Below, piece after piece: positions 1-64,000 of a DNA stretch of 64,000 nucleotides. The DNA lies in assembly GCA_028697715.1 (NCBI GenBank), contig JAQVDS010000003.1:1-64000 (forward strand), read 5' to 3'. The position numbers and the translations under genes are program-made. The stretch's first letter is position 1; every line of letters starts with the position of its first letter. The notes beneath the pieces were generated by a model, which did no database searches, was not told the origin of the DNA, and saw only the letters and a list, made by a program, of their open reading frames with translations. The DNA is from Acidithiobacillus sp. (lineage in GTDB: Bacteria; Pseudomonadota; Gammaproteobacteria; Acidithiobacillales; Acidithiobacillaceae).

Positions 1-41
1 ATCAGTCGTTGCCAGTCGCTCTGGCTGCGTCGCGGGTTCAT
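1..41 (-). CDS. 5' end of an unidentified gene, possibly an IS66-type accessory ORF
   Basis: An ATG on the minus strand is preceded by a GCAGGAGT ribosome binding site about seven bases upstream. It opens a frame MNPRRSQSDWQRL that runs off the left edge of the window. A basic start followed by a W-x-x-L pattern resembles the N-termini of small accessory proteins of IS66-type elements (family knowledge), but thirteen residues cannot prove it. The strong ribosome binding site is the main reason to report it. About 110 bases between it and the next feature hold nothing recognisable. Confidence 0.25.
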   Translation of the reverse strand, partial: MNPRRSQSDWQRL

Positions 42-150
42 ATCGCACTCCTGCTCAGTGAAAACAAAAGCAGGTTAGAGCTCGCCAGCCAGCCCGGAAA
101 GTACGGTGCCGTTTGAGCGGTTACGTTCTTCGAAACTCAGGCCGTCGATG

Positions 151-315
151 TTAACGGGCATGGTCGAGATCCAAGTATAGCGGGGTTGCCGCAAGGAATG
201 GCTCTAGGCACAGTGCGTCATATTTCTGCATCTTGCGCTTGTCGATGAATCCGAGGCGATGCAGATCGCAGGTCGATTCGGGAACAGCTTCAAGGATGCG
301 GCTCTTGGTGGTCAT
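151..315 (-). pseudogene. Truncated HigA-like (XRE-type) antitoxin N-terminus
   Basis: The frame starts MTTKSRILEAVPESTCDLHR and continues LGFIDKRKMQKYDALCL. This is the usual opening of the roughly 95-105 residue HigA-like antitoxins that pair with RelE/HigB toxins. After about 38 residues the similarity stops. The expected helix-turn-helix domain is replaced by an unrelated tail of about 16 residues ending in TAA. No partner toxin gene is visible upstream. It is most likely a remnant left by recombination. An alternative upstream start at 432 exists but adds sequence unlike the family. Confidence 0.6.
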
Positions 316-396
316 TGGCAAATTTCCTGCGCTGCCCTGCACAGGATGGCATCGCTGAGCCCCGTATTGCGTATCCATCGCTGGAAGTAGCGGGTT

Positions 397-618
397 TTGA
401 ATACTCAAATCATCACAGAACCATTGTGTCATTTGGTGGCGTGGGATGTCTACTCCAAAGCCCGACAGCCAGGATTGCAGCCACGTCGTATGAATGTGGA
501 TTGTCCGGAGTGGATGATTGAAGCGATGGACAAAGAGGCCAAACGTTTGGGCGTGACTCGCCAGTCAATCATTAAAGTGTGGATCGCGGAACGTCTTGAG
601 AAGGCTCAAGCCCATTGA
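397..618 (+). pseudogene. BrnA/CopG-type antitoxin with replaced N-terminus, orphan
   Basis: The C-terminal 55 residues, from SKARQPGLQ through MNVDCPEWMIEAMDKEAK to QSIIKVWIAERLEK, match the ribbon-helix-helix part of CopG/BrnA-family antitoxins. That part binds DNA and neutralises a BrnT-type toxin. The first residues from the TTG start do not look like the family, and no BrnT gene lies upstream. A GTG at 436 or an ATG at 490 could be the working start. It may still make a short DNA-binding protein, but it looks like an antitoxin cut off from its operon. A GC-rich hairpin follows at 625-654. Confidence 0.55.
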
Positions 619-624
619 AGCACG

Positions 625-654
625 AAGGCCCCCAGGGTTTCCCCTGGAGGCCTT
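625..654. terminator. Stem-loop after the BrnA-like gene, possible terminator
   Basis: AAGGCC, a CCAGG stretch, a TTT loop and the matching CCTGG and GGCCTT form a stem of about 12 base pairs shortly after the antitoxin stop. There is no long T-run on either side, so efficient intrinsic termination is not certain. Confidence 0.4.
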
Positions 655-730
655 GGCATCCACCGCCGCCGATCGGTGGTGAAGTTTGTCGCCGCGCCTT
701 TTGGGAGTAGACTCCCATTGTTGTCGCGTT

Positions 731-807
731 ACCCCAATGCAACGACAGAGCGGTCATGTTCGGATAAGCGCCTTCAACACGGAAGAACGCCGCTCAGCGA
801 GTGGTTA
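731..807 (+). repeat. attC-like imperfect inverted repeat, copy 1
   Basis: The left arm GCAACGACAGAGCGG and the right arm GCCGCTCAGCGAGTGGTTAC can fold on each other. AAC faces GTT at the ends, and AGCGG pairs with CCGCT, with unequal spacers between. This order of AAC, spacer, GC-rich box, variable middle, complementary box, spacer and GTT is how integron attC sites are built (family knowledge). A second copy lies at 6113-6191, with the arms conserved and the middle 13 or so bases different. No integron integrase gene is in the window, and the first R box is not the classic RYYYAAC, so the attC reading is an inference. Confidence 0.45.
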
Positions 808-1254
808 CGGAGGGAAAACCTCTGACGACTTGCCAGCAATGGTGGCTCGAGTGTCCCAGGGGATAACGCACACCAGAGGGCTGTAGGCTGCCAGTGCTTT
901 GTCCGTGGTAAGCAGTTGCGCAGGCAAGCCCATGGCTTGCGCGACGAGGAGGCGATCAAAAGGATCCTTGTGGTGCCAGGGCAATGTTGGTAACACGAAA
1001 GTATGGGCACTTTCGATAAGGAGCTCCGTAAAACCAGTTTCCTGGGCCAGGAGACAAACATCCCGTGGTGGAATGGTAAAGTCAGGACGCCCCAGCGAGC
1101 ATTTAATGGCAATCTCCCACAGGCTTGCGGCGCTGAAAAACACCTCGTTCGAAGGATCTGCCAGAACCTGTTGTGTAGTGCTTGGGAGGCGCTCCGGAGC
1201 AAAGAGACCCGCTAGCAGGACATTCGTGTCGAGCAGGATGCGCGAGGTTGCCAT
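805..1254 (-). CDS. vapC: VapC-type PIN-domain ribonuclease toxin
   Basis: This 149-residue PIN-domain protein would cut RNA and be held inactive by the antitoxin encoded just upstream. The four acidic PIN positions are visible: D9 in LLDTN, E47 in SLWEIAIK, D100 in DPFDRLL and D118 in TTDKAL. The start is the ATG that overlaps the antitoxin stop by one base (TGATG), which implies translational coupling. A TTG one codon earlier is less likely. The length is normal for VapC. The gene runs towards the plus-strand BrnA-like remnant, and its 3' end touches the attC-like repeat. Confidence 0.88.
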   Translation of the reverse strand: MATSRILLDTNVLLAGLFAPERLPSTTQQVLADPSNEVFFSAASLWEIAIKCSLGRPDFTIPPRDVCLLAQETGFTELLIESAHTFVLPTLPWHHKDPFDRLLVAQAMGLPAQLLTTDKALAAYSPLVCVIPWDTRATIAGKSSEVFPP

Positions 1255-1496
1255 CAATCCTCTGGACCTGGAAACATCGCCTCGATCTCGGTTTGCGCAA
1301 AGTGATCAAACTGCTCTGGCATGGGGAAACGACCTTTTCCCAATCCCAACTTTCGGGGTTGCAAGGAAGCGGCAAGTGGCACTAGTCGTGCCACTGGCTT
1401 TCCAGCCCGCGCGATGATGATCTCCTTCCCCGATGCAGCCTGGTCCACATAGCGGGAGAACTGCGTTTTTGCTTCATGGATGTTGACAGTAGTCAT
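1254..1496 (-). CDS. Phd/YefM-family antitoxin partner of VapC
   Basis: This 80-residue protein starts MTTVNIHEAKTQFSRYVDQA and continues GKEIIIARAGKPVARL, the hallmark of the Phd/YefM antitoxin fold. The N-terminal domain binds operator DNA and the C-terminal tail (about residues 50-80) would wrap the PIN toxin. It is the first gene of a two-gene operon and overlaps the toxin start by one base. An inverted repeat GGACTA-ATGC-TAGTCC about 25 bases upstream is a likely autoregulatory operator. Confidence 0.88.
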   Translation of the reverse strand: MTTVNIHEAKTQFSRYVDQAASGKEIIIARAGKPVARLVPLAASLQPRKLGLGKGRFPMPEQFDHFAQTEIEAMFPGPED

Positions 1497-1520
1497 TCGA
1501 GGAATCTCCCAAAAACTATC

Positions 1521-1536
1521 GGACTAATGCTAGTCC
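1521..1536. promoter_or_regulatory. Candidate operator of the Phd/VapC module
   Basis: A perfect 6-bp inverted repeat (GGACTA and TAGTCC around ATGC) sits 25 bases upstream of the antitoxin ATG. Phd-type antitoxins repress their own promoters by binding short palindromes in this position. The assignment rests on symmetry and location only. Confidence 0.4.
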
Positions 1537-1641
1537 ATTCGCTAATGAGGTACAACTGCCGCGACCCGCTTGCCGCGTTGTGTAGTGATAGCAATATTCT
1601 TATATTGGTTTCAATGAAAGCGCAAAGTACAGGGGGACAAC

Positions 1642-1722
1642 ATGGCGACGGTTACCGTCAGAAATCTGCCGGACGAGGTGCCACCGCGATACTGGCTCGG
1701 GCACAAAATACCTTCTGGCTAA
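1642..1722 (+). pseudogene. FitA-like antitoxin stub
   Basis: The frame MATVTVRNLPDEV is the conserved opening of FitA/Arc-type ribbon-helix-helix antitoxins, preceded by a purine-rich AGGGGG ribosome binding site. After codon 13 the family similarity ends, and a stop follows 14 codons later. The expected protein would be about 80 residues with a FitB PIN toxin downstream. The following 150 bases up to the next gene show no recognisable coding continuation. It reads as the 5' scar of a lost fitAB-like module. Confidence 0.5.
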
Positions 1723-1870
1723 GGCCGCCGGCCTCCTGTTCATCGATCAGTACAGCCGTAACTGCTCGCTCGTTTGGACGGTTATGTGGCAAAGATGGTG
1801 GACGCACCATTGATTTCTTGCGGTTTGGTATCTACCATTGATATTCATCGCAGATAGGATGGGGTACTAG

Positions 1871-2107
1871 ATGGACACCGCTCGCATATTTCAATCTGGT
1901 CGAAGCCAGGCAGTGCGCCTACCGAAAAGCTATCGATTCGCAGGGAAGGAGGTCATCGTCCGCCACTTCGGTGCTGGCGTACTGCTGCTGCCGCTTGACC
2001 GCTCCTGGGATATGCTTGAAGCCGGATTGGCAGAGTTTGAACCGGATTTTGTTATGGATCGTGCACAACCATCTAATCAGGACAGAACGCTGATTGCGGG
2101 TTCCTGA
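1871..2107 (+). CDS. vapB: VapB/AbrB-type antitoxin
   Basis: This 78-residue protein begins MDTARIFQSGRSQAVRLPK, the swapped-hairpin AbrB/MazE fold typical of VapB antitoxins of the 'FxNGxSQAVRLP' kind. It should bind its own promoter and neutralise the adjacent PIN toxin. The stop overlaps the toxin ATG (TGATG), so translation is probably coupled. A GGATGGGG purine stretch upstream of the ATG can serve as a ribosome binding site. The length is normal for the family. Confidence 0.88.
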   Translation: MDTARIFQSGRSQAVRLPKSYRFAGKEVIVRHFGAGVLLLPLDRSWDMLEAGLAEFEPDFVMDRAQPSNQDRTLIAGS

Positions 2108-2499
2108 TGCATTTGCTCGACACCAATATCTGTATCTACATCATCAACGTCCGTCCACCACAAGTGCTCGCGAAATTTCGCGAGCATCCTTCAGGAACAG
2201 TCGCTATATCCACGGTTACAGCCTGCGAATTGGCCTTTGGGGTAGCCAAAAGCCAGTCCGAGCGTAATCACCGTGCGCTCCAGATGTTCATGGCCCCTTT
2301 GGAGATTTTGCCGTTCGATGAATCTGTTGTGTGGCAATACGCTCAGGTACGGTCAGATCTTGAGCGGCAGGGGCAGCCCATTGGGGCATTGGACATGATG
2401 ATTGCGGCACACGCTCTGGCGCTTGGCGCTATTCTGGTTACCAATAATACCAAAGAATTCTCCCGTGTAGCCGAGTTAAAAATAGAGAACTGGGCCTAA
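2107..2499 (+). CDS. vapC: VapC-type PIN-domain ribonuclease toxin
   Basis: This 130-residue PIN protein begins MHLLDTNICIYIIN. The catalytic acidic residues D5, E41 (in ACELAFG) and D96 (in ALDMMIAAHA) are present. The fourth site reads VTNNTKEF, as usual in VapC proteins that cleave the initiator tRNA (family knowledge). It is the second gene of the operon and starts inside the antitoxin stop codon. A fragment of a second VapC with the same type of C-terminus lies just downstream, so two related modules once sat side by side. Confidence 0.9.
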   Translation: MHLLDTNICIYIINVRPPQVLAKFREHPSGTVAISTVTACELAFGVAKSQSERNHRALQMFMAPLEILPFDESVVWQYAQVRSDLERQGQPIGALDMMIAAHALALGAILVTNNTKEFSRVAELKIENWA

Positions 2500-2561
2500 C
2501 AGAAAAACCTATCACAGGCTGTACGCTTACAATTGACACGCTGCAGGTATGTATATACAAG

Positions 2562-2666
2562 TTCGCCGCGCATGCCTATGCGCTCGGCCTCACGCTAGTG
2601 ACGGACATCATGCGCGAATTCAGCCGCATTCGTGGCCTCAATGTAGAGAATTGGTTGGAAAAATAG
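2562..2666 (+). pseudogene. C-terminal fragment of a VapC toxin
   Basis: A 34-codon frame reads FAAHAYALGLTLVTD and then REFSRIRGLNVENWLEK before a TAG stop. This aligns with the last 30 or so residues of the intact VapC just upstream (AAHALALGAILVTN, EFSRVAELKIENW). There is no start codon, antitoxin or N-terminal half. It is too diverged to be a recent tandem copy and is the scar of another vapBC module. Confidence 0.65.
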
Positions 2667-2752
2667 TCAATCGTCCGTAAGGCGCTGAGCACAACTTGCC
2701 TATGTACGCACAAATGGCGCACAATGCTGCGGGCAATCATCAGGAGCCTGCT

Positions 2753-3028
2753 ATGCCAACCATTGTTAAGGATACCCGCTTGCACATCCGCTGCGATCAG
2801 GAGGTTCGACGACTGCTCGACAAAGCAGCGGCCTACAGTCATATGAGTGTGTCCGAATTCGTGCTTCGCAACGCCGTCGAACAGGCACGATCGGTGGTGC
2901 AGACGTTCGAGTCCATCCCCCTGTCTCGGGAGGATTTCGCAGCTTTTCTGGACGCATTGGATGTACCGGCCACTCCCAATTCGGCCTTGCAGCGCGCGTT
3001 TGTGCGCCACGCCAAGCATGTGCGCTGA
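2753..3028 (+). CDS. DUF1778 (TacA-like) antitoxin
   Basis: This 91-residue protein begins MPTIVKDTRLHIRCDQEVRR and continues LLDKAAAYSHMSVSEFVL. This is the ribbon-helix-helix DUF1778 fold of antitoxins that pair with GNAT acetyltransferase toxins. The chosen ATG has a CAGGAG ribosome binding site nine bases upstream. A longer frame from 2696 lacks family-like sequence. The acidic C-terminal half (FESIPLSREDFAAFLDAL) is the usual toxin-binding segment. The stop overlaps the toxin start. Confidence 0.9.
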   Translation: MPTIVKDTRLHIRCDQEVRRLLDKAAAYSHMSVSEFVLRNAVEQARSVVQTFESIPLSREDFAAFLDALDVPATPNSALQRAFVRHAKHVR

Positions 3029-3528
3029 TGGACTACGGGATTCGTCCGCTGGATGACGAGGCGGCCACCAGCGGATTTGCCTGTGGGGAAGCGGCGCTCG
3101 ATGAATATCTGCGGCACTATGCCCGTCAGGATATCAAGCGCGGCGTGGCGCGTGTTTTTGTGGCCTCACCGCTGGAGGCGTCGCGGGTGCTCGCCGGCTT
3201 TTACACCCTGAGTGCCGCCGGCGTTGCGGCAAACACACTGCCTGAGGATTGGCGCAAGACGCTCCCGCGTTATCCGGTGCCGGTTGCGTTGATCGGCCGA
3301 TTGGCCGTGAGCCGACAGTACCAGCGGCAGGGTCTGGGGTCGATCCTTCTGGTGGATGCTTGCAAGCGCGTTGTTGCCGCCAGCCAAACGCTGGCGGTCG
3401 CAGCCATTGTGGTGGATGCGAAATCCGCGCAGGCGGCGGCGTTCTACCAGCACTTCGGCTTTGTCGAGTTGCCCGGCCAGCCCGGTCGCTGGATGTTGCC
3501 ACGTTCACACTTTGTGGCTTTGACTTGA
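3028..3528 (+). CDS. GNAT acetyltransferase toxin (TacT/AtaT-like)
   Basis: This 166-residue GNAT enzyme would acetylate the amino group of charged tRNAs and stop translation (known for TacT-type relatives). It has the family opening IRPLDDEAATSGFACGEAALDEYL. The acetyl-CoA loop QRQGLG is at residues 99-104, after RLAVSRQY, and the final strand AAFYQHFGFVELPG precedes the C-terminus. It starts within the DUF1778 stop codon. Its last 24 bases are also the antisense of the 3' end of the downstream convergent nuclease-ATPase gene. A fragment with the same C-terminus lies at 6196-6285. Confidence 0.9.
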   Translation: MDYGIRPLDDEAATSGFACGEAALDEYLRHYARQDIKRGVARVFVASPLEASRVLAGFYTLSAAGVAANTLPEDWRKTLPRYPVPVALIGRLAVSRQYQRQGLGSILLVDACKRVVAASQTLAVAAIVVDAKSAQAAAFYQHFGFVELPGQPGRWMLPRSHFVALT

Positions 3529-5181
3529 GCTGAACGTGGATGACTTCGTCTGCCAGCTGACGATCCGGCGCGCTTTGTGCGAGAACTCCACGCCGACTTC
3601 GATGACCTGCTCGATGCCCGGCGCGCCGCGGTATTTGGCGGCGTAGTCCCTGGCCTGGAGTTGTGCCAGCGCGCTGTTGGTGCCCTGACTGGCTTCGTGG
3701 GTGTCATCGACCACCTTGAACTCGAAGGCCCAGATGATGTTTTCGACGCGTGCTACCAAATCGCAGCGTCCCTCGCTGGTTGCCGCCTCGGCGGTCATTT
3801 CGAGGCCGAGGGCGGCCAGATGGCTGTAAAAGATACTTGCCCAATATCCTTCGTAATTCGCGATGGGGTTGCGCCGGTGCCAGTCGTGTGGAATCCCGGC
3901 AAATAAACGATCGAAGTGGGCCTTGAGCAGATCCGGATCGGCGGTTCTCAGGCAGTCATAGAGGGCGCCGGTGAGATCGTTGGCCAGGCGGGTGTCGGGG
4001 TACCAGCCCAACAGGATGGCCTCGTTGAGGGCCTGGCGAACTTCGATGTTCGGCACGGTGAGATGGTAGTCTGTGCGGTTTCCCCGACGCCGTACGCTGC
4101 GGATGGTCAGATATCCGGTCTGCCAGAGCATGGCCTCGGGCTCGATGCCATCGACGTCGAAGGAGGACAGCAATTGCTCGCTGGCGTAGAGCCCTTCGAG
4201 CCTGGGCGTGAAGAAATCTCGGGCTTTGAGCCAGTTGACCAGGAAGGTGGGGGTGCCGGTCTCGAACCAGTGGGCGCGGAACTCGCGCAGCCGCAGCAGC
4301 AGAAGAACATCAAAGGGATTGTAAACGGACTCTGCGCCCCAGGCGTAGCCATTGTACCAGCGCTGCACCTCGGCGCGGTCCAAAGGCTGGCCGGCCTCGG
4401 CGGCAGCGGCAAATTCCGGCGCGAAGACGCTGTCCAGGTCCGCCTCGGTATAGCCGCAGATACTGCTGAAGGCTGGGTCCAGCGTTAGATCGTAGAGGTT
4501 GTTGAGCCCGGAAAAGATGGAAACTTTGCTGAACTTGGACACCCCAGTGAGGAAGACGAAGCGCAGGTCGGCGTCGCGGCCCTTGAGGACGCTGTAGAGG
4601 TTGCGCAGGCCCTCGCGCATGGCGCGGGCGATCTCGGGTTCGGTGAGGTTGTCGAGGATGGGCTTGTCGTATTCGTCTACCAGCACCACGGCGCGTTGGT
4701 CATAGCGGGCGGCGGCATCGCTGATGAGCTCGGCAAAGCTGCCGGCGATGTCTTCCGGGTCGATCAGAGCGACGCCCAGTCGTTCGGCATTCTCTCGCAG
4801 TTGTCGGCGGATGCTGCGTTCGAGTTGCTCCCGCCGCTCCAGTCTGCCTTCGGCAAAGGAGAGGCGAATGACGGGATGGCGCTTGTCCCAGTCCCAATGA
4901 TCGGCCAAGTACAGGCGCGAGCGATCGGCGGCCTTGGGCTCGGCGCCCAGGGCAATTGCCGCCTCGCCGCCCTCAAAGAGTACCCGGTTGCCGGCAAAGG
5001 CCTCGGCCAGGGTATCGAGAAAGAGCGACTTGCCGAAGCGGCGCGGGCGAGAGAGAAAGTACACGCTGCCACCCTCGGCCAGTTGGGCAATCAAGGGGGT
5101 TTTGTCGACGTAGTAGCAGTCTTCCTCGCGTAGCTTGGCGAAGGTCTGGATGCCGATGGGCAACTGGTGGCGGGTGCTCAT
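3505..5181 (-). CDS. AAA-ATPase-like / PD-(D/E)XK nuclease-superfamily protein, copy 1
   Basis: This 558-residue protein has the two-part layout of the AAA-ATPase-like plus PDDEXK_9 family. The N-terminal part starts LPIGIQTFAKLREEDCYYVD. It has a Walker A variant SRPRRFGKS (about residues 44-52) and a Walker B VVLVDEYDK (165-173). The C-terminal part has the nuclease-like CDL and FEFK elements, with ExK at about 487-489. The role of this family is not established. The ATG is chosen over the 115-residue longer open frame because family members begin near LPIG. The first two thirds match copy 2 almost exactly, while the segment after LWQTGYLTIR is its own. The last dozen residues (KSSTFSSSQSHKV) are made by reading the antisense of the GNAT gene end, a rearrangement scar. 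Confidence 0.9.
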   Translation of the reverse strand: MSTRHQLPIGIQTFAKLREEDCYYVDKTPLIAQLAEGGSVYFLSRPRRFGKSLFLDTLAEAFAGNRVLFEGGEAAIALGAEPKAADRSRLYLADHWDWDKRHPVIRLSFAEGRLERREQLERSIRRQLRENAERLGVALIDPEDIAGSFAELISDAAARYDQRAVVLVDEYDKPILDNLTEPEIARAMREGLRNLYSVLKGRDADLRFVFLTGVSKFSKVSIFSGLNNLYDLTLDPAFSSICGYTEADLDSVFAPEFAAAAEAGQPLDRAEVQRWYNGYAWGAESVYNPFDVLLLLRLREFRAHWFETGTPTFLVNWLKARDFFTPRLEGLYASEQLLSSFDVDGIEPEAMLWQTGYLTIRSVRRRGNRTDYHLTVPNIEVRQALNEAILLGWYPDTRLANDLTGALYDCLRTADPDLLKAHFDRLFAGIPHDWHRRNPIANYEGYWASIFYSHLAALGLEMTAEAATSEGRCDLVARVENIIWAFEFKVVDDTHEASQGTNSALAQLQARDYAAKYRGAPGIEQVIEVGVEFSHKARRIVSWQTKSSTFSSSQSHKV

Positions 5182-5256
5182 GTGCGGAAGACTCCGGAGC
5201 CTGATGAGAATACTCCTGATTCTGCAAGAAGTTTTGCGCAGAGGGAAGGGTGGGAT
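5179..5256 (-). repeat. 78-bp leader repeat of nuclease-ATPase copy 1
   Basis: The sequence from the start codon back through a TTGCGCAGAGGGAAGGG stretch is shared with 8040-8117 and 13431-13508, with about two differences here. It carries the GGAG ribosome binding site and probably the promoter of each gene. Beyond this point the three copies have unrelated upstream sequence. Confidence 0.85.
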
Positions 5257-5268
5257 TGGGTCTTCGTG

Positions 5269-5328
5269 TCTCGCTGCCCTGGAGCAAGGTGACAGGCCGA
5301 GCCGAGGTTTTTCTTTACTTCTCTGGGG
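5269..5328 (+). pseudogene. 60-bp fragment of the FkbH-like gene
   Basis: This stretch matches 8385-8444 inside the 5' part of the FkbH-like gene with about three differences. It encodes LAALEQGDRPSRGFS in both places. The eight bases before it (5261-5268) match 8343-8350, so relative to the intact gene 34 bases are missing. The fragment lies directly behind the leader of copy 1. This suggests that copy 1 came from, or recombined with, a locus next to an FkbH-like gene. The remaining bases up to the ParE gene end show nothing recognisable. Confidence 0.75.
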
Positions 5329-5434
5329 TGTAACTGTTCTCTGATCGGTATTCTTCAGTACTGATTGTGGATGCGGTAGCAATCGGAGCGCAAGGGGTTG
5401 GCGGCGAATTATTCTTTGTGTAGCGAGGGCATGA

Positions 5435-5707
5435 TTACGGCCATTGCCTAGCCGCGTGCAGTACGCGTAAAACACGAAGCAAGTCGTGAGACTCGTCATA
5501 GACCAGTATGTAGTTCTGATGCACAACTAGCTCGCGAGTGCCCAAGACGCGACCCGGATGTCCCAAGTTGGGGTAGTAAGCCAACTGGCCGGCTCTCTCT
5601 TCAAATAATTCATCAAGAGCCTGTGCAGCAGCCGGATTATGAGCCTCAACGTAATCATAGATCGTTTCGCGGTCCTGGATGGCATCTGTAGACCAGTACA
5701 GCTCCAT
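5435..5707 (-). CDS. RelE/ParE-family toxin
   Basis: This 90-residue protein begins MELYWSTDAIQDRETIYDYV. It then reads AAQALDELFEERAGQLAYYPNLGHPGR and LVVHQNYILVYDES, the beta-alpha fold of ParE/RelE toxins. ParE members poison gyrase and RelE members cut mRNA; the sequence alone does not decide which. The ATG overlaps the antitoxin TGA by one base. A GTG one codon earlier gives a less likely MMEL start. The length is normal. Confidence 0.85.
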   Translation of the reverse strand: MELYWSTDAIQDRETIYDYVEAHNPAAAQALDELFEERAGQLAYYPNLGHPGRVLGTRELVVHQNYILVYDESHDLLRVLRVLHAARQWP

Positions 5708-5994
5708 CACTCAGATGTTTCGAGCTGGTCACGGGTGGCAGAGCGACGAGCGGCGAACTTGGCTTCGACTTTATTGGCGGGCACCAGTCGCCCGGCATTG
5801 GCCGAGTCAATACCGGCTTGTACCTGTCCCCGGAACCAAGCGTCATATGCAGCATCCCTCTGTTGCCGCTGCACATATTCGCGCATAAAGTCGCGCAGGA
5901 GTTGTGCTGCGGTACGGTCGTTGCTCTTTGCTACCGTAACGAAAGCAGTTTTAATGGATTCATCGACCCTGAAGGTAAAGGTTGTCTCGCCCAT
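5707..5994 (-). CDS. RelB/CopG-like antitoxin of the ParE module
   Basis: This 95-residue protein begins MGETTFTFRVDESIKTAFVT and continues DRTAAQLLRDFMREYVQRQQ, a ribbon-helix-helix antitoxin N-terminus. The C-terminal half (VPANKVEAKFAARR) is the likely toxin-binding tail. It is the first gene of the two-gene operon and is coupled to the toxin through a TGATG overlap. An 8-bp inverted repeat upstream is a good autoregulation site. Confidence 0.85.
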   Translation of the reverse strand: MGETTFTFRVDESIKTAFVTVAKSNDRTAAQLLRDFMREYVQRQQRDAAYDAWFRGQVQAGIDSANAGRLVPANKVEAKFAARRSATRDQLETSE

Positions 5995-6008
5995 CTTCGC
6001 CCCTCAAA

Positions 6009-6038
6009 TGTGTTACATGGGAATTTCACGGTAACACA
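6009..6038. promoter_or_regulatory. Inverted repeat operator candidate of the RelB/ParE module
   Basis: TGTGTTAC and GTAACACA form perfect 8-bp arms separated by 14 bases, 15 bases upstream of the antitoxin ATG. Ribbon-helix-helix antitoxins repress their own operons at such sites. No protein-binding evidence is available from sequence alone. Confidence 0.5.
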
Positions 6039-6112
6039 AAATCGGCGCAAAAGTTATCCCCGCCGACGCTGCTCACGATCCGCATACTTGCCATTGCCAA
6101 TATCCGTGCTGC

Positions 6113-6191
6113 ACCCTAATGCAACGAAAGAGCGGCCATGGCCGGGCAACCGGCTTCAACTAGAGAAGAACGCCGCTCAGCGAGCGGTTAC
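6113..6191 (+). repeat. attC-like imperfect inverted repeat, copy 2
   Basis: It shares both arms with 731-807. The left arm reads GCAACGAAAGAGCGGC and the right arm GCCGCTCAGCGAGCGGTTAC, so GAGCGGC pairs with GCCGCTC and AAC faces GTT. About 13 bases in the middle differ from copy 1. The GNAT toxin fragment begins five bases after its GTTAC end, the position a gene cassette boundary would have if this is an integron attC site. The rest of the stretch from 5995 to 6389 holds the operator above, the GNAT fragment and about 100 bases with no signal. Confidence 0.5.
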
Positions 6192-6195
6192 CTGT

Positions 6196-6285
6196 TGGTT
6201 CTACCAGTACTTCGGCTTTATCGAGCTGCCTGGCCAGCCCGGTCGCTGGATGTTGCCACGCTTATACTTTGCAGCTTTGGCTTGA
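6196..6285 (+). pseudogene. C-terminal fragment of a GNAT toxin
   Basis: The frame WFYQYFGFIELPGQPGRWML followed by PRLYFAALA and a stop matches the last 29 residues of the intact GNAT toxin ending at 3528 (FYQHFGFVELPGQPGRWMLP). No start codon or catalytic core is left. It sits between the second attC-like repeat and the 3' end of nuclease-ATPase copy 2. The intact GNAT end has the same arrangement next to copy 1. Confidence 0.75.
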
Positions 6286-6389
6286 GTCGCCGCTTCTTCG
6301 CCGTGCTCAGCAGGGCGAGGAAGTCATCATTGCGCATCGGGGTGTAGCTGTGGACAGCTGATATGCGTTTGCAAGACGCAGGGCACGCT

Positions 6390-8042
6390 TCAATTGATGG
6401 TGCCGGATGCTTCTGCTTGCCAGCTGACGATGCGCCGCTCTTGGCGCGAGAACTCCACGCCGACCTCGATGACCTGATCGATGTCCGGCGCGCCGCGGTA
6501 CTTGGCGGCGTAGTCCCTGGCCTGGAGTTGCGCCATGGCGCTATTCCTTTCGGTGCTCGCCTTTTCAGGATCATCGACCACCTTGAACTCGAAGACCCAG
6601 GCGGTGCCGCCATGTTTGACGGTCAGATCGCATTGGCCCTCGTTCATGACATCCTCGGCGATGATTTCCACCCCCAGGCTGGCCAGATGGCTGTAGCAGA
6701 CACTGGCGAAGTAGCCCTCGTAGCGGGCAATGGGGTTGTTGCGGTACCAGTCATGCGGAATGGACGCAAAGAGGCGCTCGAAGTGCGCCTGCAGGGCGGC
6801 GGTATCGCCGGAAGAAAGTGCGTAGAAGAGGGCGCGCAACGGTGCGGAGCGCGGTTGCGGGTGCCAGAGCTGGAATAGAGCCTCGTTCAGCGCTTGACGC
6901 ACTTCTTGATTGGGAACCGTCAGGCGATATTCGGTGATGCCTGCCAGTCGTTCGGTCTCACGGATGGTCAGATATCCGGTCTGCCAGAGCATGGCCTCGG
7001 GCTCGATGCCATCGACGTCGAAGGAGGACAGTAGCTGCTCGCTGGCGTAGAGCCCTTCGAGCCTGGGCGTGAAGAAATCTCGGGCTTTGAGCCAGTTGAC
7101 CAGGAAGGTGGGTGTGCCGGTCTCGAACCAGTGGGCGCGGAACTCGCGCAGCCGCAGCAGCAGAAGAACATCAAAGGGATTGTAAACGGACTCTGCGCCC
7201 CAGGCGTAGCCATTGTACCAGCGCTGCACCTCGGCGCGGTCCAAAGGCTGGCCGGCCTCGGCGGCAGCGGCAAATTCCGGCGCGAAGACGCTGTCCAGGT
7301 CCGCCTCGGTATAGCCGCAGATACTGCTGAAGGCTGGGTCCAGCGTTAGATCGTAGAGGTTGTTGAGCCCGGAAAAGATGGAAACTTTGCTGAACTTGGA
7401 CACCCCAGTGAGGAAGACGAAGCGCAGGTCGGCGTCGCGGCCCTTGAGGACGCTGTAGAGGTTGCGCAGGCCCTCGCGCATGGCGCGGGCGATCTCGGGT
7501 TCGGTGAGGTTGTCGAGGATGGGCTTGTCGTATTCGTCTACCAGCACCACGGCGCGTTGGTCATAGCGGGCGGCGGCATCGCTGATGAGCTCGGCAAAGC
7601 TGCCGGCGATGTCTTCCGGGTCGATCAGAGCGACGCCCAGTCGTTCGGCATTCTCTCGCAGTTGTCGGCGGATGCTGCGTTCGAGTTGCTCCCGCCGCTC
7701 CAGTCTGCCTTCGGCAAAGGAGAGGCGAATGACGGGATGGCGCTTGTCCCAGTCCCAATGATCGGCCAAGTACAGGCGCGAGCGATCGGCGGCCTTGGGC
7801 TCGGCGCCCAGGGCAATTGCCGCCTCGCCGCCCTCAAAGAGTACCCGATTGCCGGCAAAGGCCTCGGCCAGGGTATCGAGAAAGAGCGACTTGCCGAAGC
7901 GGCGCGGGCGAGAAAGGAAAAATGCCTTGCCACCCTCGGCCAGTTTCGCAATCAAGGGGGTTTTGTCGACGTAGTAGCAGCCTTCGTCCCGGACCTGACG
8001 AAAGGTCTGGATGCCGATGGGCAACTGGTGGCGGGTGCTCAT
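6390..8042 (-). CDS. AAA-ATPase-like / PD-(D/E)XK nuclease-superfamily protein, copy 2
   Basis: This 550-residue paralogue of copies 1 and 3 has the Walker A SRPRRFGKS near residues 44-52, VVLVDEYDKPI near 165-175 and the nuclease-like CDLTVKHGGTAWVFEFK at the end. Up to LWQTGYLTIR it is nearly identical to copy 1. From LQAHFERLFASIPHDWY to the end it is nearly identical to copy 3. Only about 60 residues between are its own (ETERLAGITEYRLTVPNQEV onwards). It is therefore a chimera of the other two, best explained by recombination or gene conversion. The ATG follows the shared 78-bp leader. The function of this family is unproven. Confidence 0.9.
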   Translation of the reverse strand: MSTRHQLPIGIQTFRQVRDEGCYYVDKTPLIAKLAEGGKAFFLSRPRRFGKSLFLDTLAEAFAGNRVLFEGGEAAIALGAEPKAADRSRLYLADHWDWDKRHPVIRLSFAEGRLERREQLERSIRRQLRENAERLGVALIDPEDIAGSFAELISDAAARYDQRAVVLVDEYDKPILDNLTEPEIARAMREGLRNLYSVLKGRDADLRFVFLTGVSKFSKVSIFSGLNNLYDLTLDPAFSSICGYTEADLDSVFAPEFAAAAEAGQPLDRAEVQRWYNGYAWGAESVYNPFDVLLLLRLREFRAHWFETGTPTFLVNWLKARDFFTPRLEGLYASEQLLSSFDVDGIEPEAMLWQTGYLTIRETERLAGITEYRLTVPNQEVRQALNEALFQLWHPQPRSAPLRALFYALSSGDTAALQAHFERLFASIPHDWYRNNPIARYEGYFASVCYSHLASLGVEIIAEDVMNEGQCDLTVKHGGTAWVFEFKVVDDPEKASTERNSAMAQLQARDYAAKYRGAPDIDQVIEVGVEFSRQERRIVSWQAEASGTIN

Positions 8043-8117
8043 GTGCGGAAGACTCCGGAACCTGATGAGAATACTCCTGATTCTGCAAGAAGTTTTGCGC
8101 AGAGGGAAGGGAGGGAT
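8040..8117 (-). repeat. 78-bp leader repeat of nuclease-ATPase copy 2
   Basis: It is identical to the leader of copy 3 over essentially its whole length and differs from that of copy 1 at about two positions. Sequence identity stops abruptly at its outer end, where the sulfotransferase stub region begins. Confidence 0.85.
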
Positions 8118-8194
8118 GAGGCCGCAGTACTTTCTATGCTCGATGCTTGGCTCTTGTTACCATTGGCACCGCTACTTCTGACACTGAGACATAC

Positions 8195-8305
8195 ATGAGC
8201 CGGGAGGCGATCTTCATTCACTCGCTGTGGCGCTCGGGGAGCACTTGGCTTTTCGAACACGTCCTTTGCGCCGATCGTCTTGCCGCGGCAAGATGGAAAG
8301 AATGA
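8195..8305 (+). pseudogene. Sulfotransferase N-terminal stub
   Basis: The frame MSREAIFIHSLWRSGSTWLF carries the 5'-phosphosulfate loop motif RSGSTWL found at the start of sulfotransferases that use PAPS. It ends at a TGA after 36 codons, so the remaining 200 or more residues of a normal enzyme are missing. The TGA overlaps the likely ATG of the FkbH-like gene (ATGA), so the stub may now act as a translated leader. The loss probably came from a deletion joining it to the next gene. Confidence 0.55.
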
Positions 8306-10086
8306 AACGTTTCTTGCCGGGCGTGTCCTGGATGGCTGTTGGTCTTCGTGGCCAACCCAAGACTTCCACAAGCCACCAAGCCTTTCTCGCTGCCCTGGAG
8401 CAAGGTGACAGGCCGAGCCGGGGTTTTTCTATACTCCTCTGGGGAGGCTGCATCGCCGAAGCGCTGGCCCGCGGAGCGCTCCCGGATTGGCAGGTGGAGC
8501 ACGTTCTCTATCAGTCGGGTTTACATGAGCGTCCACAAATCCCCGCCGGGAAGTCCTATGATGCGCTGATCCTGGCGCTTTCGTTGCGCACGGTGATGGG
8601 GCAGGCGGCGCAACGCCTGTTGGGTTTTCATGACGCGGATCGGCTGGCCTTGCGTTCTTTGCCAGCAGAGGAGTCTTTGCCGATTGCCAAGGAAATATTG
8701 CGGGAGCTCCTGCAAAACGTGATAGAAGGCGTAGATGGTCGTTTTCCGGTTTTGCTGCCTTCCTTTGTCGAGCCGCCGCCGAGCGAAACCGGCCTCTTTC
8801 AGGCGCGCAGTCCCCAAAGTCTCTATCGCATGGCGCGTGACCTGAACGATCACTTGAGCGTGACTGCGACTGGCCAGAATGGGGTTTTTTATCTGGAAAC
8901 CAACGACCTTCTGCGTCGCCACGGAGATCTGCGGATTTACGACGGCTATGATCTTTGCTTTGCTCATGCTGGCCTGCGTCACACGAAAAAAACTGCTTTT
9001 TACTCTGCATTATTTGCACGTATCGAGGCGATGCTGGAGGCATTGGCAGCGGATCGACAGCAGCCCATCAAGGCGATCATCACGGATCTGGACAATACCC
9101 TGTGGAAGGGCGTGCTGGCGGAGATGGACGAGCTCGTTCCCGGTGATCATACCGAGGGCTGGCCGATTGGCTACGCTGAGGCACTGCTAATCTGCAAGCA
9201 GCGGGGAATTCTGCTCGCCATCTGTTCCAAGAACGATGACGCGCAAACCCGCATCAATTTTGATAAGGTCTGGTACGGGCGGCTGCGGCTGGATGATTTT
9301 GCCAGTATTCGTATTAACTGGCGGCCCAAATCCGAGAATATCCGCGAGATTCTGGCGGAACTCAACATCCTGCCTGAGCATGCCCTGTTCATTGACGACA
9401 ACCCACTGGAGATTGCCGAGGTGCAGCGCGCCTTTCCCCAGATGCGCACTCTGAGCGGCGATCCACACCGTTGGCGCATGGAGCTGATCTACGGCGTTCC
9501 CACGCAGGTTCCCCGGCTGAGCGAAGAGGCGGCGCAGCGTACCGAATTGTTGCAGGCTAAAGTCCAACGCGAGCAGATGGCGGCCACGGCATCCGATCGC
9601 GAGGGCTACCTACGGGATTTGCAACTCCGGGCGGAGATTCGCTCGATTCATGCCGATGACAAGGCTTTTGACCGGGCCGTGGAGCTCATCAACCGCACCA
9701 ATCAATTCAATACCACGGGGCGGCGTTGGAGCGCTGCGGAGCTGCGGCGTTTTGATGGAGACGGTGGACGACTGTGGATCTTGCGCGCGGCAGATCGTTT
9801 TGCCGAACATGGCATTGTTGGCGTTGCGTTGATTCAGTCAGGGCGCTTGCGGCAGATGGTGCTTTCCTGCCGGGTCTTTGGCCTGGGGCTGGAAGATGCC
9901 TTTCTGGCGCAGATGGTGGCCAAAAACCCGCCACCGGAGCCGCTGCGGGCGGACTGGCAGGACACCGGTCGCAATGCTACGGCGCGTCAGTTTCTGGAGC
10001 GTCACTTTGCGCCGGAGGAGGGCGGGGAGGGATGGGTGCTGCACATGCTTCCTGAATGGCCGGAACATATTGGCGCTTTGGCATGA
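8302..10086 (+). CDS. FkbH-like HAD-IIIC family protein
   Basis: This protein of about 594 residues has the central HAD motif ITDLDNTLWKG, with Asp at about 262 and 264. Downstream it has AICSKNDD and FIDDNPLE, and a C-terminal acetyltransferase-like part (NRTNQFNTTGRRWS). This layout is typical of FkbH-like proteins, which load small acyl groups such as glyceryl units onto carrier proteins or act in surface glycan and polyketide pathways. The N-terminal segment RGFSILLWGGCIAEAL looks like the family start. The exact start is uncertain: 8302 follows a GGAAAG site and overlaps the sulfotransferase stub stop, while 8227, 8293 and 8332 are possible. It is followed by a glycosyltransferase, suggesting a cell-surface modification locus. 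Confidence 0.8.
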   Translation: MKRFLPGVSWMAVGLRGQPKTSTSHQAFLAALEQGDRPSRGFSILLWGGCIAEALARGALPDWQVEHVLYQSGLHERPQIPAGKSYDALILALSLRTVMGQAAQRLLGFHDADRLALRSLPAEESLPIAKEILRELLQNVIEGVDGRFPVLLPSFVEPPPSETGLFQARSPQSLYRMARDLNDHLSVTATGQNGVFYLETNDLLRRHGDLRIYDGYDLCFAHAGLRHTKKTAFYSALFARIEAMLEALAADRQQPIKAIITDLDNTLWKGVLAEMDELVPGDHTEGWPIGYAEALLICKQRGILLAICSKNDDAQTRINFDKVWYGRLRLDDFASIRINWRPKSENIREILAELNILPEHALFIDDNPLEIAEVQRAFPQMRTLSGDPHRWRMELIYGVPTQVPRLSEEAAQRTELLQAKVQREQMAATASDREGYLRDLQLRAEIRSIHADDKAFDRAVELINRTNQFNTTGRRWSAAELRRFDGDGGRLWILRAADRFAEHGIVGVALIQSGRLRQMVLSCRVFGLGLEDAFLAQMVAKNPPPEPLRADWQDTGRNATARQFLERHFAPEEGGEGWVLHMLPEWPEHIGALA

Positions 10087-10174
10087 ACGATATGCTTTGC
10101 TCATCCTTTCTCGGGCTGGCAAGATGCGTTTCTCGCTCTGATTTTGATGAATTGGCTAAGTAAAAGGTGTCCAT

Positions 10175-11728
10175 TTGAAAGACTCTTCGCCGCTCTCCGT
10201 TTGGATGGAATTGCGTCCCGCTCTGGACGGCTTTTACGGCATTCCCCAGGAAACCCGTTTGCTGTTCAGCGCGTTGGCAGGCCTGGACAATTTGGATTTG
10301 GCTGGCTTCTTGCAGATGTCCAAGCGTCGCCTGCGCGGTGGTGTGTATGGTCGTTCTGTGGGCAATGCGGGCGACCAGATCCAGCACGCTTCGCAGGTGC
10401 TGGTGTCACTCAAGGGGCAAACCTCCTTCGACTGGAAAACGACGGTGGCCGAATGGCTGCAGGAGCAGGGCGCGGACCTGCGCCTGCGCTGGCGGACCTG
10501 GTTGAGTGGATATATTGCCGTGGGGCAGTTTGATGGCGGTCCCTTTGCGGATTATCTATGGCAGGAGTTATTTGGCCGGAGCCTGCCGGCCTCCGAGCGC
10601 GAGCGGGTACTACGGCACAGTCGCTATCGTGTCTGTGCCGAACCCTGGCGCTGGATGCATCTGGCCGGAATCGAGCGGGCACAGGTGCTGGGCCGCTCTC
10701 GCTATCCGCGTGTCGATACCCGCGGTGCAGATGTCCTGATTGCGCAGACGCCTTTCCCTGGGCGGGTACGCCGAGGGACGGAGTTGGTGGTGCACTATCA
10801 CGATGCCATCCCGGTACTCATGCCCCATACCATCTCTGATCGCGCTTTCCATCAGGCCAGCCACTACCATGCGCTGGCGGCCAACGTGAGAGATGGGGCG
10901 TGGTTTGCCTGTGTGTCCGAAACCACCCGGCAGGATCTCTTGCGCCTCTTTCCCAGCGCCGAGGCGCGCTCTGCTACCTTATACAATATGATTCCGTCAC
11001 ATTATCGGCCAACCGAGCCGGAGCCTGAGCGAATCCCCGGTATCGTGCGCCGCTATAGTCATGTAGAGTTTGTGGGCAAAAAGCCGCTGAAAACCTGGGT
11101 CCTGCACCGTCGCTTTAGGTCGGAGGAGGCGCGGGCAGAATTTCTGCAGCGCACCCTGGGGCCCGGTGCACGGTTTCTGCTGATGGTGTCCACTATCGAA
11201 CCGCGTAAGAATCATGGGCGCCTGCTGGCGGCCTGGGAGGCGCTCCATGCCGAAGATCCGGAGCTGCGCCTGATTCTAGTGGGGCATATCGGCTGGGACT
11301 ACGAGCAGGCGCTGGACGCCATGCTTCCGTGGCTGGAGGAGGGAAGCCTTTTTCTCCTGCAAAATGTCCCGAGCGACAACCTGCGTCTGCTCTTTCGCCA
11401 GGCCCTGGTGACGGTCTGCCCGAGCGTGGGCGAGGGATTTGATTTTTCCGGCATCGAGGCCATGCGCTGCGGTGGCGTGACGGTGGCGTCCGATATCCCA
11501 GTGCATCGCGAGGTCTATGGCGCGGCCACGGAATACTTCGATCCCTATGACACCGCCAGCCTGGTGGCTACCTTGCGCCCTTTGCTTTATGGTGGCGAGG
11601 CAGAGGCGCGGCGGGAGGCCCTGCGTGCCCAAGGGGTCCGTCACAGTGAACGCTACCTGCCTGAACGCATACTACCCCAGTGGGAAGCGTTCCTGCAGCG
11701 AGTGGTTTCGCGCGGGCGGGCGTCGTAG
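10175..11728 (+). CDS. Glycosyltransferase, GT4-like (family 1)
   Basis: This 517-residue enzyme has the GT-B C-terminal domain: MVSTIEPRKNHGRLLAAW (about residue 335), LILVGHIGWDYE, LLFRQALVTVCPSVGEGFD and SGIEAMRCGGVTVASDIP. These are the nucleotide-sugar binding signatures of GT4 transferases. The TTG start is chosen because AAAGGTG lies five bases upstream; an ATG lies ten codons further in. It would add a sugar to a surface polymer or lipid at the cytoplasmic face, with acceptor unknown. Together with the FkbH-like gene it makes a two-gene cell-surface pair flanked by nuclease-ATPase copies 2 and 3. Confidence 0.85.
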   Translation: MKDSSPLSVWMELRPALDGFYGIPQETRLLFSALAGLDNLDLAGFLQMSKRRLRGGVYGRSVGNAGDQIQHASQVLVSLKGQTSFDWKTTVAEWLQEQGADLRLRWRTWLSGYIAVGQFDGGPFADYLWQELFGRSLPASERERVLRHSRYRVCAEPWRWMHLAGIERAQVLGRSRYPRVDTRGADVLIAQTPFPGRVRRGTELVVHYHDAIPVLMPHTISDRAFHQASHYHALAANVRDGAWFACVSETTRQDLLRLFPSAEARSATLYNMIPSHYRPTEPEPERIPGIVRRYSHVEFVGKKPLKTWVLHRRFRSEEARAEFLQRTLGPGARFLLMVSTIEPRKNHGRLLAAWEALHAEDPELRLILVGHIGWDYEQALDAMLPWLEEGSLFLLQNVPSDNLRLLFRQALVTVCPSVGEGFDFSGIEAMRCGGVTVASDIPVHREVYGAATEYFDPYDTASLVATLRPLLYGGEAEARREALRAQGVRHSERYLPERILPQWEAFLQRVVSRGRAS

Positions 11729-11771
11729 TGCCATATGCCATTGGGGGACGGGAATCCCAGAAATAAGTGAC

Positions 11772-13433
11772 TCAGGCAAGCGGCGCGGATAGCTCCGCCT
11801 GCCAGCTGACGATGCGCCGCTCTTGGCGCGAGAACTCCACGCCGACCTCGATGACCTGAGCGATGCCCGGCGCGCCGCGATACTTGGCGGCGTAGTCCCT
11901 GGCCTGGAGTTGCGCCATGGCGCTATTCCTTTCGGTGCTCGCCTTTTCAGGATCATCGACCACCTTGAACTCGAAGACCCAGGCGGTGCCGCCGTGTTTG
12001 ACGGTCAAATCGCATTGGCCCTCGTTCATGACATCCTCGGCGATGATTTCCACCCCCAGGCTGGCCAGATGGCTGTAGCAGACACTGGCGAAATAGCCCT
12101 CGTAGCGGGCAATGGGGTTGTTGCGATACCAGTCATGCGGAATGGACGCAAAGAGGCGCTCGAAGTGCGCCTGCAGAGCGGCGATGTCGCCTTTAGCCAA
12201 TATTTGATAGAGCGCGAGTGCCGCGTTTACGGTGGCACGTCCAGCATCGGGCATCCAGCCATTGAGTAATGCCCGGTTCAGGGCCGTGCGCACCTCATGG
12301 TTTGGCAAGCGCAGCCGATACAGCCCGCCCTGTGGGGTGTTCAGGCGCTCAGCAATGGTCAGATACCCGGTCTGCCAGAGCATCGCTTCGGGCGCAATCC
12401 AGTCGACATCAAAGGCGGACAGAAGGTCATCATCGGCGAGCATCCTCTCGAGCCGCGGGGTGAAGAAGCCCTTTTCCTGGAGCCAGTTGACCAGGAAGGT
12501 GGGTGTGCCGGTCTCGAACCAGTGGGCGCGAAATTCGCGTTTATCGAACAAGAGTAGCAGATCGAAAGGGTTATAGACCGACTCTGCGCCCCAAGCGTAG
12601 CCATTGTACCAGCGCTGCACCTCGGTGCGGTCCAGAGGCCGGCCGGCCTCGGCGGCAGCGGTAAACTCTGGTGCGAAGACGCTGTCCAGGTCCGCCTCGG
12701 TATAGCCGCAGAGGGTGCTGTAGCGGGCATCGATGGTGATGTCGTTGAGGTTATTCAGCCCGGAAAAGATGGAAACCTTGCTGAACTTGGACACCCCGGT
12801 GAGGAAGACGAAGCGCAGGTCGGCGTCGCGGCCCTTGAGGACGCTGTAGAGGTTGCCCAGGCCCTCGCGCATGGCGCGGGCGATCTCGGGTTCGGTGAGG
12901 TTGTCGAGGATGGGCTTGTCGTATTCGTCTACCAGCACTACGCTTCGCTGGCCATAGCGGGCGGCGGCATCACTGATCAGCTCGGCAAAGCTGCCGGCGA
13001 TGTCTTCCGGATCGACCAGGGCAATGCCCAGGCCTTCGGCATTCTCTCGCAGTTGTCGGCGGATGCTGCGTTCGAGTTGCTCCCGCCGCTCCAGTCTGCC
13101 TTCGGCAAAGGAGAGGCGAATGACGGGATGGCGCTTGTCCCAGTCCCAATGATCGGCCAGGTACAGGCGCGAGCGATCGGCGGCCTTGGGATCGGCGCCC
13201 AGGGCAATTGCCGCCTCGCCGCCCTCAAAGAGTACCCGATTGCCGGCAAAGGCCTCGGCCAGGGTATCGAGCAGCAGCGACTTGCCGAAGCGGCGCGGGC
13301 GAGAGAGAAAGTACACGCTGCTACCCTCTGCCAGTTGGGCAATCAAGGGGGTTTTGTCGACGTAGTAGCAGTCTTCCTCGCGTAGCTTGGCGAAGGTCTG
13401 GATGCCGATGGGCAACTGGCGGCGGGTGCTCAT
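11772..13433 (-). CDS. AAA-ATPase-like / PD-(D/E)XK nuclease-superfamily protein, copy 3
   Basis: This 553-residue paralogue starts MSTRRQLPIGIQTFAKLREE. It keeps the Walker A SRPRRFGKS, the Walker B VVLVDEYDKPI and a C-terminal FEFKVVDD. The N-terminal 290 residues are close to copies 1 and 2. The middle (FDKREFRAHW, QEKGFFTPRLERMLADDDLL, WIAPEAM, LNTPQGGLYRLRLPNHEVR) is distinct. The last 130 residues are almost those of copy 2. The start follows the shared leader. It faces the glycosyltransferase gene with 43 bases between the two ends. Confidence 0.9.
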   Translation of the reverse strand: MSTRRQLPIGIQTFAKLREEDCYYVDKTPLIAQLAEGSSVYFLSRPRRFGKSLLLDTLAEAFAGNRVLFEGGEAAIALGADPKAADRSRLYLADHWDWDKRHPVIRLSFAEGRLERREQLERSIRRQLRENAEGLGIALVDPEDIAGSFAELISDAAARYGQRSVVLVDEYDKPILDNLTEPEIARAMREGLGNLYSVLKGRDADLRFVFLTGVSKFSKVSIFSGLNNLNDITIDARYSTLCGYTEADLDSVFAPEFTAAAEAGRPLDRTEVQRWYNGYAWGAESVYNPFDLLLLFDKREFRAHWFETGTPTFLVNWLQEKGFFTPRLERMLADDDLLSAFDVDWIAPEAMLWQTGYLTIAERLNTPQGGLYRLRLPNHEVRTALNRALLNGWMPDAGRATVNAALALYQILAKGDIAALQAHFERLFASIPHDWYRNNPIARYEGYFASVCYSHLASLGVEIIAEDVMNEGQCDLTVKHGGTAWVFEFKVVDDPEKASTERNSAMAQLQARDYAAKYRGAPGIAQVIEVGVEFSRQERRIVSWQAELSAPLA

Positions 13434-13508
13434 GTGCGGAAGACTCCGGAACCTGATGAGAATACTCCTGATTCTGCAAGAAGTTTTGCGCAGAGGGAAG
13501 GGAGGGAT
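13431..13508 (-). repeat. 78-bp leader repeat of nuclease-ATPase copy 3
   Basis: It matches the copy 2 leader without a visible difference. Its outer end marks the right border of the mosaic region, after which the usp promoter begins within about a dozen bases. Confidence 0.85.
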
Positions 13509-13519
13509 GTGGCTCAAGG

Positions 13520-13549
13520 TCGACAGTCGCTCTATGGTTTCGGTATGAT
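13520..13549 (+). promoter_or_regulatory. Sigma-70-type promoter of the usp-tauE operon
   Basis: TCGACA and TATGAT are separated by 18 bases and end about 30 bases before the usp ATG. The -10 box covers the ATG at 13545, which argues against that codon as the translation start. Confidence 0.45.
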
Positions 13550-13580
13550 CCGACGCAAAATCTTTCGGTGGGGGGCACAG

Positions 13581-14120
13581 ATGGCAGAACATTTGATACT
13601 GGCGGCCGTAGATGGCTCGCAAAATGCTCTGGTGGCAGCGGGCGCGGCGGCGCGCTTTGCGAGCCTGCTTTCTGGGCACTTGGGGCTAGTGACAGTCCTG
13701 CAGGTGCCACGGTCGCCAATGGGCTTTGGCAGTGGCGTGTTTTCGGAGGGGCTTCGCGATCGATTGCTGGAAGATGCGCGCGCCGAGGCCGAAAAGAATC
13801 TGCAGGGCGTTGCGGAACGAATTCATGAGGCCTGTGGGCTGGGGATGCCGGAATATTTCATTGCGGTTGGTGCCCCCGAAGTCGAGATCCCGAAAATTGT
13901 CGCAGCCAACGAGGGCGTGATCATGGTGGTTGTCGGTCGCCAGGGCTTCGGCACCGAGGGCAAGCCGCGTGGGCTCCCACATGCTTTGGGAAATCTTGGC
14001 GCCAAGCTCAGTCTGAGTCTGAGGGTGCCGGTACTCACGGTGCCCGCCGACGCTCTGGAGGGACAGATCTGCCCTGGCATCGAGAATCTGCGATCTGAAG
14101 TACGCGACGAGGAGGCCTGA
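13581..14120 (+). CDS. UspA-family universal stress protein
   Basis: This 179-residue protein begins MAEHLILAAVDGSQNALVAA, the Usp strand and phosphate loop. It ends with VVVGRQGFGTEG followed by a conserved C-terminal segment (LSLSLRVPVLTVPA), as in ATP-binding Usp proteins, although the typical G-2x-G-9x-G(S/T) loop is imperfect. It is the first gene of an operon with a TauE transporter two bases downstream. The start with GGTGGGGGG about eight bases upstream is preferred over an ATG 12 codons earlier that lies in the -10 box. Confidence 0.85.
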   Translation: MAEHLILAAVDGSQNALVAAGAAARFASLLSGHLGLVTVLQVPRSPMGFGSGVFSEGLRDRLLEDARAEAEKNLQGVAERIHEACGLGMPEYFIAVGAPEVEIPKIVAANEGVIMVVVGRQGFGTEGKPRGLPHALGNLGAKLSLSLRVPVLTVPADALEGQICPGIENLRSEVRDEEA

Positions 14121-14122
14121 AC

Positions 14123-15031
14123 GTGGATCTCTACCTGCCCATTGCCCACATGGATATCAACATCGCCATGATCGTGGGTTTTGGCCTGATTGTTGGCTTC
14201 CTCTCTGGACTCACGGGTGTGGGCGGTGGATTTCTCATTACCCCATTGCTGATCTTTGTTGGCGTGCCGCCACTGATCGCGGTGGGTACCGGCGCTGCAC
14301 AAATCGTCGGTGCCTCGGCGGTGGGTAGCTATGCCCACTGGCGTTTGGGAAATGTCGATATGCGCATGGCCGTCGTCCTGCTGATTGGAAGTTGGACGGG
14401 TGGTCTGCTGGGTGTGCATGTCGCAAAAATTCTCGAACAGGGCGGACATTTTGGACTGGTCGTTTCCTTCCTCTACGTGGTACTCCTGGGCTTCATCGGT
14501 ATTTCCATGTTGATCGAGGCGCTGATGGCCGTGCGCGGCAAGAAAAAGAGCAAGCCGGTGCAGGAGAAGAAATCGTCCTGGGTGGATCGCCTGCCATGGC
14601 AGATGGATTTCCCAGTGTCCGGCTTGCGGACGACGGTTCTGTTGCCCTTGGGCTTGGGAATTGCCGTGGGAGTGCTCACAGCGCTGATGGGTGTGGGCGG
14701 TGGTTTTGTCATGGTCCCGATCATGTTGTACGTGCTCAAGATGCCGACCAAGGTGGTGGTCGGTACGTCCTTGTTCCAGCTGCTCTTCACCACCGCAGAA
14801 GTCGGGATCTTGCAAGCCGGCATGAATCATGCGGTTGACCCCTACCTTGCGTTGGCGCTGGTCATTGGCTCGATTTTCGGTACCCAGTTCGGCGCCCGCC
14901 TGGGCGCGCGTATGCCCGGCGAGCAGCTTCGTCTTGTCCTTGCCCTGGTGGTGGTGGCCGTGGCGGTAAAGATGGGCCTGGGGCTGGTTATCCCGCCAGA
15001 GCATGTCTTCCAGGTCACGCAGGTGCTCTGA
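14123..15031 (+). CDS. TauE/SafE-family anion exporter
   Basis: This 302-residue inner-membrane protein has about eight hydrophobic segments and two repeats of the family signature: GLTGVGGGFLITPLLIF near residue 30 and ALMGVGGGFVMVPIMLYV near 190. TauE/SafE proteins move sulfite, sulfonates or other anions across the membrane. In a sulfur oxidiser, sulfite or sulfoacetate export is likely, but the substrate is not proven. It starts with GTG after an AGGAGG site that overlaps the end of usp. Its stop overlaps the next ATG (TGATG). Confidence 0.87.
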   Translation: MDLYLPIAHMDINIAMIVGFGLIVGFLSGLTGVGGGFLITPLLIFVGVPPLIAVGTGAAQIVGASAVGSYAHWRLGNVDMRMAVVLLIGSWTGGLLGVHVAKILEQGGHFGLVVSFLYVVLLGFIGISMLIEALMAVRGKKKSKPVQEKKSSWVDRLPWQMDFPVSGLRTTVLLPLGLGIAVGVLTALMGVGGGFVMVPIMLYVLKMPTKVVVGTSLFQLLFTTAEVGILQAGMNHAVDPYLALALVIGSIFGTQFGARLGARMPGEQLRLVLALVVVAVAVKMGLGLVIPPEHVFQVTQVL

Positions 15032-15801
15032 TGCAGAAAAAGTTCTTACAGATTTGTTTGCTTGCCTGCGCATTGCTACTGCCGGCAACGATACCAATGG
15101 CCGCCCAGGCATCCGTGCAGGCGCCCAATGTGGTATTGGGCACGGGTACGGACAAGGTGGATGTGACCAGTCGCTTTCGTGGTCGCGATATCCTGGTGTT
15201 CGGCGCACTTTCCCATCCTGGTGAAGTGATTGTGGTACTGCGCTCTCCCGACAGCGCGGTCGCCGTCACCCGCAAGACGCAGATGGGACCCATCTGGGTA
15301 ACCGGGAAGAAGGTGACCGTAAGTCAGTTTCCGGGAGTCTTGCTCATCGACTCTTCGACGCCGTTGGACAAAATTCTTCCCGCCGCCGAACGGGACGCTT
15401 TGGGACTCGATCCGCGCGGGATCCTGGAAAAAGCAAAGTACGAACCAGAACCCCTTGATAAAGATGTCTGGGAATCCGCGGTTATCGCGGCCAAGGAGCG
15501 GCAAGGAACGTATCAGGTACGTTCAGAGAGCGTGACGATTCAGGATGGTCGCTTGTTCTCCACACACCTGCATCTGCCTGCTTCGCTTCCTTTGGGAGCC
15601 TACGAACTGGATGTTTACCTGGTCAATCACGGAAAGATTCTGGCACAAAGCCAACAAAAAATTGATGTGCAGCAGGTAGGGCTGGAAGAATGGATTGCCG
15701 ATTACGCTGAACATCAGCCTTGGCTATATGGTGTCGTTTTGACCCTCTTTCTGGCATTTTTGGGCCTCGGCCTGGGAATCGTCATGCAGCGCAAGAGCTA
15801 A
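15031..15801 (+). CDS. TIGR02186-like membrane-anchored periplasmic protein
   Basis: This 256-residue protein has an N-terminal signal (about residues 1-27, ending PMAAQA). It then has a periplasmic domain (VDVTSRFRGRDILVFGAL, VAVTRKTQMGPIWV) and a C-terminal membrane helix at about 233-253. It resembles the TIGR02186 group, which often follows TauE-type transporters, so it may be a partner subunit. It starts within the tauE stop codon, which supports coupled translation. Its biochemical role is not known. Confidence 0.75.
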   Translation: MQKKFLQICLLACALLLPATIPMAAQASVQAPNVVLGTGTDKVDVTSRFRGRDILVFGALSHPGEVIVVLRSPDSAVAVTRKTQMGPIWVTGKKVTVSQFPGVLLIDSSTPLDKILPAAERDALGLDPRGILEKAKYEPEPLDKDVWESAVIAAKERQGTYQVRSESVTIQDGRLFSTHLHLPASLPLGAYELDVYLVNHGKILAQSQQKIDVQQVGLEEWIADYAEHQPWLYGVVLTLFLAFLGLGLGIVMQRKS

Positions 15802-15819
15802 AGATGATCGAATGGCGAG

Positions 15820-16257
15820 TCAGCCGTCGCCACCGGGGATGGGGCCGAGGCTGGGGCGAAGCTGCAGACTGCGCACCTGCCAGTGAGACCGTTGCGCCGA
15901 TAACTGCGCGTTGAGCTGGGTGCGAATTTGCTCGGCGAGGCGCTCCCGTGCCGCAGAATCCTTTGGCAGTGCCGCCAGCTGCGGAAAGCGCAGAAAAATA
16001 TTGCCAATGACTTCCTGCTCCGCCGGACCGTCAAGAGAAGGAGGCAATTCTCCAGGTGGACCCTCCAGCTCTGCCAGGGGCCGGATCTGTAACGCCAGTT
16101 CCTGACCGTTGCGATGGACGGCGGAGCCGTAGCTGCCGAGGGCGACGGTCTGGATATGAAGATGCGCCGGTTGCGCTGTCAAGTAGAGAAACGCCCCCAC
16201 GGCCAGAGCCGCAGCCACAATGCCAATACCCCATCCGCCTGCTTTCTTTTTTGCCAT
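15820..16257 (-). CDS. Unknown protein with N-terminal membrane anchor
   Basis: This 145-residue protein has a basic start (MAKKKAGGWG), one hydrophobic helix at about residues 9-27 and a soluble domain. The domain carries LHIQTVALGSYGSAVHRNGQ, NIFLRFPQLAALPKDS and RERLAEQIRTQLNAQLS. The layout resembles small periplasmic proteins such as FliL-type anchors, but no family is clear. It is the last gene of the CLC - MFS - CLC operon, starting four bases after the CLC stop, and may accompany one of the transporters. Confidence 0.65.
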   Translation of the reverse strand: MAKKKAGGWGIGIVAAALAVGAFLYLTAQPAHLHIQTVALGSYGSAVHRNGQELALQIRPLAELEGPPGELPPSLDGPAEQEVIGNIFLRFPQLAALPKDSAARERLAEQIRTQLNAQLSAQRSHWQVRSLQLRPSLGPIPGGDG

Positions 16258-16261
16258 GTCT

Positions 16262-18130
16262 TTACGGCTTCATTTCTGGGTGCAGGAGCAACACGGGAAG
16301 GCTGGTGTCGGCGAGGATGTCTTCGCTGGTAACCATTGCCGAAACACTGGAATGATGTTGTGGGGTTTCTCCATCCTCACTGAGTAACGCAATCTCCGCG
16401 CCACTGCTACGAAACGCAGCCACCAGTTCGTAAAGTTGCACGTCACGGCGTAGCAGGATCCAGTCGGTACTGGCGAGCTCCAGCAGGGGGGTATCCTCGG
16501 GCAGGTTGCGCCGCCCGAGGATTTCATGCACCCGATGGGAAGCGATGGCAGCTACCGGTTTCCCATCTCGAATCAAAAGGATGTGTGGCAGGCGTGGATA
16601 GCGTCGCAGCAGACGATGGAGATCCTTGAGCAAGCGACGATCGTGCAGACGTAACAGCGGGGTTTCGACCAGACTGCTTGCCGAGCGCATCAGGTAAAGG
16701 TTGCTGTGCCGTGCCTCCGGGATGTAGTGCCCACGCCGCAGCAGCTTCAGGGTATAAATGCTGTCCCGGGTGACCATGCGGCGAATACCGAAGGCAATGG
16801 ACGCCACTAGAATCAGGGGGATGATGATGTGATAGTCATTGGTCATTTCAAAGATCATGACCGCCCCGGTCACTGCCGCTCCGGTAGAGGACGCGACCAT
16901 TCCCGCCATTCCCAGCGCCGCGCCGGTAGCGATATGCATGTCCAGGCCGGGGAAGAGCGAGTTGAGTACCAAAATACAGGCGGCACCCAGCAACGCTCCG
17001 ACAAAGAGAGAAGGAGAAAATACGCCGCCGGAGCCGCCGGCAGCGAGGGTGGTACTGAAACTCAGAATTTTCAGCAAGACCAACAAAAACAAGAATCCAG
17101 GATTGAGCAGGACGCCATCGAGGACATCCTGAATCGTGGCGTAGCCAACGCCTTCCACATAGTATTTGCCACTGAAGAGGAAGATTACCCAGATGGTTAT
17201 ACCAACTGCCCCCATTCCGACCACGGCACGCAGGTAGGGATTGGGAAGAATGCGCTCAAAAAAGTCCTCGGTCCAATAAAGCATACGCGTAAAAAAGAGG
17301 CCAATCCCACCCACAATGATCCCCAGCAGCGCAAAGACCAAATAATTGCGGATATCCATGTGCGCAGTTTCGGCAATGATATCCGCTGGAATGATGAAAG
17401 ATGGGAAGTTGCCCAGCAGCAGACGCGAGACCAGGGTCGCGGTGCCGGTGGCGATCATGACTGGAACCAGGGTGCGGGCGCTGATTTCCACCAGCATCAG
17501 CTCAACGGCAAAAAGGACGCCGCCAACCGGGGTGTTGAAGGTGGCAGCGATACCAGCCCCCGCGCCAGCAGCAATCAGGCCCAGGCGCTGCCATTCTGGC
17601 AAGTGCAGCCAACCTGCGAGGCTCGAGCCAAAGGCGGCGCCGATCTGGATGATGGGCCCCTCGCGCCCCACCGATCCGCCACTACCGATGGTGATGGCGG
17701 ATGCCAAGGCCTTGACGATAACCACTACTGGGCGGATGACCCCCGCTTTGTAATAGATGGCATCCATCACTTCGGGGACCCCATGTCCCTTGGCTTCCGG
17801 CGCGAAGCTACGCACCAGCCAGACGACAATCAGCCCGCCAACGACAGGTGCGAGAATGATCCCGGTTCCCCAGGCACTTGCCTTGGCGTGTTGTAATGCA
17901 TTGAATACCAGGCTTGCCTGACCATAAAAAAAGAGGTTGTGCATGAGGGCAATGAGACGACGAAACACCACTGCGCCGAGGCCAGCGATGACGCCAACAA
18001 AGATTGCCAACAGGAAATGAAAGAAGGGATTGCGACGCACTTTGCGCCAGCGACTGCGGAGGGCTCCGGTGTCGCTGCTACTTCCCTCCTCCATGGGAGC
18101 AGCGCTGGCCTCTGCGACAAGCTCACTCAC
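16262..18130 (-). CDS. CLC chloride channel/antiporter with C-terminal CBS region
   Basis: This 622-residue CLC protein has the ion-path motifs GHGVPEV (about 115-121), GSVGREGP (153-159) and GGSGGVFSPSL. The gating glutamate of GREGP is kept, while the serine of the usual GSGIP is histidine here. About 170 residues after the membrane part form a CBS-like region (LPHILLIRDGKPVAAIASHR) that usually senses nucleotides. In acidophiles CLC exchangers are thought to help pH and chloride balance. GTG is the start because it overlaps the MFS stop (GTGA) and has GGAGGG eight bases upstream. Confidence 0.9.
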   Translation of the reverse strand: MSELVAEASAAPMEEGSSSDTGALRSRWRKVRRNPFFHFLLAIFVGVIAGLGAVVFRRLIALMHNLFFYGQASLVFNALQHAKASAWGTGIILAPVVGGLIVVWLVRSFAPEAKGHGVPEVMDAIYYKAGVIRPVVVIVKALASAITIGSGGSVGREGPIIQIGAAFGSSLAGWLHLPEWQRLGLIAAGAGAGIAATFNTPVGGVLFAVELMLVEISARTLVPVMIATGTATLVSRLLLGNFPSFIIPADIIAETAHMDIRNYLVFALLGIIVGGIGLFFTRMLYWTEDFFERILPNPYLRAVVGMGAVGITIWVIFLFSGKYYVEGVGYATIQDVLDGVLLNPGFLFLLVLLKILSFSTTLAAGGSGGVFSPSLFVGALLGAACILVLNSLFPGLDMHIATGAALGMAGMVASSTGAAVTGAVMIFEMTNDYHIIIPLILVASIAFGIRRMVTRDSIYTLKLLRRGHYIPEARHSNLYLMRSASSLVETPLLRLHDRRLLKDLHRLLRRYPRLPHILLIRDGKPVAAIASHRVHEILGRRNLPEDTPLLELASTDWILLRRDVQLYELVAAFRSSGAEIALLSEDGETPQHHSSVSAMVTSEDILADTSLPVLLLHPEMKP

Positions 18131-19512
18131 GCCGACCGCCCTCCGAGAAGGGAGAGAGCCTGATCCTCGGCAAAAATTTTACTGTCGACTTTGCAATAGA
18201 TGGCGCCTTCGTCGGCAAAGACGGCCACCTCCGCAACGCCGGGGAGGGCGAGTAGTCTCTGCTCCAATCCTGTGGCGGGATTTGCTGGCAGGGTAAAGAT
18301 GCGGGTCGCGAGATAGCGCGGGCGCTGCATGCCCAAGGCGATCAGCAACCACAGGACAAAAATGCCGGTCACCACCCAGAAGATGACGCTGTAATTGCGG
18401 GCTTCCGGAACATAGAGTAGGCCGCCAAGGAGGCCGCCGCAGAATGCGCCGAGAAACTCGGAAGAGGTATAGACCCCGGTTGCCGTTCCTTTTGCGCCGG
18501 CGTGGCTGAACTTGGCAATCAGGGAAGGCAGACTGGCCTCGAGGACATTGAAGCCGACAAAAAAGAGGAAGAGAGCGATGGCGATCATGATCAGACTATG
18601 GTAGGAAACGGCCATCAGGATTCCCGCAAGGATCAGCAAGGCGATGGCGAAGAGGAAGATTTCCTTCAAGTTGCGCTTGGCCTCACCGACGGCGATCAGC
18701 GGCACCATGAACAGGAAAGAGAGCAGCATGACCGGCAGATACAGGGTCCATTGATGCGAGAGCGACAGCAAGGGGTGGCGCGGATCGACCAGTACCAAAG
18801 GCAAGACGACAAAGATCGCGGTCAAGCCGGTGTGCAAGGCAAAAATACCGAAGTCGAGGCGCAGCAGATTCCGGTCCCGCAGCACGGTCCGCAGCATGGC
18901 TGGGTTCAGTTCGGCATCTCGGTGGAATTTTGCCGGGCTGCTGGGAATGACGAGATACAAAACGGCGATAGCAACGAGTGCCAAGACGGCGGTCAGCCAA
19001 AAAATTCCGGAAACCCCGATGAAATGTGCCAGAGGCGCTGACAGGACCAGGGAGATGCTGAAACTGATCCCGATGGTGATGCCAATGACCGCCATCGCCT
19101 TGGTCCAGCGCTCCTCGCGTACGAGATCCGCGGTAAGGGCAATGATTGCCGCCGCCACCGCGCCAGCCCCCTGGATGATGCGGCCAATGAGCAGGCCGTC
19201 GATGCTGCTGGCCAAGGCCGCAACCACACTGCCGATGGCAAAGATCAGGAGACCGATGGCGATGATGGGTTTGCGGCCGACGCGATCCGAGAGTTTGCCA
19301 AAAGGAATTTGCAGGATAGCCTGGGTGAGGCCGTAGGCACCCAGCGCAATGCCAATCAGCGCCGGATGATTTGCCGCACCGCGCAGACCGTGGGCGTATA
19401 CCGAAAATACGGGTAACACCAGAAACAACCCCAGTAATCGAAGTCCAAAAATGCCAGCCAAAGAGAAGACTGCGCGCTTTTCGCGGCGGTCGAGAGCGGA
19501 TTTTACGGACAT
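18127..19512 (-). CDS. MFS transporter, YajR-like
   Basis: This 461-residue transporter has twelve expected membrane helices. The loop 2-3 signature GKLSDRVGRKPII and the YajR-type end of helix 1 (GLRLLGLFLVLPVFSVYAHGL) are visible. A soluble C-terminal tail of about 70 residues (LEQRLLALPGVAEVAVFADE) resembles the YAM domain of YajR, whose substrate is unknown. The ATG is chosen for its GGAG site eight bases upstream; the longer frame to 19704 lacks a family match. The gene lies between two CLC genes in one operon, so it may act with them in ion or proton balance. Confidence 0.87.
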   Translation of the reverse strand: MSVKSALDRREKRAVFSLAGIFGLRLLGLFLVLPVFSVYAHGLRGAANHPALIGIALGAYGLTQAILQIPFGKLSDRVGRKPIIAIGLLIFAIGSVVAALASSIDGLLIGRIIQGAGAVAAAIIALTADLVREERWTKAMAVIGITIGISFSISLVLSAPLAHFIGVSGIFWLTAVLALVAIAVLYLVIPSSPAKFHRDAELNPAMLRTVLRDRNLLRLDFGIFALHTGLTAIFVVLPLVLVDPRHPLLSLSHQWTLYLPVMLLSFLFMVPLIAVGEAKRNLKEIFLFAIALLILAGILMAVSYHSLIMIAIALFLFFVGFNVLEASLPSLIAKFSHAGAKGTATGVYTSSEFLGAFCGGLLGGLLYVPEARNYSVIFWVVTGIFVLWLLIALGMQRPRYLATRIFTLPANPATGLEQRLLALPGVAEVAVFADEGAIYCKVDSKIFAEDQALSLLGGRSA

Positions 19513-19582
19513 TGCGACTCCTACGGAATGTGGGTTATGTGTATGCAGAAAATATACCGCATCTCCCTCGGGGCCCGCAAAA

Positions 19583-20992
19583 TCAGCCCTTTTCCTGCTT
19601 TCCCGTTCCCTCGACGACATAGTGGTTCTCCGGTACATCCAGCCCGTGCCGGCGCAAGGGCAGGGTGTAGATGCTGGCGCCCAGCAGCATGCGGCGAATG
19701 GCAAAAGCGCTCACCGAGGTCAGCATGGCTGGCAGCAGGGCTTCGTAACTGCCCGTCAGTTCGACGGCCATGACCGGGGCGCTCAATAACGCGCCGGTGC
19801 TCGCGGCTACCATGCCGGCCATGCCGCAGAGTGCGAGCAGACCGATAAGCTTGGCGGGTAAGATCTGCCAATGCAGCAGGAGTAGGCCGTACAAGGCACC
19901 CGTGCCCGCACCGATAAAGAGCGAAGGCGAGAAGATGCCACCAGATCCTCCCGAACCAATGGTCAGACTGGTCGCCAGCAGCTTGAGCAATAGCAGGAGC
20001 AGCAGGATGTCCCAGGCACTGATCTCTCCGCACAGAATGTCGCCGATGCCCGCGTAACTGCCGCCAATCAGGTAGTAGTGACCGGTCCAGGCAAAACAGA
20101 GCAATAGCAAAAGGCCAACCAGGAACATTCCCAAGGCATGGCGGAGATAGGGGTTGCGCAGGAACATCTCGCTGTACTGCGTGATCGCCGTCAGGCTGGC
20201 GATGAAGAGAATCGCCGCAAGCGCGTTGATGGCGCCCAGGATAACGAAGAAGGGGAGATCCGCTGCCTTGTTGACGAGGGTACTGGTCACCGCCGGGAGG
20301 AGATGAAAGTTCCCGAAGACCAGCTCGGTGATTTGGCTGGCGCCAATGGTCGCGACCAGCGTCGAGAGAATCGTCCATGGGCGCCAGTCTGGAACGATGA
20401 TTTCCATGGCCAGAAACCAGCCGCCCAGGGGGGCATTGAAGACCGCGGCGATACCGGCCCCCACTCCACAACCAAGAAGATGGATGCGGCGGTGCGCAGG
20501 CATGGTGAAGATGGCGTCCAGCCACGCTGTAATGGCGGCGCCGAACTGCATGGCAGGTCCTTCGCGTCCTGCCGAGCCGCCAGTGCCAATCGTGATGGCC
20601 GTAGCCAAAGGACGCAATAACGCGATGCTGCGCGCCATGCGGCCCTCGCGCGTGTAGGCCGCCTCGATCACCTGGCTCACACCAGCGCCCTGGACGGCCG
20701 TCCCGTACTTACGCGCCAGAAAAATCACCAGTATACCGCCCAGGGTGGGAACCAGGGGCAAGGCCCAGCCCCAGGGGGATGGCGGAGTGTGCACGTGTGC
20801 TCGGTCGTGGAAATCGAAAATATTCAGGATGGCGACGTTGTGGATGACGGCAACGAGGTAGTGAAAAACGATGTCGCCAACCCCGGTCAACACGCCGATG
20901 ATGGCACCCAAAAGAGCGAGCAGGGGACCTTCGCCAAAAGCGCCGTGTTCGGGGTGCCAAAAATCCCATTCGCTCTTCTTTTCCTCGACCAT
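19583..20992 (-). CDS. CLC chloride channel/antiporter without CBS domains
   Basis: This 469-residue CLC protein has GAGVSQV (about 102-108) in place of GSGIP, GSAGREGP (139-146) with the gating glutamate, and GGSGGIFSPSLFIGAG. It ends shortly after the last membrane helix, so unlike the paralogue at 16262 it has no CBS region. It is the first gene of the CLC - MFS - CLC - small protein operon. Only 21 bases separate it from the cinA-like gene upstream, so read-through from the purM operon is possible. Confidence 0.9.
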   Translation of the reverse strand: MVEEKKSEWDFWHPEHGAFGEGPLLALLGAIIGVLTGVGDIVFHYLVAVIHNVAILNIFDFHDRAHVHTPPSPWGWALPLVPTLGGILVIFLARKYGTAVQGAGVSQVIEAAYTREGRMARSIALLRPLATAITIGTGGSAGREGPAMQFGAAITAWLDAIFTMPAHRRIHLLGCGVGAGIAAVFNAPLGGWFLAMEIIVPDWRPWTILSTLVATIGASQITELVFGNFHLLPAVTSTLVNKAADLPFFVILGAINALAAILFIASLTAITQYSEMFLRNPYLRHALGMFLVGLLLLLCFAWTGHYYLIGGSYAGIGDILCGEISAWDILLLLLLLKLLATSLTIGSGGSGGIFSPSLFIGAGTGALYGLLLLHWQILPAKLIGLLALCGMAGMVAASTGALLSAPVMAVELTGSYEALLPAMLTSVSAFAIRRMLLGASIYTLPLRRHGLDVPENHYVVEGTGKQEKG

Positions 20993-21013
20993 GGCTGCGT
21001 CAGATCGCTAGCA

Positions 21014-21769
21014 TCATGGGAATCGAGGCTCTTCCAGCCACTCCCAACGCACGCCGCGTCTTTCGAGCTCAGTCGCCAGCATCTGCCAGGCGGCATGCAG
21101 CGCTGCGGCCTCGCCGCGCAGACCGAGTTCGATTTGCGAACCCGTTGCCGCGAAGCTGGGCAGACTGGAAAATTCTACTTGCGCGTGTTCTGCGCAGAAG
21201 CGTTCCATGAAGTCGACCCAGTCGCTTTCCTTTTGCTCCCACAGGAGGATCCGTAACTGCAAGGCCGAGGTACGCGCTGGGAAGTCGCGTTCCAGGATCC
21301 ACTGCGTCATGGGCTCTGCCATCTGCGGAAAGCCCGGGAAAAAGTAGCCCTGACGCAGCTGAAAGCCGGGGATCTGATTGACGGGGTTGGGGATAATGTT
21401 GGCGCCCTTGGGTAAGTCTGCCATGCGGATGCGGATGGGCTCGGCCCCGTCGCCAAAACGCTCGCGAATCAGGCGTGCCGCTTCGGGGTGCTGCTCCATG
21501 GGCAAATCCAGCGCTGCCGCGGCGGCCGCCCGGGTCAGATCATCGGGAGTGGCGCCCAGGCCACCGAAGGAGAAAAAGGGGCAATCCTGTGCGAAGGCCC
21601 AGCGATACTGCTTGATCAGATCCTCCCAGCGGTCCGCCAGCAACAGGCTCCAGGCCAGTTCGTAACCGCGATCCAGCGCCTGTTCGCGACTACGGGCAAA
21701 GTGGCGATCCTCCCGTTTGCCGAGCAGGATCTCCGAGCCGACGATGATGATACCTAGACGTGCTGTCAT
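21014..21769 (-). CDS. CinA N-terminal (MoCF-biosynthesis) domain protein
   Basis: This 251-residue protein contains the molybdopterin-binding-like fold of CinA: IIIVGSEILLGKREDRH at the start and FFSFGGLGATPDDLTRAAA in the middle. It lacks the C-terminal nicotinamide mononucleotide amidase domain of full CinA. CinA-like N-domains act on NAD-related pyrophosphates in some bacteria, so a role in nucleotide repair is possible but not shown. Its ATG overlaps the purN stop (ATGA). Confidence 0.8.
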   Translation of the reverse strand: MTARLGIIIVGSEILLGKREDRHFARSREQALDRGYELAWSLLLADRWEDLIKQYRWAFAQDCPFFSFGGLGATPDDLTRAAAAAALDLPMEQHPEAARLIRERFGDGAEPIRIRMADLPKGANIIPNPVNQIPGFQLRQGYFFPGFPQMAEPMTQWILERDFPARTSALQLRILLWEQKESDWVDFMERFCAEHAQVEFSSLPSFAATGSQIELGLRGEAAALHAAWQMLATELERRGVRWEWLEEPRFP

Positions 21770-22425
21770 GCTTGCCTCTGTGGATTGATGCTGGCAAGGT
21801 CCGGACTCTGATAGGCCTGCCGCCAGCGCGTCTGTCCCTGCTCCAGGACGCAGTCACCCCGCAGGAGATGCCCCAAGGCCTGCGGGTAGAGTTCGTGCTC
21901 CAGCGCCAGCACGCGTGCGGACAGGCTTTCTGGGGTGTCATCGCTGCGCACGGGCAAGACGCCTTGGGCGATGATGGGCCCGGCGTCCAGTTCTGGCGTG
22001 ACGAAGTGTACGCTTGCTCCATGCCAGCGAACCCCGGCCTGTAAGGCCTGCTGATGGGTGTGCAAGCCCGGAAAGGCAGGCAGAAGTGAAGGATGGATAT
22101 TGATCAGGCGTCCCAGATAGCGCTGCACGAAAGCATCGGTCAGTTGACGCATGAAGCCCGCCAGGACGATCCAGTCCGGATTGTGGGTGTCGATAGCTGC
22201 GGCAAGGGCGCGGTCGAAATCCGCGCGCGTGGAAAAATTCTTGTGGGCAATGACTTCCGCAGCGAGGCGGGCATCGCGACACCATGCCAGCCCTGCGGCA
22301 TCCGCCCGATTGCTGATGACGGCAGTGATCCGGGCTGGGAGCTGGCCACTGGTACAGGCCTGCTGAATGGCACGCAAGTTGCTGCCGCGCCCGGAAATCA
22401 GCAGTACCAGGCGTTGTTCAGTCAA
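21766..22425 (-). CDS. purN: Phosphoribosylglycinamide formyltransferase
   Basis: This 219-residue enzyme transfers a formyl group from 10-formyl-THF to GAR in purine synthesis. It begins [20 protein letters not shown]. It carries the PurN signature VLAGFMRQL, the [16 protein letters not shown] loop with the catalytic Asn and His, and [13 protein letters not shown] with the Asp. The start is TTG, overlapping the purM end by eight bases, because no ATG lies in the conserved region and homologues start here. It is in an operon with purM and the cinA-like gene. Confidence 0.92.
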
Positions 22426-23452
22426 GATAGACGACTCCGCTGGACTTTCGTGTTTCCAGGCGGCCGATGCAGTAGGCCACGTGCCCGCTGGCAGTAAGGT
22501 TCTCGATGGCCGCGTCGCGCTGTTCCCACGGGACGCTGGCGACCATGCCAATGCCGAGATTGAAAACACGGCGCATTTCTGTAGTGTCCACCTCGCCTTG
22601 TTCCTGTAGCCAAGTGAAGATCGCGGGTTGCGGCCAGCTCTTTGGATCGATGACTGCGGCCAGTTCTTTGGGCAAGGAGCGCGGTAGATTTTCGGTCAAG
22701 CCACCGCCGGTAATGTGCGCCAAAGCGTGAATCTCAACCACGCTGCGCAAGGACTGAATGGCTTGCACATAGATTTGCGTTGGACGCAGAAGCTGGTCGA
22801 TGAGCGGCTCACCGTCCAGCTGCAGATGCTGGTGGGCACCTGCCCGCACCAAAATTTTGCGGACGAGGGAGTAACCATTGCTGTGGGGCCCGGAAGAGGC
22901 GATTCCCACCAGCGCATCGCCCGCGCGGCAGCGACTGCCATCGAGGATGGCATCGCGTTCGACGATACCCACGGCAAAGCCCGCCAGGTCGTAGTGATCG
23001 TTGGGGTACATGCCCGGCATTTCCGCGGTCTCGCCGCCCAGCAAGGCACATCCGGCCTGTCGACAACCCTCGGCAATGCCGGCAATGACCTGCTCGGCGA
23101 CTTCGACATCGAGTTTGCTACACGCGTAATAGTCCAGGAACCAGAGCGGTTCGGCACCCGATACGAGAATGTCGTTGACACACATGGCCACCAGATCGAT
23201 GCCGATGCCGTCGTGCTGCTTCGCCTCCAGGGCCAAAAGCAACTTGGTACCAACGCCGTCGGTACCGGAGACCAGAACCGGTTGACGATAGCCAGGGGGG
23301 AGCGCGAAAAGGCCACCAAAGCCGCCCAGGCCGCCTAGCACCTCGGGACGTTGGGTGGCGCTGGCGAGGGGTTTGATGCGGTCCACCAAACGGTTGCCGG
23401 CATCGATATCCACGCCGGCTTGCTGATAGGTCAGGGGGTCTTTGGGGTTCAC
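22418..23452 (-). CDS. purM: Phosphoribosylformylglycinamidine cyclo-ligase
   Basis: This 344-residue AIR synthetase closes the imidazole ring in purine synthesis using ATP. Family motifs seen are [67 protein letters not shown] and LAHITGGGL. The GTG start is preferred: it has AGGAG seven bases upstream and gives the usual family length of about 345. The longer ATG start at 23494 adds 14 atypical residues. Its 3' end overlaps purN. Confidence 0.95.
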
Positions 23453-23511
23453 GTCAGGCTCCTGGAGACGAATGGTAGGATGGTACGAAGCCACTGCGTT
23501 CGCGGCAAGCC

Positions 23512-23540
23512 AAAAAAAACCCGCAGCAGGCTGCGGGTTT
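23512..23540 (-). terminator. Rho-independent terminator after sod
   Basis: Ten-bp arms AAACCCGCAG and CTGCGGGTTT with a four-base loop are followed, on the minus strand, by a run of U from the A-tract at 23512-23519. It lies 22 bases after the sod stop and upstream of purM. Confidence 0.85.
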
Positions 23541-23562
23541 CGTGCCGGACGATACCTGGCGC

Positions 23563-24180
23563 TCAGAAGCGCTTGAATACCTGTCCGCTCTTGGCGGCCT
23601 GGAAGCGCGCTTCCACCAGCGCCCAGTTCATGTTTTTGTGCAAGGCAGCGAGGTAATCGCCGCGGCCCAGGGCCTTCCAGTCAACCATGTAGGCATGTTC
23701 GAAGACGTCGACCACCACCAGCGGGCTAAAGCCACCGATGTTGCCGTCCTCATGCAACTGCACGAAGTGGTTGTTGATTTGCCCGGTCGTGGCGTCGTAA
23801 TAGCAGATCGCCCAACCGATGCCGCGGCTCTTTGCTGCCGCCATCAGGTCGTCGTGCCAGGCTTCGGCGCTGCCGAACTGCTCTGTCACCGCTGCCTTGA
23901 AGCCTGGGGCCTGGTCGATGTTGCTACCAGGTTTGAGCTGCGCGAAATAGTACTCGTGCAGCACCATGCCGTTGTATTCAAAACCAAAACGCCGGCGCCG
24001 ATCCGCATAGCCCAGGGAAGCACCCTTGCCCGCCGCGCGCAGCTCGTCGAGCTCCTTGCGCAGGGCGTTGCTCTGCGCCACATAGCCCTTGTAAAGTCCC
24101 CAATGGTCGTTGATCTGATCATCACTGATACCATCCAGACCGCTGGGCTTGAGTTCTTCCCGTACTGTATATTCAGACAT
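23563..24180 (-). CDS. Iron/manganese superoxide dismutase
   Basis: This 205-residue enzyme converts superoxide to oxygen and peroxide in the cytoplasm. The metal ligands fall where expected: H26 (INDHWGLY), H75 (MVLHEYYF), D158 and H162 ([10 protein letters not shown]). Some spacing and the [20 protein letters not shown] region are atypical compared with the classic SodB, so the metal is left open. An internal ATG with GAGCAGGA upstream is used; the longer frame to 24252 is not family-like. It is monocistronic, with its own promoter and terminator. Confidence 0.9.
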
Positions 24181-24222
24181 TCCTGCTCTCCTGTCGCTGG
24201 GTGGAACTGCATCTATCCACAA

Positions 24223-24252
24223 ATTGTAGTCGGCGAGCCCTGTCGTCTGCAA
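24223..24252 (-). promoter_or_regulatory. Promoter of sod with overlapping inverted repeat
   Basis: On the minus strand TTGCAG and TACAAT are 18 bases apart and end 42 bases before the sod ATG. An inverted repeat TGTCGT-CTGCAA-ACGACA (24241-24258) covers the -35 box and could be a repressor site. Confidence 0.5.
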
Positions 24253-24284
24253 ACGACAATCGGGTCCGTTGCCCGGCCCCTCGA

Positions 24285-24313
24285 TTCCGGACCCTGGCGA
24301 ACACTGTTACACT
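24285..24313 (+). promoter_or_regulatory. Candidate promoter of hda
   Basis: TTCCGG and TACACT are separated by 17 bases and lie about 35 bases upstream of the hda ATG. The -35 box is weak, so this is tentative. Confidence 0.35.
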
Positions 24314-24347
24314 GGCAACCAGTCAGCTGAGCGAATGCCTTGTAACG

Positions 24348-25037
24348 ATGGCGTTGTCTTCCGTACTTGGTCAGCAACTTCTGCCGTTGCAGCCGCGGCA
24401 ACTTGCGGGAATGACCAACCTTCCGGGCCTGCATGAAGAAGCCCTGGCGGCAATCCGTCAGCTGCGTGAGGCGTCGACTGCGCTCTGTCTCTACGGGGAT
24501 ACAGGGGTAGGCAAGACCCACCTGCTGCTGTGGGCTGCCTTTGCTGATGGCTCATGGGCTCCCTACGTCGATTGTCGGGCGCTGCCAGCTGCTGGCGACG
24601 GCGTTCTCGACCTCTGTGCGGCGCCATTCCTCTGCCTGGATAACATCGATGCCTGGGCAGGTAGCCTGGCACGTGAGGAAGAACTTTTTCGTCTCTTCAA
24701 TTATCGTCTGGATAGAGGCTTACCCTGGCTGGTCAGTTGCATCGCGCCGCGGCCGCGCTGGCTGCTTGCCGACTGGGAAAGTCGTTTGACCGCTCTTACC
24801 AGTTATTACCTGAAACGTCCGCAGGACCAGCAGCTCGACGCATTGTTGCTGCAGATCTCTACACGTTTCGGTCCGCCTTTTGCCGAGCCTTTGCGGCGCC
24901 ATATGTTGCGCAGCGAAACGCGCAATCTCAGTACCCTGACCCGTTTGGTCGAGGCCTTCCAGGCCTGGCTCTGGCAACGCCAAGCTACGCCCAGTGTCGC
25001 CCAATGGCGAATATTTCGAGAACAGACGAATGTCTGA
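24348..25037 (+). CDS. hda: DnaA regulatory inactivator Hda-like AAA protein
   Basis: This 229-residue DnaA-related AAA protein is expected to bind the sliding clamp and trigger hydrolysis of DnaA-ATP after initiation. The clamp-binding motif QQLLPL is at residues 9-14, Walker A GDTGVGKTH at 50-58 and the Walker B-type LCLDNID at 95-101. The ATG is chosen because the clamp motif should be close to the N-terminus; the longer frame from 24201 adds non-family sequence. It overlaps the next gene by eight bases. Confidence 0.85.
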   Translation: MALSSVLGQQLLPLQPRQLAGMTNLPGLHEEALAAIRQLREASTALCLYGDTGVGKTHLLLWAAFADGSWAPYVDCRALPAAGDGVLDLCAAPFLCLDNIDAWAGSLAREEELFRLFNYRLDRGLPWLVSCIAPRPRWLLADWESRLTALTSYYLKRPQDQQLDALLLQISTRFGPPFAEPLRRHMLRSETRNLSTLTRLVEAFQAWLWQRQATPSVAQWRIFREQTNV

Positions 25038-25947
25038 CTTGTTGGACAAGACACCTAAACAGCGGTCCGGGTGCGGGCGTTGGCATCCGCACGCAGGCAC
25101 ACCTTGGTGGCGACGCATCCTGTTGCGCCTCATTCGCGCGGGAATGGACTTCTGGCGGGACGACTGTGTGGATCGAGCTTCTCTGCTTGCCTACACCACT
25201 CTATTGGCTATCGTGCCTTTGCTGGCGGTAATTTTTAGCCTGTGGAATCTCATTGGATTCACTGAAGAAAAACGGCAACTCATCGATCGCTATGTATTTC
25301 AGAGTTTTGTTCCGGAAGTAGGAGAAGCGGTCATTCATTGGCTCAATGTTCTGGCGGCCCGCGGTGCGGGTTTGGGATGGTATGGTGTGATTGGTTTGTT
25401 GATAACGGCGCTATTTCTCCTTCACGAAATTGAACGCCATTTCAACGCTATTTGGAATGAGAAGATCACGACGCACTGGCTGCGACCCTTGCGCTATATT
25501 CTCCTGATTGTCCTTGGCCCCATTGCCAGCGCTGCGTTAGTTCTTTCTTTGGAGCCCGTGCAACACTGGTTACTCCACTTCGGTGCCATGCCAGCGTTAC
25601 CGGTACAATTCAGCTATGTCGTTGCATTTGTTGTAGAGCTGGTGGTTTTTCTGGCGTTATATCGGATATTGCCCGCAGCACGAGTGACCTTCCTCGACGC
25701 GTTTTTTGGTGCACTGATTGCGGCTATTCTGCTCAACATCGCCAAATACTTGCTGGCGCAATACATCCGCTATTCGATCACCGAGACGCTCTATGGGGCA
25801 CTCGGACTATTGCCCGTATTTCTGCTCTGGTTGTTTATGACTTGGTTGGCGGTTTTGTTTGGTGCGGAGGTGGCGGCAGCGGCGCAGCGGCATCATCCTG
25901 CCAGCGCACGCCCGACGGGGGAAGCGCGAGAGAAAACTGCAAGATAG
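25030..25947 (+). CDS. YihY/UPF0761-family inner-membrane protein
   Basis: This 305-residue protein has about six membrane helices and the YihY signature region DDCVDRASLLAYTTLLAIVPL near residues 40-60. It also has GLLITALFLLHEIERHFNAIW and YGALGLLPVFLLWLFMTWLAVLFGAEV. YihY proteins were once called ribonuclease BN by mistake; their real role in the envelope is unknown. It starts inside the end of hda. The hda - yihY pairing suggests co-transcription. Confidence 0.87.
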   Translation: MSDLLDKTPKQRSGCGRWHPHAGTPWWRRILLRLIRAGMDFWRDDCVDRASLLAYTTLLAIVPLLAVIFSLWNLIGFTEEKRQLIDRYVFQSFVPEVGEAVIHWLNVLAARGAGLGWYGVIGLLITALFLLHEIERHFNAIWNEKITTHWLRPLRYILLIVLGPIASAALVLSLEPVQHWLLHFGAMPALPVQFSYVVAFVVELVVFLALYRILPAARVTFLDAFFGALIAAILLNIAKYLLAQYIRYSITETLYGALGLLPVFLLWLFMTWLAVLFGAEVAAAAQRHHPASARPTGEAREKTAR

Positions 25948-25988
25948 TTTTTATCTATGGACTTGAATCGTTAAGAAAGGACAGCGTC

Positions 25989-26648
25989 ATGAAATTGTTT
26001 CCTACCCTGGGGCTCCTTGCCGTGGCCGCAACGTTGGCAGGATGTGGCTCAGCAACCAACAACGGCCTGCTACCCTCCGGACCGGTAATGCCGTCACTGC
26101 CGCAGCCCGTTTCCCAGCCGGCACCGTCAACTGCTGCGCCGGTAGTGCCGAAGGTGAAGTTGCCGCAGGTAGCCAAGAAACCCGCATCCTCGATCCGCGA
26201 GGAGAATCTGCCGACCCAAACCCTGTCGTCCCAGGCGAGTGCTCCGGCGACCGTGGTTCCCGAAGCGAAAACGGTGACTCCCATGGTGAACAGCGCAGCG
26301 AAAATCAACAGCAGCGATTTTGCGCAGAGCTGGACCCAAGACCTTGCCAGTGCCCGGCAGCAGAGCACTTCTTGCATTGGTGAGAGTGGTGCACAACGCT
26401 CGGCTTGTTGGCAGGGCGTCTCCAACTGGGCGCAGGCCCGGGCGGCAAGCTATGGATCGGCAGCCAAGATTTTGACCGGCGCGCAGGCGGAACAGGCAGG
26501 CGCAGCACAAAAGTTTTTCCAGACTACCAGTCAGTGGGCCAGCGCGTGTAGCAGTCTCTCGGCAGAGGATTGCGCCAAATCTCCGCTGATAGCACAGATC
26601 CAGCAATGGAAGTTGTCGGTGGGCATTTCCGCAGGGAGTGGGAAGTAA
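25989..26648 (+). CDS. Predicted lipoprotein of unknown function
   Basis: This 219-residue protein has a lipoprotein signal (MKLFPTLGLLAVAATLAGCG) with lipobox LAGC and the acylated Cys at residue 19. A proline- and alanine-rich linker (about residues 30-90) follows. The C-terminal domain has four cysteines (STSCIG, SACWQG, SACSSL, DCAKS) that could form two disulfides in the periplasm. The ATG has AAGGA upstream; the longer frame is the overlap with yihY. No family recognised. Confidence 0.75.
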   Translation: MKLFPTLGLLAVAATLAGCGSATNNGLLPSGPVMPSLPQPVSQPAPSTAAPVVPKVKLPQVAKKPASSIREENLPTQTLSSQASAPATVVPEAKTVTPMVNSAAKINSSDFAQSWTQDLASARQQSTSCIGESGAQRSACWQGVSNWAQARAASYGSAAKILTGAQAEQAGAAQKFFQTTSQWASACSSLSAEDCAKSPLIAQIQQWKLSVGISAGSGK

Positions 26649-26659
26649 AGCTGGTGGAC

Positions 26660-26681
26660 GGCGCCTCGTGCTGCAGGCGCC
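26660..26681. terminator. Hairpin between convergent genes
   Basis: GGCGCCT and AGGCGCC form a 7-bp stem with an eight-base loop between the lipoprotein and resC stops. The plus-strand side is followed by CCTTT, so it may end transcription from both sides. Confidence 0.5.
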
Positions 26682-26690
26682 TGCCCGCCT

Positions 26691-27869
26691 TTAAAGCTTG
26701 GCGTAGGAGTGCAATCCTCCCAAGAAAAGATCCACACCAATGAAGCAGAAGGTGACGGTCAGCAGACTGATGACCGACCACCAAGCCAGGGTTTTTCCCG
26801 TCGGCCGATGCTGTGGGCTACGGCCCCGTAAATGCAAGTAGGCGGCGTAGTTGAGCCACACGATCAGTGCCCAGGTTTCCTTGGGATCCCAGGACCAGAA
26901 GCCGCCCCAGGCCTTGGCTGCCCATACGGCACCGAGAATGGTGCCGGCGGTAAAGAACAGAAAACCAAAGGTCACCATGGCCGCCATGATGCGTTCCAGT
27001 TTGTTGAGATCAGGTAAGCGCTCTACCAAAGGACTGCCCAGGCGTTCTGCTCGCTGGCGCAGCAGATAGGCAAGGCCAACCATCGCCGCCAGATAGAAAT
27101 TGGCATAGGCAACGAATTCACAGGGCACATGCAGCTTGATCCAGAAGCTGTTCAAGGCCGGCACGATGGGCTGGATCTGGTTCTGGTGATAGGCGATCCC
27201 GACCCAAATCAGAAAGATATCTGCTGCCAGAATCATCGGCATGGCAAAGGCGCCCAGGCCACGACGCTTGCCCTGCGCTTCGTAGTACAGATAGAACAGG
27301 GCAGTAACGGTGCAGAGCAGCACCATGGCATCATACATGTTGGTGACCGGTATGTGGCCCCAGGATGGATGCCCTACGTAGGTCTCTTTCCAGCGGATGG
27401 CGAGTCCGGCAAAGCCGAGCACGGTTGCCAGCCAGGCAAAGCGATGGCCGCGGTCGCCAGCACTCTGCGAGCCGGCATAGAGATACCAGTAATAGCTGAC
27501 CGCACTGACGAGAATGGCACCGCTCATCCAGTAGAACATCGCTGTGCTTTGGAAAACATAACGAAGCAGAAGGCTGTCGGCGGCGGTATAACCAGCCATG
27601 TAGAGACCAACGCCGGGCGCCGCGACTACGAGAATGGCGAAAAACAGGCGGCGGAAGGCCGGCCAGTGCCAACCAAACCAAAGGAGTCCGGTGTACCAGA
27701 TCCCTAGGGTGATGTACTGCCACATCCAGAAATCGGCACGAAAAACCGCCCAGACGGCAAAGGCCCCCGCGGTCAATGCCACCGCCCAAAGGCGTTGCCA
27801 GAGGCGTTGTTCCCGTGCCCCCTGCGGAAAGGCGAACCATTGACGAAGCTCACTGACATCAACTGACAT
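26691..27869 (-). CDS. resC: Cytochrome c biogenesis protein ResC/CcsB-type
   Basis: This 392-residue membrane protein has about eight helices and the tryptophan-rich haem-handling motif AWGGFWSWDPKETWALIVWL near residue 315. Conserved His residues lie in flanking helices. With ResB it forms the System II complex that moves and attaches haem to c-type apocytochromes. An ATG two codons inside the TTG frame start is used, with GGAGG eight bases upstream. It is the last gene of the sox cluster, 12 bases after soxA, as fits assembly of SoxX and SoxA. Confidence 0.9.
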   Translation of the reverse strand: MSVDVSELRQWFAFPQGAREQRLWQRLWAVALTAGAFAVWAVFRADFWMWQYITLGIWYTGLLWFGWHWPAFRRLFFAILVVAAPGVGLYMAGYTAADSLLLRYVFQSTAMFYWMSGAILVSAVSYYWYLYAGSQSAGDRGHRFAWLATVLGFAGLAIRWKETYVGHPSWGHIPVTNMYDAMVLLCTVTALFYLYYEAQGKRRGLGAFAMPMILAADIFLIWVGIAYHQNQIQPIVPALNSFWIKLHVPCEFVAYANFYLAAMVGLAYLLRQRAERLGSPLVERLPDLNKLERIMAAMVTFGFLFFTAGTILGAVWAAKAWGGFWSWDPKETWALIVWLNYAAYLHLRGRSPQHRPTGKTLAWWSVISLLTVTFCFIGVDLFLGGLHSYAKL

Positions 27870-27881
27870 CGTCAATCCTCC

Positions 27882-28754
27882 TCAGGGTCGATAGCCCGGG
27901 ACATTCATCTTGATCCCGTTGCTTAGGTAACTCATGAAATAGTCCAGATCACGATACTCTGGGCTACCCAGTTTTTGCGGTGCGGCGCCAACCTTTTTGT
28001 CGCAGCCCTGGAAACGCTTTTCAAAGGTATTGACGGCGCTCCAGGAGGCGCGATAGGTCGGGTAGTGCGCGCTTTGTCCGAGCACCGGCGAGATGATCTG
28101 TCCGCGCAGGTATTTTCCGGCATAGGCTACGTGGCAACTCGCGCAGCTAAAATTGAGTTGTCCACGATGCATGAAGTAATAGGCCTTTCCTTCCTCAAAG
28201 GCGCGCACGGCTCCACGGCCCACTACCTTGACATCGGTAGGCATGCCATTGGAAAGAGAGCCAAAATAGGTCTCCAGGGCAATCAGATCACTGCTGCCGT
28301 ACTTTAGTGGCGGCAGATGGTTGTCTGCCCGGCAGGCATTGATGCGCATGGCAGCGGTGACGACTTGATGGGTCTTGTCGCTGTAATATGGATAGCCAGC
28401 GGCAACACCCTTGCCGCCATCAGGAAAGCAGGAGGCGTAGGTTTTGCCATCCGGAAACTTGGTTTCCCAAAGCTTTTTCCCCTGGCTCAGGGTAAGATCG
28501 CCGGGATTGAATTGTATGGCCTGTTGATATTGTTCATAGTCCTGTTTGTTGAAGGCATAACTCCCGAGCGCGTATTGTTCGAGGCTCATCTTGGGGAATT
28601 GTTCCTTGAAATATTGATGAAAATCTTGCAGCGTCTTTTGCGGGCCAACCTTGGTATTGCCTAGTTGCCACCAATCGATGGCGTTGGCAGAGAGGGCAGC
28701 ACTGCCAAGTGCCAAGCCCAAGCTTACGGAAAGAATTCGTTTTGCGTATTTCAT
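27882..28754 (-). CDS. soxA: SoxA, thiosulfate-carrier cytochrome c subunit (monohaem type)
   Basis: This 290-residue periplasmic protein has a signal peptide cut after about residue 25. It has one haem motif CASCH (204-208) and the active-site Cys251 in RFQGCDKK, which is persulfidated in known SoxA. The N-terminal domain has no CxxCH; instead C109 and C141 could form the disulfide seen in monohaem SoxA. With SoxX it joins thiosulfate to the SoxY swinging arm. It lies 24 bases after soxX. The first 221 bases are also covered by the open resB frame. Confidence 0.92.
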   Translation of the reverse strand: MKYAKRILSVSLGLALGSAALSANAIDWWQLGNTKVGPQKTLQDFHQYFKEQFPKMSLEQYALGSYAFNKQDYEQYQQAIQFNPGDLTLSQGKKLWETKFPDGKTYASCFPDGGKGVAAGYPYYSDKTHQVVTAAMRINACRADNHLPPLKYGSSDLIALETYFGSLSNGMPTDVKVVGRGAVRAFEEGKAYYFMHRGQLNFSCASCHVAYAGKYLRGQIISPVLGQSAHYPTYRASWSAVNTFEKRFQGCDKKVGAAPQKLGSPEYRDLDYFMSYLSNGIKMNVPGYRP

Positions 28755-30981
28755 GGCGTTTCTTCCGGTGTGAAATGATTACTTTTGAAGGGACCAAAGA
28801 TAATCCGCAACCAGTTCGAGTTGATGATGAGTCAATACCTTGTTTTTGCCGAATTGTGGCATGTTTATGTGGGGTATGGTTTTTTCCGGATCGTAGAGAA
28901 AAGTTACCAGCTTTTGCCGGTTGTGAAAGACAATCTTGAAGGGAAAATGGGTCAGATCCGGTCCCACGTTGCCCGCCATGGTTCCTCCGGGGAGTACGTG
29001 GCAGGCAAGACAATTGCCTTCGGCACGATTGAAGGCAATGGACTTGCCTGCGGCAATATCGGCGGCGCTGGGAGCGGCGATGGCGGCAGCGGGCAAGGCG
29101 ATAGCGCTGAGCAAGAGTAGGATACGAGAGCTTTGATGAAACATGATGTTCTCCTTTCACTGTGATTAAGGTTCGGAGCTCCTCGGTGATTTCGAGGAAT
29201 TCCTGGTGAAAATCCTCAGGATTGCGCGAACTGTCGCCACTTATGCATAATTTATTGGCAGCCTTCTGACGAATCCACAGACGCTTACGTGGCACGTAGA
29301 AGAGGATGAATATGCCGCCAACCAGCAGAAAACATGCAGCATAGACAATCTGCATTCCGGGGTATTTCGTCATCTCGAGGCCTGCCGACCACTGCAAGTC
29401 AAGGTGATGCAGGGTGACCAGAAAGGGTAAGGGATAGTCATGCAGGCCGCGCAACGCGATGAGGCTGGCCCGCAGAAAATTGGAGCGTTCCAGCGGCGTC
29501 AGTTGCACATTCTGTGCTTCCGCGACCTGTCGTAGGATCCCCCGGAAAACCGTTGAACTCGCGTTCGCGCCCTGGGCGGCGGCATTTTCCAGGGCGCCTA
29601 GGTAATGCACGAATAACCCGATTCCGCCCCGCGCTCCTTCGGGAATCGCCAGATAATGTTCTATCCCATTACCCTGCTGATGGTAGGCAAGCAGTAAAAA
29701 ATGCTCTCCGTGTCGCTGCAGAGCGCGCAAATAACTCTTGTAGATCCAGCTTTCGCCCGTCTTGCGGTCGGTCACCTGGTACCGGACGATGGGGCCCACG
29801 TTGATCATGCTGTGTCCTGGACGTTCTGCCAGTCCCAGATCCTTACGCGGAATGGTATTGTTGATTTTTAATTTCTCGACTGTCAACTCGTAATTATCGG
29901 AATCAGCACGTAGTCTCTGGCCAACGCGTACGTCAAAGGTGTTGGCCGGTAGTTCAGGATCGAGCAGGGAGTGACTCTGAAATTGCAGCACCGAGCGACT
30001 GTCGTTGTACGAAGTCTGATAGATACTGACACCGTCATAAGTCAACGGATGGTTGGGATAGGCGATGCCAGTATGTAGTAATTTTCCGTGCGCGTTGTAT
30101 AAAGAAATGCGGGAAATGAAACTTTTGGCAATACCATTGCGGTAATGGGTGATGGTAAAATGATCGAGATGGACGATAAAAGGAAGGCGCTGTACCAGAA
30201 ATCCATCACCAATCAGCTCAAACATGGCGTTCACGCTCTGTCCCACAGGAATGCTGATGATGCCACGGAAGGCGCTGTCATTGGCGGGAAGCCAATCCTT
30301 TTGGGGGATTTTCGCTAGCGGTAATGCAAAATTGCTCAGTGGCGAAATGGAGCCAAACCACTCCCGTATTTTCAGTGGTAAATTGGCGTTATATAGTGCA
30401 CCGGCACAGAACATAATGATGGCAAAATGAGTAAAAATATAACCGAGGCGATAAAATCTGCCTTTCTGTGCCAGGATGACTTCCTGCCCATCCGGCCCTG
30501 CAAGGGTATGGGGGCGATATCCTCTTTCCCGCAAGATGCCTCCCCATCGCGCAAGGGAGCCACTGTCTGACGCTACACTGATTTCTGCCTGTTCCGCGCG
30601 GCTAGCCAGAAATTTCTGACTGGATAGGCGCCTGGATAGCGCCATGTCGCGCAGCATGCTGGGCGTATTGCGGGCGAGGCAGGATGCCGTGGACAACACC
30701 AGAACAGCGACCAGGCCGATATACCAACCGCAGCGATAGACATCGTACAGATCAAGATCGGCAAAGACGCGATACCAGAAGGGACCGAATTGTGCGACGT
30801 ATTGATGGTAGCTCACCTGTTGCGCAAGAATGGTACCAATGATCGAGGCAATGGCGACGAAGAGCAGCAGGTGAACTGCCAGACGCATGGAAACCAGTGC
30901 CTGCCAGACAAGGCGGGCGCTGGCGCTCCAATGGCGTCGAGCGAGCGGCTCAGGAAGCGAGGGGCTGTGCTCGATCGCCAT
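28534..30981 (-). CDS. resB: Cytochrome c biogenesis protein ResB, with unusual read-through frame
   Basis: ResB similarity covers about the first 615 residues. They include helices near 25-50, 80-100 and 180-200, a large periplasmic region, a last helix (GMQIVYAACFLLVGGIFILFYVPRKR) and the family-like end EFLEITEELRTL. No in-frame stop follows that point. The frame stays open through all of soxX and into soxA, ending 815 codons from the ATG. TAA and TGA codons exist in the two other frames right after EELRTL, so a one-base shift would give a normal ResB. Either a frameshift (biological or sequencing) or a true long C-terminal extension is possible. It starts 32 bases inside the upstream cytochrome gene. 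Confidence 0.8.
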   Translation of the reverse strand: MAIEHSPSLPEPLARRHWSASARLVWQALVSMRLAVHLLLFVAIASIIGTILAQQVSYHQYVAQFGPFWYRVFADLDLYDVYRCGWYIGLVAVLVLSTASCLARNTPSMLRDMALSRRLSSQKFLASRAEQAEISVASDSGSLARWGGILRERGYRPHTLAGPDGQEVILAQKGRFYRLGYIFTHFAIIMFCAGALYNANLPLKIREWFGSISPLSNFALPLAKIPQKDWLPANDSAFRGIISIPVGQSVNAMFELIGDGFLVQRLPFIVHLDHFTITHYRNGIAKSFISRISLYNAHGKLLHTGIAYPNHPLTYDGVSIYQTSYNDSRSVLQFQSHSLLDPELPANTFDVRVGQRLRADSDNYELTVEKLKINNTIPRKDLGLAERPGHSMINVGPIVRYQVTDRKTGESWIYKSYLRALQRHGEHFLLLAYHQQGNGIEHYLAIPEGARGGIGLFVHYLGALENAAAQGANASSTVFRGILRQVAEAQNVQLTPLERSNFLRASLIALRGLHDYPLPFLVTLHHLDLQWSAGLEMTKYPGMQIVYAACFLLVGGIFILFYVPRKRLWIRQKAANKLCISGDSSRNPEDFHQEFLEITEELRTLITVKGEHHVSSKLSYPTLAQRYRLARCRHRRSQRRRYCRRQVHCLQSCRRQLSCLPRTPRRNHGGQRGTGSDPFSLQDCLSQPAKAGNFSLRSGKNHTPHKHATIRQKQGIDSSSTRTGCGLSLVPSKVIISHRKKRHEIRKTNSFRKLGLGTWQCCPLCQRHRLVATRQYQGWPAKDAARFSSIFQGTIPQDEPRTIRARELCLQQTGL
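28779..29144 (-). CDS. soxX: SoxX, cytochrome c subunit of SoxAX
   Basis: This 121-residue periplasmic monohaem cytochrome has a signal to about residue 23, a CLACH haem motif at 45-49 and a likely axial Met95 in INMPQFGK. It takes electrons from the SoxA reaction. The AAAGGAG site lies six bases before the ATG. The whole gene lies inside the open reading frame of resB in another frame. Its own codons and motifs are clearly the functional ones. Confidence 0.93.
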   Translation of the reverse strand: MFHQSSRILLLLSAIALPAAAIAAPSAADIAAGKSIAFNRAEGNCLACHVLPGGTMAGNVGPDLTHFPFKIVFHNRQKLVTFLYDPEKTIPHINMPQFGKNKVLTHHQLELVADYLWSLQK

Positions 30982-31696
30982 GATCGGAACCCTTCAGTAG
31001 CCAGATTTGATAGAGGCTGACGGCCATCCCGATGAGAACCACGGGACATGAGAAAATGCCGCCGAGCAAGACCAACCATACGAAATCCGGGCTTTGCTTG
31101 GTCAGGAACCAGCCGGCGAAGTCGATGAAAAATGCCAGGAAGGGAACGGCAATGAAAAAGACTTTTACTCCCTTAGGGCTTCTTGTGCGCGCAAAGATCC
31201 AGCCAGCAATCCAGAAGATCACCCCCAGGGTGGTCAAATGAATCATGCCATTCATCAGCATTGCAGAGTAGGGCATGCCCATATCGACCTTGGCCTGTTT
31301 TTTCAGCAAGTCGAAAGTGCCAATGTCCGGCATGCCAATGCTGTGACACTTTAGACACGAGGCGTTGATCAGTGGCCGCACATTCTTGTCGTAATCCGTG
31401 CGACTCTCGCCATTGGCGATCCAGTGATTGACCGCTGACAGCATCTTCGGTTTTTCTGCAGCCGGGACCCGGGCCATGGACATCATCGCTGGCAACATGG
31501 TCTGCAATTTGCTGGAGCTGCGGTTGCCATAGTAGTGGACGACCAGATCTTGCATCGAAATGCCGGGCTTGCCATCTGCACCGTGGATCACGAAGTAGGT
31601 ATAGGCCTCCGCTGACAGGAGGCCAAGGCCGACCAGAAAGATGAACCCCGTATATAGCAGCTTTTCGATGAAGGGCAGATCGGGCAGGGGTTTCAT
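30950..31696 (-). CDS. Membrane-bound monohaem cytochrome-like protein of the sox cluster
   Basis: This 248-residue protein has an N-terminal helix at about 12-30 and a periplasmic stretch with one CLKCH haem motif at 114-118. Three or four hydrophobic helices follow (LTTLGVIFWIAGWIFA, VFFIAVPFLAFFIDFAGWFL, DFVWLVLLGGIFSCPVVLIG). It corresponds to the hypothetical gene between soxB and resB described for Acidithiobacillus sox clusters (recalled knowledge). A role in passing Sox electrons into the membrane is an inference. It starts 11 bases after soxB and overlaps resB. Confidence 0.8.
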   Translation of the reverse strand: MKPLPDLPFIEKLLYTGFIFLVGLGLLSAEAYTYFVIHGADGKPGISMQDLVVHYYGNRSSSKLQTMLPAMMSMARVPAAEKPKMLSAVNHWIANGESRTDYDKNVRPLINASCLKCHSIGMPDIGTFDLLKKQAKVDMGMPYSAMLMNGMIHLTTLGVIFWIAGWIFARTRSPKGVKVFFIAVPFLAFFIDFAGWFLTKQSPDFVWLVLLGGIFSCPVVLIGMAVSLYQIWLLKGSDHGDRAQPLAS

Positions 31697-31707
31697 TGGT
31701 AACGTCC

Positions 31708-33444
31708 TCAGAGGTCATATTCCTTGGGGAAGGCTATACCGGGATTTCCACGCATATTTTTGGTCAGCACGGGCAGGTCGCGATGGTCAACGCGGACGGT
31801 TTTCTGGTCCTTCAGCCATTTCGCAAAAATATCCCAGACCGGCGTTCCCTCGACCTTTTGCATAGCCGCCCAGCCAGCGACTTTGTATTTTTTGTTGGCG
31901 TGCACCAGCTTACCGCCAACACGGAGATCGGAGATTCGCTTGTTGATGGTTTCCGAGGGATCAAAGGTATATTGAATATTCCCCACCCGAATCATATCGC
32001 CACCCTGAATGTAATAGGGATCGGGATTGAAAAGGTTGTCCGCCACCTGCTCCATGACGTTCTTGAGTTCGGCTCCAGTATATTCAGTGACGGTCACTTG
32101 CGGATAGGTGATGGCGGTTTGCCCCATGACATCTTCCATGGTGATGGTTTCCCCGGGGAGCTTGGTATAGCCCCAGCGGAAGCCCGGAGAGAAAGCGGCC
32201 TCGCAATCCATTTCTTCGCGTAGCGCATTACAGATCAACTGGTCGAAAGTGCCGTTGAAATTGTCGCGACGGTAGAGCAGGCTCTCGCTGACCGCCATCG
32301 GTTCCGCCAGTTTTTTTGCATAGGGTGCGCGGACCTTGGCGATATATTCGTCCATTTCCTTGTCCGCAGGAATCATGTTCGAAAGAATAGGTAAATAATG
32401 GAAACGCCAACCTTTCAGTTTTCCCTTGCCGACATCGAGGTCAAAGCGTGCCAGAAATTTGCCATTGGTACTGGTATTGATGACAATCGTCTTGTTGACC
32501 ATTACCGGCTTTGGTCCCATGATTTCATGAGTATGTCCCCCCAGAATGATATCGATCCCATGGACTTGGGAAGCCATCTTCTTGTCTACATCAGCACCGT
32601 TGTGGGAAAGTACCACTACAACGTCAGCGCGGTGTTTTTCTCGACATTCATTGACCATTTTCTGCATGTGCTCAGGATGGATGCCGAATGACCATTTTGG
32701 AATGAAGTACGCGGGATTGGCGATCGGTGTGAAGGGGAATGATTGACCGATTACTGCCACCTTTACGCCATTCACTTCGCGGATGTCATAGGGATCAAAC
32801 ACTAGCTCATCCCAGGGAATAGTGAAGACGTTTTGCGAAAGGAATTTTGCCTTGAGTTTATTTTTCAGTAGATAATCGACCCGCTCGGCACCATAGGTGA
32901 ATTCCCAGTGGCCCACGAAATAGTCTTCTTTCAGCAAATTCTGCGCGCCGACCATATCCTCGCCGCGCGTCCATAGGCTGGTTGCCGAGCCCTGCCAGGC
33001 ATCGCCGCCATCAAAGAGCAGGGTACGATCGGCACCTACCTGCTCACGGTAGCGCTTCACCAGGGTGGCAATATGGGAGTAACCGCCGATCTTCCCGTAC
33101 TTGTGGGCCAAGGCATCAAAGTCCAGGCACGACAGCGCGTACCCTTCTGGAGTCCCCGCCTTGATGCCGTAGTAGTCCAGTTTGTAATTGCCCACCAGAT
33201 GGGGCGTTACTCCCCATTCATGCTGCTTGCGGGTGCCGATATTGGTGCCCGGTTCGCGCCACCAGACAGGAAGCAGTTGGGCATGGGTATCGGTGATGTG
33301 GAGTAGGGTGACATTGCCGTACTTAGGGATTTCGTAGGGATCGCTTCCGCTCCCCCAACTCGAAGCTAGTGCCGAAGGCGCGAGAAAACCACTCGCTCCG
33401 GCAATGCCCATGATGGCCATAAAATCTCTGCGGCTGATATTCAT
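31708..33444 (-). CDS. soxB: SoxB, thiosulfohydrolase
   Basis: This 578-residue periplasmic enzyme releases sulfate from the SoxY-bound sulfur chain using two manganese ions. A twin-arginine signal (NISRRDFMAIMGIAGASGF) is at the start. Metal and phosphoesterase-fold motifs follow: LLHITDTHAQLLP, LLFDGGDAWQGSATS, VGHWEFTYG, VVVLSHNGADVD and DIILGGHTHEI. The ATG is chosen because the Tat motif is next to it and GAGGAG lies ten bases upstream; the longer frame adds 10 residues. It heads the gene run to resC. No soxYZ is found next to it. Confidence 0.95.
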   Translation of the reverse strand: MNISRRDFMAIMGIAGASGFLAPSALASSWGSGSDPYEIPKYGNVTLLHITDTHAQLLPVWWREPGTNIGTRKQHEWGVTPHLVGNYKLDYYGIKAGTPEGYALSCLDFDALAHKYGKIGGYSHIATLVKRYREQVGADRTLLFDGGDAWQGSATSLWTRGEDMVGAQNLLKEDYFVGHWEFTYGAERVDYLLKNKLKAKFLSQNVFTIPWDELVFDPYDIREVNGVKVAVIGQSFPFTPIANPAYFIPKWSFGIHPEHMQKMVNECREKHRADVVVVLSHNGADVDKKMASQVHGIDIILGGHTHEIMGPKPVMVNKTIVINTSTNGKFLARFDLDVGKGKLKGWRFHYLPILSNMIPADKEMDEYIAKVRAPYAKKLAEPMAVSESLLYRRDNFNGTFDQLICNALREEMDCEAAFSPGFRWGYTKLPGETITMEDVMGQTAITYPQVTVTEYTGAELKNVMEQVADNLFNPDPYYIQGGDMIRVGNIQYTFDPSETINKRISDLRVGGKLVHANKKYKVAGWAAMQKVEGTPVWDIFAKWLKDQKTVRVDHRDLPVLTKNMRGNPGIAFPKEYDL

Positions 33445-33516
33445 CTTGCAAAACTCCTCTTCTGTATTTGGCAAAACCGCTGGCTTAGGTCAGCGAATGC
33501 GTTTTCTCAGTCCGCG

Positions 33517-34041
33517 TCACGCGGCGGGTGCAACCCAGCCCGGGATCTTGTGCAATTCGCGGGACATGGGTATCTGCTGAAGGGCCTTGATGACACCATT
33601 GTCGACTGCCTCCGTGACCTTTTTGTTGGCGCTGGAGTCGCCGGCGTACGCGCTGCGCTCACCATAGACGATGTAACTGTTCTGTCCGCGACCAAACACC
33701 GTCAGATTGAGGGGGCAGGCGGCAGCACTCGGCCAATAGGTGTTTAGCAACTTACTGAAATCATAGGGGTTGCAAAACACGATGGCGCGCACGTCGGAAA
33801 AATGAACGGCATCAAAGTCGGGAATCTTGAGGGTCTTCTGCTGCTCTTCGATGAGCTTGAGAATGTTGAGCTTGAGGACGATCTTGTAACCGGCAGCATG
33901 GAGATTGCCGTAGATTTCGGCCATTGTGCTGTGAATGGGGAGATCGACCTTCTCCACGTACAATGGAGCAGCGCAGACCTGCGCTACGGAAAAAACAGTA
34001 AAGAGACCAAGTGCGGAAATAGCGGCGGTGATTCGCTTCAT
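33517..34041 (-). CDS. Secreted DUF302-like protein upstream of soxB
   Basis: This 174-residue protein has a signal peptide (cut after about residue 24, VCAAP). Its domain reads VEKVDLPIHSTMAEIYGNLHAAGYKIV, HFSDVRAIVFCNPYDFSKLL and CPLNLTVFGRGQNSYIVY, as in the DUF302 fold (role unknown). A GGAG site precedes the ATG and a TACAAT box lies about 30 bases upstream. It is 72 bases from soxB on the same strand, so it could be the first gene of the sox transcript. The 240 bases before it hold only this promoter region. Confidence 0.75.
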   Translation of the reverse strand: MKRITAAISALGLFTVFSVAQVCAAPLYVEKVDLPIHSTMAEIYGNLHAAGYKIVLKLNILKLIEEQQKTLKIPDFDAVHFSDVRAIVFCNPYDFSKLLNTYWPSAAACPLNLTVFGRGQNSYIVYGERSAYAGDSSANKKVTEAVDNGVIKALQQIPMSRELHKIPGWVAPAA

Positions 34042-34285
34042 AGAGACTCCAAATATCGTTACATAAATATTGTAGCAATATGTATGCCGTAAGGAATGAA
34101 AGTTCGGGCGGAATCAGCGCGCAGACGGAAATCTCATAAAAATCAGACGGGTGTTGCTGCTCTGCGGGACTTGAGGAAGAGAATGGTGCCTAGCACGCGG
34201 TTGAAGGGGGCTTTGGGATGGACCGAATGGAACAATGAGGCATTGCTCAGGGAACAACGGGGCCGCCGAGGCGGACCCGACCAGA

Positions 34286-34576
34286 TCAGGCCTTGGGGAC
34301 GTAGATGTCGCACCAGCCCTTGGGATCGATTTTGCCCGCCACGGCCTTGCATTCGCCCATGGCAGTTGGGGTTGAACCGGGAATGAACAGCTTACAGTTG
34401 CTGCACATTTCCGAGCCTTTGGGTTTGTCGCGGTAGTTGACTGCCGCCTTGGCCATTTTGTCGGCGGCCATGGCGGGGCTGGTGAAGATCAGTGGGGCGA
34501 CCGTAGCCGCGCCAACAAACAACGCACTTTTACGCAACCAATCGCGGCGGTTCATTTTGGGGGTCTCCGTACTCAT
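34286..34576 (-). CDS. High-potential iron-sulfur protein (HiPIP)
   Basis: This 96-residue protein has a Tat signal (MNRRDWLRKSALFVGAATV) and a mature domain of about 58 residues. Four cysteines at 58, 61, 76 and 89 (CSNC, GECK, GWCD) hold a 4Fe-4S cluster. HiPIPs carry electrons in the periplasm at high potential; Acidithiobacillus has several, including Iro. Its place next to the sox genes suggests a role in sulfur or iron electron transfer, but the partner is unknown. It is a single-gene unit with GGAG upstream. Confidence 0.9.
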   Translation of the reverse strand: MSTETPKMNRRDWLRKSALFVGAATVAPLIFTSPAMAADKMAKAAVNYRDKPKGSEMCSNCKLFIPGSTPTAMGECKAVAGKIDPKGWCDIYVPKA

Positions 34577-34647
34577 AGCTAGCTACTCCTGTTGTGATGG
34601 AAGCTTTCAAACTATAGCCAAGTCGACAGCAACTTGTATATCGGCGG

Positions 34648-35475
34648 CTAAAGATAGCGCAGCGAAAGATCCAGGCTTTGCACGTTGCGGGTGATGCTTC
34701 CCACGGAGAGATAATCGACACCAGTGGCGGCGACAGCAGCCACCGTGTCCAGGGAGATGTTGCCCGAGGCCTCGAGGGGAATCCGTCCAGCCACGCGCGC
34801 CACGGCTTCGCGCAGGGCGGGTACGGAAAAATTGTCGAGAAGCACCATGTCGGCACCGGCAGCGACTGCCTCGTCCAGTTGCTCGAGGGTCTCGACCTCG
34901 ACTTCGACGCGGGTGAGCACCGGTGCCAAGGCGCGCGCGCGGGCAATGGCCGGGGCAATACCGCCGATGGCCGCCAGATGATTTTCTTTGATGAGGATGC
35001 CGTCGAAGAGTCCGAGGCGGTGGTTGTGCCCGCCACCCACACGCACCGCATATTTTTGTGCCAAACGCAGGCCGGGCAGCGTTTTCCGGGTATCTAGCAG
35101 GCGCGTCGGACTGCCCCGCAGGCGCTCTACAAAGGCGCGGGTCTGGGTTGCTGTGGCGGAAAGGAGTTGCAAAAAATTCAATGCACTACGCTCAGCACTG
35201 AGGAGGGCGGCGGCTGGGCCACGGATGCCACAGAGCGGCTGATTCGGGACAATCTCGGCCCCCTCTGGCACCTCCCAGTCGACCCGCAGATCGGCACTGA
35301 GCTGGGCGAAGACTGCCTCGACATAGGGTTGGCCACAAAGCACCCCCGCCTCCCGACTGATGATCCGCGCCTGTAATTCTTGCTGTGGATCGATGAGTGC
35401 CGCGCTCAAGTCGCCGCTGCCTAGGTCTTCCGCCAAAGCGCGCTGTACCGATTCCGTGATGTCAGCCGGAAGCAT
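34648..35475 (-). CDS. nadC: Nicotinate-nucleotide pyrophosphorylase (quinolinate phosphoribosyltransferase)
   Basis: This 275-residue enzyme makes nicotinate mononucleotide from quinolinate and PRPP in NAD synthesis. Motifs are ALAEDLGSGDLSAAL, SAERSALNFLQLLSATAT, LLDTRKTLPGLRLAQKYAV, GGGHNHRLGLFDGILIKENH, VEVETLEQLDEA, MVLLDNFSV and EASGNISLDTV. Length is normal. The start overlaps the end of nhaA by 14 bases, so it is the last gene of the pepA-to-nadC operon. Confidence 0.96.
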   Translation of the reverse strand: MLPADITESVQRALAEDLGSGDLSAALIDPQQELQARIISREAGVLCGQPYVEAVFAQLSADLRVDWEVPEGAEIVPNQPLCGIRGPAAALLSAERSALNFLQLLSATATQTRAFVERLRGSPTRLLDTRKTLPGLRLAQKYAVRVGGGHNHRLGLFDGILIKENHLAAIGGIAPAIARARALAPVLTRVEVEVETLEQLDEAVAAGADMVLLDNFSVPALREAVARVAGRIPLEASGNISLDTVAAVAATGVDYLSVGSITRNVQSLDLSLRYL

Positions 35476-36841
35476 TTTCCCTCCGTGTGCTCGCTACCCA
35501 TAGCCAGAGGAGACCGATGATCCCTGCCAGTAAAGAGGCCGCCAGAATTCCGACCTTGGCCTCCTCCCGCAGCTCTGCCTGGGTAAAGGCCAACTGGCTG
35601 ATGAACAGTGACATGGTGAAGCCGATACCACCCAGCCAGGCAGCTCCCAACAGATGCCGCCAGGCAACACCTTGCGGGAGCTTGGCAATCCGCAGGCGCA
35701 CGGCGAGCCAACTGGCAAGCGAGATGCCGACGAATTTGCCCAGCACCAAACCAAGAACGATGCCCAGGGTCACCGAGCTCCACAGCATCTCGCCGCTCAC
35801 CTGAGAAAAATCGATCCCGGCATTGGCGAGGGCAAAGACGGGTAGCACCCCAAAGGTTACCCAGGGACCGATATTGTGCTCCAGGCGTTGCTGCGGGGAA
35901 ATCATTTCTCGGCTCTGCTGGCGCAGTTCTTCCGCGAGCCGGCTGAGCTTGGGGTTGATCAAGGGGTCGAAGCTCTCTTCCTCGCGTAGCAGCCGGCCCA
36001 GATTCTCCTCCTGCTCGTGCAGGCAATCGCGCAGTTGCGCAGGGCTCACCTTCCCGCGTGCTGGCAGGGTCATTGCCAGCAGGATGCCAGCGACCGAAGC
36101 GTGTACGCCAGATACCAGCAAAAAATACCAAAGCAAAGTTCCCAGCAAGAGATAGGGAAGGGGACGGCGAATACCCCCCTGGTTGAGCAGCAGGAGAACG
36201 AGGAAAATCCCCCCAGATACGGCTAGCGACCATCCGTCGATATGGGAGGTATAGAATATGGCAATGACGAGCACCGCGCCCAGATCATCGGCAATGGCGA
36301 GGGCCGTCAGGAAGATGATGAGATTGCGCGGCACGCGCCAGGCCAGTAGCACCAAAATGCCAATGGCAAAGGCGATATCTGTCGCCATGGGGATACCCCA
36401 ACCGGCGTGGGCTGGGCCAGAGCCATTCAGGAGGGAGTAGAGCAGGGCGGGAACTAGCATACCACCGGCAGCCGCCACGATGGGCAGGATGGCATCACTG
36501 ATTTTGGCCAGTTCGCCCACCAGCAATTCACGCTTGAGCTCCAAGCCGACTACGAAGAAAAAAACCGCCATCAGTGCATCATTGACCCAGTCTTGCAGGT
36601 CATGATCGAGGCTCCAAGCGCCAAAATGCAGACTGAAATGCTGATGCCAGAAATGGTGATAGGCATCATGCAGGGCGGAATTGCTGAGGATCAAGGTCAG
36701 TACGGTGACGCCGACAAGAACTATGCCGCCGGCGGTCGCGCGGCGAAGGAATTGCTCAAAGGGCGTCAGCACCTTGCCGAAGAGGATCTCCAGGGGGTAC
36801 GGACGTTCCTGGGGGAAGCTTTGAGGACGCTCAGACTGCAT
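35462..36841 (-). CDS. nhaA: Na+/H+ antiporter NhaA
   Basis: This 459-residue inner-membrane antiporter has the NhaA motifs FFFVVGLELKRELLVGEL, HAGWGIPMATDIAFAIGIL and ALAIADDLGAVLVIAIFYT, the last with the paired ion-binding aspartates. About twelve helices are visible. Compared with the 388-residue E. coli protein it has an extra stretch in the middle (LRDCLHEQEENLGRLLREEES). It would exchange sodium for protons at the cytoplasmic membrane. It starts 21 bases after valS and overlaps nadC. Confidence 0.94.
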   Translation of the reverse strand: MQSERPQSFPQERPYPLEILFGKVLTPFEQFLRRATAGGIVLVGVTVLTLILSNSALHDAYHHFWHQHFSLHFGAWSLDHDLQDWVNDALMAVFFFVVGLELKRELLVGELAKISDAILPIVAAAGGMLVPALLYSLLNGSGPAHAGWGIPMATDIAFAIGILVLLAWRVPRNLIIFLTALAIADDLGAVLVIAIFYTSHIDGWSLAVSGGIFLVLLLLNQGGIRRPLPYLLLGTLLWYFLLVSGVHASVAGILLAMTLPARGKVSPAQLRDCLHEQEENLGRLLREEESFDPLINPKLSRLAEELRQQSREMISPQQRLEHNIGPWVTFGVLPVFALANAGIDFSQVSGEMLWSSVTLGIVLGLVLGKFVGISLASWLAVRLRIAKLPQGVAWRHLLGAAWLGGIGFTMSLFISQLAFTQAELREEAKVGILAASLLAGIIGLLWLWVASTRRENASG

Positions 36842-36862
36842 GGCCGAAATTCCGACACTTTT

Positions 36863-39682
36863 CTAGCGCAAGGCGTCCAGTCGCTGGCGTTGCTCCGCCA
36901 GTTCCTGTAGCGCAGCGCTGAGTTCCTGCACCCGCAACTCTTCCTTGGCAACTACCTCGGCGGGTGCACGTTCCCGAAAGCTCGGTTGCGCCAGACGACC
37001 TTGCACCTTTTCCCGTTCTGCCCGAAGCCGCGCTTCCTCCTTGCTCAGGCGTTGATATTCCGCATCGACATCGATGAGGCCCGCCAACGGTACATAAATT
37101 CGCAAGTCTCCGAGCAATTGCAGGGCTGCCGGCGGTACCTCTGTTCCTTGCTCCAGCCACTGCGGTTCCGTGCAACGGGCCAACTGCCGCAGCCACGGCA
37201 GCAGGTCCTGCAGACGTTTATGGTCGCTGTCCGTGCCGGCTTGCAGAAGCACCGGTAGCTCACGGCTGGGGGCGATATCCATCTCGCCACGAACCGAGCG
37301 TAGGCTCCCCACAAAACCCATCAGCCAGTCGAGATCCTGATCGGCTTGCGCATCTACCCGCTGCAGGTCCGCCTTTGGATACGGTGCCAGGGCGATCGTG
37401 TTTCCTTCCTTGCCCAGACGTTTGGCTACCCGTTGCCAGAGGGTTTCCGTCAGGAAGGGCAGGAAGGGGTGAGCCAGACGTAGAGCGGCTTCGAGGACCG
37501 CGAGCAAGGTATACCGGCTGCCACGGATTTGGGCTGCTGAAAAGCCCGATTCCGGCCGCAAGACGGTCTTGCTGAGTTCGATGTACCAGTCACAGTAGTC
37601 ATTCCAGAAGAACTGGTAGAGGGCATGCGCGGCATCGGCAAAACGATACTGTTCGATGGCGTCATTGACGCTGGCCTCGGCCTCTTGCAGGCGACCGATG
37701 ATCCAGCGCTCCGGTGCGAGCAACTCGCGTTCGCCCTGCAGATCGGCATCGTCGGGAACCTGCAGCAGGGCAAAACGGGTGGCGTTCCAGATCTTGTTAC
37801 AGAAGTTACGATTACCTTCCACACGTTTGAGATCGAAGCGTAGATCACGCCCCTGGGTGGCGATGCTGGCAAAGCTGAAGCGCAGCGCATCGGTACCGAA
37901 GGCGGGAATACCGTCAGGAAAGTCCTTGCGCGTCGCCTTGGCAATCTTGCCGGCCATCTGCGGTTGCATCAGCCCTTGGGTGCGCTTGGCCACCAAGGCC
38001 TCGGCGTCGATGCCATCGATCAGGTCGATGGGGTCGAGGACGTTGCCCTTCGACTTGCTCATCTTTTGCCCTTCACCGTCGAGGATCAAACCATGGACAT
38101 AAACCTCGCGGAAGGGTACCTGTCCAGTGAAGTGCTGGCCCATCATGATCATGCGGGCGACCCAAAAGAAGATGATGTCGAAGCCTGTCACCAGTACCGA
38201 GGTGGGATAGAATTCCTGCAGATCTGCCGTTTGCTCGGGCCAGCCGAGGGTAGTGAAGGGCCACAGGGCTGAACTGAACCAGGTATCGAGCACATCCGGA
38301 TCGCGTTCCAGGGGCACTGGCATGCCATAGTGTTGGGCGGCGCTGCGCTGGGCTTCTTCGGCGCTGCGCGCGACGAAGATCTTGCCGTCCGGACCGTACC
38401 AGGCGGGGATCTGATGCCCCCACCACAGTTGCCGGGAAATGCACCAGTCTTCGATGCGCTCCATCCAGTCGAAATAGGTGCGGGACCAGTTTTCGGGTAC
38501 AAAGCGGATGCGGCCGTCGCGCACTACCTCCGTCGCCACTTCGGCCAGGGGCCCGACGCGCACATACCACTGGTCCGTGAGATAGGGCTCGATGACCGCC
38601 TGGGAGCGGTCACCGCGCGGGATCATGAGGCGGTGCTCCTCGGTCTGCACCAGGCTTCCCTCTGCCTCGAGCAGGGCAAGGAGGCGTTTACGCGCGACGT
38701 AGCGGTCGAGACCACGCAGCTCGGCGGGGATTGCCGTGTTATCGATGTGACCAGTGACCACTTCGATCTCTTCCCGGATGCGGGCATCTGGCGTGAAGAT
38801 GTTGAGTAGTGGCAGATGATGACGTTGGCCAACCTGATAGTCATTGAAATCGTGTGCTGGGGTGATCTTGACACAGCCGGAGCCAAACTCCGCCTCGACA
38901 TAGTCGTCGGCGATGATGGAGATTTCCCGCCCGGTAATCGGCAGGCGCAGGGTCTTGCCGATCAGCTCCCGATAGCGCTCATCTTCGGGGTGCACGGCCA
39001 CCGCCACATCGCCGAGCAGGGTCTCGGGACGGGTGGTGGCGACCACCAGGCTGCCGGAGCCGTCACTGAGCGAATAGCGGATGTGCCACAGTTTACCGGC
39101 CTCTTCGCTGCTGATGACTTCGAGATCGGATACCGCGGTCTGCAAGACCGGGTCCCAATTGACCAAGCGCTTGCCACGATAGATCAGCCCCTCCTCGTGT
39201 AGCCGCACAAAGACCTCGGTCACGGCATGGGAGAGTCCCTCGTCCAGGGTGAAGCGCTCCCGCGACCAGTCGCAGGAGGCGCCAAGGCGGCGCATCTGTC
39301 GGCTGATGTTGCCGCCGGATTCTTCCTTCCACTGCCAGACCTTCTCCAGAAAGGCGCTGCGTCCGAGTTGATGTCGCTTCTCCCCCTGCGCCTCCAGACG
39401 GCGTTCCACTAGCATTTGGGTGGCGATGCCGGCGTGGTCGGTGCCGGGCTGCCAGAGCGTGCGCTTCCCCTGCATTCGTGCCCGGCGGATGAGGATGTCC
39501 ATCAGGGTGTCCTGAAAGGCATGACCCATATGCAGGGTGCCGGTAACATTGGGCGGCGGCAGCATGATGCAGTACGGGGCGCCATCGCCGCGTGGGCGGA
39601 ACACCTGCTGCTCCTCCCAGAGCTGATAACAGGCACTTTCGATGTCGGCCGGCGCAAACGGGCGGTCGAGGGAATCGCTCAT
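36863..39682 (-). CDS. valS: Valyl-tRNA synthetase
   Basis: This 939-residue class I synthetase has the HIGH motif as [15 protein letters not shown] (HMGH at 51-54) and the KMSKS motif in [17 protein letters not shown]1 editing domain and a C-terminal coiled coil ([20 protein letters not shown]) are present. It charges tRNA-Val in the cytoplasm. Length fits the family (about 950). It lies nine bases after the unknown gene, in the conserved pepA - holC - valS order. Confidence 0.97.
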
Positions 39683-39691
39683 GGAACTTCC

Positions 39692-40645
39692 TCAGGAGTC
39701 TGTGGATGGATGGGCGTCTTCGCCCAGGGTCGGGGTGAGGGCATCATCCAGCCCTTCATGCAGAACACGCTGCAAAATTTCGGGCAGTACGCCGTGAATT
39801 TCCTGTGCCACCGTCTCGCGCAGACGAATGCCCTCGAGGGCAAGGCTGCGCATGATCGCCAGACTCACCTGCTCCTTCCAAGTCTTCTGCAGATGCTGGG
39901 TAATCTTTTCTTCCAGCTCCGCCACCACCCGGCGCTCCACCTCCTGAAACAGGAGCGTCTCGAACTGACGCAGGAAGTCGCCATCGAAGAGCAATGGGTC
40001 TGGAGTTGCCGTGGGATTTTTTGCTACGCCAAGCTCGGTCTTTTCGGAGGGAGGCATTGCGGTTTTGCTGTTTACCTCGGAAGCCCCGGTAACTTCGGTG
40101 TAGTGCGCACTTCTTGCCGGGACTGGAGCAACGGCACTCAGATCGTGATTCTCCATGGCGGCAACATCGTCATGAGGAGCCGCAACCGATCCGCTGTCCG
40201 CGACGGGCGGAAGGGCCTCTGCGCTGGGGGGGACCGTCGTCTCCGGCGCCGGCTCGCCATGCATCGGATCGGCTAACTCTGCCTCCGGCTCCGGTGCCGA
40301 GCTTTCTGGGGCGGGTTCTGCGGGATAGCGGAAGGACATATGGCGAATCTTCTCGAGTGCTTTCGCCAGCTCCGTCTCCTCCATGCTCTCCGCGGGCTCG
40401 GTCTGCTGATGCTCGGCCTCGTGATCGGTGTACATTGGGGCCGATGGTTCCACGGCTAGGGACGACTTTCCCTCAGCGGGCGCCGGGCCTTCCTCCTGAG
40501 GTGTTTTTTCTGGGGAGTGCGTCCTGCGCCGCCATAGAGGCGGCGGCAGACCTTCACGGACGAGATCCTGTAATAACAATGGCTCAGTCCCCTCCGGGAG
40601 CTCTTCCTCATCCAGAACGGGCTCGCGACGATCATGTACGGTCAT
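39692..40645 (-). CDS. Unknown acidic, proline-rich protein between holC and valS
   Basis: This 317-residue protein starts MTVHDRREPVLDEEELPEG. It has a long low-complexity middle (about 60-200) rich in Pro, Glu and Ala. The C-terminal helical part (about 220-300) reads LRQFETLLFQEVERRVVAE, LEEKITQHLQKTWKEQVSLA and ALEGIRLRETVAQEI. Similar genes sit between holC and valS in some betaproteobacteria (DUF2486-type, recalled and not checked). The helical part may be a coiled-coil interaction domain. No enzyme motif is seen. It lies 12 bases after holC. Confidence 0.7.
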   Translation of the reverse strand: MTVHDRREPVLDEEELPEGTEPLLLQDLVREGLPPPLWRRRTHSPEKTPQEEGPAPAEGKSSLAVEPSAPMYTDHEAEHQQTEPAESMEETELAKALEKIRHMSFRYPAEPAPESSAPEPEAELADPMHGEPAPETTVPPSAEALPPVADSGSVAAPHDDVAAMENHDLSAVAPVPARSAHYTEVTGASEVNSKTAMPPSEKTELGVAKNPTATPDPLLFDGDFLRQFETLLFQEVERRVVAELEEKITQHLQKTWKEQVSLAIMRSLALEGIRLRETVAQEIHGVLPEILQRVLHEGLDDALTPTLGEDAHPSTDS

Positions 40646-40657
40646 GGACTTTCTCCC

Positions 40658-41089
40658 TCATACTTCCAGTGGGAACAACTGGATATTGAATCCTGCTTGT
40701 TTGCATTGCCGATAGCGCGCGCGTGCCGCAGCGCGTTCTTCCTCAGCGCCAGGAATAAAGTCGATGAGACGCCGTGTGCTGTCAAGTACCGGCAGCTCTC
40801 GTGGCCACTCCAGGAGGACCAGGGCGCGGGCGTCGCTACGCCCGTGCTGGGGGTCGGCAAAGAGGTAGACCGGCTCATTGGCGGCCTGCCCATGGGGTAG
40901 GAAAACGCCCGCATGAAAGGTCCAGAGCAGATCGTCATAAACGCCAAGGACCTCCGCATCTGCCGCCAATACGTCCACCTTTCCCAGTACCTGCCAAGCC
41001 TTGGTGATGACCCGACAGATCGCGCGCCGACTTTCTAGCAGGGTCAGCGGAACAACGGGAAGCTGGTAGAAATTGGCGGTGCCGGTCAT
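40658..41089 (-). CDS. holC: DNA polymerase III chi subunit
   Basis: This 143-residue protein has the HolC pattern: TANFYQLPVVPLTLLESRRAI, VYDDLLWTFHAGVFLPHG, EPVYLFADPQHGRSDARALV and RRLIDFIPGAEEERAAARAR. Chi links the clamp loader to single-strand DNA binding protein. Length fits the family (about 147). It lies nine bases after pepA, the usual neighbour in gammaproteobacteria. Confidence 0.93.
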   Translation of the reverse strand: MTGTANFYQLPVVPLTLLESRRAICRVITKAWQVLGKVDVLAADAEVLGVYDDLLWTFHAGVFLPHGQAANEPVYLFADPQHGRSDARALVLLEWPRELPVLDSTRRLIDFIPGAEEERAAARARYRQCKQAGFNIQLFPLEV

Positions 41090-41098
41090 CGCGGCGCC

Positions 41099-42598
41099 TT
41101 ACGCCAGCGCGCGCTGGCGCAAGAAGTGCACCAACAACGGCACCGGACGCCCGGTTGCGCCCTTGTTCTCGCCACTCTGCCAAGCCACTCCGGCAATGTC
41201 CAGGTGTGCCCAACGATAGTCTTCGGTAAAGCGCGACAGGAAACAGGCGGCGGTGATGGTACCGGCCGGGCGTCCTCCCACGTTGCTGAGGTCGGCAAAG
41301 GGGCTCTTGAGCTGCTCCTGATATTCCTCAAAGAGCGGCAACTCCCAGGCGCGGTCCTGGCTGCTGCGACCGGCATGCAGCAATTCCGCGACTAGACCTT
41401 CGTGATTGCCCAGCACCGCCGCCGTCTGGTGTCCGAGAGCAATGATACAGGCCCCGGTCAGGGTGGCCATGTCGATGACGACATCGGGATGGAAGCGCTT
41501 GGCATAAGTGAGGGCATCTGCCAGGATCAGCCGCCCCTCGGCATCGGTGTTGATGATTTCAACGGTGAGCCCGGCCATGCTGCGATGGATATCACCAGGC
41601 TTGGTGGCCTGTCCGTCTGGCAGATTTTCCGATGCGGGCACGATGACCGTGATATTGAGCGGCAGTTTGAGGTCTGCAGCTGCCTGGATGGCCGCAAGGG
41701 CAGCGGCGCCACCACACATGTCGTACTTCATTTCGTCCATCTTGTCGGCAGGCTTGAGGGAAATGCCGCCGGCATCAAAAGTCAGCCCTTTGCCAACGAG
41801 GACGATGGGCGCGGCATCCTGGGCGCCACCGCGGTAGTGCAATACAATCAGCCGCGGTTCCTGACGCGAGCCTTGGGCTACCCCGAGCAGAAGATGCATG
41901 CCGAGCTCCCGCATCTCCACTGGCCCCAAAATCTCCGCCTCGATGCCGCGGCTGCTTGCCATCTCTTGCGCCTGTTCCGCGAGCCAGGTCGGGGTACAAA
42001 TATTGCCCGGCTGGTTGGCCAGATCGCGCGCCCAATCACTGGCCTGGGAAATCGCATGGGCAACCGCCAGCGCCTGCTGCATTTCCCTCTCGGCCTCGGC
42101 GTCCAATTTCCCCGCGACCAGAACGCGGATGTTTTCCAGGCTGCGACGAGGATGCTTGGCCGGTTCCTTGTGCTGATCAAAGCGATACTGGGCATTGAGG
42201 ATACCGCGCAACCAGAGTTCCATTGCCGCGGCAGGACTGCGACGCGCGACGGCGACATCCCCCAGCGCGAGACACAATTCCGTCAGTTGCGCACGGGCGA
42301 CCGCTTGCCCCAGGCTGCGGGCAGCCTTCTGTAATTTTCCTTCGGCAAGCTTTTCGCCGCCACCGACGCCGACCAGCAGGACGCGCTCGGCGCCAACATT
42401 AGGTACGCCATAGAGCAGCTGACATTGTCCTGGCTCCGCCGTAAAATCGCCGCTGGCGAGAAAGCGACTGAGAAAGCCGTCGCTCTGTTCATCGATTTTT
42501 TGGGCGTTTGACCCGAGCTGGCCGTTTTCGTGACAGGCAAGCACCAGGCAAGCGCAAGGCTCCGATAAGGTGACGTTCTGCTGCAAAGAAATTTCCAC
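41099..42598 (-). CDS. pepA: Leucyl aminopeptidase (PepA)
   Basis: This 499-residue M17 aminopeptidase has two metal ions in its active site. Motifs are LVGKGLTFDAGGISLKPADK, KYDMCGGAAALAAIQ, ASENLPDGQATKPGDI, IINTDAEGRLILADAL and DMATLTGACIIALG. The start is GTG with GGAGG six bases upstream, giving a length near that of E. coli PepA (503); an ORF to 42682 would reach across the divergent lptF start. It is the first gene of the operon to nadC. A 12-bp palindrome (GATTGATCAATC, 42621-42632) lies in the intergenic stretch with lptF. Some PepA proteins also bind DNA. Confidence 0.95.
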   Translation of the reverse strand: MEISLQQNVTLSEPCACLVLACHENGQLGSNAQKIDEQSDGFLSRFLASGDFTAEPGQCQLLYGVPNVGAERVLLVGVGGGEKLAEGKLQKAARSLGQAVARAQLTELCLALGDVAVARRSPAAAMELWLRGILNAQYRFDQHKEPAKHPRRSLENIRVLVAGKLDAEAEREMQQALAVAHAISQASDWARDLANQPGNICTPTWLAEQAQEMASSRGIEAEILGPVEMRELGMHLLLGVAQGSRQEPRLIVLHYRGGAQDAAPIVLVGKGLTFDAGGISLKPADKMDEMKYDMCGGAAALAAIQAAADLKLPLNITVIVPASENLPDGQATKPGDIHRSMAGLTVEIINTDAEGRLILADALTYAKRFHPDVVIDMATLTGACIIALGHQTAAVLGNHEGLVAELLHAGRSSQDRAWELPLFEEYQEQLKSPFADLSNVGGRPAGTITAACFLSRFTEDYRWAHLDIAGVAWQSGENKGATGRPVPLLVHFLRQRALA

Positions 42599-42684
42599 GG
42601 TTTGCCTCCGGCGGGTATACGATTGATCAATCTCTATAGGGTACACCAGGGTAACATCCACAAGCCAACGGCAGGGCGGCAATC

Positions 42685-43827
42685 ATGACCTTATCCAGAC
42701 TACCCCTCTGGCCGGGCGAACGGATCGCTGCGCATGTTTTGCGCTCGGTACTGAGTTATTTTCTGATTGCCTGTGTCGTTGTTTTGGCTTTGCTGGCCAT
42801 TGGGCAGTTGACGCAGATCCTGCAACAAGTGGCCTCCGGTCAGTTGCCACTACAAGTGGTTCTGCAGTTGCTGGGTCTGAGTATGCCTACTCTCTTGGTA
42901 ACCGTTCTCCCTTTGGCGCTCTTCTTTGCTGTCTATCTGGCCTTTTCCAACCTCTATCGTCACAACGAGATGATGGCAATCCATGGCGCCGGCATCGGCT
43001 TGCAGAAATTGTTTTGGGGATTGCTGCCAAGCGTTTTTCTCCTCGTACTGCTGGAGGCGGGCCTTGCCCTATGGTGGGCGCCAGCTTCGCAGCAGCGTTT
43101 ACAGGACGAGAGCGCCCGTCTGGCAGCGGCGGCAGCACAGGCTTTGATTCATCCCGGTAGTTTTGCGCATCTTCCGGACGGTCGAGTGATCTACGTTGGC
43201 CAGGGGGCCGGGGCCAAGGACCGCTATCAGGAAATCTTTATCGATCTGTCGCAAGTTGGTGCGCCGGATTATGCGACCGCCGCCTTTGGTGAAATACAAA
43301 TCAACCATCACGGGGGCGTCTCGTTACTGCTGATCGATGGCCGGCGATATCTGGGACAACCCGGCCAGGCAGGCTACAAGATCTGGAGCTTTGCCCGATA
43401 TCGCGTCGATTTGGCAGCGCCCCGATCGGAGGGTTCCGCAACTTCCTGGACAGCCTTGTCCTTGCCGGATCTGTTTGCGCGGCTGGGGCGCCCGGACCAA
43501 CACGCCCACGCCCTGGCAGAACTCGAGTGGCGTATCTTCTGGCCATTGTTCCTGCCCATCGTGGTGCTGCTGGCTATTCCCCTTGCCTATGCCGAGCCGC
43601 GCCACCCTGGCCGGGCGGGGGGGGTCTTGCTGGGGATCCTGCTCCTGCTGGGCGCGAACAATCTCTTGGTGGCCTTGAAGGAAAATTTGATCCAGGGAAA
43701 GATTCCTCCCTTCCCGGGTCTGTTCTGGACCTGGATTCTGCTGGCGGGACTTGCCGCCTATCTGTTTTATCGGCGGCAGGCCGATTTACCCTTACTGCCA
43801 GCCTGGATGCGTGGGGTAGCATCGTGA
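42685..43827 (+). CDS. lptF: LPS export ABC transporter permease LptF
   Basis: This 380-residue inner-membrane protein has six helices and a large periplasmic domain between helices 3 and 4 (about 120-270). Near the start it has SVLSYFLIACVVVLALLAIG and LSMPTLLVTVLPLALFFAVY, and the coupling region NLYRHNEMMAIHGAGI. With LptG and LptB it lifts LPS out of the inner membrane. It is divergent from pepA, as is typical, and its stop overlaps lptG (GTGA). Confidence 0.93.
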   Translation: MTLSRLPLWPGERIAAHVLRSVLSYFLIACVVVLALLAIGQLTQILQQVASGQLPLQVVLQLLGLSMPTLLVTVLPLALFFAVYLAFSNLYRHNEMMAIHGAGIGLQKLFWGLLPSVFLLVLLEAGLALWWAPASQQRLQDESARLAAAAAQALIHPGSFAHLPDGRVIYVGQGAGAKDRYQEIFIDLSQVGAPDYATAAFGEIQINHHGGVSLLLIDGRRYLGQPGQAGYKIWSFARYRVDLAAPRSEGSATSWTALSLPDLFARLGRPDQHAHALAELEWRIFWPLFLPIVVLLAIPLAYAEPRHPGRAGGVLLGILLLLGANNLLVALKENLIQGKIPPFPGLFWTWILLAGLAAYLFYRRQADLPLLPAWMRGVAS

Positions 43828-44894
43828 AGCGCGCCGATGCGCTGTTGTTTCGTGGCATGTTGTTCTACAGCGGTCTGGTTCTGATCATATTGCTTGCCAT
43901 GGTCTTTGTCGCACAACTGATCGCCAAGGCCTCCGGGCCTGGACATGGACATTGGAGTATCGGTCTGTTGTTCCGCTACGTGGCCCTACAGATGCCAGAG
44001 ACGGCGTACACAGTCATTCCACTGGCCCTGCTCATCGGCGCGCTGATCTGGATCAGTATGCTAAACAGCCATTCCGAGATCACGGCCTTACGCATGGCCG
44101 GATGGTCTCTCGCACGTTTGCAGCGACCGCTACTGGTTGTAGGTCTGCTGGGAACAATATTGATGTTTGTCCTGGGTCAGTGGATCGTGCCGTACAGCGC
44201 TCTGTCTTCCGAACTGCTTTGGGCCAATGCCGGAACTCATAATTTTCAGGAGCTTGGTGATGGTGGCCTGTGGCTGCGCCAGGGGCGGACGCTCATCCGT
44301 ATCCAACTGGTCGGTGGTAACGGAACGCAGCTGCGACAGATTCGCATCTATTATCCGCAAAGTGGAATGGTGGGTATCGACAAACAAGTGGATGCCGAGG
44401 CGGCCAGCTACCAGAATGGGCACTGGACGTTGCAGGGCGTGCGGGAATACCGTTTGAAAGAGCGGTCTGTGCAGGTTCTTAGCGTGGCACATCAGGATTG
44501 GTCCGTGCAGTTGCAGCCGGAAACCCTGCGCAGTTTTGCCCATCGCACCCGCACCATGACCTTGCAGGCCCTGTGGCGCAACGACCGCGATCTGCAAGGT
44601 GGCGTGCTGGCCATGAACCGCTTTGCCCTGGCCTTCTGGCAACGAATCACCTACCCCTGGGTGGGGCTGATCATGATTCTGCTGGTGGTGCCCATGGTCG
44701 TGCGCAATCCGCGGGCGGGAGGGGCGTATTATTGGATTGCCGCTGGCCTGGCGCTGGGAATCTCGTTTCATTTCCTGACCCAGATGTCGGGCTTCATCAG
44801 CGTTGCCGGTGGCATTCCGCCGTCGCTTGCCACACTCTCACCGATGGCGCTCTACGCGGCGCTGGCCTGGTTTCTGTTCAGACGTCACGGCTGA
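43824..44894 (+). CDS. lptG: LPS export ABC transporter permease LptG
   Basis: This 356-residue partner of LptF has helices near 12-35, 55-75 and 98-118 and three at the C-terminus. The motif SHSEITALRMAGWSLARL matches the coupling helix. The GTG start overlaps the lptF stop, and the longer frame from 43527 is an lptF shadow. It completes the permease pair; the ATPase gene lptB is not in this window. Confidence 0.93.
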   Translation: MKRADALLFRGMLFYSGLVLIILLAMVFVAQLIAKASGPGHGHWSIGLLFRYVALQMPETAYTVIPLALLIGALIWISMLNSHSEITALRMAGWSLARLQRPLLVVGLLGTILMFVLGQWIVPYSALSSELLWANAGTHNFQELGDGGLWLRQGRTLIRIQLVGGNGTQLRQIRIYYPQSGMVGIDKQVDAEAASYQNGHWTLQGVREYRLKERSVQVLSVAHQDWSVQLQPETLRSFAHRTRTMTLQALWRNDRDLQGGVLAMNRFALAFWQRITYPWVGLIMILLVVPMVVRNPRAGGAYYWIAAGLALGISFHFLTQMSGFISVAGGIPPSLATLSPMALYAALAWFLFRRHG

Positions 44895-44983
44895 AAGAAA
44901 GCGCGACGGCGGTACCATGCTTGCTCTGGTCACTCTTGTTGCAGCAAACTACCTTACAGTATTCCTGATCTAGGAGCCTTACT

Positions 44984-46939
44984 GTGAATGAGTCAGTGCT
45001 CGTCAGTGCGTTGCAGGAATTTGCTGGTTGGCGCGGTGAGTTGGCGGCATTGGTCGAACAGGTATCTGCTTTTTCGCATCGTCTTGATTTGTTACCCAGT
45101 GGAACCATGCTGCGCTTGGAAATGCTGGCGCGAGAAATTCGCGAAGAACGGGTTATTCTTTCTTTTTACGGGGAATTTGCACGGGGAAAATCCGAGCTGA
45201 TCAACGCCCTGTTCTTTTATGACCAAGAATACCGCTTCCTCCCCTCTGGGGTAGGGCAAACCACCATGTGTCCAGTGGAAATCTGTGCAGCAAGCGATGC
45301 CAGTATTGATTTCCTACCGATGCAGGCAAGCAGCATGCATCACAATATTCAAGACCTCAAGAAAGTACCGGAGAAATGGCGGCGCATGCCTCTGACTCTT
45401 GCCGATATGGAGAAAACCCAAGCGGCGCTGCACCAGATTCAGGAAATGCAATGCGTCCCTCTTGCAGAGGCGCGGCGCTTCGGGCTTTGCCCACCGCTGG
45501 ATAGTGCGCGTCCACAACTTACCCGTTGTCCTTCTTGCGGCGAAGGCCGCGTAAAGATCTCCCGCTGGCGCTATGCACTGTTGCGTGTACCGCATCCCGT
45601 ATTGGCAGCGGGCTTGATCGTCATTGATACGCCTGGACTGAATTCCCTGGGTAGCGAGGCGGATATGGGCCTCGATGCAACTCGCGGCGCAGATGCATCG
45701 ATTTTTGTTTTGGGCGCGGATACCGGAGTGACGCAAAGCGATCTGCAAACCTGGGAACAATCACTATCCATTCACAGCCGCCAGCGACAGCTGGTGGTGA
45801 TCAATAAATGTGACCTCCTCGTCGATGAGATAGAGCCAACTACGTCGTTTGCGGAAAAGATTCGGGAGCAGTGTGACGCCGCGGCGCAGCGCCTGCAGCT
45901 CAATGGGAAACAGGTCGTGGCCATTTCTGCTCGTGAAGCACTACTGGGGCGCTTACGCAATCAGGAGGAGCGGGTCCGGGCCAGCGGCATCGATGATCTG
46001 GAGAATGCCATTGGCAATATCCTCATCCCGGAGAAGCGCAAGGAGATCGCTAGCTCGACAAAAGGTATTCTGCAGCGCGTGATCAACGATCAGCGTTACG
46101 TTTTGGAGGAGCAGCTGGAAGCCGTTGCGGCTGACATGGAGAGTATGCGACGGTTGGAAGCGCAAGCGGGAGAACAGGTACTTGTCTTGATCGACAGGCA
46201 AAAAAAGATCATTGACAATCTGGCGGTCGACCGAGACCAATTTTTGCGGATGCAGCGTGACGTGAACACACAAGAAAAAGGAAAACTGCTGGAATCGCTA
46301 TCCCTAGATGGGCTGGAAGAAATCGTTGAGCGCGCCAAGCACGATATGCTTGCGGTTTGGACAACGTATGGTATCTACGAGAGTTTTGGGAAGTTCTTTG
46401 CGAATACGATTGCCGGATTTGATGAGGCCTTGGCGCGGGCAAATCGACTATCGGAGAAAATGACGAATGCGTATCGTTCTTTGGAGCAGATTTACGCTCT
46501 ACCAAAACTGGATACCTTGCCTTATATCTTGTTGCCGAGAAGGGCCGAACTGCTTGCCTTGTCAGATTACTATGAACGCTTCGGCAAGCGTCTGGAAATT
46601 GCTGCGTATCCTCAGGGAGTGGTAGTACGCAAGGCCTTTTTCAATCTTGCGAAGCAGGTTCGTACCTTCGTTCTGGAAACGCGCAACGATCTTCTGGAGT
46701 GGGTGGAAGAAACCTTTGATCTGATGAATTCGCATCTGCAGCGTTGCAGTTTGCAGGCGCAGGAAAAACTGACGGCGCTTACTGCAATCGCCGAATCATC
46801 GGCGAGTATTCAGCAGAGAATTGAAGACCTACGTCTGCGCGAGGCCCGGATTCACTACGAAATAGATGAGTTGGCCTCGCTACAGAGCGAACTGGATCGA
46901 TATTTTCAAGCCATCCCAGACCTGGCGGGCGCGGCATGA
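44984..46939 (+). CDS. Dynamin-like GTPase with a cysteine-rich insert
   Basis: This 651-residue protein has the dynamin-type GTPase motifs: G1 GEFARGKS at 63-70, G2 threonines in GQTTMCPVE (92-94), G3 DTPGLNSLG from 215 and G4 NKCD at 274-277. Between G2 and G3 is an extended insert with CPSCGEGRV (182-190), like one half of a zinc knuckle. The second half is largely helical with heptad-like stretches, as in bacterial dynamin-like proteins that remodel or protect membranes. GTG is the start, with AGGAG seven bases upstream. No second dynamin-like gene is adjacent, although many bacterial ones come in pairs. A terminator follows. Confidence 0.82.
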   Translation: MNESVLVSALQEFAGWRGELAALVEQVSAFSHRLDLLPSGTMLRLEMLAREIREERVILSFYGEFARGKSELINALFFYDQEYRFLPSGVGQTTMCPVEICAASDASIDFLPMQASSMHHNIQDLKKVPEKWRRMPLTLADMEKTQAALHQIQEMQCVPLAEARRFGLCPPLDSARPQLTRCPSCGEGRVKISRWRYALLRVPHPVLAAGLIVIDTPGLNSLGSEADMGLDATRGADASIFVLGADTGVTQSDLQTWEQSLSIHSRQRQLVVINKCDLLVDEIEPTTSFAEKIREQCDAAAQRLQLNGKQVVAISAREALLGRLRNQEERVRASGIDDLENAIGNILIPEKRKEIASSTKGILQRVINDQRYVLEEQLEAVAADMESMRRLEAQAGEQVLVLIDRQKKIIDNLAVDRDQFLRMQRDVNTQEKGKLLESLSLDGLEEIVERAKHDMLAVWTTYGIYESFGKFFANTIAGFDEALARANRLSEKMTNAYRSLEQIYALPKLDTLPYILLPRRAELLALSDYYERFGKRLEIAAYPQGVVVRKAFFNLAKQVRTFVLETRNDLLEWVEETFDLMNSHLQRCSLQAQEKLTALTAIAESSASIQQRIEDLRLREARIHYEIDELASLQSELDRYFQAIPDLAGAA

Positions 46940-46942
46940 CGC

Positions 46943-46973
46943 AGGGTGCTGCTGTTGTTCACGCACCCTTTTT
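46943..46973 (+). terminator. Terminator after the dynamin-like gene
   Basis: AGGGTGC and GCACCCT form a 7-bp stem with a 13-base loop, followed by TTTT. It lies four bases after the stop and overlaps the 3' end of the convergent unknown gene. Confidence 0.65.
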
Positions 46974-47297
46974 CTGGCGCAGAGTTTCTTCGTCGAAAGC
47001 CTGATCCAGGGTTTGCGACAACTGCAATACCTGACGAAAAAGCTGCGCATCCGCGTCATCGGCCTGGCTGCGAAGACGCAAGGCAGCTAGGCCAGAAAAG
47101 CAGTCTGCGCGGGTTACCTCACTGTCCGGAGCACTGCAGGCGTTGGCGCGGTAGATACCTGTCAGGACCTCGCTCGCCAGCGGGTCTTCCAGCGTGCCGG
47201 CTTCTGCAGCCGACAAAGAGCTGCCCACATCCTGGCTGTGCAGGAGAGAAAAGCTCACATGGCTGTCGAGGAATTCCATCAGTTCGGCATAGGTCAT
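46959..47297 (-). CDS. Unknown small acidic protein
   Basis: This 112-residue protein starts MTYAELMEFLDSHVSFSLLH and is rich in Glu, Asp and Ala. It has three cysteines (ANACSAP, RADCFSG). No family, signal or membrane segment is recognised. It is the last gene of the minus-strand operon, 13 bases after the GST-like gene. Its coding status rests on position, a short upstream GGAG-like site and protein-like composition. Confidence 0.6.
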   Translation of the reverse strand: MTYAELMEFLDSHVSFSLLHSQDVGSSLSAAEAGTLEDPLASEVLTGIYRANACSAPDSEVTRADCFSGLAALRLRSQADDADAQLFRQVLQLSQTLDQAFDEETLRQKKGA

Positions 47298-47310
47298 CGG
47301 TATACTCCTG

Positions 47311-47985
47311 TCAGGTTGGGCGTATGCCACTGTTGAGCGAGACTCGACAGCTTTCGGCAACACGCTGAAAATAATACTGTAAATCCAAAGGTAAGGTGAC
47401 GCCATCGAGTAGGCGAAGCAACTGCAAATCGGCGCAGAGAACCAGATCGATCAGGGATAGGCGGCCCACATAAAAACGCTGTTTGGCAAGCAGTTTGGCT
47501 AACGCCGGAAGGCGTCCCCGCTGCGCGAGTTGTTGGTAGCCGCCATAGCGGTCATTCGCTAGGGCTTCCAGGCTTTGGGCAAAACGACGTTCGCTTTCCT
47601 GGCGAAAATATTCCAAGTCTTCGGGATCATCCGAGATCTCGGCAAAGGCTGGTTGTACAGGAAGCAACAAGCGCTGCAGCAGCGCATCGAGATCCTGACG
47701 CCACTGACAAAAGGCCTGCCACTCCGCTGCTTGGAGTATACCGGTATACAGGGACTCGCCCCCGAGAGTAGCATCGAGAGCGGGGAGTTCGCTGAGCTCC
47801 CCGGTCCAGCACTGCTCGCCAATTTGCAGGACGGGTAATCGTGCAAAACCGAGATCGAAGGCGATTGCCAGATCTTGCAGGGGGCGGGCTTCTGCCTGGT
47901 AGCTGCAACCCTTGGCGCCAAGCAGTAGGCGCAGGCGGAGTGCCTGGGGGTCGGACCAATGAAAATACAGGACTGGTTCAGACAA
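47311..47985 (-). CDS. Glutathione S-transferase-like protein
   Basis: This 224-residue protein begins LSEPVLYFHWSDPQALRLRL. The N-terminal thioredoxin-like half has LPVLQIGEQCWTGELSELPAL, and the helical C-terminal half has QRGRLPALAKLLAKQRFYVGRLSLIDLVL. This layout is the GST fold, but the active Ser/Cys/Tyr is not obvious, so it may be a non-catalytic or divergent member. TTG is used because it overlaps the end of the EVE gene by eight bases and has GGAG upstream. Confidence 0.65.
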   Translation of the reverse strand: MSEPVLYFHWSDPQALRLRLLLGAKGCSYQAEARPLQDLAIAFDLGFARLPVLQIGEQCWTGELSELPALDATLGGESLYTGILQAAEWQAFCQWRQDLDALLQRLLLPVQPAFAEISDDPEDLEYFRQESERRFAQSLEALANDRYGGYQQLAQRGRLPALAKLLAKQRFYVGRLSLIDLVLCADLQLLRLLDGVTLPLDLQYYFQRVAESCRVSLNSGIRPT

Positions 47986-48436
47986 GTTCGGCGCGCTCCA
48001 GAACGGCAGCCCATTGCGTTTCGCTGATGGGCAGAATGGACAGTCGGTTGCCTTTTCGTACCAGGGGGCTGTCGGCAAACGCCGGCCACTGGCGCAGTTC
48101 TTCGAGGGAGATTACCTTGGCAAAGCGGGCACGAAAGCCAACATCCACCAGATCCCAGCGCGGCTGCTCGGGGCGGGAGTTTGGGTCGAAATATTTGCTG
48201 CGTGGATCAAATTGGGTGGGGTCGGGATGGGCACTGCTGCGCACTTCGGCCAGGCCCACGATTCCCGGTACCGGAACCCGGGAGTGATACAGGAAAATGC
48301 CATCGCCAACCTGCATGGAGCGGAGAAAGTTGCGTGCCTGATAATTGCGAATGCCGTCCCAAGGTTCTTCGCCGCGCACGGCCAAATCATCCAGAGAAAA
48401 GGCTTCCGGCTCGGTCTTCATCAACCAGTAGGCCAT
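47978..48436 (-). CDS. EVE-domain protein
   Basis: This 152-residue protein reads YWLMKTEPEAFSLDDLA, WDGIRNYQARNFLRSMQVGD, FLYHSRVPVPGIVGLAEV and RWDLVDVGFRARFAK, the EVE fold of thymocyte nuclear protein 1. EVE domains bind modified bases in DNA or RNA. In bacteria this short form is linked to modified-base recognition or RNA binding, but its exact role is unknown. It starts three bases after cyaY. Confidence 0.9.
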   Translation of the reverse strand: MAYWLMKTEPEAFSLDDLAVRGEEPWDGIRNYQARNFLRSMQVGDGIFLYHSRVPVPGIVGLAEVRSSAHPDPTQFDPRSKYFDPNSRPEQPRWDLVDVGFRARFAKVISLEELRQWPAFADSPLVRKGNRLSILPISETQWAAVLERAELV

Positions 48437-48439
48437 TGG

Positions 48440-48757
48440 CTACGACTCCAGCGCCACGGGCTGACCCAGCCGTTGCTGGAGAATCCTGCCGAGATAGGCA
48501 GGGAGGGTCTGCCCCGAGCGGGAATCCACCCAGCTGCCGGCAGCATTCCGGTCGAAGCGCGCTGGGCCGTCACTGCAGGCCAGCCAGATCTGTTCGACGG
48601 CTTCTTGCCGATTGAGGATGATTTCGCTGTCATCGGGTAGCCGCAGGGAGAGCACGCTATCGATGAGATCGGCCTCGACTTCCGGGGCCTGCGCCTCGAT
48701 TTGCTCGAGAAGCCCTTGTAAACATTCCTCTACGGCTGCAGCAAAACTTTGGGTCAT
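48440..48757 (-). CDS. cyaY: CyaY, bacterial frataxin homologue
   Basis: This 105-residue protein has an acidic first helix ([20 protein letters not shown]) and a beta sheet with [35 protein letters not shown] and [18 protein letters not shown]. These match frataxin. It binds iron and tunes iron-sulfur cluster assembly, relevant to an acidophile living with high iron. The start overlaps the recQ stop (ATGA) with AAGGAG upstream. Confidence 0.9.
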
Positions 48758-50349
48758 CGTGATCTCCTTTCGCGCCATGATCGCCTGCCCGACTCTGGGG
48801 AGCAAGTGTTTGCGGTTCCCGAACGTAGCCAGATGCGCTGTTCCTTGCGCAGAATGGGGCGACTGCTGGCATGCAGAATGAGTCCGCTGCCTTCCGGATG
48901 CGGCTGCAGGTGGCCGCGCGCCAGCAGATGGCGGAAGACTTGTTGCCAGTCGCGCGGTGGCAAACGTCGCCCAATGCCAAAGACCTGCAGGCGATGATGC
49001 TGGGCCTGACGGACCCGTGGCGTGTCGCGGCCAATGAGAATATCGATGAGGTGTTGCACGCCGCAGCGCTGGCCACTGCGGTACGCCGCCGAGAGGGCCA
49101 TCTGCGCTGCCTCGCTGGCATCCCAGAGGGGCGGCGCGTGCAGGCAGTTGTCACAATTACCGCAGGGGTGGTCAAGCTTCTCGCCAAAATAGCCCAGCAG
49201 TTTCTGACGCCGGCAACCGACCTCCTCGGTCAGATCCAGCATGGCTTGCAGTCGCTCTTCCTCGGCACGTCGCTGTTCGCTGCTTGCCCCCGATTGCTGA
49301 ATCATCTGCCGCAGCAGTAGCAGATCCTGCAGGCTATAGTGCAACCAGGCTTCTGCCGGCTTGCCATCGCGGCCAGCGCGCCCGGTCTCCTGATAGTAGG
49401 CCTCGATGCTTTTCGGTAGATTGAGATGGGCGACGAAGCGCACATCGGCCTTATCGATACCCATGCCGAAGGCAATGGTAGCGACCATGATCTGGGTCTT
49501 GCCGCTTAGGAAGGCGATTTGATGGGCACTGCGCTGTTCGGCGGGCAAGCCGGCGTGGTAGGGCTGCGCGCGATAGCCCACGCTCTGTAACCAGCTTGCC
49601 GTTTCCTCGACCTTACGACGGGACAGGCAATATACAATGCCAGCACCGCGCTGCCGCCGTAGAAACTCAGCGAGGGCTTCGCGCCCGCCGCTGCCCTGCT
49701 CGATATGGTAGCGGATATTGGGCCGGTCGAAGGATTGCACGAATACCTGGGCGTCGCCGAGGGCAAGGGACTGCTGGATTTCGGCACGGCTGGTAAGGTC
49801 GGCGGTGGCCGTCAGGGCAATGCGAGGTACGCCGGGGAACAAGGCGCGCAGGCGTCCCAATTGGCGATATTCTGGGCGGAAATGATGGCCCCACTGGGCC
49901 ACGCAATGGGCCTCATCGATGGCGAAGAGGCTGATGGGTAGTTCGCGGAGAAGCCGCAGCATGCGTTCCTGCAGCAGTCGCTCCGGGGCACAGTAGAGGA
50001 TGCGCAATTCCCCGGCGCGGAGCCGGTGTTCTATGGCGTCCGGATCGTTTGCTGCCGAGTGTAAGGCGGCTGCCGCAATGCCTCGTCGTTGCAGGGTCTG
50101 GACCTGATCATCCATCAGGGCAATGAGGGGCGAGACGACAATGGCGGTCCCCGGTCGCGCCAGCGCCGGTATTTGGTAGCAGAGCGATTTGCCGCCGCCG
50201 GTGGGCATCAGTACCAAGGCATCACCGCCGCCAATCAGCCGCGTTACGATGGCGTCCTGTGGTGGACGGAATTCCCGGTGACCAAAGGTCTCGCGTAGGA
50301 TTTTCTGCGCTTGCGCCAGGGCGGGATCAGGGGACGAACTGGGTATCAC
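48754..50349 (-). CDS. recQ: ATP-dependent DNA helicase RecQ
   Basis: This 531-residue superfamily 2 helicase has the glutamine motif FRPPQ (27-31), Walker A PTGGGKS (49-55), DEAH (145-148) and the aromatic loop [11 protein letters not shown], in which the usual Asp after Gly-His is His. It also has [17 protein letters not shown] and [10 protein letters not shown]. The RecQ zinc cysteines CGNCDNC lie near residue 400, and a winged helix follows. No HRDC domain is present, so it is shorter than E. coli RecQ (609). The GTG start overlaps the end of the membrane protein gene. Confidence 0.93.
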
Positions 50350-51145
50350 GGGTACCGCGGACGAGGTTGGCAGCGGCGAGCAGGGTGCAACTGCTGGCCC
50401 AGATGAGAGCGGGGAAGAGAAATAGCAGGAAAATCAGGGTGAGGGTGCCGGCAAAGGCGGGGTTGTGGAGAATGCTCGTGCCGATGAGCAGCCCCGCCAG
50501 GGCCGAGAAAATCATGGCAAGGAACAGGGCGATACCTGCCAACACCAATCCCACCAGTAGCGGAAAAAACAGCCAACCGAGACGATCCCCAAGCAAGCGG
50601 CTCGCGCTGCGCAAAGCATCACGCGTACCCAGACCGTAGGCTGCGTAGAGCGCATAGGTATACTGAAAAAACGTACCAACGAGAAAGGAAACCACCAGCG
50701 TGACCCAGAATGCCGGGCGCTGCAGGATGGTGAGGGCCATTGCAGGGTCGTTGTGTCCCTGCAGCGCAAGATAGCCCGAAGACTGCAATAACAGCACGTT
50801 GATGATGGCAGGTGGCAAGGCGAGAAGCCAGGCATCGCGCTCGCGTAGGCTCCAGAAGGGTGCCAGCGCTTCATAGGGGCGGCCGGCACTGGCCAGGGCG
50901 ATAGCACGAAAAAAGCCGATCAGCAGCACATTCGTCCACAGGCTCTCGAGGATCGTCCAAAGGATGCGCAGGGCGGCGGCCTGCTGCGCAGCAATGCCGA
51001 GGAGTACAAAACCGAAGAGTGCGATCAGGCCGAGGAGCAGGAGATTGAGGGAGAGACCCCAGAAGTGGGTGCGCAGGATCTTACCGGCACCGGAAAACAC
51101 TTGACCCACCCCCACTCGAGTGGCGCTAAAGAGAGCTTCAGGCAT
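50327..51145 (-). CDS. Unknown inner-membrane protein
   Basis: This 272-residue protein starts [20 protein letters not shown] and has about six hydrophobic helices with short polar loops ([40 protein letters not shown]). It resembles uncharacterised BPSS1780- or YciC-type proteins, but no motif fixes a role. The ATG is chosen because it overlaps the apaH stop by eight bases; the longer frame is apaH shadow. It lies between apaH and recQ in the operon. Confidence 0.7.
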
Positions 51146-52019
51146 GGCGGATAGTCTCCAATTGTACGCTGAAGGATGGGACTGGGATCGTGGACAGGTC
51201 TTTACACTGGATTTGGACGATGCGGGCGGGATCTCGATCGATGCGTGCCGCGCTGAGCTGGCGCCCCCACACGCAGCCACTGTCTAGGGCCAGCAGACGC
51301 TCTTGGACCAGCAAACCTTGGGTGGCCCAGTGCCCGCAGACGAATTGTCCCTCGGGCTGTCGCGCAAAGTAGCGCTCATGCCAGGGAAGGTAACTGTTAT
51401 CCGGCGCCTCATTGGTCCAGGAGTAAAGACCATCTTCACGCACCCAGCGCGCTCGGGTGAAGACGGCAACGCGAAAGCGCTGGGCATCCGCCTCGTTGCG
51501 GCAGTCAGCCCAGCGCCGCGGTGCCTCGCTTTCCCAAAGTCCTCTCAAAAAGCGCTTCCAGTTCTTGCCGCAGAGGGCATGCTGGACTTCTTCGGCATGG
51601 CCGGCTGCATCTGCCGGACTCCATTCGGCATCGACGGCGGCGTGGACCAGATTCCAGGGCAGTTTACCATCGCTATAAAACAGCGGCTGTTGACGGAGCC
51701 AGTGAAAATAGTCGTCAGCCCTGCGGTCAGTGAGGAGGGCGGCCAGGGTGTCGCTCTTCTTGGCTTTGGCGATTCCAGCCCAGCGGCTGATGGCATAGAG
51801 GTCGTGGTTGCCCAGGACCAGGCGGATCCCGTCCTGCTGCGCATAGGCCCAAGCAAGCGTCGCGCGGCTCTGTGGGCCGCGATTGAGGAGATCGCCAGCA
51901 AGCCACAGACAGTCATAACTGCCAACCTGCGACAACAGCTGCTCCAATGCAGAAAAACAGCCCTGCACATCGCCGATTGCATAGGTCCCGTTTGGGGCGT
52001 CGATAAAATCGTTATTCAA
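51138..52019 (-). CDS. apaH: Symmetrical bis(5'-nucleosyl)-tetraphosphatase
   Basis: This 293-residue enzyme hydrolyses Ap4A to ADP. It has the phosphoesterase metal motifs GDVQGC (16-21), GDLLNRGP (42-49) and GNHD (70-73), with VHAAV and CGHWATQG later. It starts with TTG overlapping the stop of the DsrE-like gene (TTGA). No ATG lies before the conserved IGDVQG region, which supports TTG. Length is close to E. coli ApaH (280). Confidence 0.93.
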   Translation of the reverse strand: MNNDFIDAPNGTYAIGDVQGCFSALEQLLSQVGSYDCLWLAGDLLNRGPQSRATLAWAYAQQDGIRLVLGNHDLYAISRWAGIAKAKKSDTLAALLTDRRADDYFHWLRQQPLFYSDGKLPWNLVHAAVDAEWSPADAAGHAEEVQHALCGKNWKRFLRGLWESEAPRRWADCRNEADAQRFRVAVFTRARWVREDGLYSWTNEAPDNSYLPWHERYFARQPEGQFVCGHWATQGLLVQERLLALDSGCVWGRQLSAARIDRDPARIVQIQCKDLSTIPVPSFSVQLETIRHA

Positions 52020-52369
52020 AAACTGATCACCTGATCGCTGCTTTTCATGCTGCGCACGAGAGTCGCCATATTGCCAATCTTTACGCCTGGCAGGAAGGGG
52101 TCCCCCGCGTCGTTGGGCAAGACTATGGCATAGATTTCGCCGCCGAGCTCGCGAATTTCTGCCAGCAGATCGTGATGCACTGCATGCGCAGCCCGAACCC
52201 CCGAACGCAAGACCTCAACCGCCGCCTCTAGGAAGAAAACTTTGACTTGAATGTCGTCGGCAAGAGCGGCAATGGCGGTTCGCAAGGCATGCAATACCGG
52301 GTTGCCCTCGCTGCCGGCGGCAGAACGGATCAGAACCGTCCATCGCATTGCGTTTTCGGGTCGTTGCAT
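52016..52369 (-). CDS. DsrE/F-like small protein
   Basis: This 117-residue protein has the DsrE fold pattern: MRWTVLIRSAAGSEGNPVLH, DDIQVKVFFLEAAVEVLRSG and ELGGEIYAIVLPNDAGD. The conserved sulfur-carrying cysteine of DsrE is not visible, so sulfur transfer is doubtful. The ATG with GGAG ten bases upstream is chosen; a second ATG lies seven codons later. It is the first gene of the operon leading to apaH. The palindrome at 52432-52457 is upstream. Confidence 0.65.
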   Translation of the reverse strand: MQRPENAMRWTVLIRSAAGSEGNPVLHALRTAIAALADDIQVKVFFLEAAVEVLRSGVRAAHAVHHDLLAEIRELGGEIYAIVLPNDAGDPFLPGVKIGNMATLVRSMKSSDQVISF

Positions 52370-52431
52370 GGCTGCGATCCTCCGTTGCGGGCGAGGGCAT
52401 GGAAAGATCTTCGCATCCCTGCTGTTTCCTT

Positions 52432-52457
52432 GAGTGTAGCAAACATTTGCTACACTC
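52432..52457. promoter_or_regulatory. Perfect 12-bp palindrome between divergent genes
   Basis: The arms GAGTGTAGCAAA and TTTGCTACACTC are exact reverse complements with two bases between. It lies 63 bases before the DsrE-like ATG and 77 before secB. Both strands carry a TACACT -10-like box within it. This size and place suggest an operator for a dimeric repressor acting on both divergent units. No U-run follows, so a terminator is unlikely. Confidence 0.55.
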
Positions 52458-52533
52458 GCGGCGACGTGGCGATTTGCCGCCGGAGTAGGTACACTGGCGC
52501 CATTGTTTTTCTGAATCACAAAGGGCAATACCG

Positions 52534-52995
52534 ATGGCGGCAAATATGGCAGAGCAAGAACCAGTATTCATGATCGAGCGGATTTACGTGAAGGACCTTT
52601 CTTTTGAGTCGCCGAACGCGCCACAAAGCTTTACCATGGTGGAGGCGCCTTCCGTGGATGTTGGCCTGAACACGGAAACCCATGAAGTGCCCGGATCGAC
52701 GGATCTGGTCGAAGTAGTGTTGACGGTTACGGTGAATGCCAAGAGTGCGGACAGCACCTATTTTGCTGTCGAGGTTCAGCAGGGCGGACTGTTCCGCATG
52801 CAGAACATCCCGGCAGAGCATCAAGCCATCCTCCTTGCCGTACATTGCCCGACCATCCTTTTCCCCTATGCCCGTGAGGCGGTGGCAGACTTGGTTGGAC
52901 GTGGGGGGTTCCAGCCGCTGCATCTGCATCCGGTGAATTTCGAGGCGCTCTATCAGCAGGCGCAGCTCGAACAAAGCCAGCACACCACCCAGTAA
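52534..52995 (+). CDS. secB: Protein-export chaperone SecB
   Basis: This 153-residue protein has the SecB pattern IERIYVKDLSFESPNAP, PSVDVGLNTETHEVPGS, VVLTVTVNAKSADSTYFAVE and CPTILFPYAREAVADLVGRGGFQPLHLHPVNF. The tetramer keeps precursor proteins unfolded and hands them to SecA. It lies seven bases before gpsA, the same order as in E. coli. Confidence 0.96.
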   Translation: MAANMAEQEPVFMIERIYVKDLSFESPNAPQSFTMVEAPSVDVGLNTETHEVPGSTDLVEVVLTVTVNAKSADSTYFAVEVQQGGLFRMQNIPAEHQAILLAVHCPTILFPYAREAVADLVGRGGFQPLHLHPVNFEALYQQAQLEQSQHTTQ

Positions 52996-53002
52996 TCCAG
53001 AT

Positions 53003-53986
53003 ATGGCAGTACGAACGGTGCTTGGGGCCGGTCATTGGGGCACGGCCCTCGCCGTTACCCTGGCGCGTCGCGGTGGCCAGGTGCGCCTATGGGGCCGATC
53101 ACTGGATGCTTCGGCTTCCGGCTCCACCAGCCTGCCCTATTTTCCGCAGATTCCTCGGCCTGAGAATCTGCTCCTTACCCACGATTGGCAGAAGGCCGTG
53201 CAGGGTAGTCGGGAACTGGTGATTGCCGTTCCCAGCCATGCTGTACGTGATACCTTGCGCAGGCTGCGGCCCGCGCTGCCAAGGGATGTCGCGCTGACGC
53301 TGGCGAGCAAGGGATTGGAGCGCGACAGTCAGGCCCGTCTGGATGAGGTCTTCGCCCAGGAAATTCCAGAATGGTCCTGGGGGGCTCTCTCCGGCCCCAG
53401 CTTTGCCAGTGATCTGGCTTGTGGAAGGCCGCTCGCCATCACTCTGGCCAGTCATTCCTCCCGCTACCTGGATACCTGGGTACCGGCATGGCGCTCCGAG
53501 CAGTTGCGCATCTACCCAAGCTCAGATGTTGCCGGTGTCTGTCTGGCTGGCGCCATCAAAAACGTCCTCGCCATCGCTGCCGGAATTTCCGATGGGTTGG
53601 GAAACGGAGATAGCGCCCGCGCCGCGTTGATTACTCGTGGACTGGCGGAATTGCTGCGCCTGGGGGTGGCGCTGGGCGGTCAGGCCGATACCTTTTTTGG
53701 GCTGGCTGGCGCGGGTGATCTGATTCTTACGGCGAGCAGTGACGTTTCCCGGAATCGGCGGCTGGGGCTAGGCATTGGTGCCGGAAAATCACCCGCGCGG
53801 GTGCTGCAGGAGCTCGGCGAAGAGGTAGAAGGATGGCGCAGCAGTCATGCTCTATATCATCTGGCGCTGGCACGGGGGATCGAGATGCCCATCGTCACCG
53901 AAGTATATCGTGTCCTCCACGCGGGTCGCTCCGCCGCAGAGGCTTCCCGCGCCCTGATGCAACGCGGGCAGGGTGAGGCCAACTGA
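53003..53986 (+). CDS. gpsA: Glycerol-3-phosphate dehydrogenase (NAD(P)+)
   Basis: This 327-residue enzyme makes sn-glycerol 3-phosphate for phospholipids. The dinucleotide motif is VLGAGHWGTALA (6-17), followed by LALPSHAVRDTLR-like VIAVPSHAVRDTLRR and LTLASKGLE. The substrate motif is AGAIKNVLAIAAGISDGLGNGDSARAALITRG and the later motif TFFGLAGAGDLILTASS. It pairs with secB. The kinase gene starts eight bases downstream, so it is probably in the same transcript. Confidence 0.95.
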   Translation: MAVRTVLGAGHWGTALAVTLARRGGQVRLWGRSLDASASGSTSLPYFPQIPRPENLLLTHDWQKAVQGSRELVIAVPSHAVRDTLRRLRPALPRDVALTLASKGLERDSQARLDEVFAQEIPEWSWGALSGPSFASDLACGRPLAITLASHSSRYLDTWVPAWRSEQLRIYPSSDVAGVCLAGAIKNVLAIAAGISDGLGNGDSARAALITRGLAELLRLGVALGGQADTFFGLAGAGDLILTASSDVSRNRRLGLGIGAGKSPARVLQELGEEVEGWRSSHALYHLALARGIEMPIVTEVYRVLHAGRSAAEASRALMQRGQGEAN

Positions 53987-53994
53987 AATTGGCC

Positions 53995-55449
53995 ATGTTG
54001 CGCTTGCCCGGCGGTTCGGATCTGCAACGACGGATTCCTTTTGCGCCCTTCCGCACCATTGGCATTCTGCTGGTCCAATTCGTGGTCTTTGCGTTGTTGC
54101 TGCTGGGGGTGCTGCTGGTGCACACCAATCAAGATCTGGCAAAACTGAAAACCTACACGGCGAACATGATCCGCATTGGCGAAATCAACCGCAACTGCAG
54201 TCTGGCATGGCGCCAACACGGAGCCCAGGCCGCCATGCAGGTACTGGCCCGTGAGTTGCAGGATTTGCCCCCTGGCTTTGCCGCCCAAGGTGGCGGAGCG
54301 CAACTGAAACAGTTGCAGGCATTGTCGGCGCGCGGAGATCCTGCCGATTTGCCCCAGGTCTTTGCCAATCTCAGTGCCTGGAACCTCGCCGCCCATCTGC
54401 ATGGGCGGGGCTTGGTGCTTGCCGCCGGTCATGACTCGCGCTACACCCTGATCGGCTCGGTAATTGCCCTGATCGCTTTCATGATCTTCGTCATCGTCAC
54501 CCTGATCTTTTTCCGTACCCGCATCTTGAGTCCGTTGCGACGCTTGCAGGCGGCAATGGGCTCCCTGGAGTTGGGCAGCTTCCAACGGGTGGGAGAGGGG
54601 CACGCGGACCCAGGCATTGTTCCTCTGCTGCACTTTTATAACCAGATGGTGGGACGCCTGGAAGAGCTGGAACGGCAACGCCGCCGCTATCTGCAAGACC
54701 TGCAACAGGAGGTGCACGAGGCAGCCAGCACTCTGATGGCACAGCAGGCGGCAATGACCCGTTCCGAGCGCATGGCAGCGGTGGGCGAGGCAGCCGCTGC
54801 TTTTGCCCATGAACTGCGCAATCCACTGGCTGGACTGCAGGTTGGCTGTGCCAATATTCGTCGGGAAATCCACGATCCCGAGCTGGATGCCAGGCTGGCG
54901 CTGATGGAAGAGGAACTGCGGCGGGTCAGCCGCCTCCTCGATCAACAGCTGCGCGGTGCCCGGCAGGCAGGGGAGTCTGCGCAATGGGTGCAGCCCGGCG
55001 AGGTTGTGGAGGCACTGTTGAATCTCTTACAGTACCAGTTACCGCTGCAAATCCGCTTACGGCTGGACGTCGCGCCGGATCTGGGTGGGTGCCTGCTGCC
55101 GGTGGACCAGTTCCGGCAAGCATTGCTCAATCTGGTGCTCAATGCCCGTCAGGCCCTCGATGCCCAGGCTGGGGAAATCACGGTGGCGCTGTCCCGCGCC
55201 GAGGGCGGCCGTATTCGCTTGGTAGTGGGCGACGATGGACCGGGGTTTCCAGCCAATCTTCTGCGCGACGGCATTCGCCCCTTTGCCAGTGCCCGCGAGC
55301 ATGGCACCGGCCTGGGACTGGCCATGGTGCGGCGATTCGTGCGCAGCCTGGGAGGAGAGGTGCAGCTTGCCAATCGACCCCTGGGTGGCGCTGAGGTTAC
55401 CCTGCTGATTCCTTGCCCCACTCAAGTAGAGGAGAATTCCCGTGGCTGA
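53995..55449 (+). CDS. Sensor histidine kinase
   Basis: This kinase of about 484 residues has two membrane helices (about 22-44 and 152-174) with a 105-residue periplasmic domain between them. A HAMP-type linker (ILSPLRRLQAAMGSLELGSF) and coiled coil follow. The H box is AAAFAHELRNPLAGLQV, with His at about 272, and the ATP motifs are NLVLNARQALDA, VVGDDGPGF and GTGLGLAMVRRF. It should sense an envelope signal and phosphorylate the adjacent regulator. ATG is used; a TTG two codons earlier is possible. It overlaps the regulator by eight bases. Confidence 0.9.
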   Translation: MLRLPGGSDLQRRIPFAPFRTIGILLVQFVVFALLLLGVLLVHTNQDLAKLKTYTANMIRIGEINRNCSLAWRQHGAQAAMQVLARELQDLPPGFAAQGGGAQLKQLQALSARGDPADLPQVFANLSAWNLAAHLHGRGLVLAAGHDSRYTLIGSVIALIAFMIFVIVTLIFFRTRILSPLRRLQAAMGSLELGSFQRVGEGHADPGIVPLLHFYNQMVGRLEELERQRRRYLQDLQQEVHEAASTLMAQQAAMTRSERMAAVGEAAAAFAHELRNPLAGLQVGCANIRREIHDPELDARLALMEEELRRVSRLLDQQLRGARQAGESAQWVQPGEVVEALLNLLQYQLPLQIRLRLDVAPDLGGCLLPVDQFRQALLNLVLNARQALDAQAGEITVALSRAEGGRIRLVVGDDGPGFPANLLRDGIRPFASAREHGTGLGLAMVRRFVRSLGGEVQLANRPLGGAEVTLLIPCPTQVEENSRG

Positions 55450-56848
55450 TCCCCTGCTGATCATCGAAGACGAGATCTTCCTTGGGCGGGAAATGCGCCG
55501 CTACTTCGAGAAGGAGGGCTGGCAGGTATTCTGGGCAGAGCGCCTGGCAGATGCCGAACAGTTGCTCAACGACGATCTCAATCCCATGGTCACCCTGGCC
55601 GACCTCAACCTGCCGGACGGCAATAGTCTGGATTTGCTCGACCGCTCCCGCGAGAAGGGTCTGCAGGGCGAGTGGATCTTTTTGACCGCCTACGGTAGCG
55701 TTCCGGATTCCGTGCGTGCCCTCCGGCTCGGGGCCTACGACTTTCTCGAGAAACCCTGCGAGATGGAACGTCTGGCCATGGTGGTGCGCTCTGCCGGGCG
55801 CGCCGCTCGGGCGCAGCGGCGGGTGGCGGACGACACCAGCCAGCATAGCCGCCGCTATGGTCCTTCGGCCTTTCTGGGAACGAGCATGGCGGCGCAGCGG
55901 GTGCGCGAGATTCTCCAGCGTCTGGCGCAGGTTCCCTATAGTGGTCTGATCATTTCGGGGGAGACGGGTACCGGCAAGGGCCTGGCAGCACGTATCCTGC
56001 ACTACAGCGGATTACGGCGCGAGGGGCCGATGGTAGAGATCAACTGCGCTGCCTTGCCGCGCGAACTTCTCGAGTCCGAACTCTTCGGCTATGAGGCTGG
56101 GGCATTCACCGGCGCTACCTCGCGTCATCGCGGCTTGGTGGAGCAGGCGAATGGTGGGAGCCTATTTCTCGATGAAATTTCCGAGATGGATCTCGATCTG
56201 CAGGCCAAACTGCTCAAGGTAATAGAGGACCGCAGTTTGCGGCGTCTGGGCGCCGATCGCAGCATTCAGGTGGATGTCCGTTTTCTGGCCGCCAGTAACC
56301 GGGATCTCGATGCGCTGGTGGCGGAGGGACGTTTCCGGGCCGATCTCTACCATCGTCTCAGTGTCGTACGCCTCGCTTTGCCTGTCCTGCGCGAGCGCAA
56401 GGAAGATCTGCAGGAGCTCGTGCCGCATTTCGTGGCGGAGTTTAACGTGCATGCCGGCAAGCGGGTACGTCACATCAGCCCAGCGGTCTGGGCGGCCCTG
56501 GAGGCCTATGATTGGCCGGGCAACGTCCGGGAGCTGCGCAATGTGGTTGAACGCGGCGTACTGTTTTCGGAAGGAGAGGAGCTACCCCTGGAATGGCTGC
56601 AACTGCCAGGAATGAGCGCTGCAGGACATTGTCCGGCACCGGGCAACTGCCCCCTGGATGATCGGCAGCAGATCGTCCTGCCCATCGATGGCAGTATGGA
56701 TCTCGACAGCATGGAGCGGGAGATCCTCGCCCGGGTCTTGCAATCCACCGATCACAACGTCACCCAGGCGGCACGTATTCTGGGTACCACGCGCGAGACG
56801 CTGCGCTACCGTATCCGCAAGTATGGCCTGGCGAATGAGGAGCTCTGA
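55442..56848 (+). CDS. NtrC-type sigma-54-dependent response regulator
   Basis: This 468-residue regulator has a receiver domain (IIEDE at 7-11, phospho-accepting Asp54, Thr82, Lys104). The AAA+ domain has Walker A GETGTGKG (174-181), the sigma-54 contact GAFTGA (221-226), Walker B LFLDE (242-246) and PGNVRELRN. The C-terminal helix-turn-helix is at about 440-465 (VTQAARILGTTRETLRYRI). It activates sigma-54 promoters, but its target is unknown. It starts with GTG inside the kinase gene and lies 80 bases before the hopanoid operon. Confidence 0.93.
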   Translation: MADPLLIIEDEIFLGREMRRYFEKEGWQVFWAERLADAEQLLNDDLNPMVTLADLNLPDGNSLDLLDRSREKGLQGEWIFLTAYGSVPDSVRALRLGAYDFLEKPCEMERLAMVVRSAGRAARAQRRVADDTSQHSRRYGPSAFLGTSMAAQRVREILQRLAQVPYSGLIISGETGTGKGLAARILHYSGLRREGPMVEINCAALPRELLESELFGYEAGAFTGATSRHRGLVEQANGGSLFLDEISEMDLDLQAKLLKVIEDRSLRRLGADRSIQVDVRFLAASNRDLDALVAEGRFRADLYHRLSVVRLALPVLRERKEDLQELVPHFVAEFNVHAGKRVRHISPAVWAALEAYDWPGNVRELRNVVERGVLFSEGEELPLEWLQLPGMSAAGHCPAPGNCPLDDRQQIVLPIDGSMDLDSMEREILARVLQSTDHNVTQAARILGTTRETLRYRIRKYGLANEEL

Positions 56849-56868
56849 GCTGTTTCGACTGTGGAAAC

Positions 56869-56897
56869 TTGCGCGGGCGGCTCGGGGCGTTTACAGT
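56869..56897 (+). promoter_or_regulatory. Candidate promoter of the hopanoid operon
   Basis: TTGCGC and TACAGT are separated by 17 bases and lie about 32 bases before the squalene synthase ATG. It is a sigma-70-like pattern. No -24/-12 site with correct GG-GC spacing was seen, so the upstream sigma-54 activator has no visible target here. Confidence 0.4.
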
Positions 56898-56928
56898 CCC
56901 GCCTTAATTCCTTCGGCATGGACGTAGA

Positions 56929-57993
56929 ATGACCGATAATATTGCCCTAGAGCTGGCCCCAGGAATCACTGATCGGGAAGCCGCCCTGCGCTATCAGACA
57001 GCGAGCCTGCAGCGCGTTTCGCGAACCTTTGCCCTGACCATTCCGCGTCTGCCGGCTAGATTGCAGGAGACGGTAGGCAACGGCTACCTGCTCTGCCGTA
57101 TTGCGGACACCATCGAGGATGATCCGCGGCTTGACTGGGAGGCCAAGGCGCACTGGCAAAAGGTTTTCCTTGCGGTCTTGCGCAAGGAGACACCGGTAGA
57201 GGAGTTTGCCAGCGGTTTTGCCCGGGTGATGGCAGCAGAGATGCCCGAGGGCGAACATGACCTGATTGCCAATACTCTCTCGGTCGTGTCGTTGACCCAT
57301 TCCTTCAACTCCGTGCAGCAAAGTGCTCTCATTCGCTGTGTCGAAATCATGGGTGAGGGGATGGCGGAATTCCAACGTCGGGCCTCGCGTGACGGTCTGC
57401 GGGATCAGGCCGACATGGACCACTATTGCTATGTGGTTGCCGGTGTCGTCGGCGAGATGCTCACCACCCTGTTCGTGGAGGAGGAGCCGCGGATGCTTGC
57501 CGGCGGCGCGGATCTACCGGTGCTCGCGGTATCGTTTGGCCAGGGCCTGCAGATGACCAATATTCTGAAAGACCTGTGGACGGATTGGGGACGGGGAGTG
57601 CTCTGGTTGCCCCAGGACCGCCTCCGCGCCCACGGTCTGGCGCCGGGGCAATTGCACCCAGGTATGAGCCATCCCGGATTCACCGCCTTGTTGATGGAAA
57701 TGATCGCGTTGGCAGCGCAGCACCTGCGCAACGCCCTGACCTTTACCCTACAGATCCCTGCCGAGCAGACCGGGATGCGGGATTTTTGTCTCTGGGCTAT
57801 CGCCATGGCAGTGTTGACCTTGCGCCGCATTGCGGAAAACCCCAGCTTTTGTAGTAGCGACGAGGTCAAGATCAGCCGGGATACGGTGCGCAATGTCGTC
57901 TTGCTGTCGCGTCTGCTGCATCGCTTCGATCCCTTGCTGGATCTGACCTTCCGGGTGGCCGTCAAGCGTCTGCCGCAGGGGCAGTCATGCTGA
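56929..57993 (+). CDS. Squalene/phytoene synthase family protein, probably squalene synthase
   Basis: This 354-residue enzyme would join two farnesyl diphosphates, the entry to hopanoids. The first aspartate motif is DTIEDD (60-65), as in true squalene synthases. DHYCYVVAGVVGEMLT (164-179) and NILKDLWTDWGRGVLWLP (from 211) follow. With shc directly downstream and no HpnC/D/E in view, a single-enzyme squalene route is likely. It is the first gene of the hopanoid operon and overlaps shc by seven bases. Confidence 0.85.
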   Translation: MTDNIALELAPGITDREAALRYQTASLQRVSRTFALTIPRLPARLQETVGNGYLLCRIADTIEDDPRLDWEAKAHWQKVFLAVLRKETPVEEFASGFARVMAAEMPEGEHDLIANTLSVVSLTHSFNSVQQSALIRCVEIMGEGMAEFQRRASRDGLRDQADMDHYCYVVAGVVGEMLTTLFVEEEPRMLAGGADLPVLAVSFGQGLQMTNILKDLWTDWGRGVLWLPQDRLRAHGLAPGQLHPGMSHPGFTALLMEMIALAAQHLRNALTFTLQIPAEQTGMRDFCLWAIAMAVLTLRRIAENPSFCSSDEVKISRDTVRNVVLLSRLLHRFDPLLDLTFRVAVKRLPQGQSC

Positions 57994-59909
57994 TGCCCAG
58001 CGCCCGCTACGGAGTGACGCGGCAGTTGTACGCGCCCCTGGAAAGAACGATTGCAGCTGCGCTCGCCGCACTACGCCGGCGGCAGGCGGAAGATGGGCAC
58101 TGGTGCTTCGAATTCGAAGCAGACTGCACCATTCCCGCCGAATATATCCTGATGATGCACTATATGGACGAAATCGACGTCCCCTTGCAGCGCAAGATTG
58201 CGGTGTATCTGCGGCGGCACCAGGCAGAGCATGGCGGTTGGCCCCTGTATTATGGTGGGGGCTTCGACATGAGTGCCTCGGTAAAGGCCTACTATGCCCT
58301 CAAGCTTGCCGGAGACGCCCCCGAGGCGCCGCATATGCGTCGGGCCCGGGTGGCCATTCTCGCGCACGGGGGGGCAGAGCGCGCCAATGTCTTCACGCGC
58401 ATCACCCTGGCCTTGTTCCGTCAGGTACCTTGGCGTGCCGTCCCCTTCATCCCCGTGGAAATCCTGCTCTTTCCCCGCTGGTTTCCGATGCACATCTACA
58501 AGGTGGCATCGTGGTCGCGCACGGTCATGGTGCCCCTCTTCATCCTTTGCAGTCTCAAGGCGCAGGCGAAGAATCCCACGGGTATCGGTATCGCGGAACT
58601 TTTTCGCGAGGCGCCATTCGCAATCCGCGACTATTTTGCCTGTGCGCGCAAAGGTATTGTTGCTCGGGTGTTTCTCGCCGGAGATCGTCTTGGGCGGGCA
58701 GTCGAGCCATTTATTCCCGGTGTTCTGCGTCGAGCTGCCATCCGTCGCGCCGAGGCCTGGTTTACCGTGCGCCTGAATGGAGTGCATGGGGTGAACGGTA
58801 TATTCCCCGCCATGGTCAACGCCCACGAGGCTCTCGCCCTGCTGGGATATGCGGAAGACCATCCCTACCGACAACAGACGCGGCAGGCCTTACGTAACCT
58901 GCTCGTCGAACGCGTCCATGAGGCATACTGCCAGCCCTGCGTCTCGCCGGTCTGGGACACCTGCTGGGGGTTGCGCGCCTTGCTCGAGATCGCGCCCGAG
59001 CCTGACGAAAATGCCTTGGCTGCCATGCGCTGGCTCCTCGACCGGCAGATCACCGATGCTCCGGGAGACTGGCAGTTCAGTCGCCCAGATCTGCCAGGCG
59101 GTGGTTGGGCTTTTCAGTACGAAAACTCTTATTATCCGGACCTGGACGATACGGCAGCGGTGGCCTGGACCTTGCTCCTGGCTGGCCGGCCGGAAGACCG
59201 ACCGGCGTTGGAACGGGCCGCAGACTGGCTGGTGGGTATGCAGTCACGCAATGGCGGTTTTGGCGCCTATGATGTCGATAATACCCACTACTATCTGAAT
59301 CAGATTCCTTTTGCCGATCACAAAGCGCTGCTGGACCCGCCGACGGCCGATGTCAGTGGGCGGGTATTGACCTTTCTTGCTGCCCTCGCTCGTCCCCAGG
59401 ACCGCCCGGCCATCGAACGGCTCGTGCACTACTTGTTGGCGCAACAGGAGGCCAATGGCTCCTGGTTTGGTCGCTGGGGCACCAATTACATCTATGGCAC
59501 CTGGTCGGTGCTCCTAGCGTTTTCCGAGTTGCGGTACAGCGCCCTGCAGCCCGCCATGCAACGGGCCGCGGATTGGTTGCGGAGCGTGCAGCAGGCGGAC
59601 GGAGGTTGGGGCGAGAGCAACGACTCCTATTTCGATCCTGGACTTGCCGGCCAGGGGCAAGCGTCGACGGCTGCCCACACGGCCTGGGCCTGTCTGGCCC
59701 TGATGGCGGCGGGTGACAGCAACAGCGAGGCCCTGCGGCGCGGCATCCAATGGCTGCAGGAACAGCAGAGTGAAGATGGCGAATGGCATGATCCCTGGGT
59801 CAACGCCCCTGGCTTCCCGCGAGTTTTCTACATTACCTACCACGGGTACAAACTGTATTTCCCTTTATGGGCTCTCAGCCGCTATCAAAACCTGCAGGCC
59901 GGCGTCTAG
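57987..59909 (+). CDS. shc: Squalene-hopene cyclase
   Basis: This 640-residue membrane-bound cyclase folds squalene to hopene and diplopterol. The catalytic motif DLDDTAAV has its aspartates at about 385, 387 and 388. QW repeats are frequent (DGHWCFEFEADCTIP, GGWPLYYGG, GDWQFSRPDLPGGGWAFQYEN, GSWFGRWGTNYIYGTWSVL, DGGWGESNDSY). Length fits bacterial SHC (about 630-660). Its 3' end overlaps hpnG by 43 bases. Confidence 0.96.
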   Translation: MLMPSARYGVTRQLYAPLERTIAAALAALRRRQAEDGHWCFEFEADCTIPAEYILMMHYMDEIDVPLQRKIAVYLRRHQAEHGGWPLYYGGGFDMSASVKAYYALKLAGDAPEAPHMRRARVAILAHGGAERANVFTRITLALFRQVPWRAVPFIPVEILLFPRWFPMHIYKVASWSRTVMVPLFILCSLKAQAKNPTGIGIAELFREAPFAIRDYFACARKGIVARVFLAGDRLGRAVEPFIPGVLRRAAIRRAEAWFTVRLNGVHGVNGIFPAMVNAHEALALLGYAEDHPYRQQTRQALRNLLVERVHEAYCQPCVSPVWDTCWGLRALLEIAPEPDENALAAMRWLLDRQITDAPGDWQFSRPDLPGGGWAFQYENSYYPDLDDTAAVAWTLLLAGRPEDRPALERAADWLVGMQSRNGGFGAYDVDNTHYYLNQIPFADHKALLDPPTADVSGRVLTFLAALARPQDRPAIERLVHYLLAQQEANGSWFGRWGTNYIYGTWSVLLAFSELRYSALQPAMQRAADWLRSVQQADGGWGESNDSYFDPGLAGQGQASTAAHTAWACLALMAAGDSNSEALRRGIQWLQEQQSEDGEWHDPWVNAPGFPRVFYITYHGYKLYFPLWALSRYQNLQAGV

Positions 59910-60595
59910 GTCTGGTCGTCGCCCTCGCGGTCGAGGCCAAGGCATTGGGGCTGCCAGCCTCGCCCATGGGTAAGGTGCACTCCTGCACGGATGGGCATCT
60001 TGCCGTTCTTTCCGGGATGGGACCCGAGGCCGCAGCAGAGGCGGGTCGAGCGCTCCTGGCAGCGGGAGCCGAGGCCCTGCTGAGTGTAGGCACCGCCGGC
60101 GCCTTGCGGGGGGACTTGCAAGCGGGTGATCTTTGTATTCCCCGGCAAGTTCTCTGGCGGGAGGACGCGTACTCTGCGGATGAAGTTTTGGCAAGTCATT
60201 TTCTCGCCCGGCATCCGCAGGCACGGCGGGAGAGCTTGCTGTCGCTTGCCCAGATGCTGGTCGATCGGCAAAGCAAAGCGGTCTATGCCCAGCAGGCGCT
60301 CGCCGTGGATATGGAGAGCGGCGCGCTGGCCGCACTGGCAAAGGCCGAGGGGCGTCCCTTTCTCGCCTTGCGCGTCATCGTCGACAGTATCGATGCTGTC
60401 GTGCCCGACGCCGTGCGCTTCGGCGTCGATGCCGTCGGTAGTCCGCGTTTGCCCGGGTTTCTTTGGCTGCTGCTGCGTCGCCCGCAGGATCTGCCGCGGC
60501 TGCTTAGGCTCGGCGGACAAATGCAGCGGGCCGCTGCCACCCTGCGGCAACTGCGCAGCGAATGGGAAAGTGGAGAATTGCGATGCGGGCACTGA
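59867..60595 (+). CDS. hpnG: HpnG, adenosylhopane nucleosidase-type phosphorylase
   Basis: This 242-residue nucleoside phosphorylase-like protein has LVVALAVEAKALGL, AVLSGMGPEAAAEAGRALL, LLSVGTAGALRGDLQAGDL, LAVDMESGALAALAKAEGRPFLALRVIVDS. HpnG removes adenine from adenosylhopane to give ribosylhopane. ATG inside shc is used because the reading frame matches the family from the first strand on. It overlaps hpnA by 13 bases. Confidence 0.9.
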   Translation: MGSQPLSKPAGRRLGLVVALAVEAKALGLPASPMGKVHSCTDGHLAVLSGMGPEAAAEAGRALLAAGAEALLSVGTAGALRGDLQAGDLCIPRQVLWREDAYSADEVLASHFLARHPQARRESLLSLAQMLVDRQSKAVYAQQALAVDMESGALAALAKAEGRPFLALRVIVDSIDAVVPDAVRFGVDAVGSPRLPGFLWLLLRRPQDLPRLLRLGGQMQRAAATLRQLRSEWESGELRCGH

Positions 60596-61575
60596 TTACC
60601 GGCGCCTCTGGTTTTGTGGGTGCAGCAGTATTGCGGCGCTTGACCCTGGAGGGAGTCCCGGTGCGCGTTCTGGCTCGCGCCGGCGCGGATGACAGCGCGT
60701 GGAAAAATTTGCCGGACGCCGAACGGGTGGAGGGCGATCTCTGTGATCCGGCCAGCCTGCAGCAGGCGGTGGCGGGCTGCCGTTGGGTCTTCCATGTAGC
60801 CGCGGATTATCGCCTCTGGGTGCCGGATCCCGAACCCATGTATCAGGCCAATGTCGCTGGGACCGAGGCGTTGCTGCGCGCCGCCCTGGATGCCGGTGTG
60901 GAACGTATCGTCTACACCAGCAGCGTCGCGGTGCTGGGCCTGCGCGACGATGGGCAACCGAGCGATGAAGAAACTCCATCCACTCTGGCAGACATGATCG
61001 GTCACTACAAACGCAGCAAGTTTCTCGCTGAGGAGCGGGTGCGCGCCTTGTGTCGTGAGGAGGGCGCGCCGATCGTCATCGTCAATCCCTCCACTCCCAT
61101 CGGTCCCGAGGATCGCAAGCCGACGCCGACCGGGCGCATGGTGCTCGAGGCGGCAGCCGGGCGTATGCCCGCTTATGTCGATACCGGTCTCAACGTCGTG
61201 CATGTGGATGATGTGGCGCTGGGGCATTGGCTTGCCTTGCAGCAGGGGAAGCCGGGCGAACGCTATATTCTCGGGGGTGACAATCTGTCGCTGCAGGCCA
61301 TCCTCACCCGCATCAGCGGCTTGACCGGGCGACCCTCGCCGCGCCTGCGTCTGCCGCGTCGCCTGTTGTACCCGATAGCCTGGGGCTCCGAGGCCTGGGT
61401 GCGCTGGCGTAGCCGCGGCTTGCCGCTGGTCAGTACGGATGAGTTGCGTATGGCCGCACATCGCATGTATTTCGACTCGCGCAAAGCCGAACAGCAGCTT
61501 GGCTATACCCATCGCCCGGCGGAGGAGGCCTTGCGCGATGCCGTGGCCTGGTTTGCCGAGCATCGCTATTTCTGA
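60583..61575 (+). CDS. hpnA: HpnA, hopanoid-associated sugar epimerase/dehydrogenase
   Basis: This 330-residue extended short-chain dehydrogenase has the NAD motif ITGASGFVGAAVLRRL (5-20), VFHVAADYRLWVPDPEPMY, TSSVAVLGL and a YKRSK catalytic pair. VNPSTPIGPEDRKPTPTGRMV is typical of HpnA. The ATG at the conserved strand is preferred over one seven codons earlier. It overlaps hpnG by 13 bases and hpnI by about 38. Confidence 0.92.
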   Translation: MRALITGASGFVGAAVLRRLTLEGVPVRVLARAGADDSAWKNLPDAERVEGDLCDPASLQQAVAGCRWVFHVAADYRLWVPDPEPMYQANVAGTEALLRAALDAGVERIVYTSSVAVLGLRDDGQPSDEETPSTLADMIGHYKRSKFLAEERVRALCREEGAPIVIVNPSTPIGPEDRKPTPTGRMVLEAAAGRMPAYVDTGLNVVHVDDVALGHWLALQQGKPGERYILGGDNLSLQAILTRISGLTGRPSPRLRLPRRLLYPIAWGSEAWVRWRSRGLPLVSTDELRMAAHRMYFDSRKAEQQLGYTHRPAEEALRDAVAWFAEHRYF

Positions 61576-62713
61576 CCTCGTGCTGATCGCTGCGTACTTT
61601 TTTGCTGCAATCGCTGGCGTTTCCTGTATCTACTGGGCCCTCGCCTGGTGGCAGATGGAGACTTGGCGTCCGCAGTTACCCGAGGACGCAGGGCCGCTTT
61701 CATCACCGGACGCATTTGGGGTCAGTATCATCAAGCCCTTGCACGGTGTTGAGCCGGAGCTGTCCGCCAACCTGCAGAGTTTTCTGACGCAGCACTATCC
61801 TCGTTTCGAGATGATTTGCGGGGTTCAGGATTCTGTCGATCCTGTTTTGCCGCTCCTTGATGGATTCCGGAGACAACCGGCTTTGCGGGTTGTGCAACAC
61901 ACAACGACACTGGGCAGTAACCCCAAGGTCAATAATCTGGCGGGTATCATTGCCCAGGCGAGCTATCCGGTTTTGGTATTGGCCGACGCGGACATTCGCG
62001 TCGGACCGGGCTATCTGGCGTGTCTGGTGCGGGAGCTGACCGTGCCCGAGGTGGGAGTGGTCAGCTGTCTCTATCGGGCGCGTCCCATTTCCGGTTTTTC
62101 CTCGCAGCTTTTGGCCGTGCAGATCCAAGAGCATTTTTTGCCGTCGGTGCGCCTTGCCGCAGCGCTCGGGCCTAATATTTATTGCGGTGGTGCAACGATT
62201 GCCGTGCGCCGCGAGTCCTTCGATGCGCTGGGTGGTTGTGCCGCCCTCGCCAATGAATTGGCTGATGACTATGCCCTGGGAGCCAGGATACGGGCCTTGG
62301 GTTACCGCAGCGCGTTGAGCAACTACGTGGTCGAGACGCTGGTGGCAGAAGACGGATTCGCAGCCTTCTACGCCCATGCCCTGCGTTGGGCGCGCACTAC
62401 CCGCGCCGTGCAACCCTGGGGGCATACCTTTTCATTTTTGACCTATCCGCTTCCTCTGGTACTGATGGCTGCCGCATTTTGGCAGGGATGGGCCTGGAGT
62501 ACGGTGGCGCTGGTCGCGTGCCTGCGCCTCGTGTACCATTGGCGGATTGGACGAAAATTGCGATCGCCGTTGTCGGCGATGGCGGTGTTGTTGGCGGACA
62601 TCCTGGGTCTGTGGATCTGGGCGCACGCGCAAATCGCCGGAAAGGTACGCTGGCGAGGTCGCAATTTTTCCATCGATGCCCACGGGCAAATGCATGACGG
62701 AGTACAGCGATGA
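61538..62713 (+). CDS. hpnI: HpnI, hopanoid-associated glycosyltransferase (GT2)
   Basis: This protein of about 391 residues has an N-terminal helix (SDLVLIAAYFFAAIAGVSCIY), GT2 motifs VSIIKPLHGVEPELSANL and VLADADIRVGPGYL, and ALRWARTTR as the QxxRW-type site. C-terminal membrane helices follow. HpnI adds N-acetylglucosamine to bacteriohopanetetrol. ATG at 61538 is used, although a GTG at 61580 is possible; the longer frame is antisense or shadow to hpnA. The stop overlaps hpnJ (ATGA). Confidence 0.88.
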   Translation: MPWPGLPSIAISDLVLIAAYFFAAIAGVSCIYWALAWWQMETWRPQLPEDAGPLSSPDAFGVSIIKPLHGVEPELSANLQSFLTQHYPRFEMICGVQDSVDPVLPLLDGFRRQPALRVVQHTTTLGSNPKVNNLAGIIAQASYPVLVLADADIRVGPGYLACLVRELTVPEVGVVSCLYRARPISGFSSQLLAVQIQEHFLPSVRLAAALGPNIYCGGATIAVRRESFDALGGCAALANELADDYALGARIRALGYRSALSNYVVETLVAEDGFAAFYAHALRWARTTRAVQPWGHTFSFLTYPLPLVLMAAAFWQGWAWSTVALVACLRLVYHWRIGRKLRSPLSAMAVLLADILGLWIWAHAQIAGKVRWRGRNFSIDAHGQMHDGVQR

Positions 62714-64000
62714 CCATGAAAACCTTGTTCCTGCAGGCGCCTTCCTTTGAAGGGTTTGATGGGGGAGCGGGCTCCCGCTACCAGGCCAAGCGCGAAATTC
62801 GCTCTTTCTGGTTTCCCACCTGGCTGGCCCAGCCGGCAGCCATGATTCCCGGCAGTCGTTTGCTCGACGCCCCGCCGGCCGATATTACCGTGGATGAGAC
62901 CTTGCGCATTGCTGCCAGCTACGAGTTATGCATCATTCACACCAGTACTCCTTCCTTTCCTTCCGACGTCCGCATGGCGGAAATGCTTAAGGCGCATTAC
63001 CCCAAGATGATGATCGGCTTGGTTGGTGCCAAGGTCGCAGTGGAGCCCGAGGAGTCCCTGCAGGCATCGCCAGCCATCGATTTCGTAGCGCGGGAAGAGT
63101 TCGATTATACGCTGAAGGAGATCGCCGAGGGGCGTCCGCTAGCGGAAGTGGACGGTATCAACTACCGCGACAGTAATGGGTTGCTGGTGCGTACTCCCGA
63201 TCGCGCCATGATCGAGGATATGGATGCCTTGCCTTTCGTTTCAGAAGTATACAAGCGCGACCTGCACATCGAAGACTACTTCATCGGCTACCTGAAGCAC
63301 CCCTACATCTCTTTTTACACCGGGCGTGGCTGTCGCTCCCAGTGCACCTTCTGCCTTTGGCCGCAGACGGTTGGTGGTCATCGCTACCGCACCCGCAGTG
63401 CCGCCAGTGTCATCGAGGAAGTAAAGTACATCCAGAAGGCCTTCCCGCAGGTGCAGGAAGTCTTTTTCGATGACGATACCTTTACCGACGATCGTCCGCG
63501 TGCGGAGGAGATCGCCCGTGGCCTCGGCAAGCTCGGCGTCACCTGGTCCTGCAACGCCAAGGCCAACGTCCCCTACGACACCCTCAAGGTGCTGCGCGAT
63601 AATGGCCTGCGCCTGCTGCTGGTCGGCTATGAGTCGGGCAACCAGCAGATTCTCAACAACATCAAGAAAGGCCTGAAGGTAGAGGCGGCGCGTAAGTTCA
63701 CCGCCGACTGCCACAAACTCGGCATCGCCATTCATGGCACTTTCATTTTGGGATTGCCTGGCGAAACCAAAGAGACGATTCAGCAAACCATCCAGTTTGC
63801 CAAGGAAATTAATCCGCATACCATCCAGGTTTCCCTGGCGGCACCGTACCCCGGCACCTACCTCTATAACCAAGCCAAGGAACAGGGCTGGCTTACCGAA
63901 GAGGATGAGGCGCATCTGGTCAACGACCGGGGTGTGCAGATCAGTCCCATGAGTTATCCCCACCTCAATCACACCGAAATTTTTGATTCCGTTGAGGTGA
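62710..64000 (+). CDS. hpnJ: HpnJ, radical SAM hopanoid ring-contracting enzyme, partial
   Basis: This frame opens at the ATGA overlap with hpnI and is still open at the right window edge after 430 codons. It starts with a B12-binding-like domain (LFLQAPSFEGFDGGAGSRYQ, LVGAKVAVEPEESL). The radical SAM core follows, with the 4Fe-4S cysteines C208, C212 and C215 (GCRSQCTFCLWP), then VFFDDDTFTDDR and FILGLPGETKETI. HpnJ makes the cyclitol ether of hopanoids. Only the last 40-50 residues should be missing. Confidence 0.92.
   Translation, partial: MTMKTLFLQAPSFEGFDGGAGSRYQAKREIRSFWFPTWLAQPAAMIPGSRLLDAPPADITVDETLRIAASYELCIIHTSTPSFPSDVRMAEMLKAHYPKMMIGLVGAKVAVEPEESLQASPAIDFVAREEFDYTLKEIAEGRPLAEVDGINYRDSNGLLVRTPDRAMIEDMDALPFVSEVYKRDLHIEDYFIGYLKHPYISFYTGRGCRSQCTFCLWPQTVGGHRYRTRSAASVIEEVKYIQKAFPQVQEVFFDDDTFTDDRPRAEEIARGLGKLGVTWSCNAKANVPYDTLKVLRDNGLRLLLVGYESGNQQILNNIKKGLKVEAARKFTADCHKLGIAIHGTFILGLPGETKETIQQTIQFAKEINPHTIQVSLAAPYPGTYLYNQAKEQGWLTEEDEAHLVNDRGVQISPMSYPHLNHTEIFDSVEV

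Follow-up and report, generated by a model that had tools for sequence, protein, structure and literature searches.

Results

The dlpA locus

We analyzed a 64,000-nt stretch of Acidithiobacillus sp. DNA (the window) that carries a gene for a dynamin-like GTPase just downstream of lptF and lptG and on the same strand (Table 1), next to the two genes where an earlier note on this DNA had located it. The reading frame drawn in that note was exact in coordinates and strand, and its naming of the product as a dynamin-like GTPase agrees with a Pfam Dynamin_N match of 46 bits against a curated cut-off of 27. For this gene we coined the label dlpA; it is also referred to as copy A. The G1 to G4 motifs of the protein are all intact (GEFARGKS, T93/T94, DTPG, and NKCD), and the CPSCGEGR sequence singled out in the note does lie between the G2 threonines and G3, at residues 182-189. 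Alignments A2 and A4 draw on 68 of 82 named ORFs plus the window sequence. Throughout the text, "the order" is the window's order (families f1 and f2), which we take to be Acidithiobacillales; within family f1, g1 denotes the genus of the window and g2 and g4 two other genera. Copy A of the window is 96% identical to copy A of genome G007. The dynamin family to which it belongs is large, with at least 587 matches in a scan of bacterial genomes, and a literature search judged by titles and the openings of abstracts, with most subscription papers outside its coverage, returned no paper on this family.

Table 1. Features of the dlpA locus (positions in the window; residues numbered in the dlpA product).
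Feature	Position	Strand	Remarks
lptF (LptF/LptG family)	42685..43827	+	Pfam PF03739, 191 bits
lptG (LptF/LptG family)	43824..44894	+	Pfam PF03739, 218.3 bits; 89 bp before dlpA
AGGAG, probable ribosome-binding site of dlpA	44972..44976	+	read from sequence
dlpA (copy A)	44984..46939	+	dynamin-like GTPase, 651 aa, GTG start
G1 / P-loop GEFARGKS, residues 63-70	45170..45193	+	E64, R67, G68, and K69 invariant in alignments
G2 / switch I threonines T93-T94	45260..45265	+	invariant in 22 and in 69 aligned sequences
alpha/beta subdomain, residues 97-212, G2 to G3	45272..45619	+	common to relatives outside the order
C157, first of the four-cysteine set	45452..45454	+	42/42 aligned sequences of the order
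C169 (GLCPP)	45488..45490	+	42/42 aligned sequences of the order
CPSC knuckle, C182 and C185	45527..45538	+	C182 in 40/42, C185 in 42/42 in the order
G3 DTPG, residues 215-218	45626..45637	+	invariant in alignments
G4 NKCD, residues 274-277	45803..45814	+	N274, K275, and D277 invariant in alignments

On the lptFG flank lie genes for HolC, an M17 aminopeptidase, and a valyl-type tRNA synthetase, and the other flank holds glutaredoxin-2-like, EVE-domain, and RecQ-like helicase genes (Pfam). A 317-aa ORF without a Pfam match occupies positions 39692-40645 (- strand) between valS and holC, and a gene of the same cluster is found at 16 of 16 copy A loci. Copy A follows lptG at each of these loci (the window, L147-L160, and L050); the group A listing holds 17 loci, one of which (L161) is without a full dynamin gene. 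When positions 42500-47400 were scanned for promoters and terminators, no promoter-like or terminator-like site was placed between lptG and dlpA, in a scan whose total (3 promoter-like and 6 terminator-like sites vs. 2.7 and 5.1 in shuffles) was no better than that of shuffled sequence. Of the 27 copy B loci (see below), 25 have a PrmC-cluster gene nearby, 20 one of the MutM cluster, and 20 a ferredoxin-like gene, the clusters being named from the Pfam match of one member each; further genes at these loci are presumably those for PrfA, HemA, CoaD, RsmD, FtsY, FtsE, FtsX, and RpoH. Outside the order, 78 of 92 loci hold a gene of the MutM, ProC, or YggT cluster. Since neighbors recur at the A, B, and outside-order loci, the dlpA family looks like a vertically kept chromosomal gene.

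Paralogy and loss of copy A

The GTPase had previously been described as solitary. This is true of the locus, as the window contains no second Dynamin_N gene, but not of the genome, which has a 41% identical paralog (copy B) on another contig (G000:C2:27556-29463). The family profile A1 found only these two copies in the window genome. A third Dynamin_N match, on contig C35, was rejected as a third dynamin; it is a 455-aa ORF that directly follows an ORF read as YidC and that we take to be MnmE. Across the order's 31 genomes (G000-G030), both copies occur in 16, copy B alone in 12, and neither copy in three (G016, together with G001 and G027, both of which are less than 90% complete). Two of the B-only genomes belong to family f2, for another (G020) copy B consists of just a piece at the end of a contig, and G019 and G022 are single-contig genomes. 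Of the 16 two-copy genomes, G002 has copy A split by an element with an ISL3-family transposase (L050:7974-9293); the 8-bp repeat CAATCTGG occurs at both ends of the element, and exact inverted repeats of at least 8 bases are absent from its ends. Because copy A was not found in 12 genomes that have B and is split by an insertion element in one more, copy A is dispensable. Elsewhere, a 160-aa open frame at G023:C1:1463871-1464230, 46% identical to dynamin residues 499-618, appears to be a stray C-terminal fragment, and two same-strand dynamin genes of the family stand side by side at L122:3709-7845 and at L140:5938-10318, indicating that local pairs exist.

A tree was built by a quick method with the cysteine columns left out. 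All 15 A rows group in a single clade (SH-aLRT 100) next to the 24 B rows from family f1 (SH-aLRT 99), and the two f2 rows fall outside. Given this arrangement, copies A and B would most simply have arisen by duplication at the base of f1.

Predicted fold

An AlphaFold2 model of the full protein (pLDDT 86.2, pTM 0.76) has a G domain followed by a helical neck and trunk, with predicted helices at residues 336-642. Hydrophobicity peaks at a 19-residue mean of 1.4, too low for a membrane-spanning segment. Where a membrane-binding paddle would be sought at the trunk tip, the model has loops at about residues 505-515 and 538-544 between long helices, and these are not strongly hydrophobic. Mitofusins (5gom and 6jfk) were the best single-sequence PDB matches and share a G domain and helical bundle with dlpA (Z about 23 over 319-376 residues; for mitofusin 1, 5gom_A, Z 23.1 with 359 aligned and rmsd 3.4), but the identity is 15-17% and dlpA is without a membrane-spanning segment. 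BDLP (2j68/2j69), which we take to be a Nostoc punctiforme protein, likewise has a G domain and then a long helical neck and trunk (526-541 of 651 residues aligned, Z about 22; for 2j68, Z 22.3, 526 aligned, rmsd 6.1). A long G2-G3 stretch is common to both, although that of BDLP measures about 72 residues vs. 116 in dlpA and the two proteins are only 13-14% identical. The dlpA product is a bacterial dynamin-like protein of the BDLP/mitofusin type, ordinary in fold and locus.

The extended insert of about 100 residues that the earlier note described between G2 and G3 proved not to be peculiar to this protein. From G2 to G3 there are 120-125 residues in the order (42 aligned sequences) and 113-122 in all 16 class-level relatives, which lack the cysteines, and by structure alignment the stretch overlays residues 106-177 of BDLP and 85-228 of SynDLP. 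The similar length in class-level relatives and the overlay on the two known structures indicate that the long stretch is a family feature, and only the short piece around CPSCG is extra: of the 16 outside relatives, all have a gap at C182 and 14 have one at C185. The survey of relatives recommended in the earlier note, once run, found the cysteines to be specific to the order but the long stretch to be common to relatives outside it. Folded alone, the subdomain gave a confident alpha/beta model (pLDDT 88.4). A Foldseek search with this model had no PDB match at E <= 0.001, and its best VIA-align 2 hit (Z 4.0, rmsd 2.5, 63 aligned) was to the same region of SynDLP; no zinc-ribbon entry was among the matches listed, which excludes nothing. 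In the full model, C157 lies on a predicted strand (155-159), C169 in the next loop, and C182 and C185 just ahead of strand 189-193. Around the cysteines, mean pLDDT is 79, 56, and 79 for residues 161-170, 171-180, and 181-190, respectively.

A four-cysteine set in the G domain

All four of C157, C169, C182, and C185, spaced as C-x11-C-x12/14-C-x2-C, occur together in 40 of the 42 Acidithiobacillales sequences aligned, both paralogs included. The other two, copy A of G008 and of G017, are sister sequences that carry C182S, keep three of the four cysteines, and still have an open reading frame. Seven of 64 ORF matches (window copies, duplicates, and fragments) were excluded from the alignment. 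The truncated row L050 enters the cysteine count but was left out of the tree, L030 is interrupted by the end of a contig, and the fragments G023:C1:1463871, G028:C111, and G086:C25 were not aligned. Outside the 42-sequence count, copy B of G005 also has the TxCV, GLC, and CPSCG motifs, and the G020 fragment has C157 before its sequence ends.

The full set was seen in none of the 16 aligned class-level relatives. Among the 82 named ORFs it occurs in four, which belong to the order and were already counted above (L065-L068, corresponding to G004, G007, G010, and G028), and the other 78 have no or one cysteine within residues 150-200. When a profile of the cysteine-bearing stretch was run against 369 genomes of the class, with no more than 16 candidates per genome given a score, it reached 118-130 bits in the order (four genomes) and no higher than 53 elsewhere. 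The set was likewise absent from all 26 outside loci of the class survey, five of whose genomes are also among the 16 relatives. So far, then, the four-cysteine set has been seen only in the Acidithiobacillus order.

On a tree of 41 sequences, parsimony required 0, 0, 1, and 0 steps for C157, C169, C182, and C185, respectively, compared with a median of 5 steps per site over residues 118-190 and with 6, 5, 8, and 7 steps for the remaining variable cysteines, C101, C276, C297, and C588. Nineteen of the 73 sites at residues 118-190 change at most once; the probability that four random sites would all do so is 0.0036, a value to be read in light of the sites having been picked after looking. C96, which adjoins G2, is kept almost throughout the family and is separate from the set.

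A diguanylate cyclase neighbor in genus g2

The gene that comes after copy A in genus g2, on the same strand, encodes a GAF_2 and GGDEF protein with a hydrophobic N-terminus and a GGDEF motif (L155-L158 and L160). The first in-frame start lies 26-34 bp behind the copy A stop in L155, L156, and L160. The cyclase gene or its remains occur in all seven g2 genomes with copy A. It looks intact in four of them (G014, G015, G018, and G023), has an early in-frame stop in G017, is frameshifted in G008, and is split over two contigs in G021. Scraps detected by tblastn after lptG derive from copy A and the cyclase in G028 and from the cyclase in G016, both g2 genomes without an intact copy A. A cyclase search in the 15 genomes without intact copy A returned nothing at 1e-90, an empty answer that alone shows nothing. 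No match was found at the seven copy A loci of g1 and g4 that were tested, in the window genome at 1e-60, or beside the window's copy A. Nearby GGDEF motifs were seen for 5 of the 16 copy A loci, none of the 27 B loci, and 5 of the 92 other loci, which does not amount to a cyclase link across the family. Three GGDEF-motif proteins near dynamins outside the order (L099:8684-11053, L062:8615-11047, and L056:3164-4399) are too few for a link. The two C182S genomes are the ones with a stop (G017) or frameshifts (G008) in the cyclase, and since they are sisters, the coincidence of C182S with a decayed cyclase counts as one event.

Discussion

CPxCG is the knuckle typically found in zinc ribbons and rubredoxins, and metal sites are usually made up of such a knuckle together with two further cysteines. 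The earlier note had raised a possible metal site from the CxxC of dlpA, reasoning that it would fall if the cysteines were not conserved among close homologs. When run, that test did not refute the site, and our data support it: the CxxC is part of a four-cysteine set, of which the note had seen two members, that has been kept together through a gene duplication, and close homologs have all four in 40 of 42 cases. The classical zinc ribbon has two CxxC-type knuckles; dlpA has only one (C182/C185), with C157 and C169 separated by 11 residues. Joint conservation within the order, along with the lack of the set in the outside relatives examined, is what one would look for in a structural four-cysteine site. 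From the sequence comparisons, one structural metal site, probably for zinc and older than the A/B duplication, fits best. The literature searched (titles and openings of abstracts) yielded no dynamin-like GTPase whose G domain has a metal site.

We therefore lean, with a little more confidence than an even chance would warrant, toward copy A being a duplicated, chromosomal BDLP/mitofusin-type GTPase of the Acidithiobacillaceae whose four cysteines hold one structural zinc that stiffens a loop near the nucleotide site. Judging from fold and family, copy A is most likely a soluble GTP-binding protein that pairs via its G domain and acts at the inner membrane from the cytoplasmic side. The alpha/beta subdomain lies beside switch I and, in this order, carries C157, C169, C182, and C185. 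These would most likely hold a single structural zinc ion, zinc being the presumed metal, and the bound cysteines may thereby stiffen the loop next to the nucleotide site, with consequences for the G domain. Weighing against this explanation are the modest model confidence at residues 161-190, the single CxxC, the two sequences in which C182 is lost while the frame stays open, the absence of a PDB match for the subdomain (E <= 0.001), and the lack of a membrane-spanning segment.

Several other explanations merit consideration. It is conceivable, though unlikely, that copy A is mainly a signaling GTPase controlling a diguanylate cyclase, which has been kept adjoining in one genus and elsewhere was lost or never joined. 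The model for such a role is RdcA (YjdA) of E. coli, which we take to be CrfC and which, like copy A, is a dynamin-like GTPase; the family has a profile match to it (probability 96.9), but the likeness is limited to the G domain and BLASTP gave an E of only 0.066, so orthology is not indicated. DgcE, a diguanylate cyclase, interacts with RdcA and is activated by it (PMC6510439), which is what makes the g2 neighbor interesting, and no other cyclase-linked dynamin, nor any zinc-linked one, was found by titles and openings of abstracts. The cyclase gene or its remains in seven of seven g2 genomes, the scraps in two g2 genomes without an intact copy A, and the coincidence of C182S with a broken cyclase in two genomes all favor such a role. 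However, the gene looks intact in only four of the seven, the two C182S genomes represent one event, all seven g1 and g4 loci tested as well as the window genome gave no match, and GGDEF proteins are infrequent near other members of the family. A redox switch or disulfides tuning GTPase activity, with no metal site, is in our estimation slightly less probable still. SynDLP (Slr0869) of Synechocystis is also a bacterial dynamin-like protein with a long G2-G3 stretch (85-228) and conserved cysteines, and these matter for activity, with loss of the C8-C777 disulfide lowering stability and GTPase activity (PMC10104851). Redox-type genes also lie near the dynamins, a ferredoxin-like gene beside copy B and a glutaredoxin-2-like gene one gene from copy A, which may be coincidence. 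In contrast to dlpA, the SynDLP cysteines are in the BSE rather than the G domain and form a disulfide, and the word zinc is absent from the main text of that paper. The four cysteines of dlpA come and go nearly as a set, and their pattern of CPxCG plus two cysteines is typical of a metal site; both points argue against the redox explanation.

The position of copy A after lptG in all 16 loci, with no terminator-like site between the two in a scan no better than shuffles, raises the possibility of a role with LptFG in lipopolysaccharide export or envelope upkeep. We regard this as very unlikely, as 89 bp separate lptG from dlpA, an lptG match was found in 14 of 15 genomes without intact copy A, and copy B and other family members are located elsewhere. 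The hint in the earlier note at protection against phages found no support, and an anti-phage dynamin comparable to DynA of Bacillus subtilis or a LeoABC-like system has hardly any claim on our belief. DynA is reported to confer phage resistance (PMC8844932), and the PADLOC LeoBC model matches dlpA (33.2 bits, E 7.7e-9). LeoA and LeoBC of ETEC share a bacterial dynamin G domain with dlpA by weak matches, but the LeoBC match begins with this shared domain, the window has no second Dynamin_N gene, and no Leo match that would indicate a leoA-leoB-leoC cluster occurred in the ten neighbors of the window's copy A, which with dlpA itself formed the scope of the PADLOC scan. Nine of these ten had no PADLOC match, no Dpd set was seen, and the Pfam-scanned neighbors are mostly housekeeping genes. 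The tenth, a RecQ-type helicase gene (48754-50349, - strand), matches DpdF models of 28 families at up to 688 bits; with its RQC and RecQ_Zn_bind domains it looks like an ordinary RecQ, and it was rejected as a Dpd defense component, the match being taken as helicase likeness with nothing matching around it. This helicase serves as a caution for model-based defense calls.

A more far-reaching idea, to which we give very little weight, is that A and B, though dispersed in the genome, form a metal-sensing dynamin pair in which zinc- or redox-dependent pairing of G domains would be relayed by copy A to a membrane-anchored cyclase where that has been kept. If so, a dynamin would be a metal or redox input to c-di-GMP signaling in acid-living sulfur and iron oxidizers. 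Returning to the structural metal site that we prefer, its presence in the G domain, if real, would offer a direct handle on how the region on the switch I side controls G-domain pairing. The duplicated, dispensable copy A and its cyclase neighbor in g2 provide a second case in which input from a dynamin to a diguanylate cyclase could be tested, in a dynamin family that sits in conserved chromosomal loci of beta- and gammaproteobacteria.
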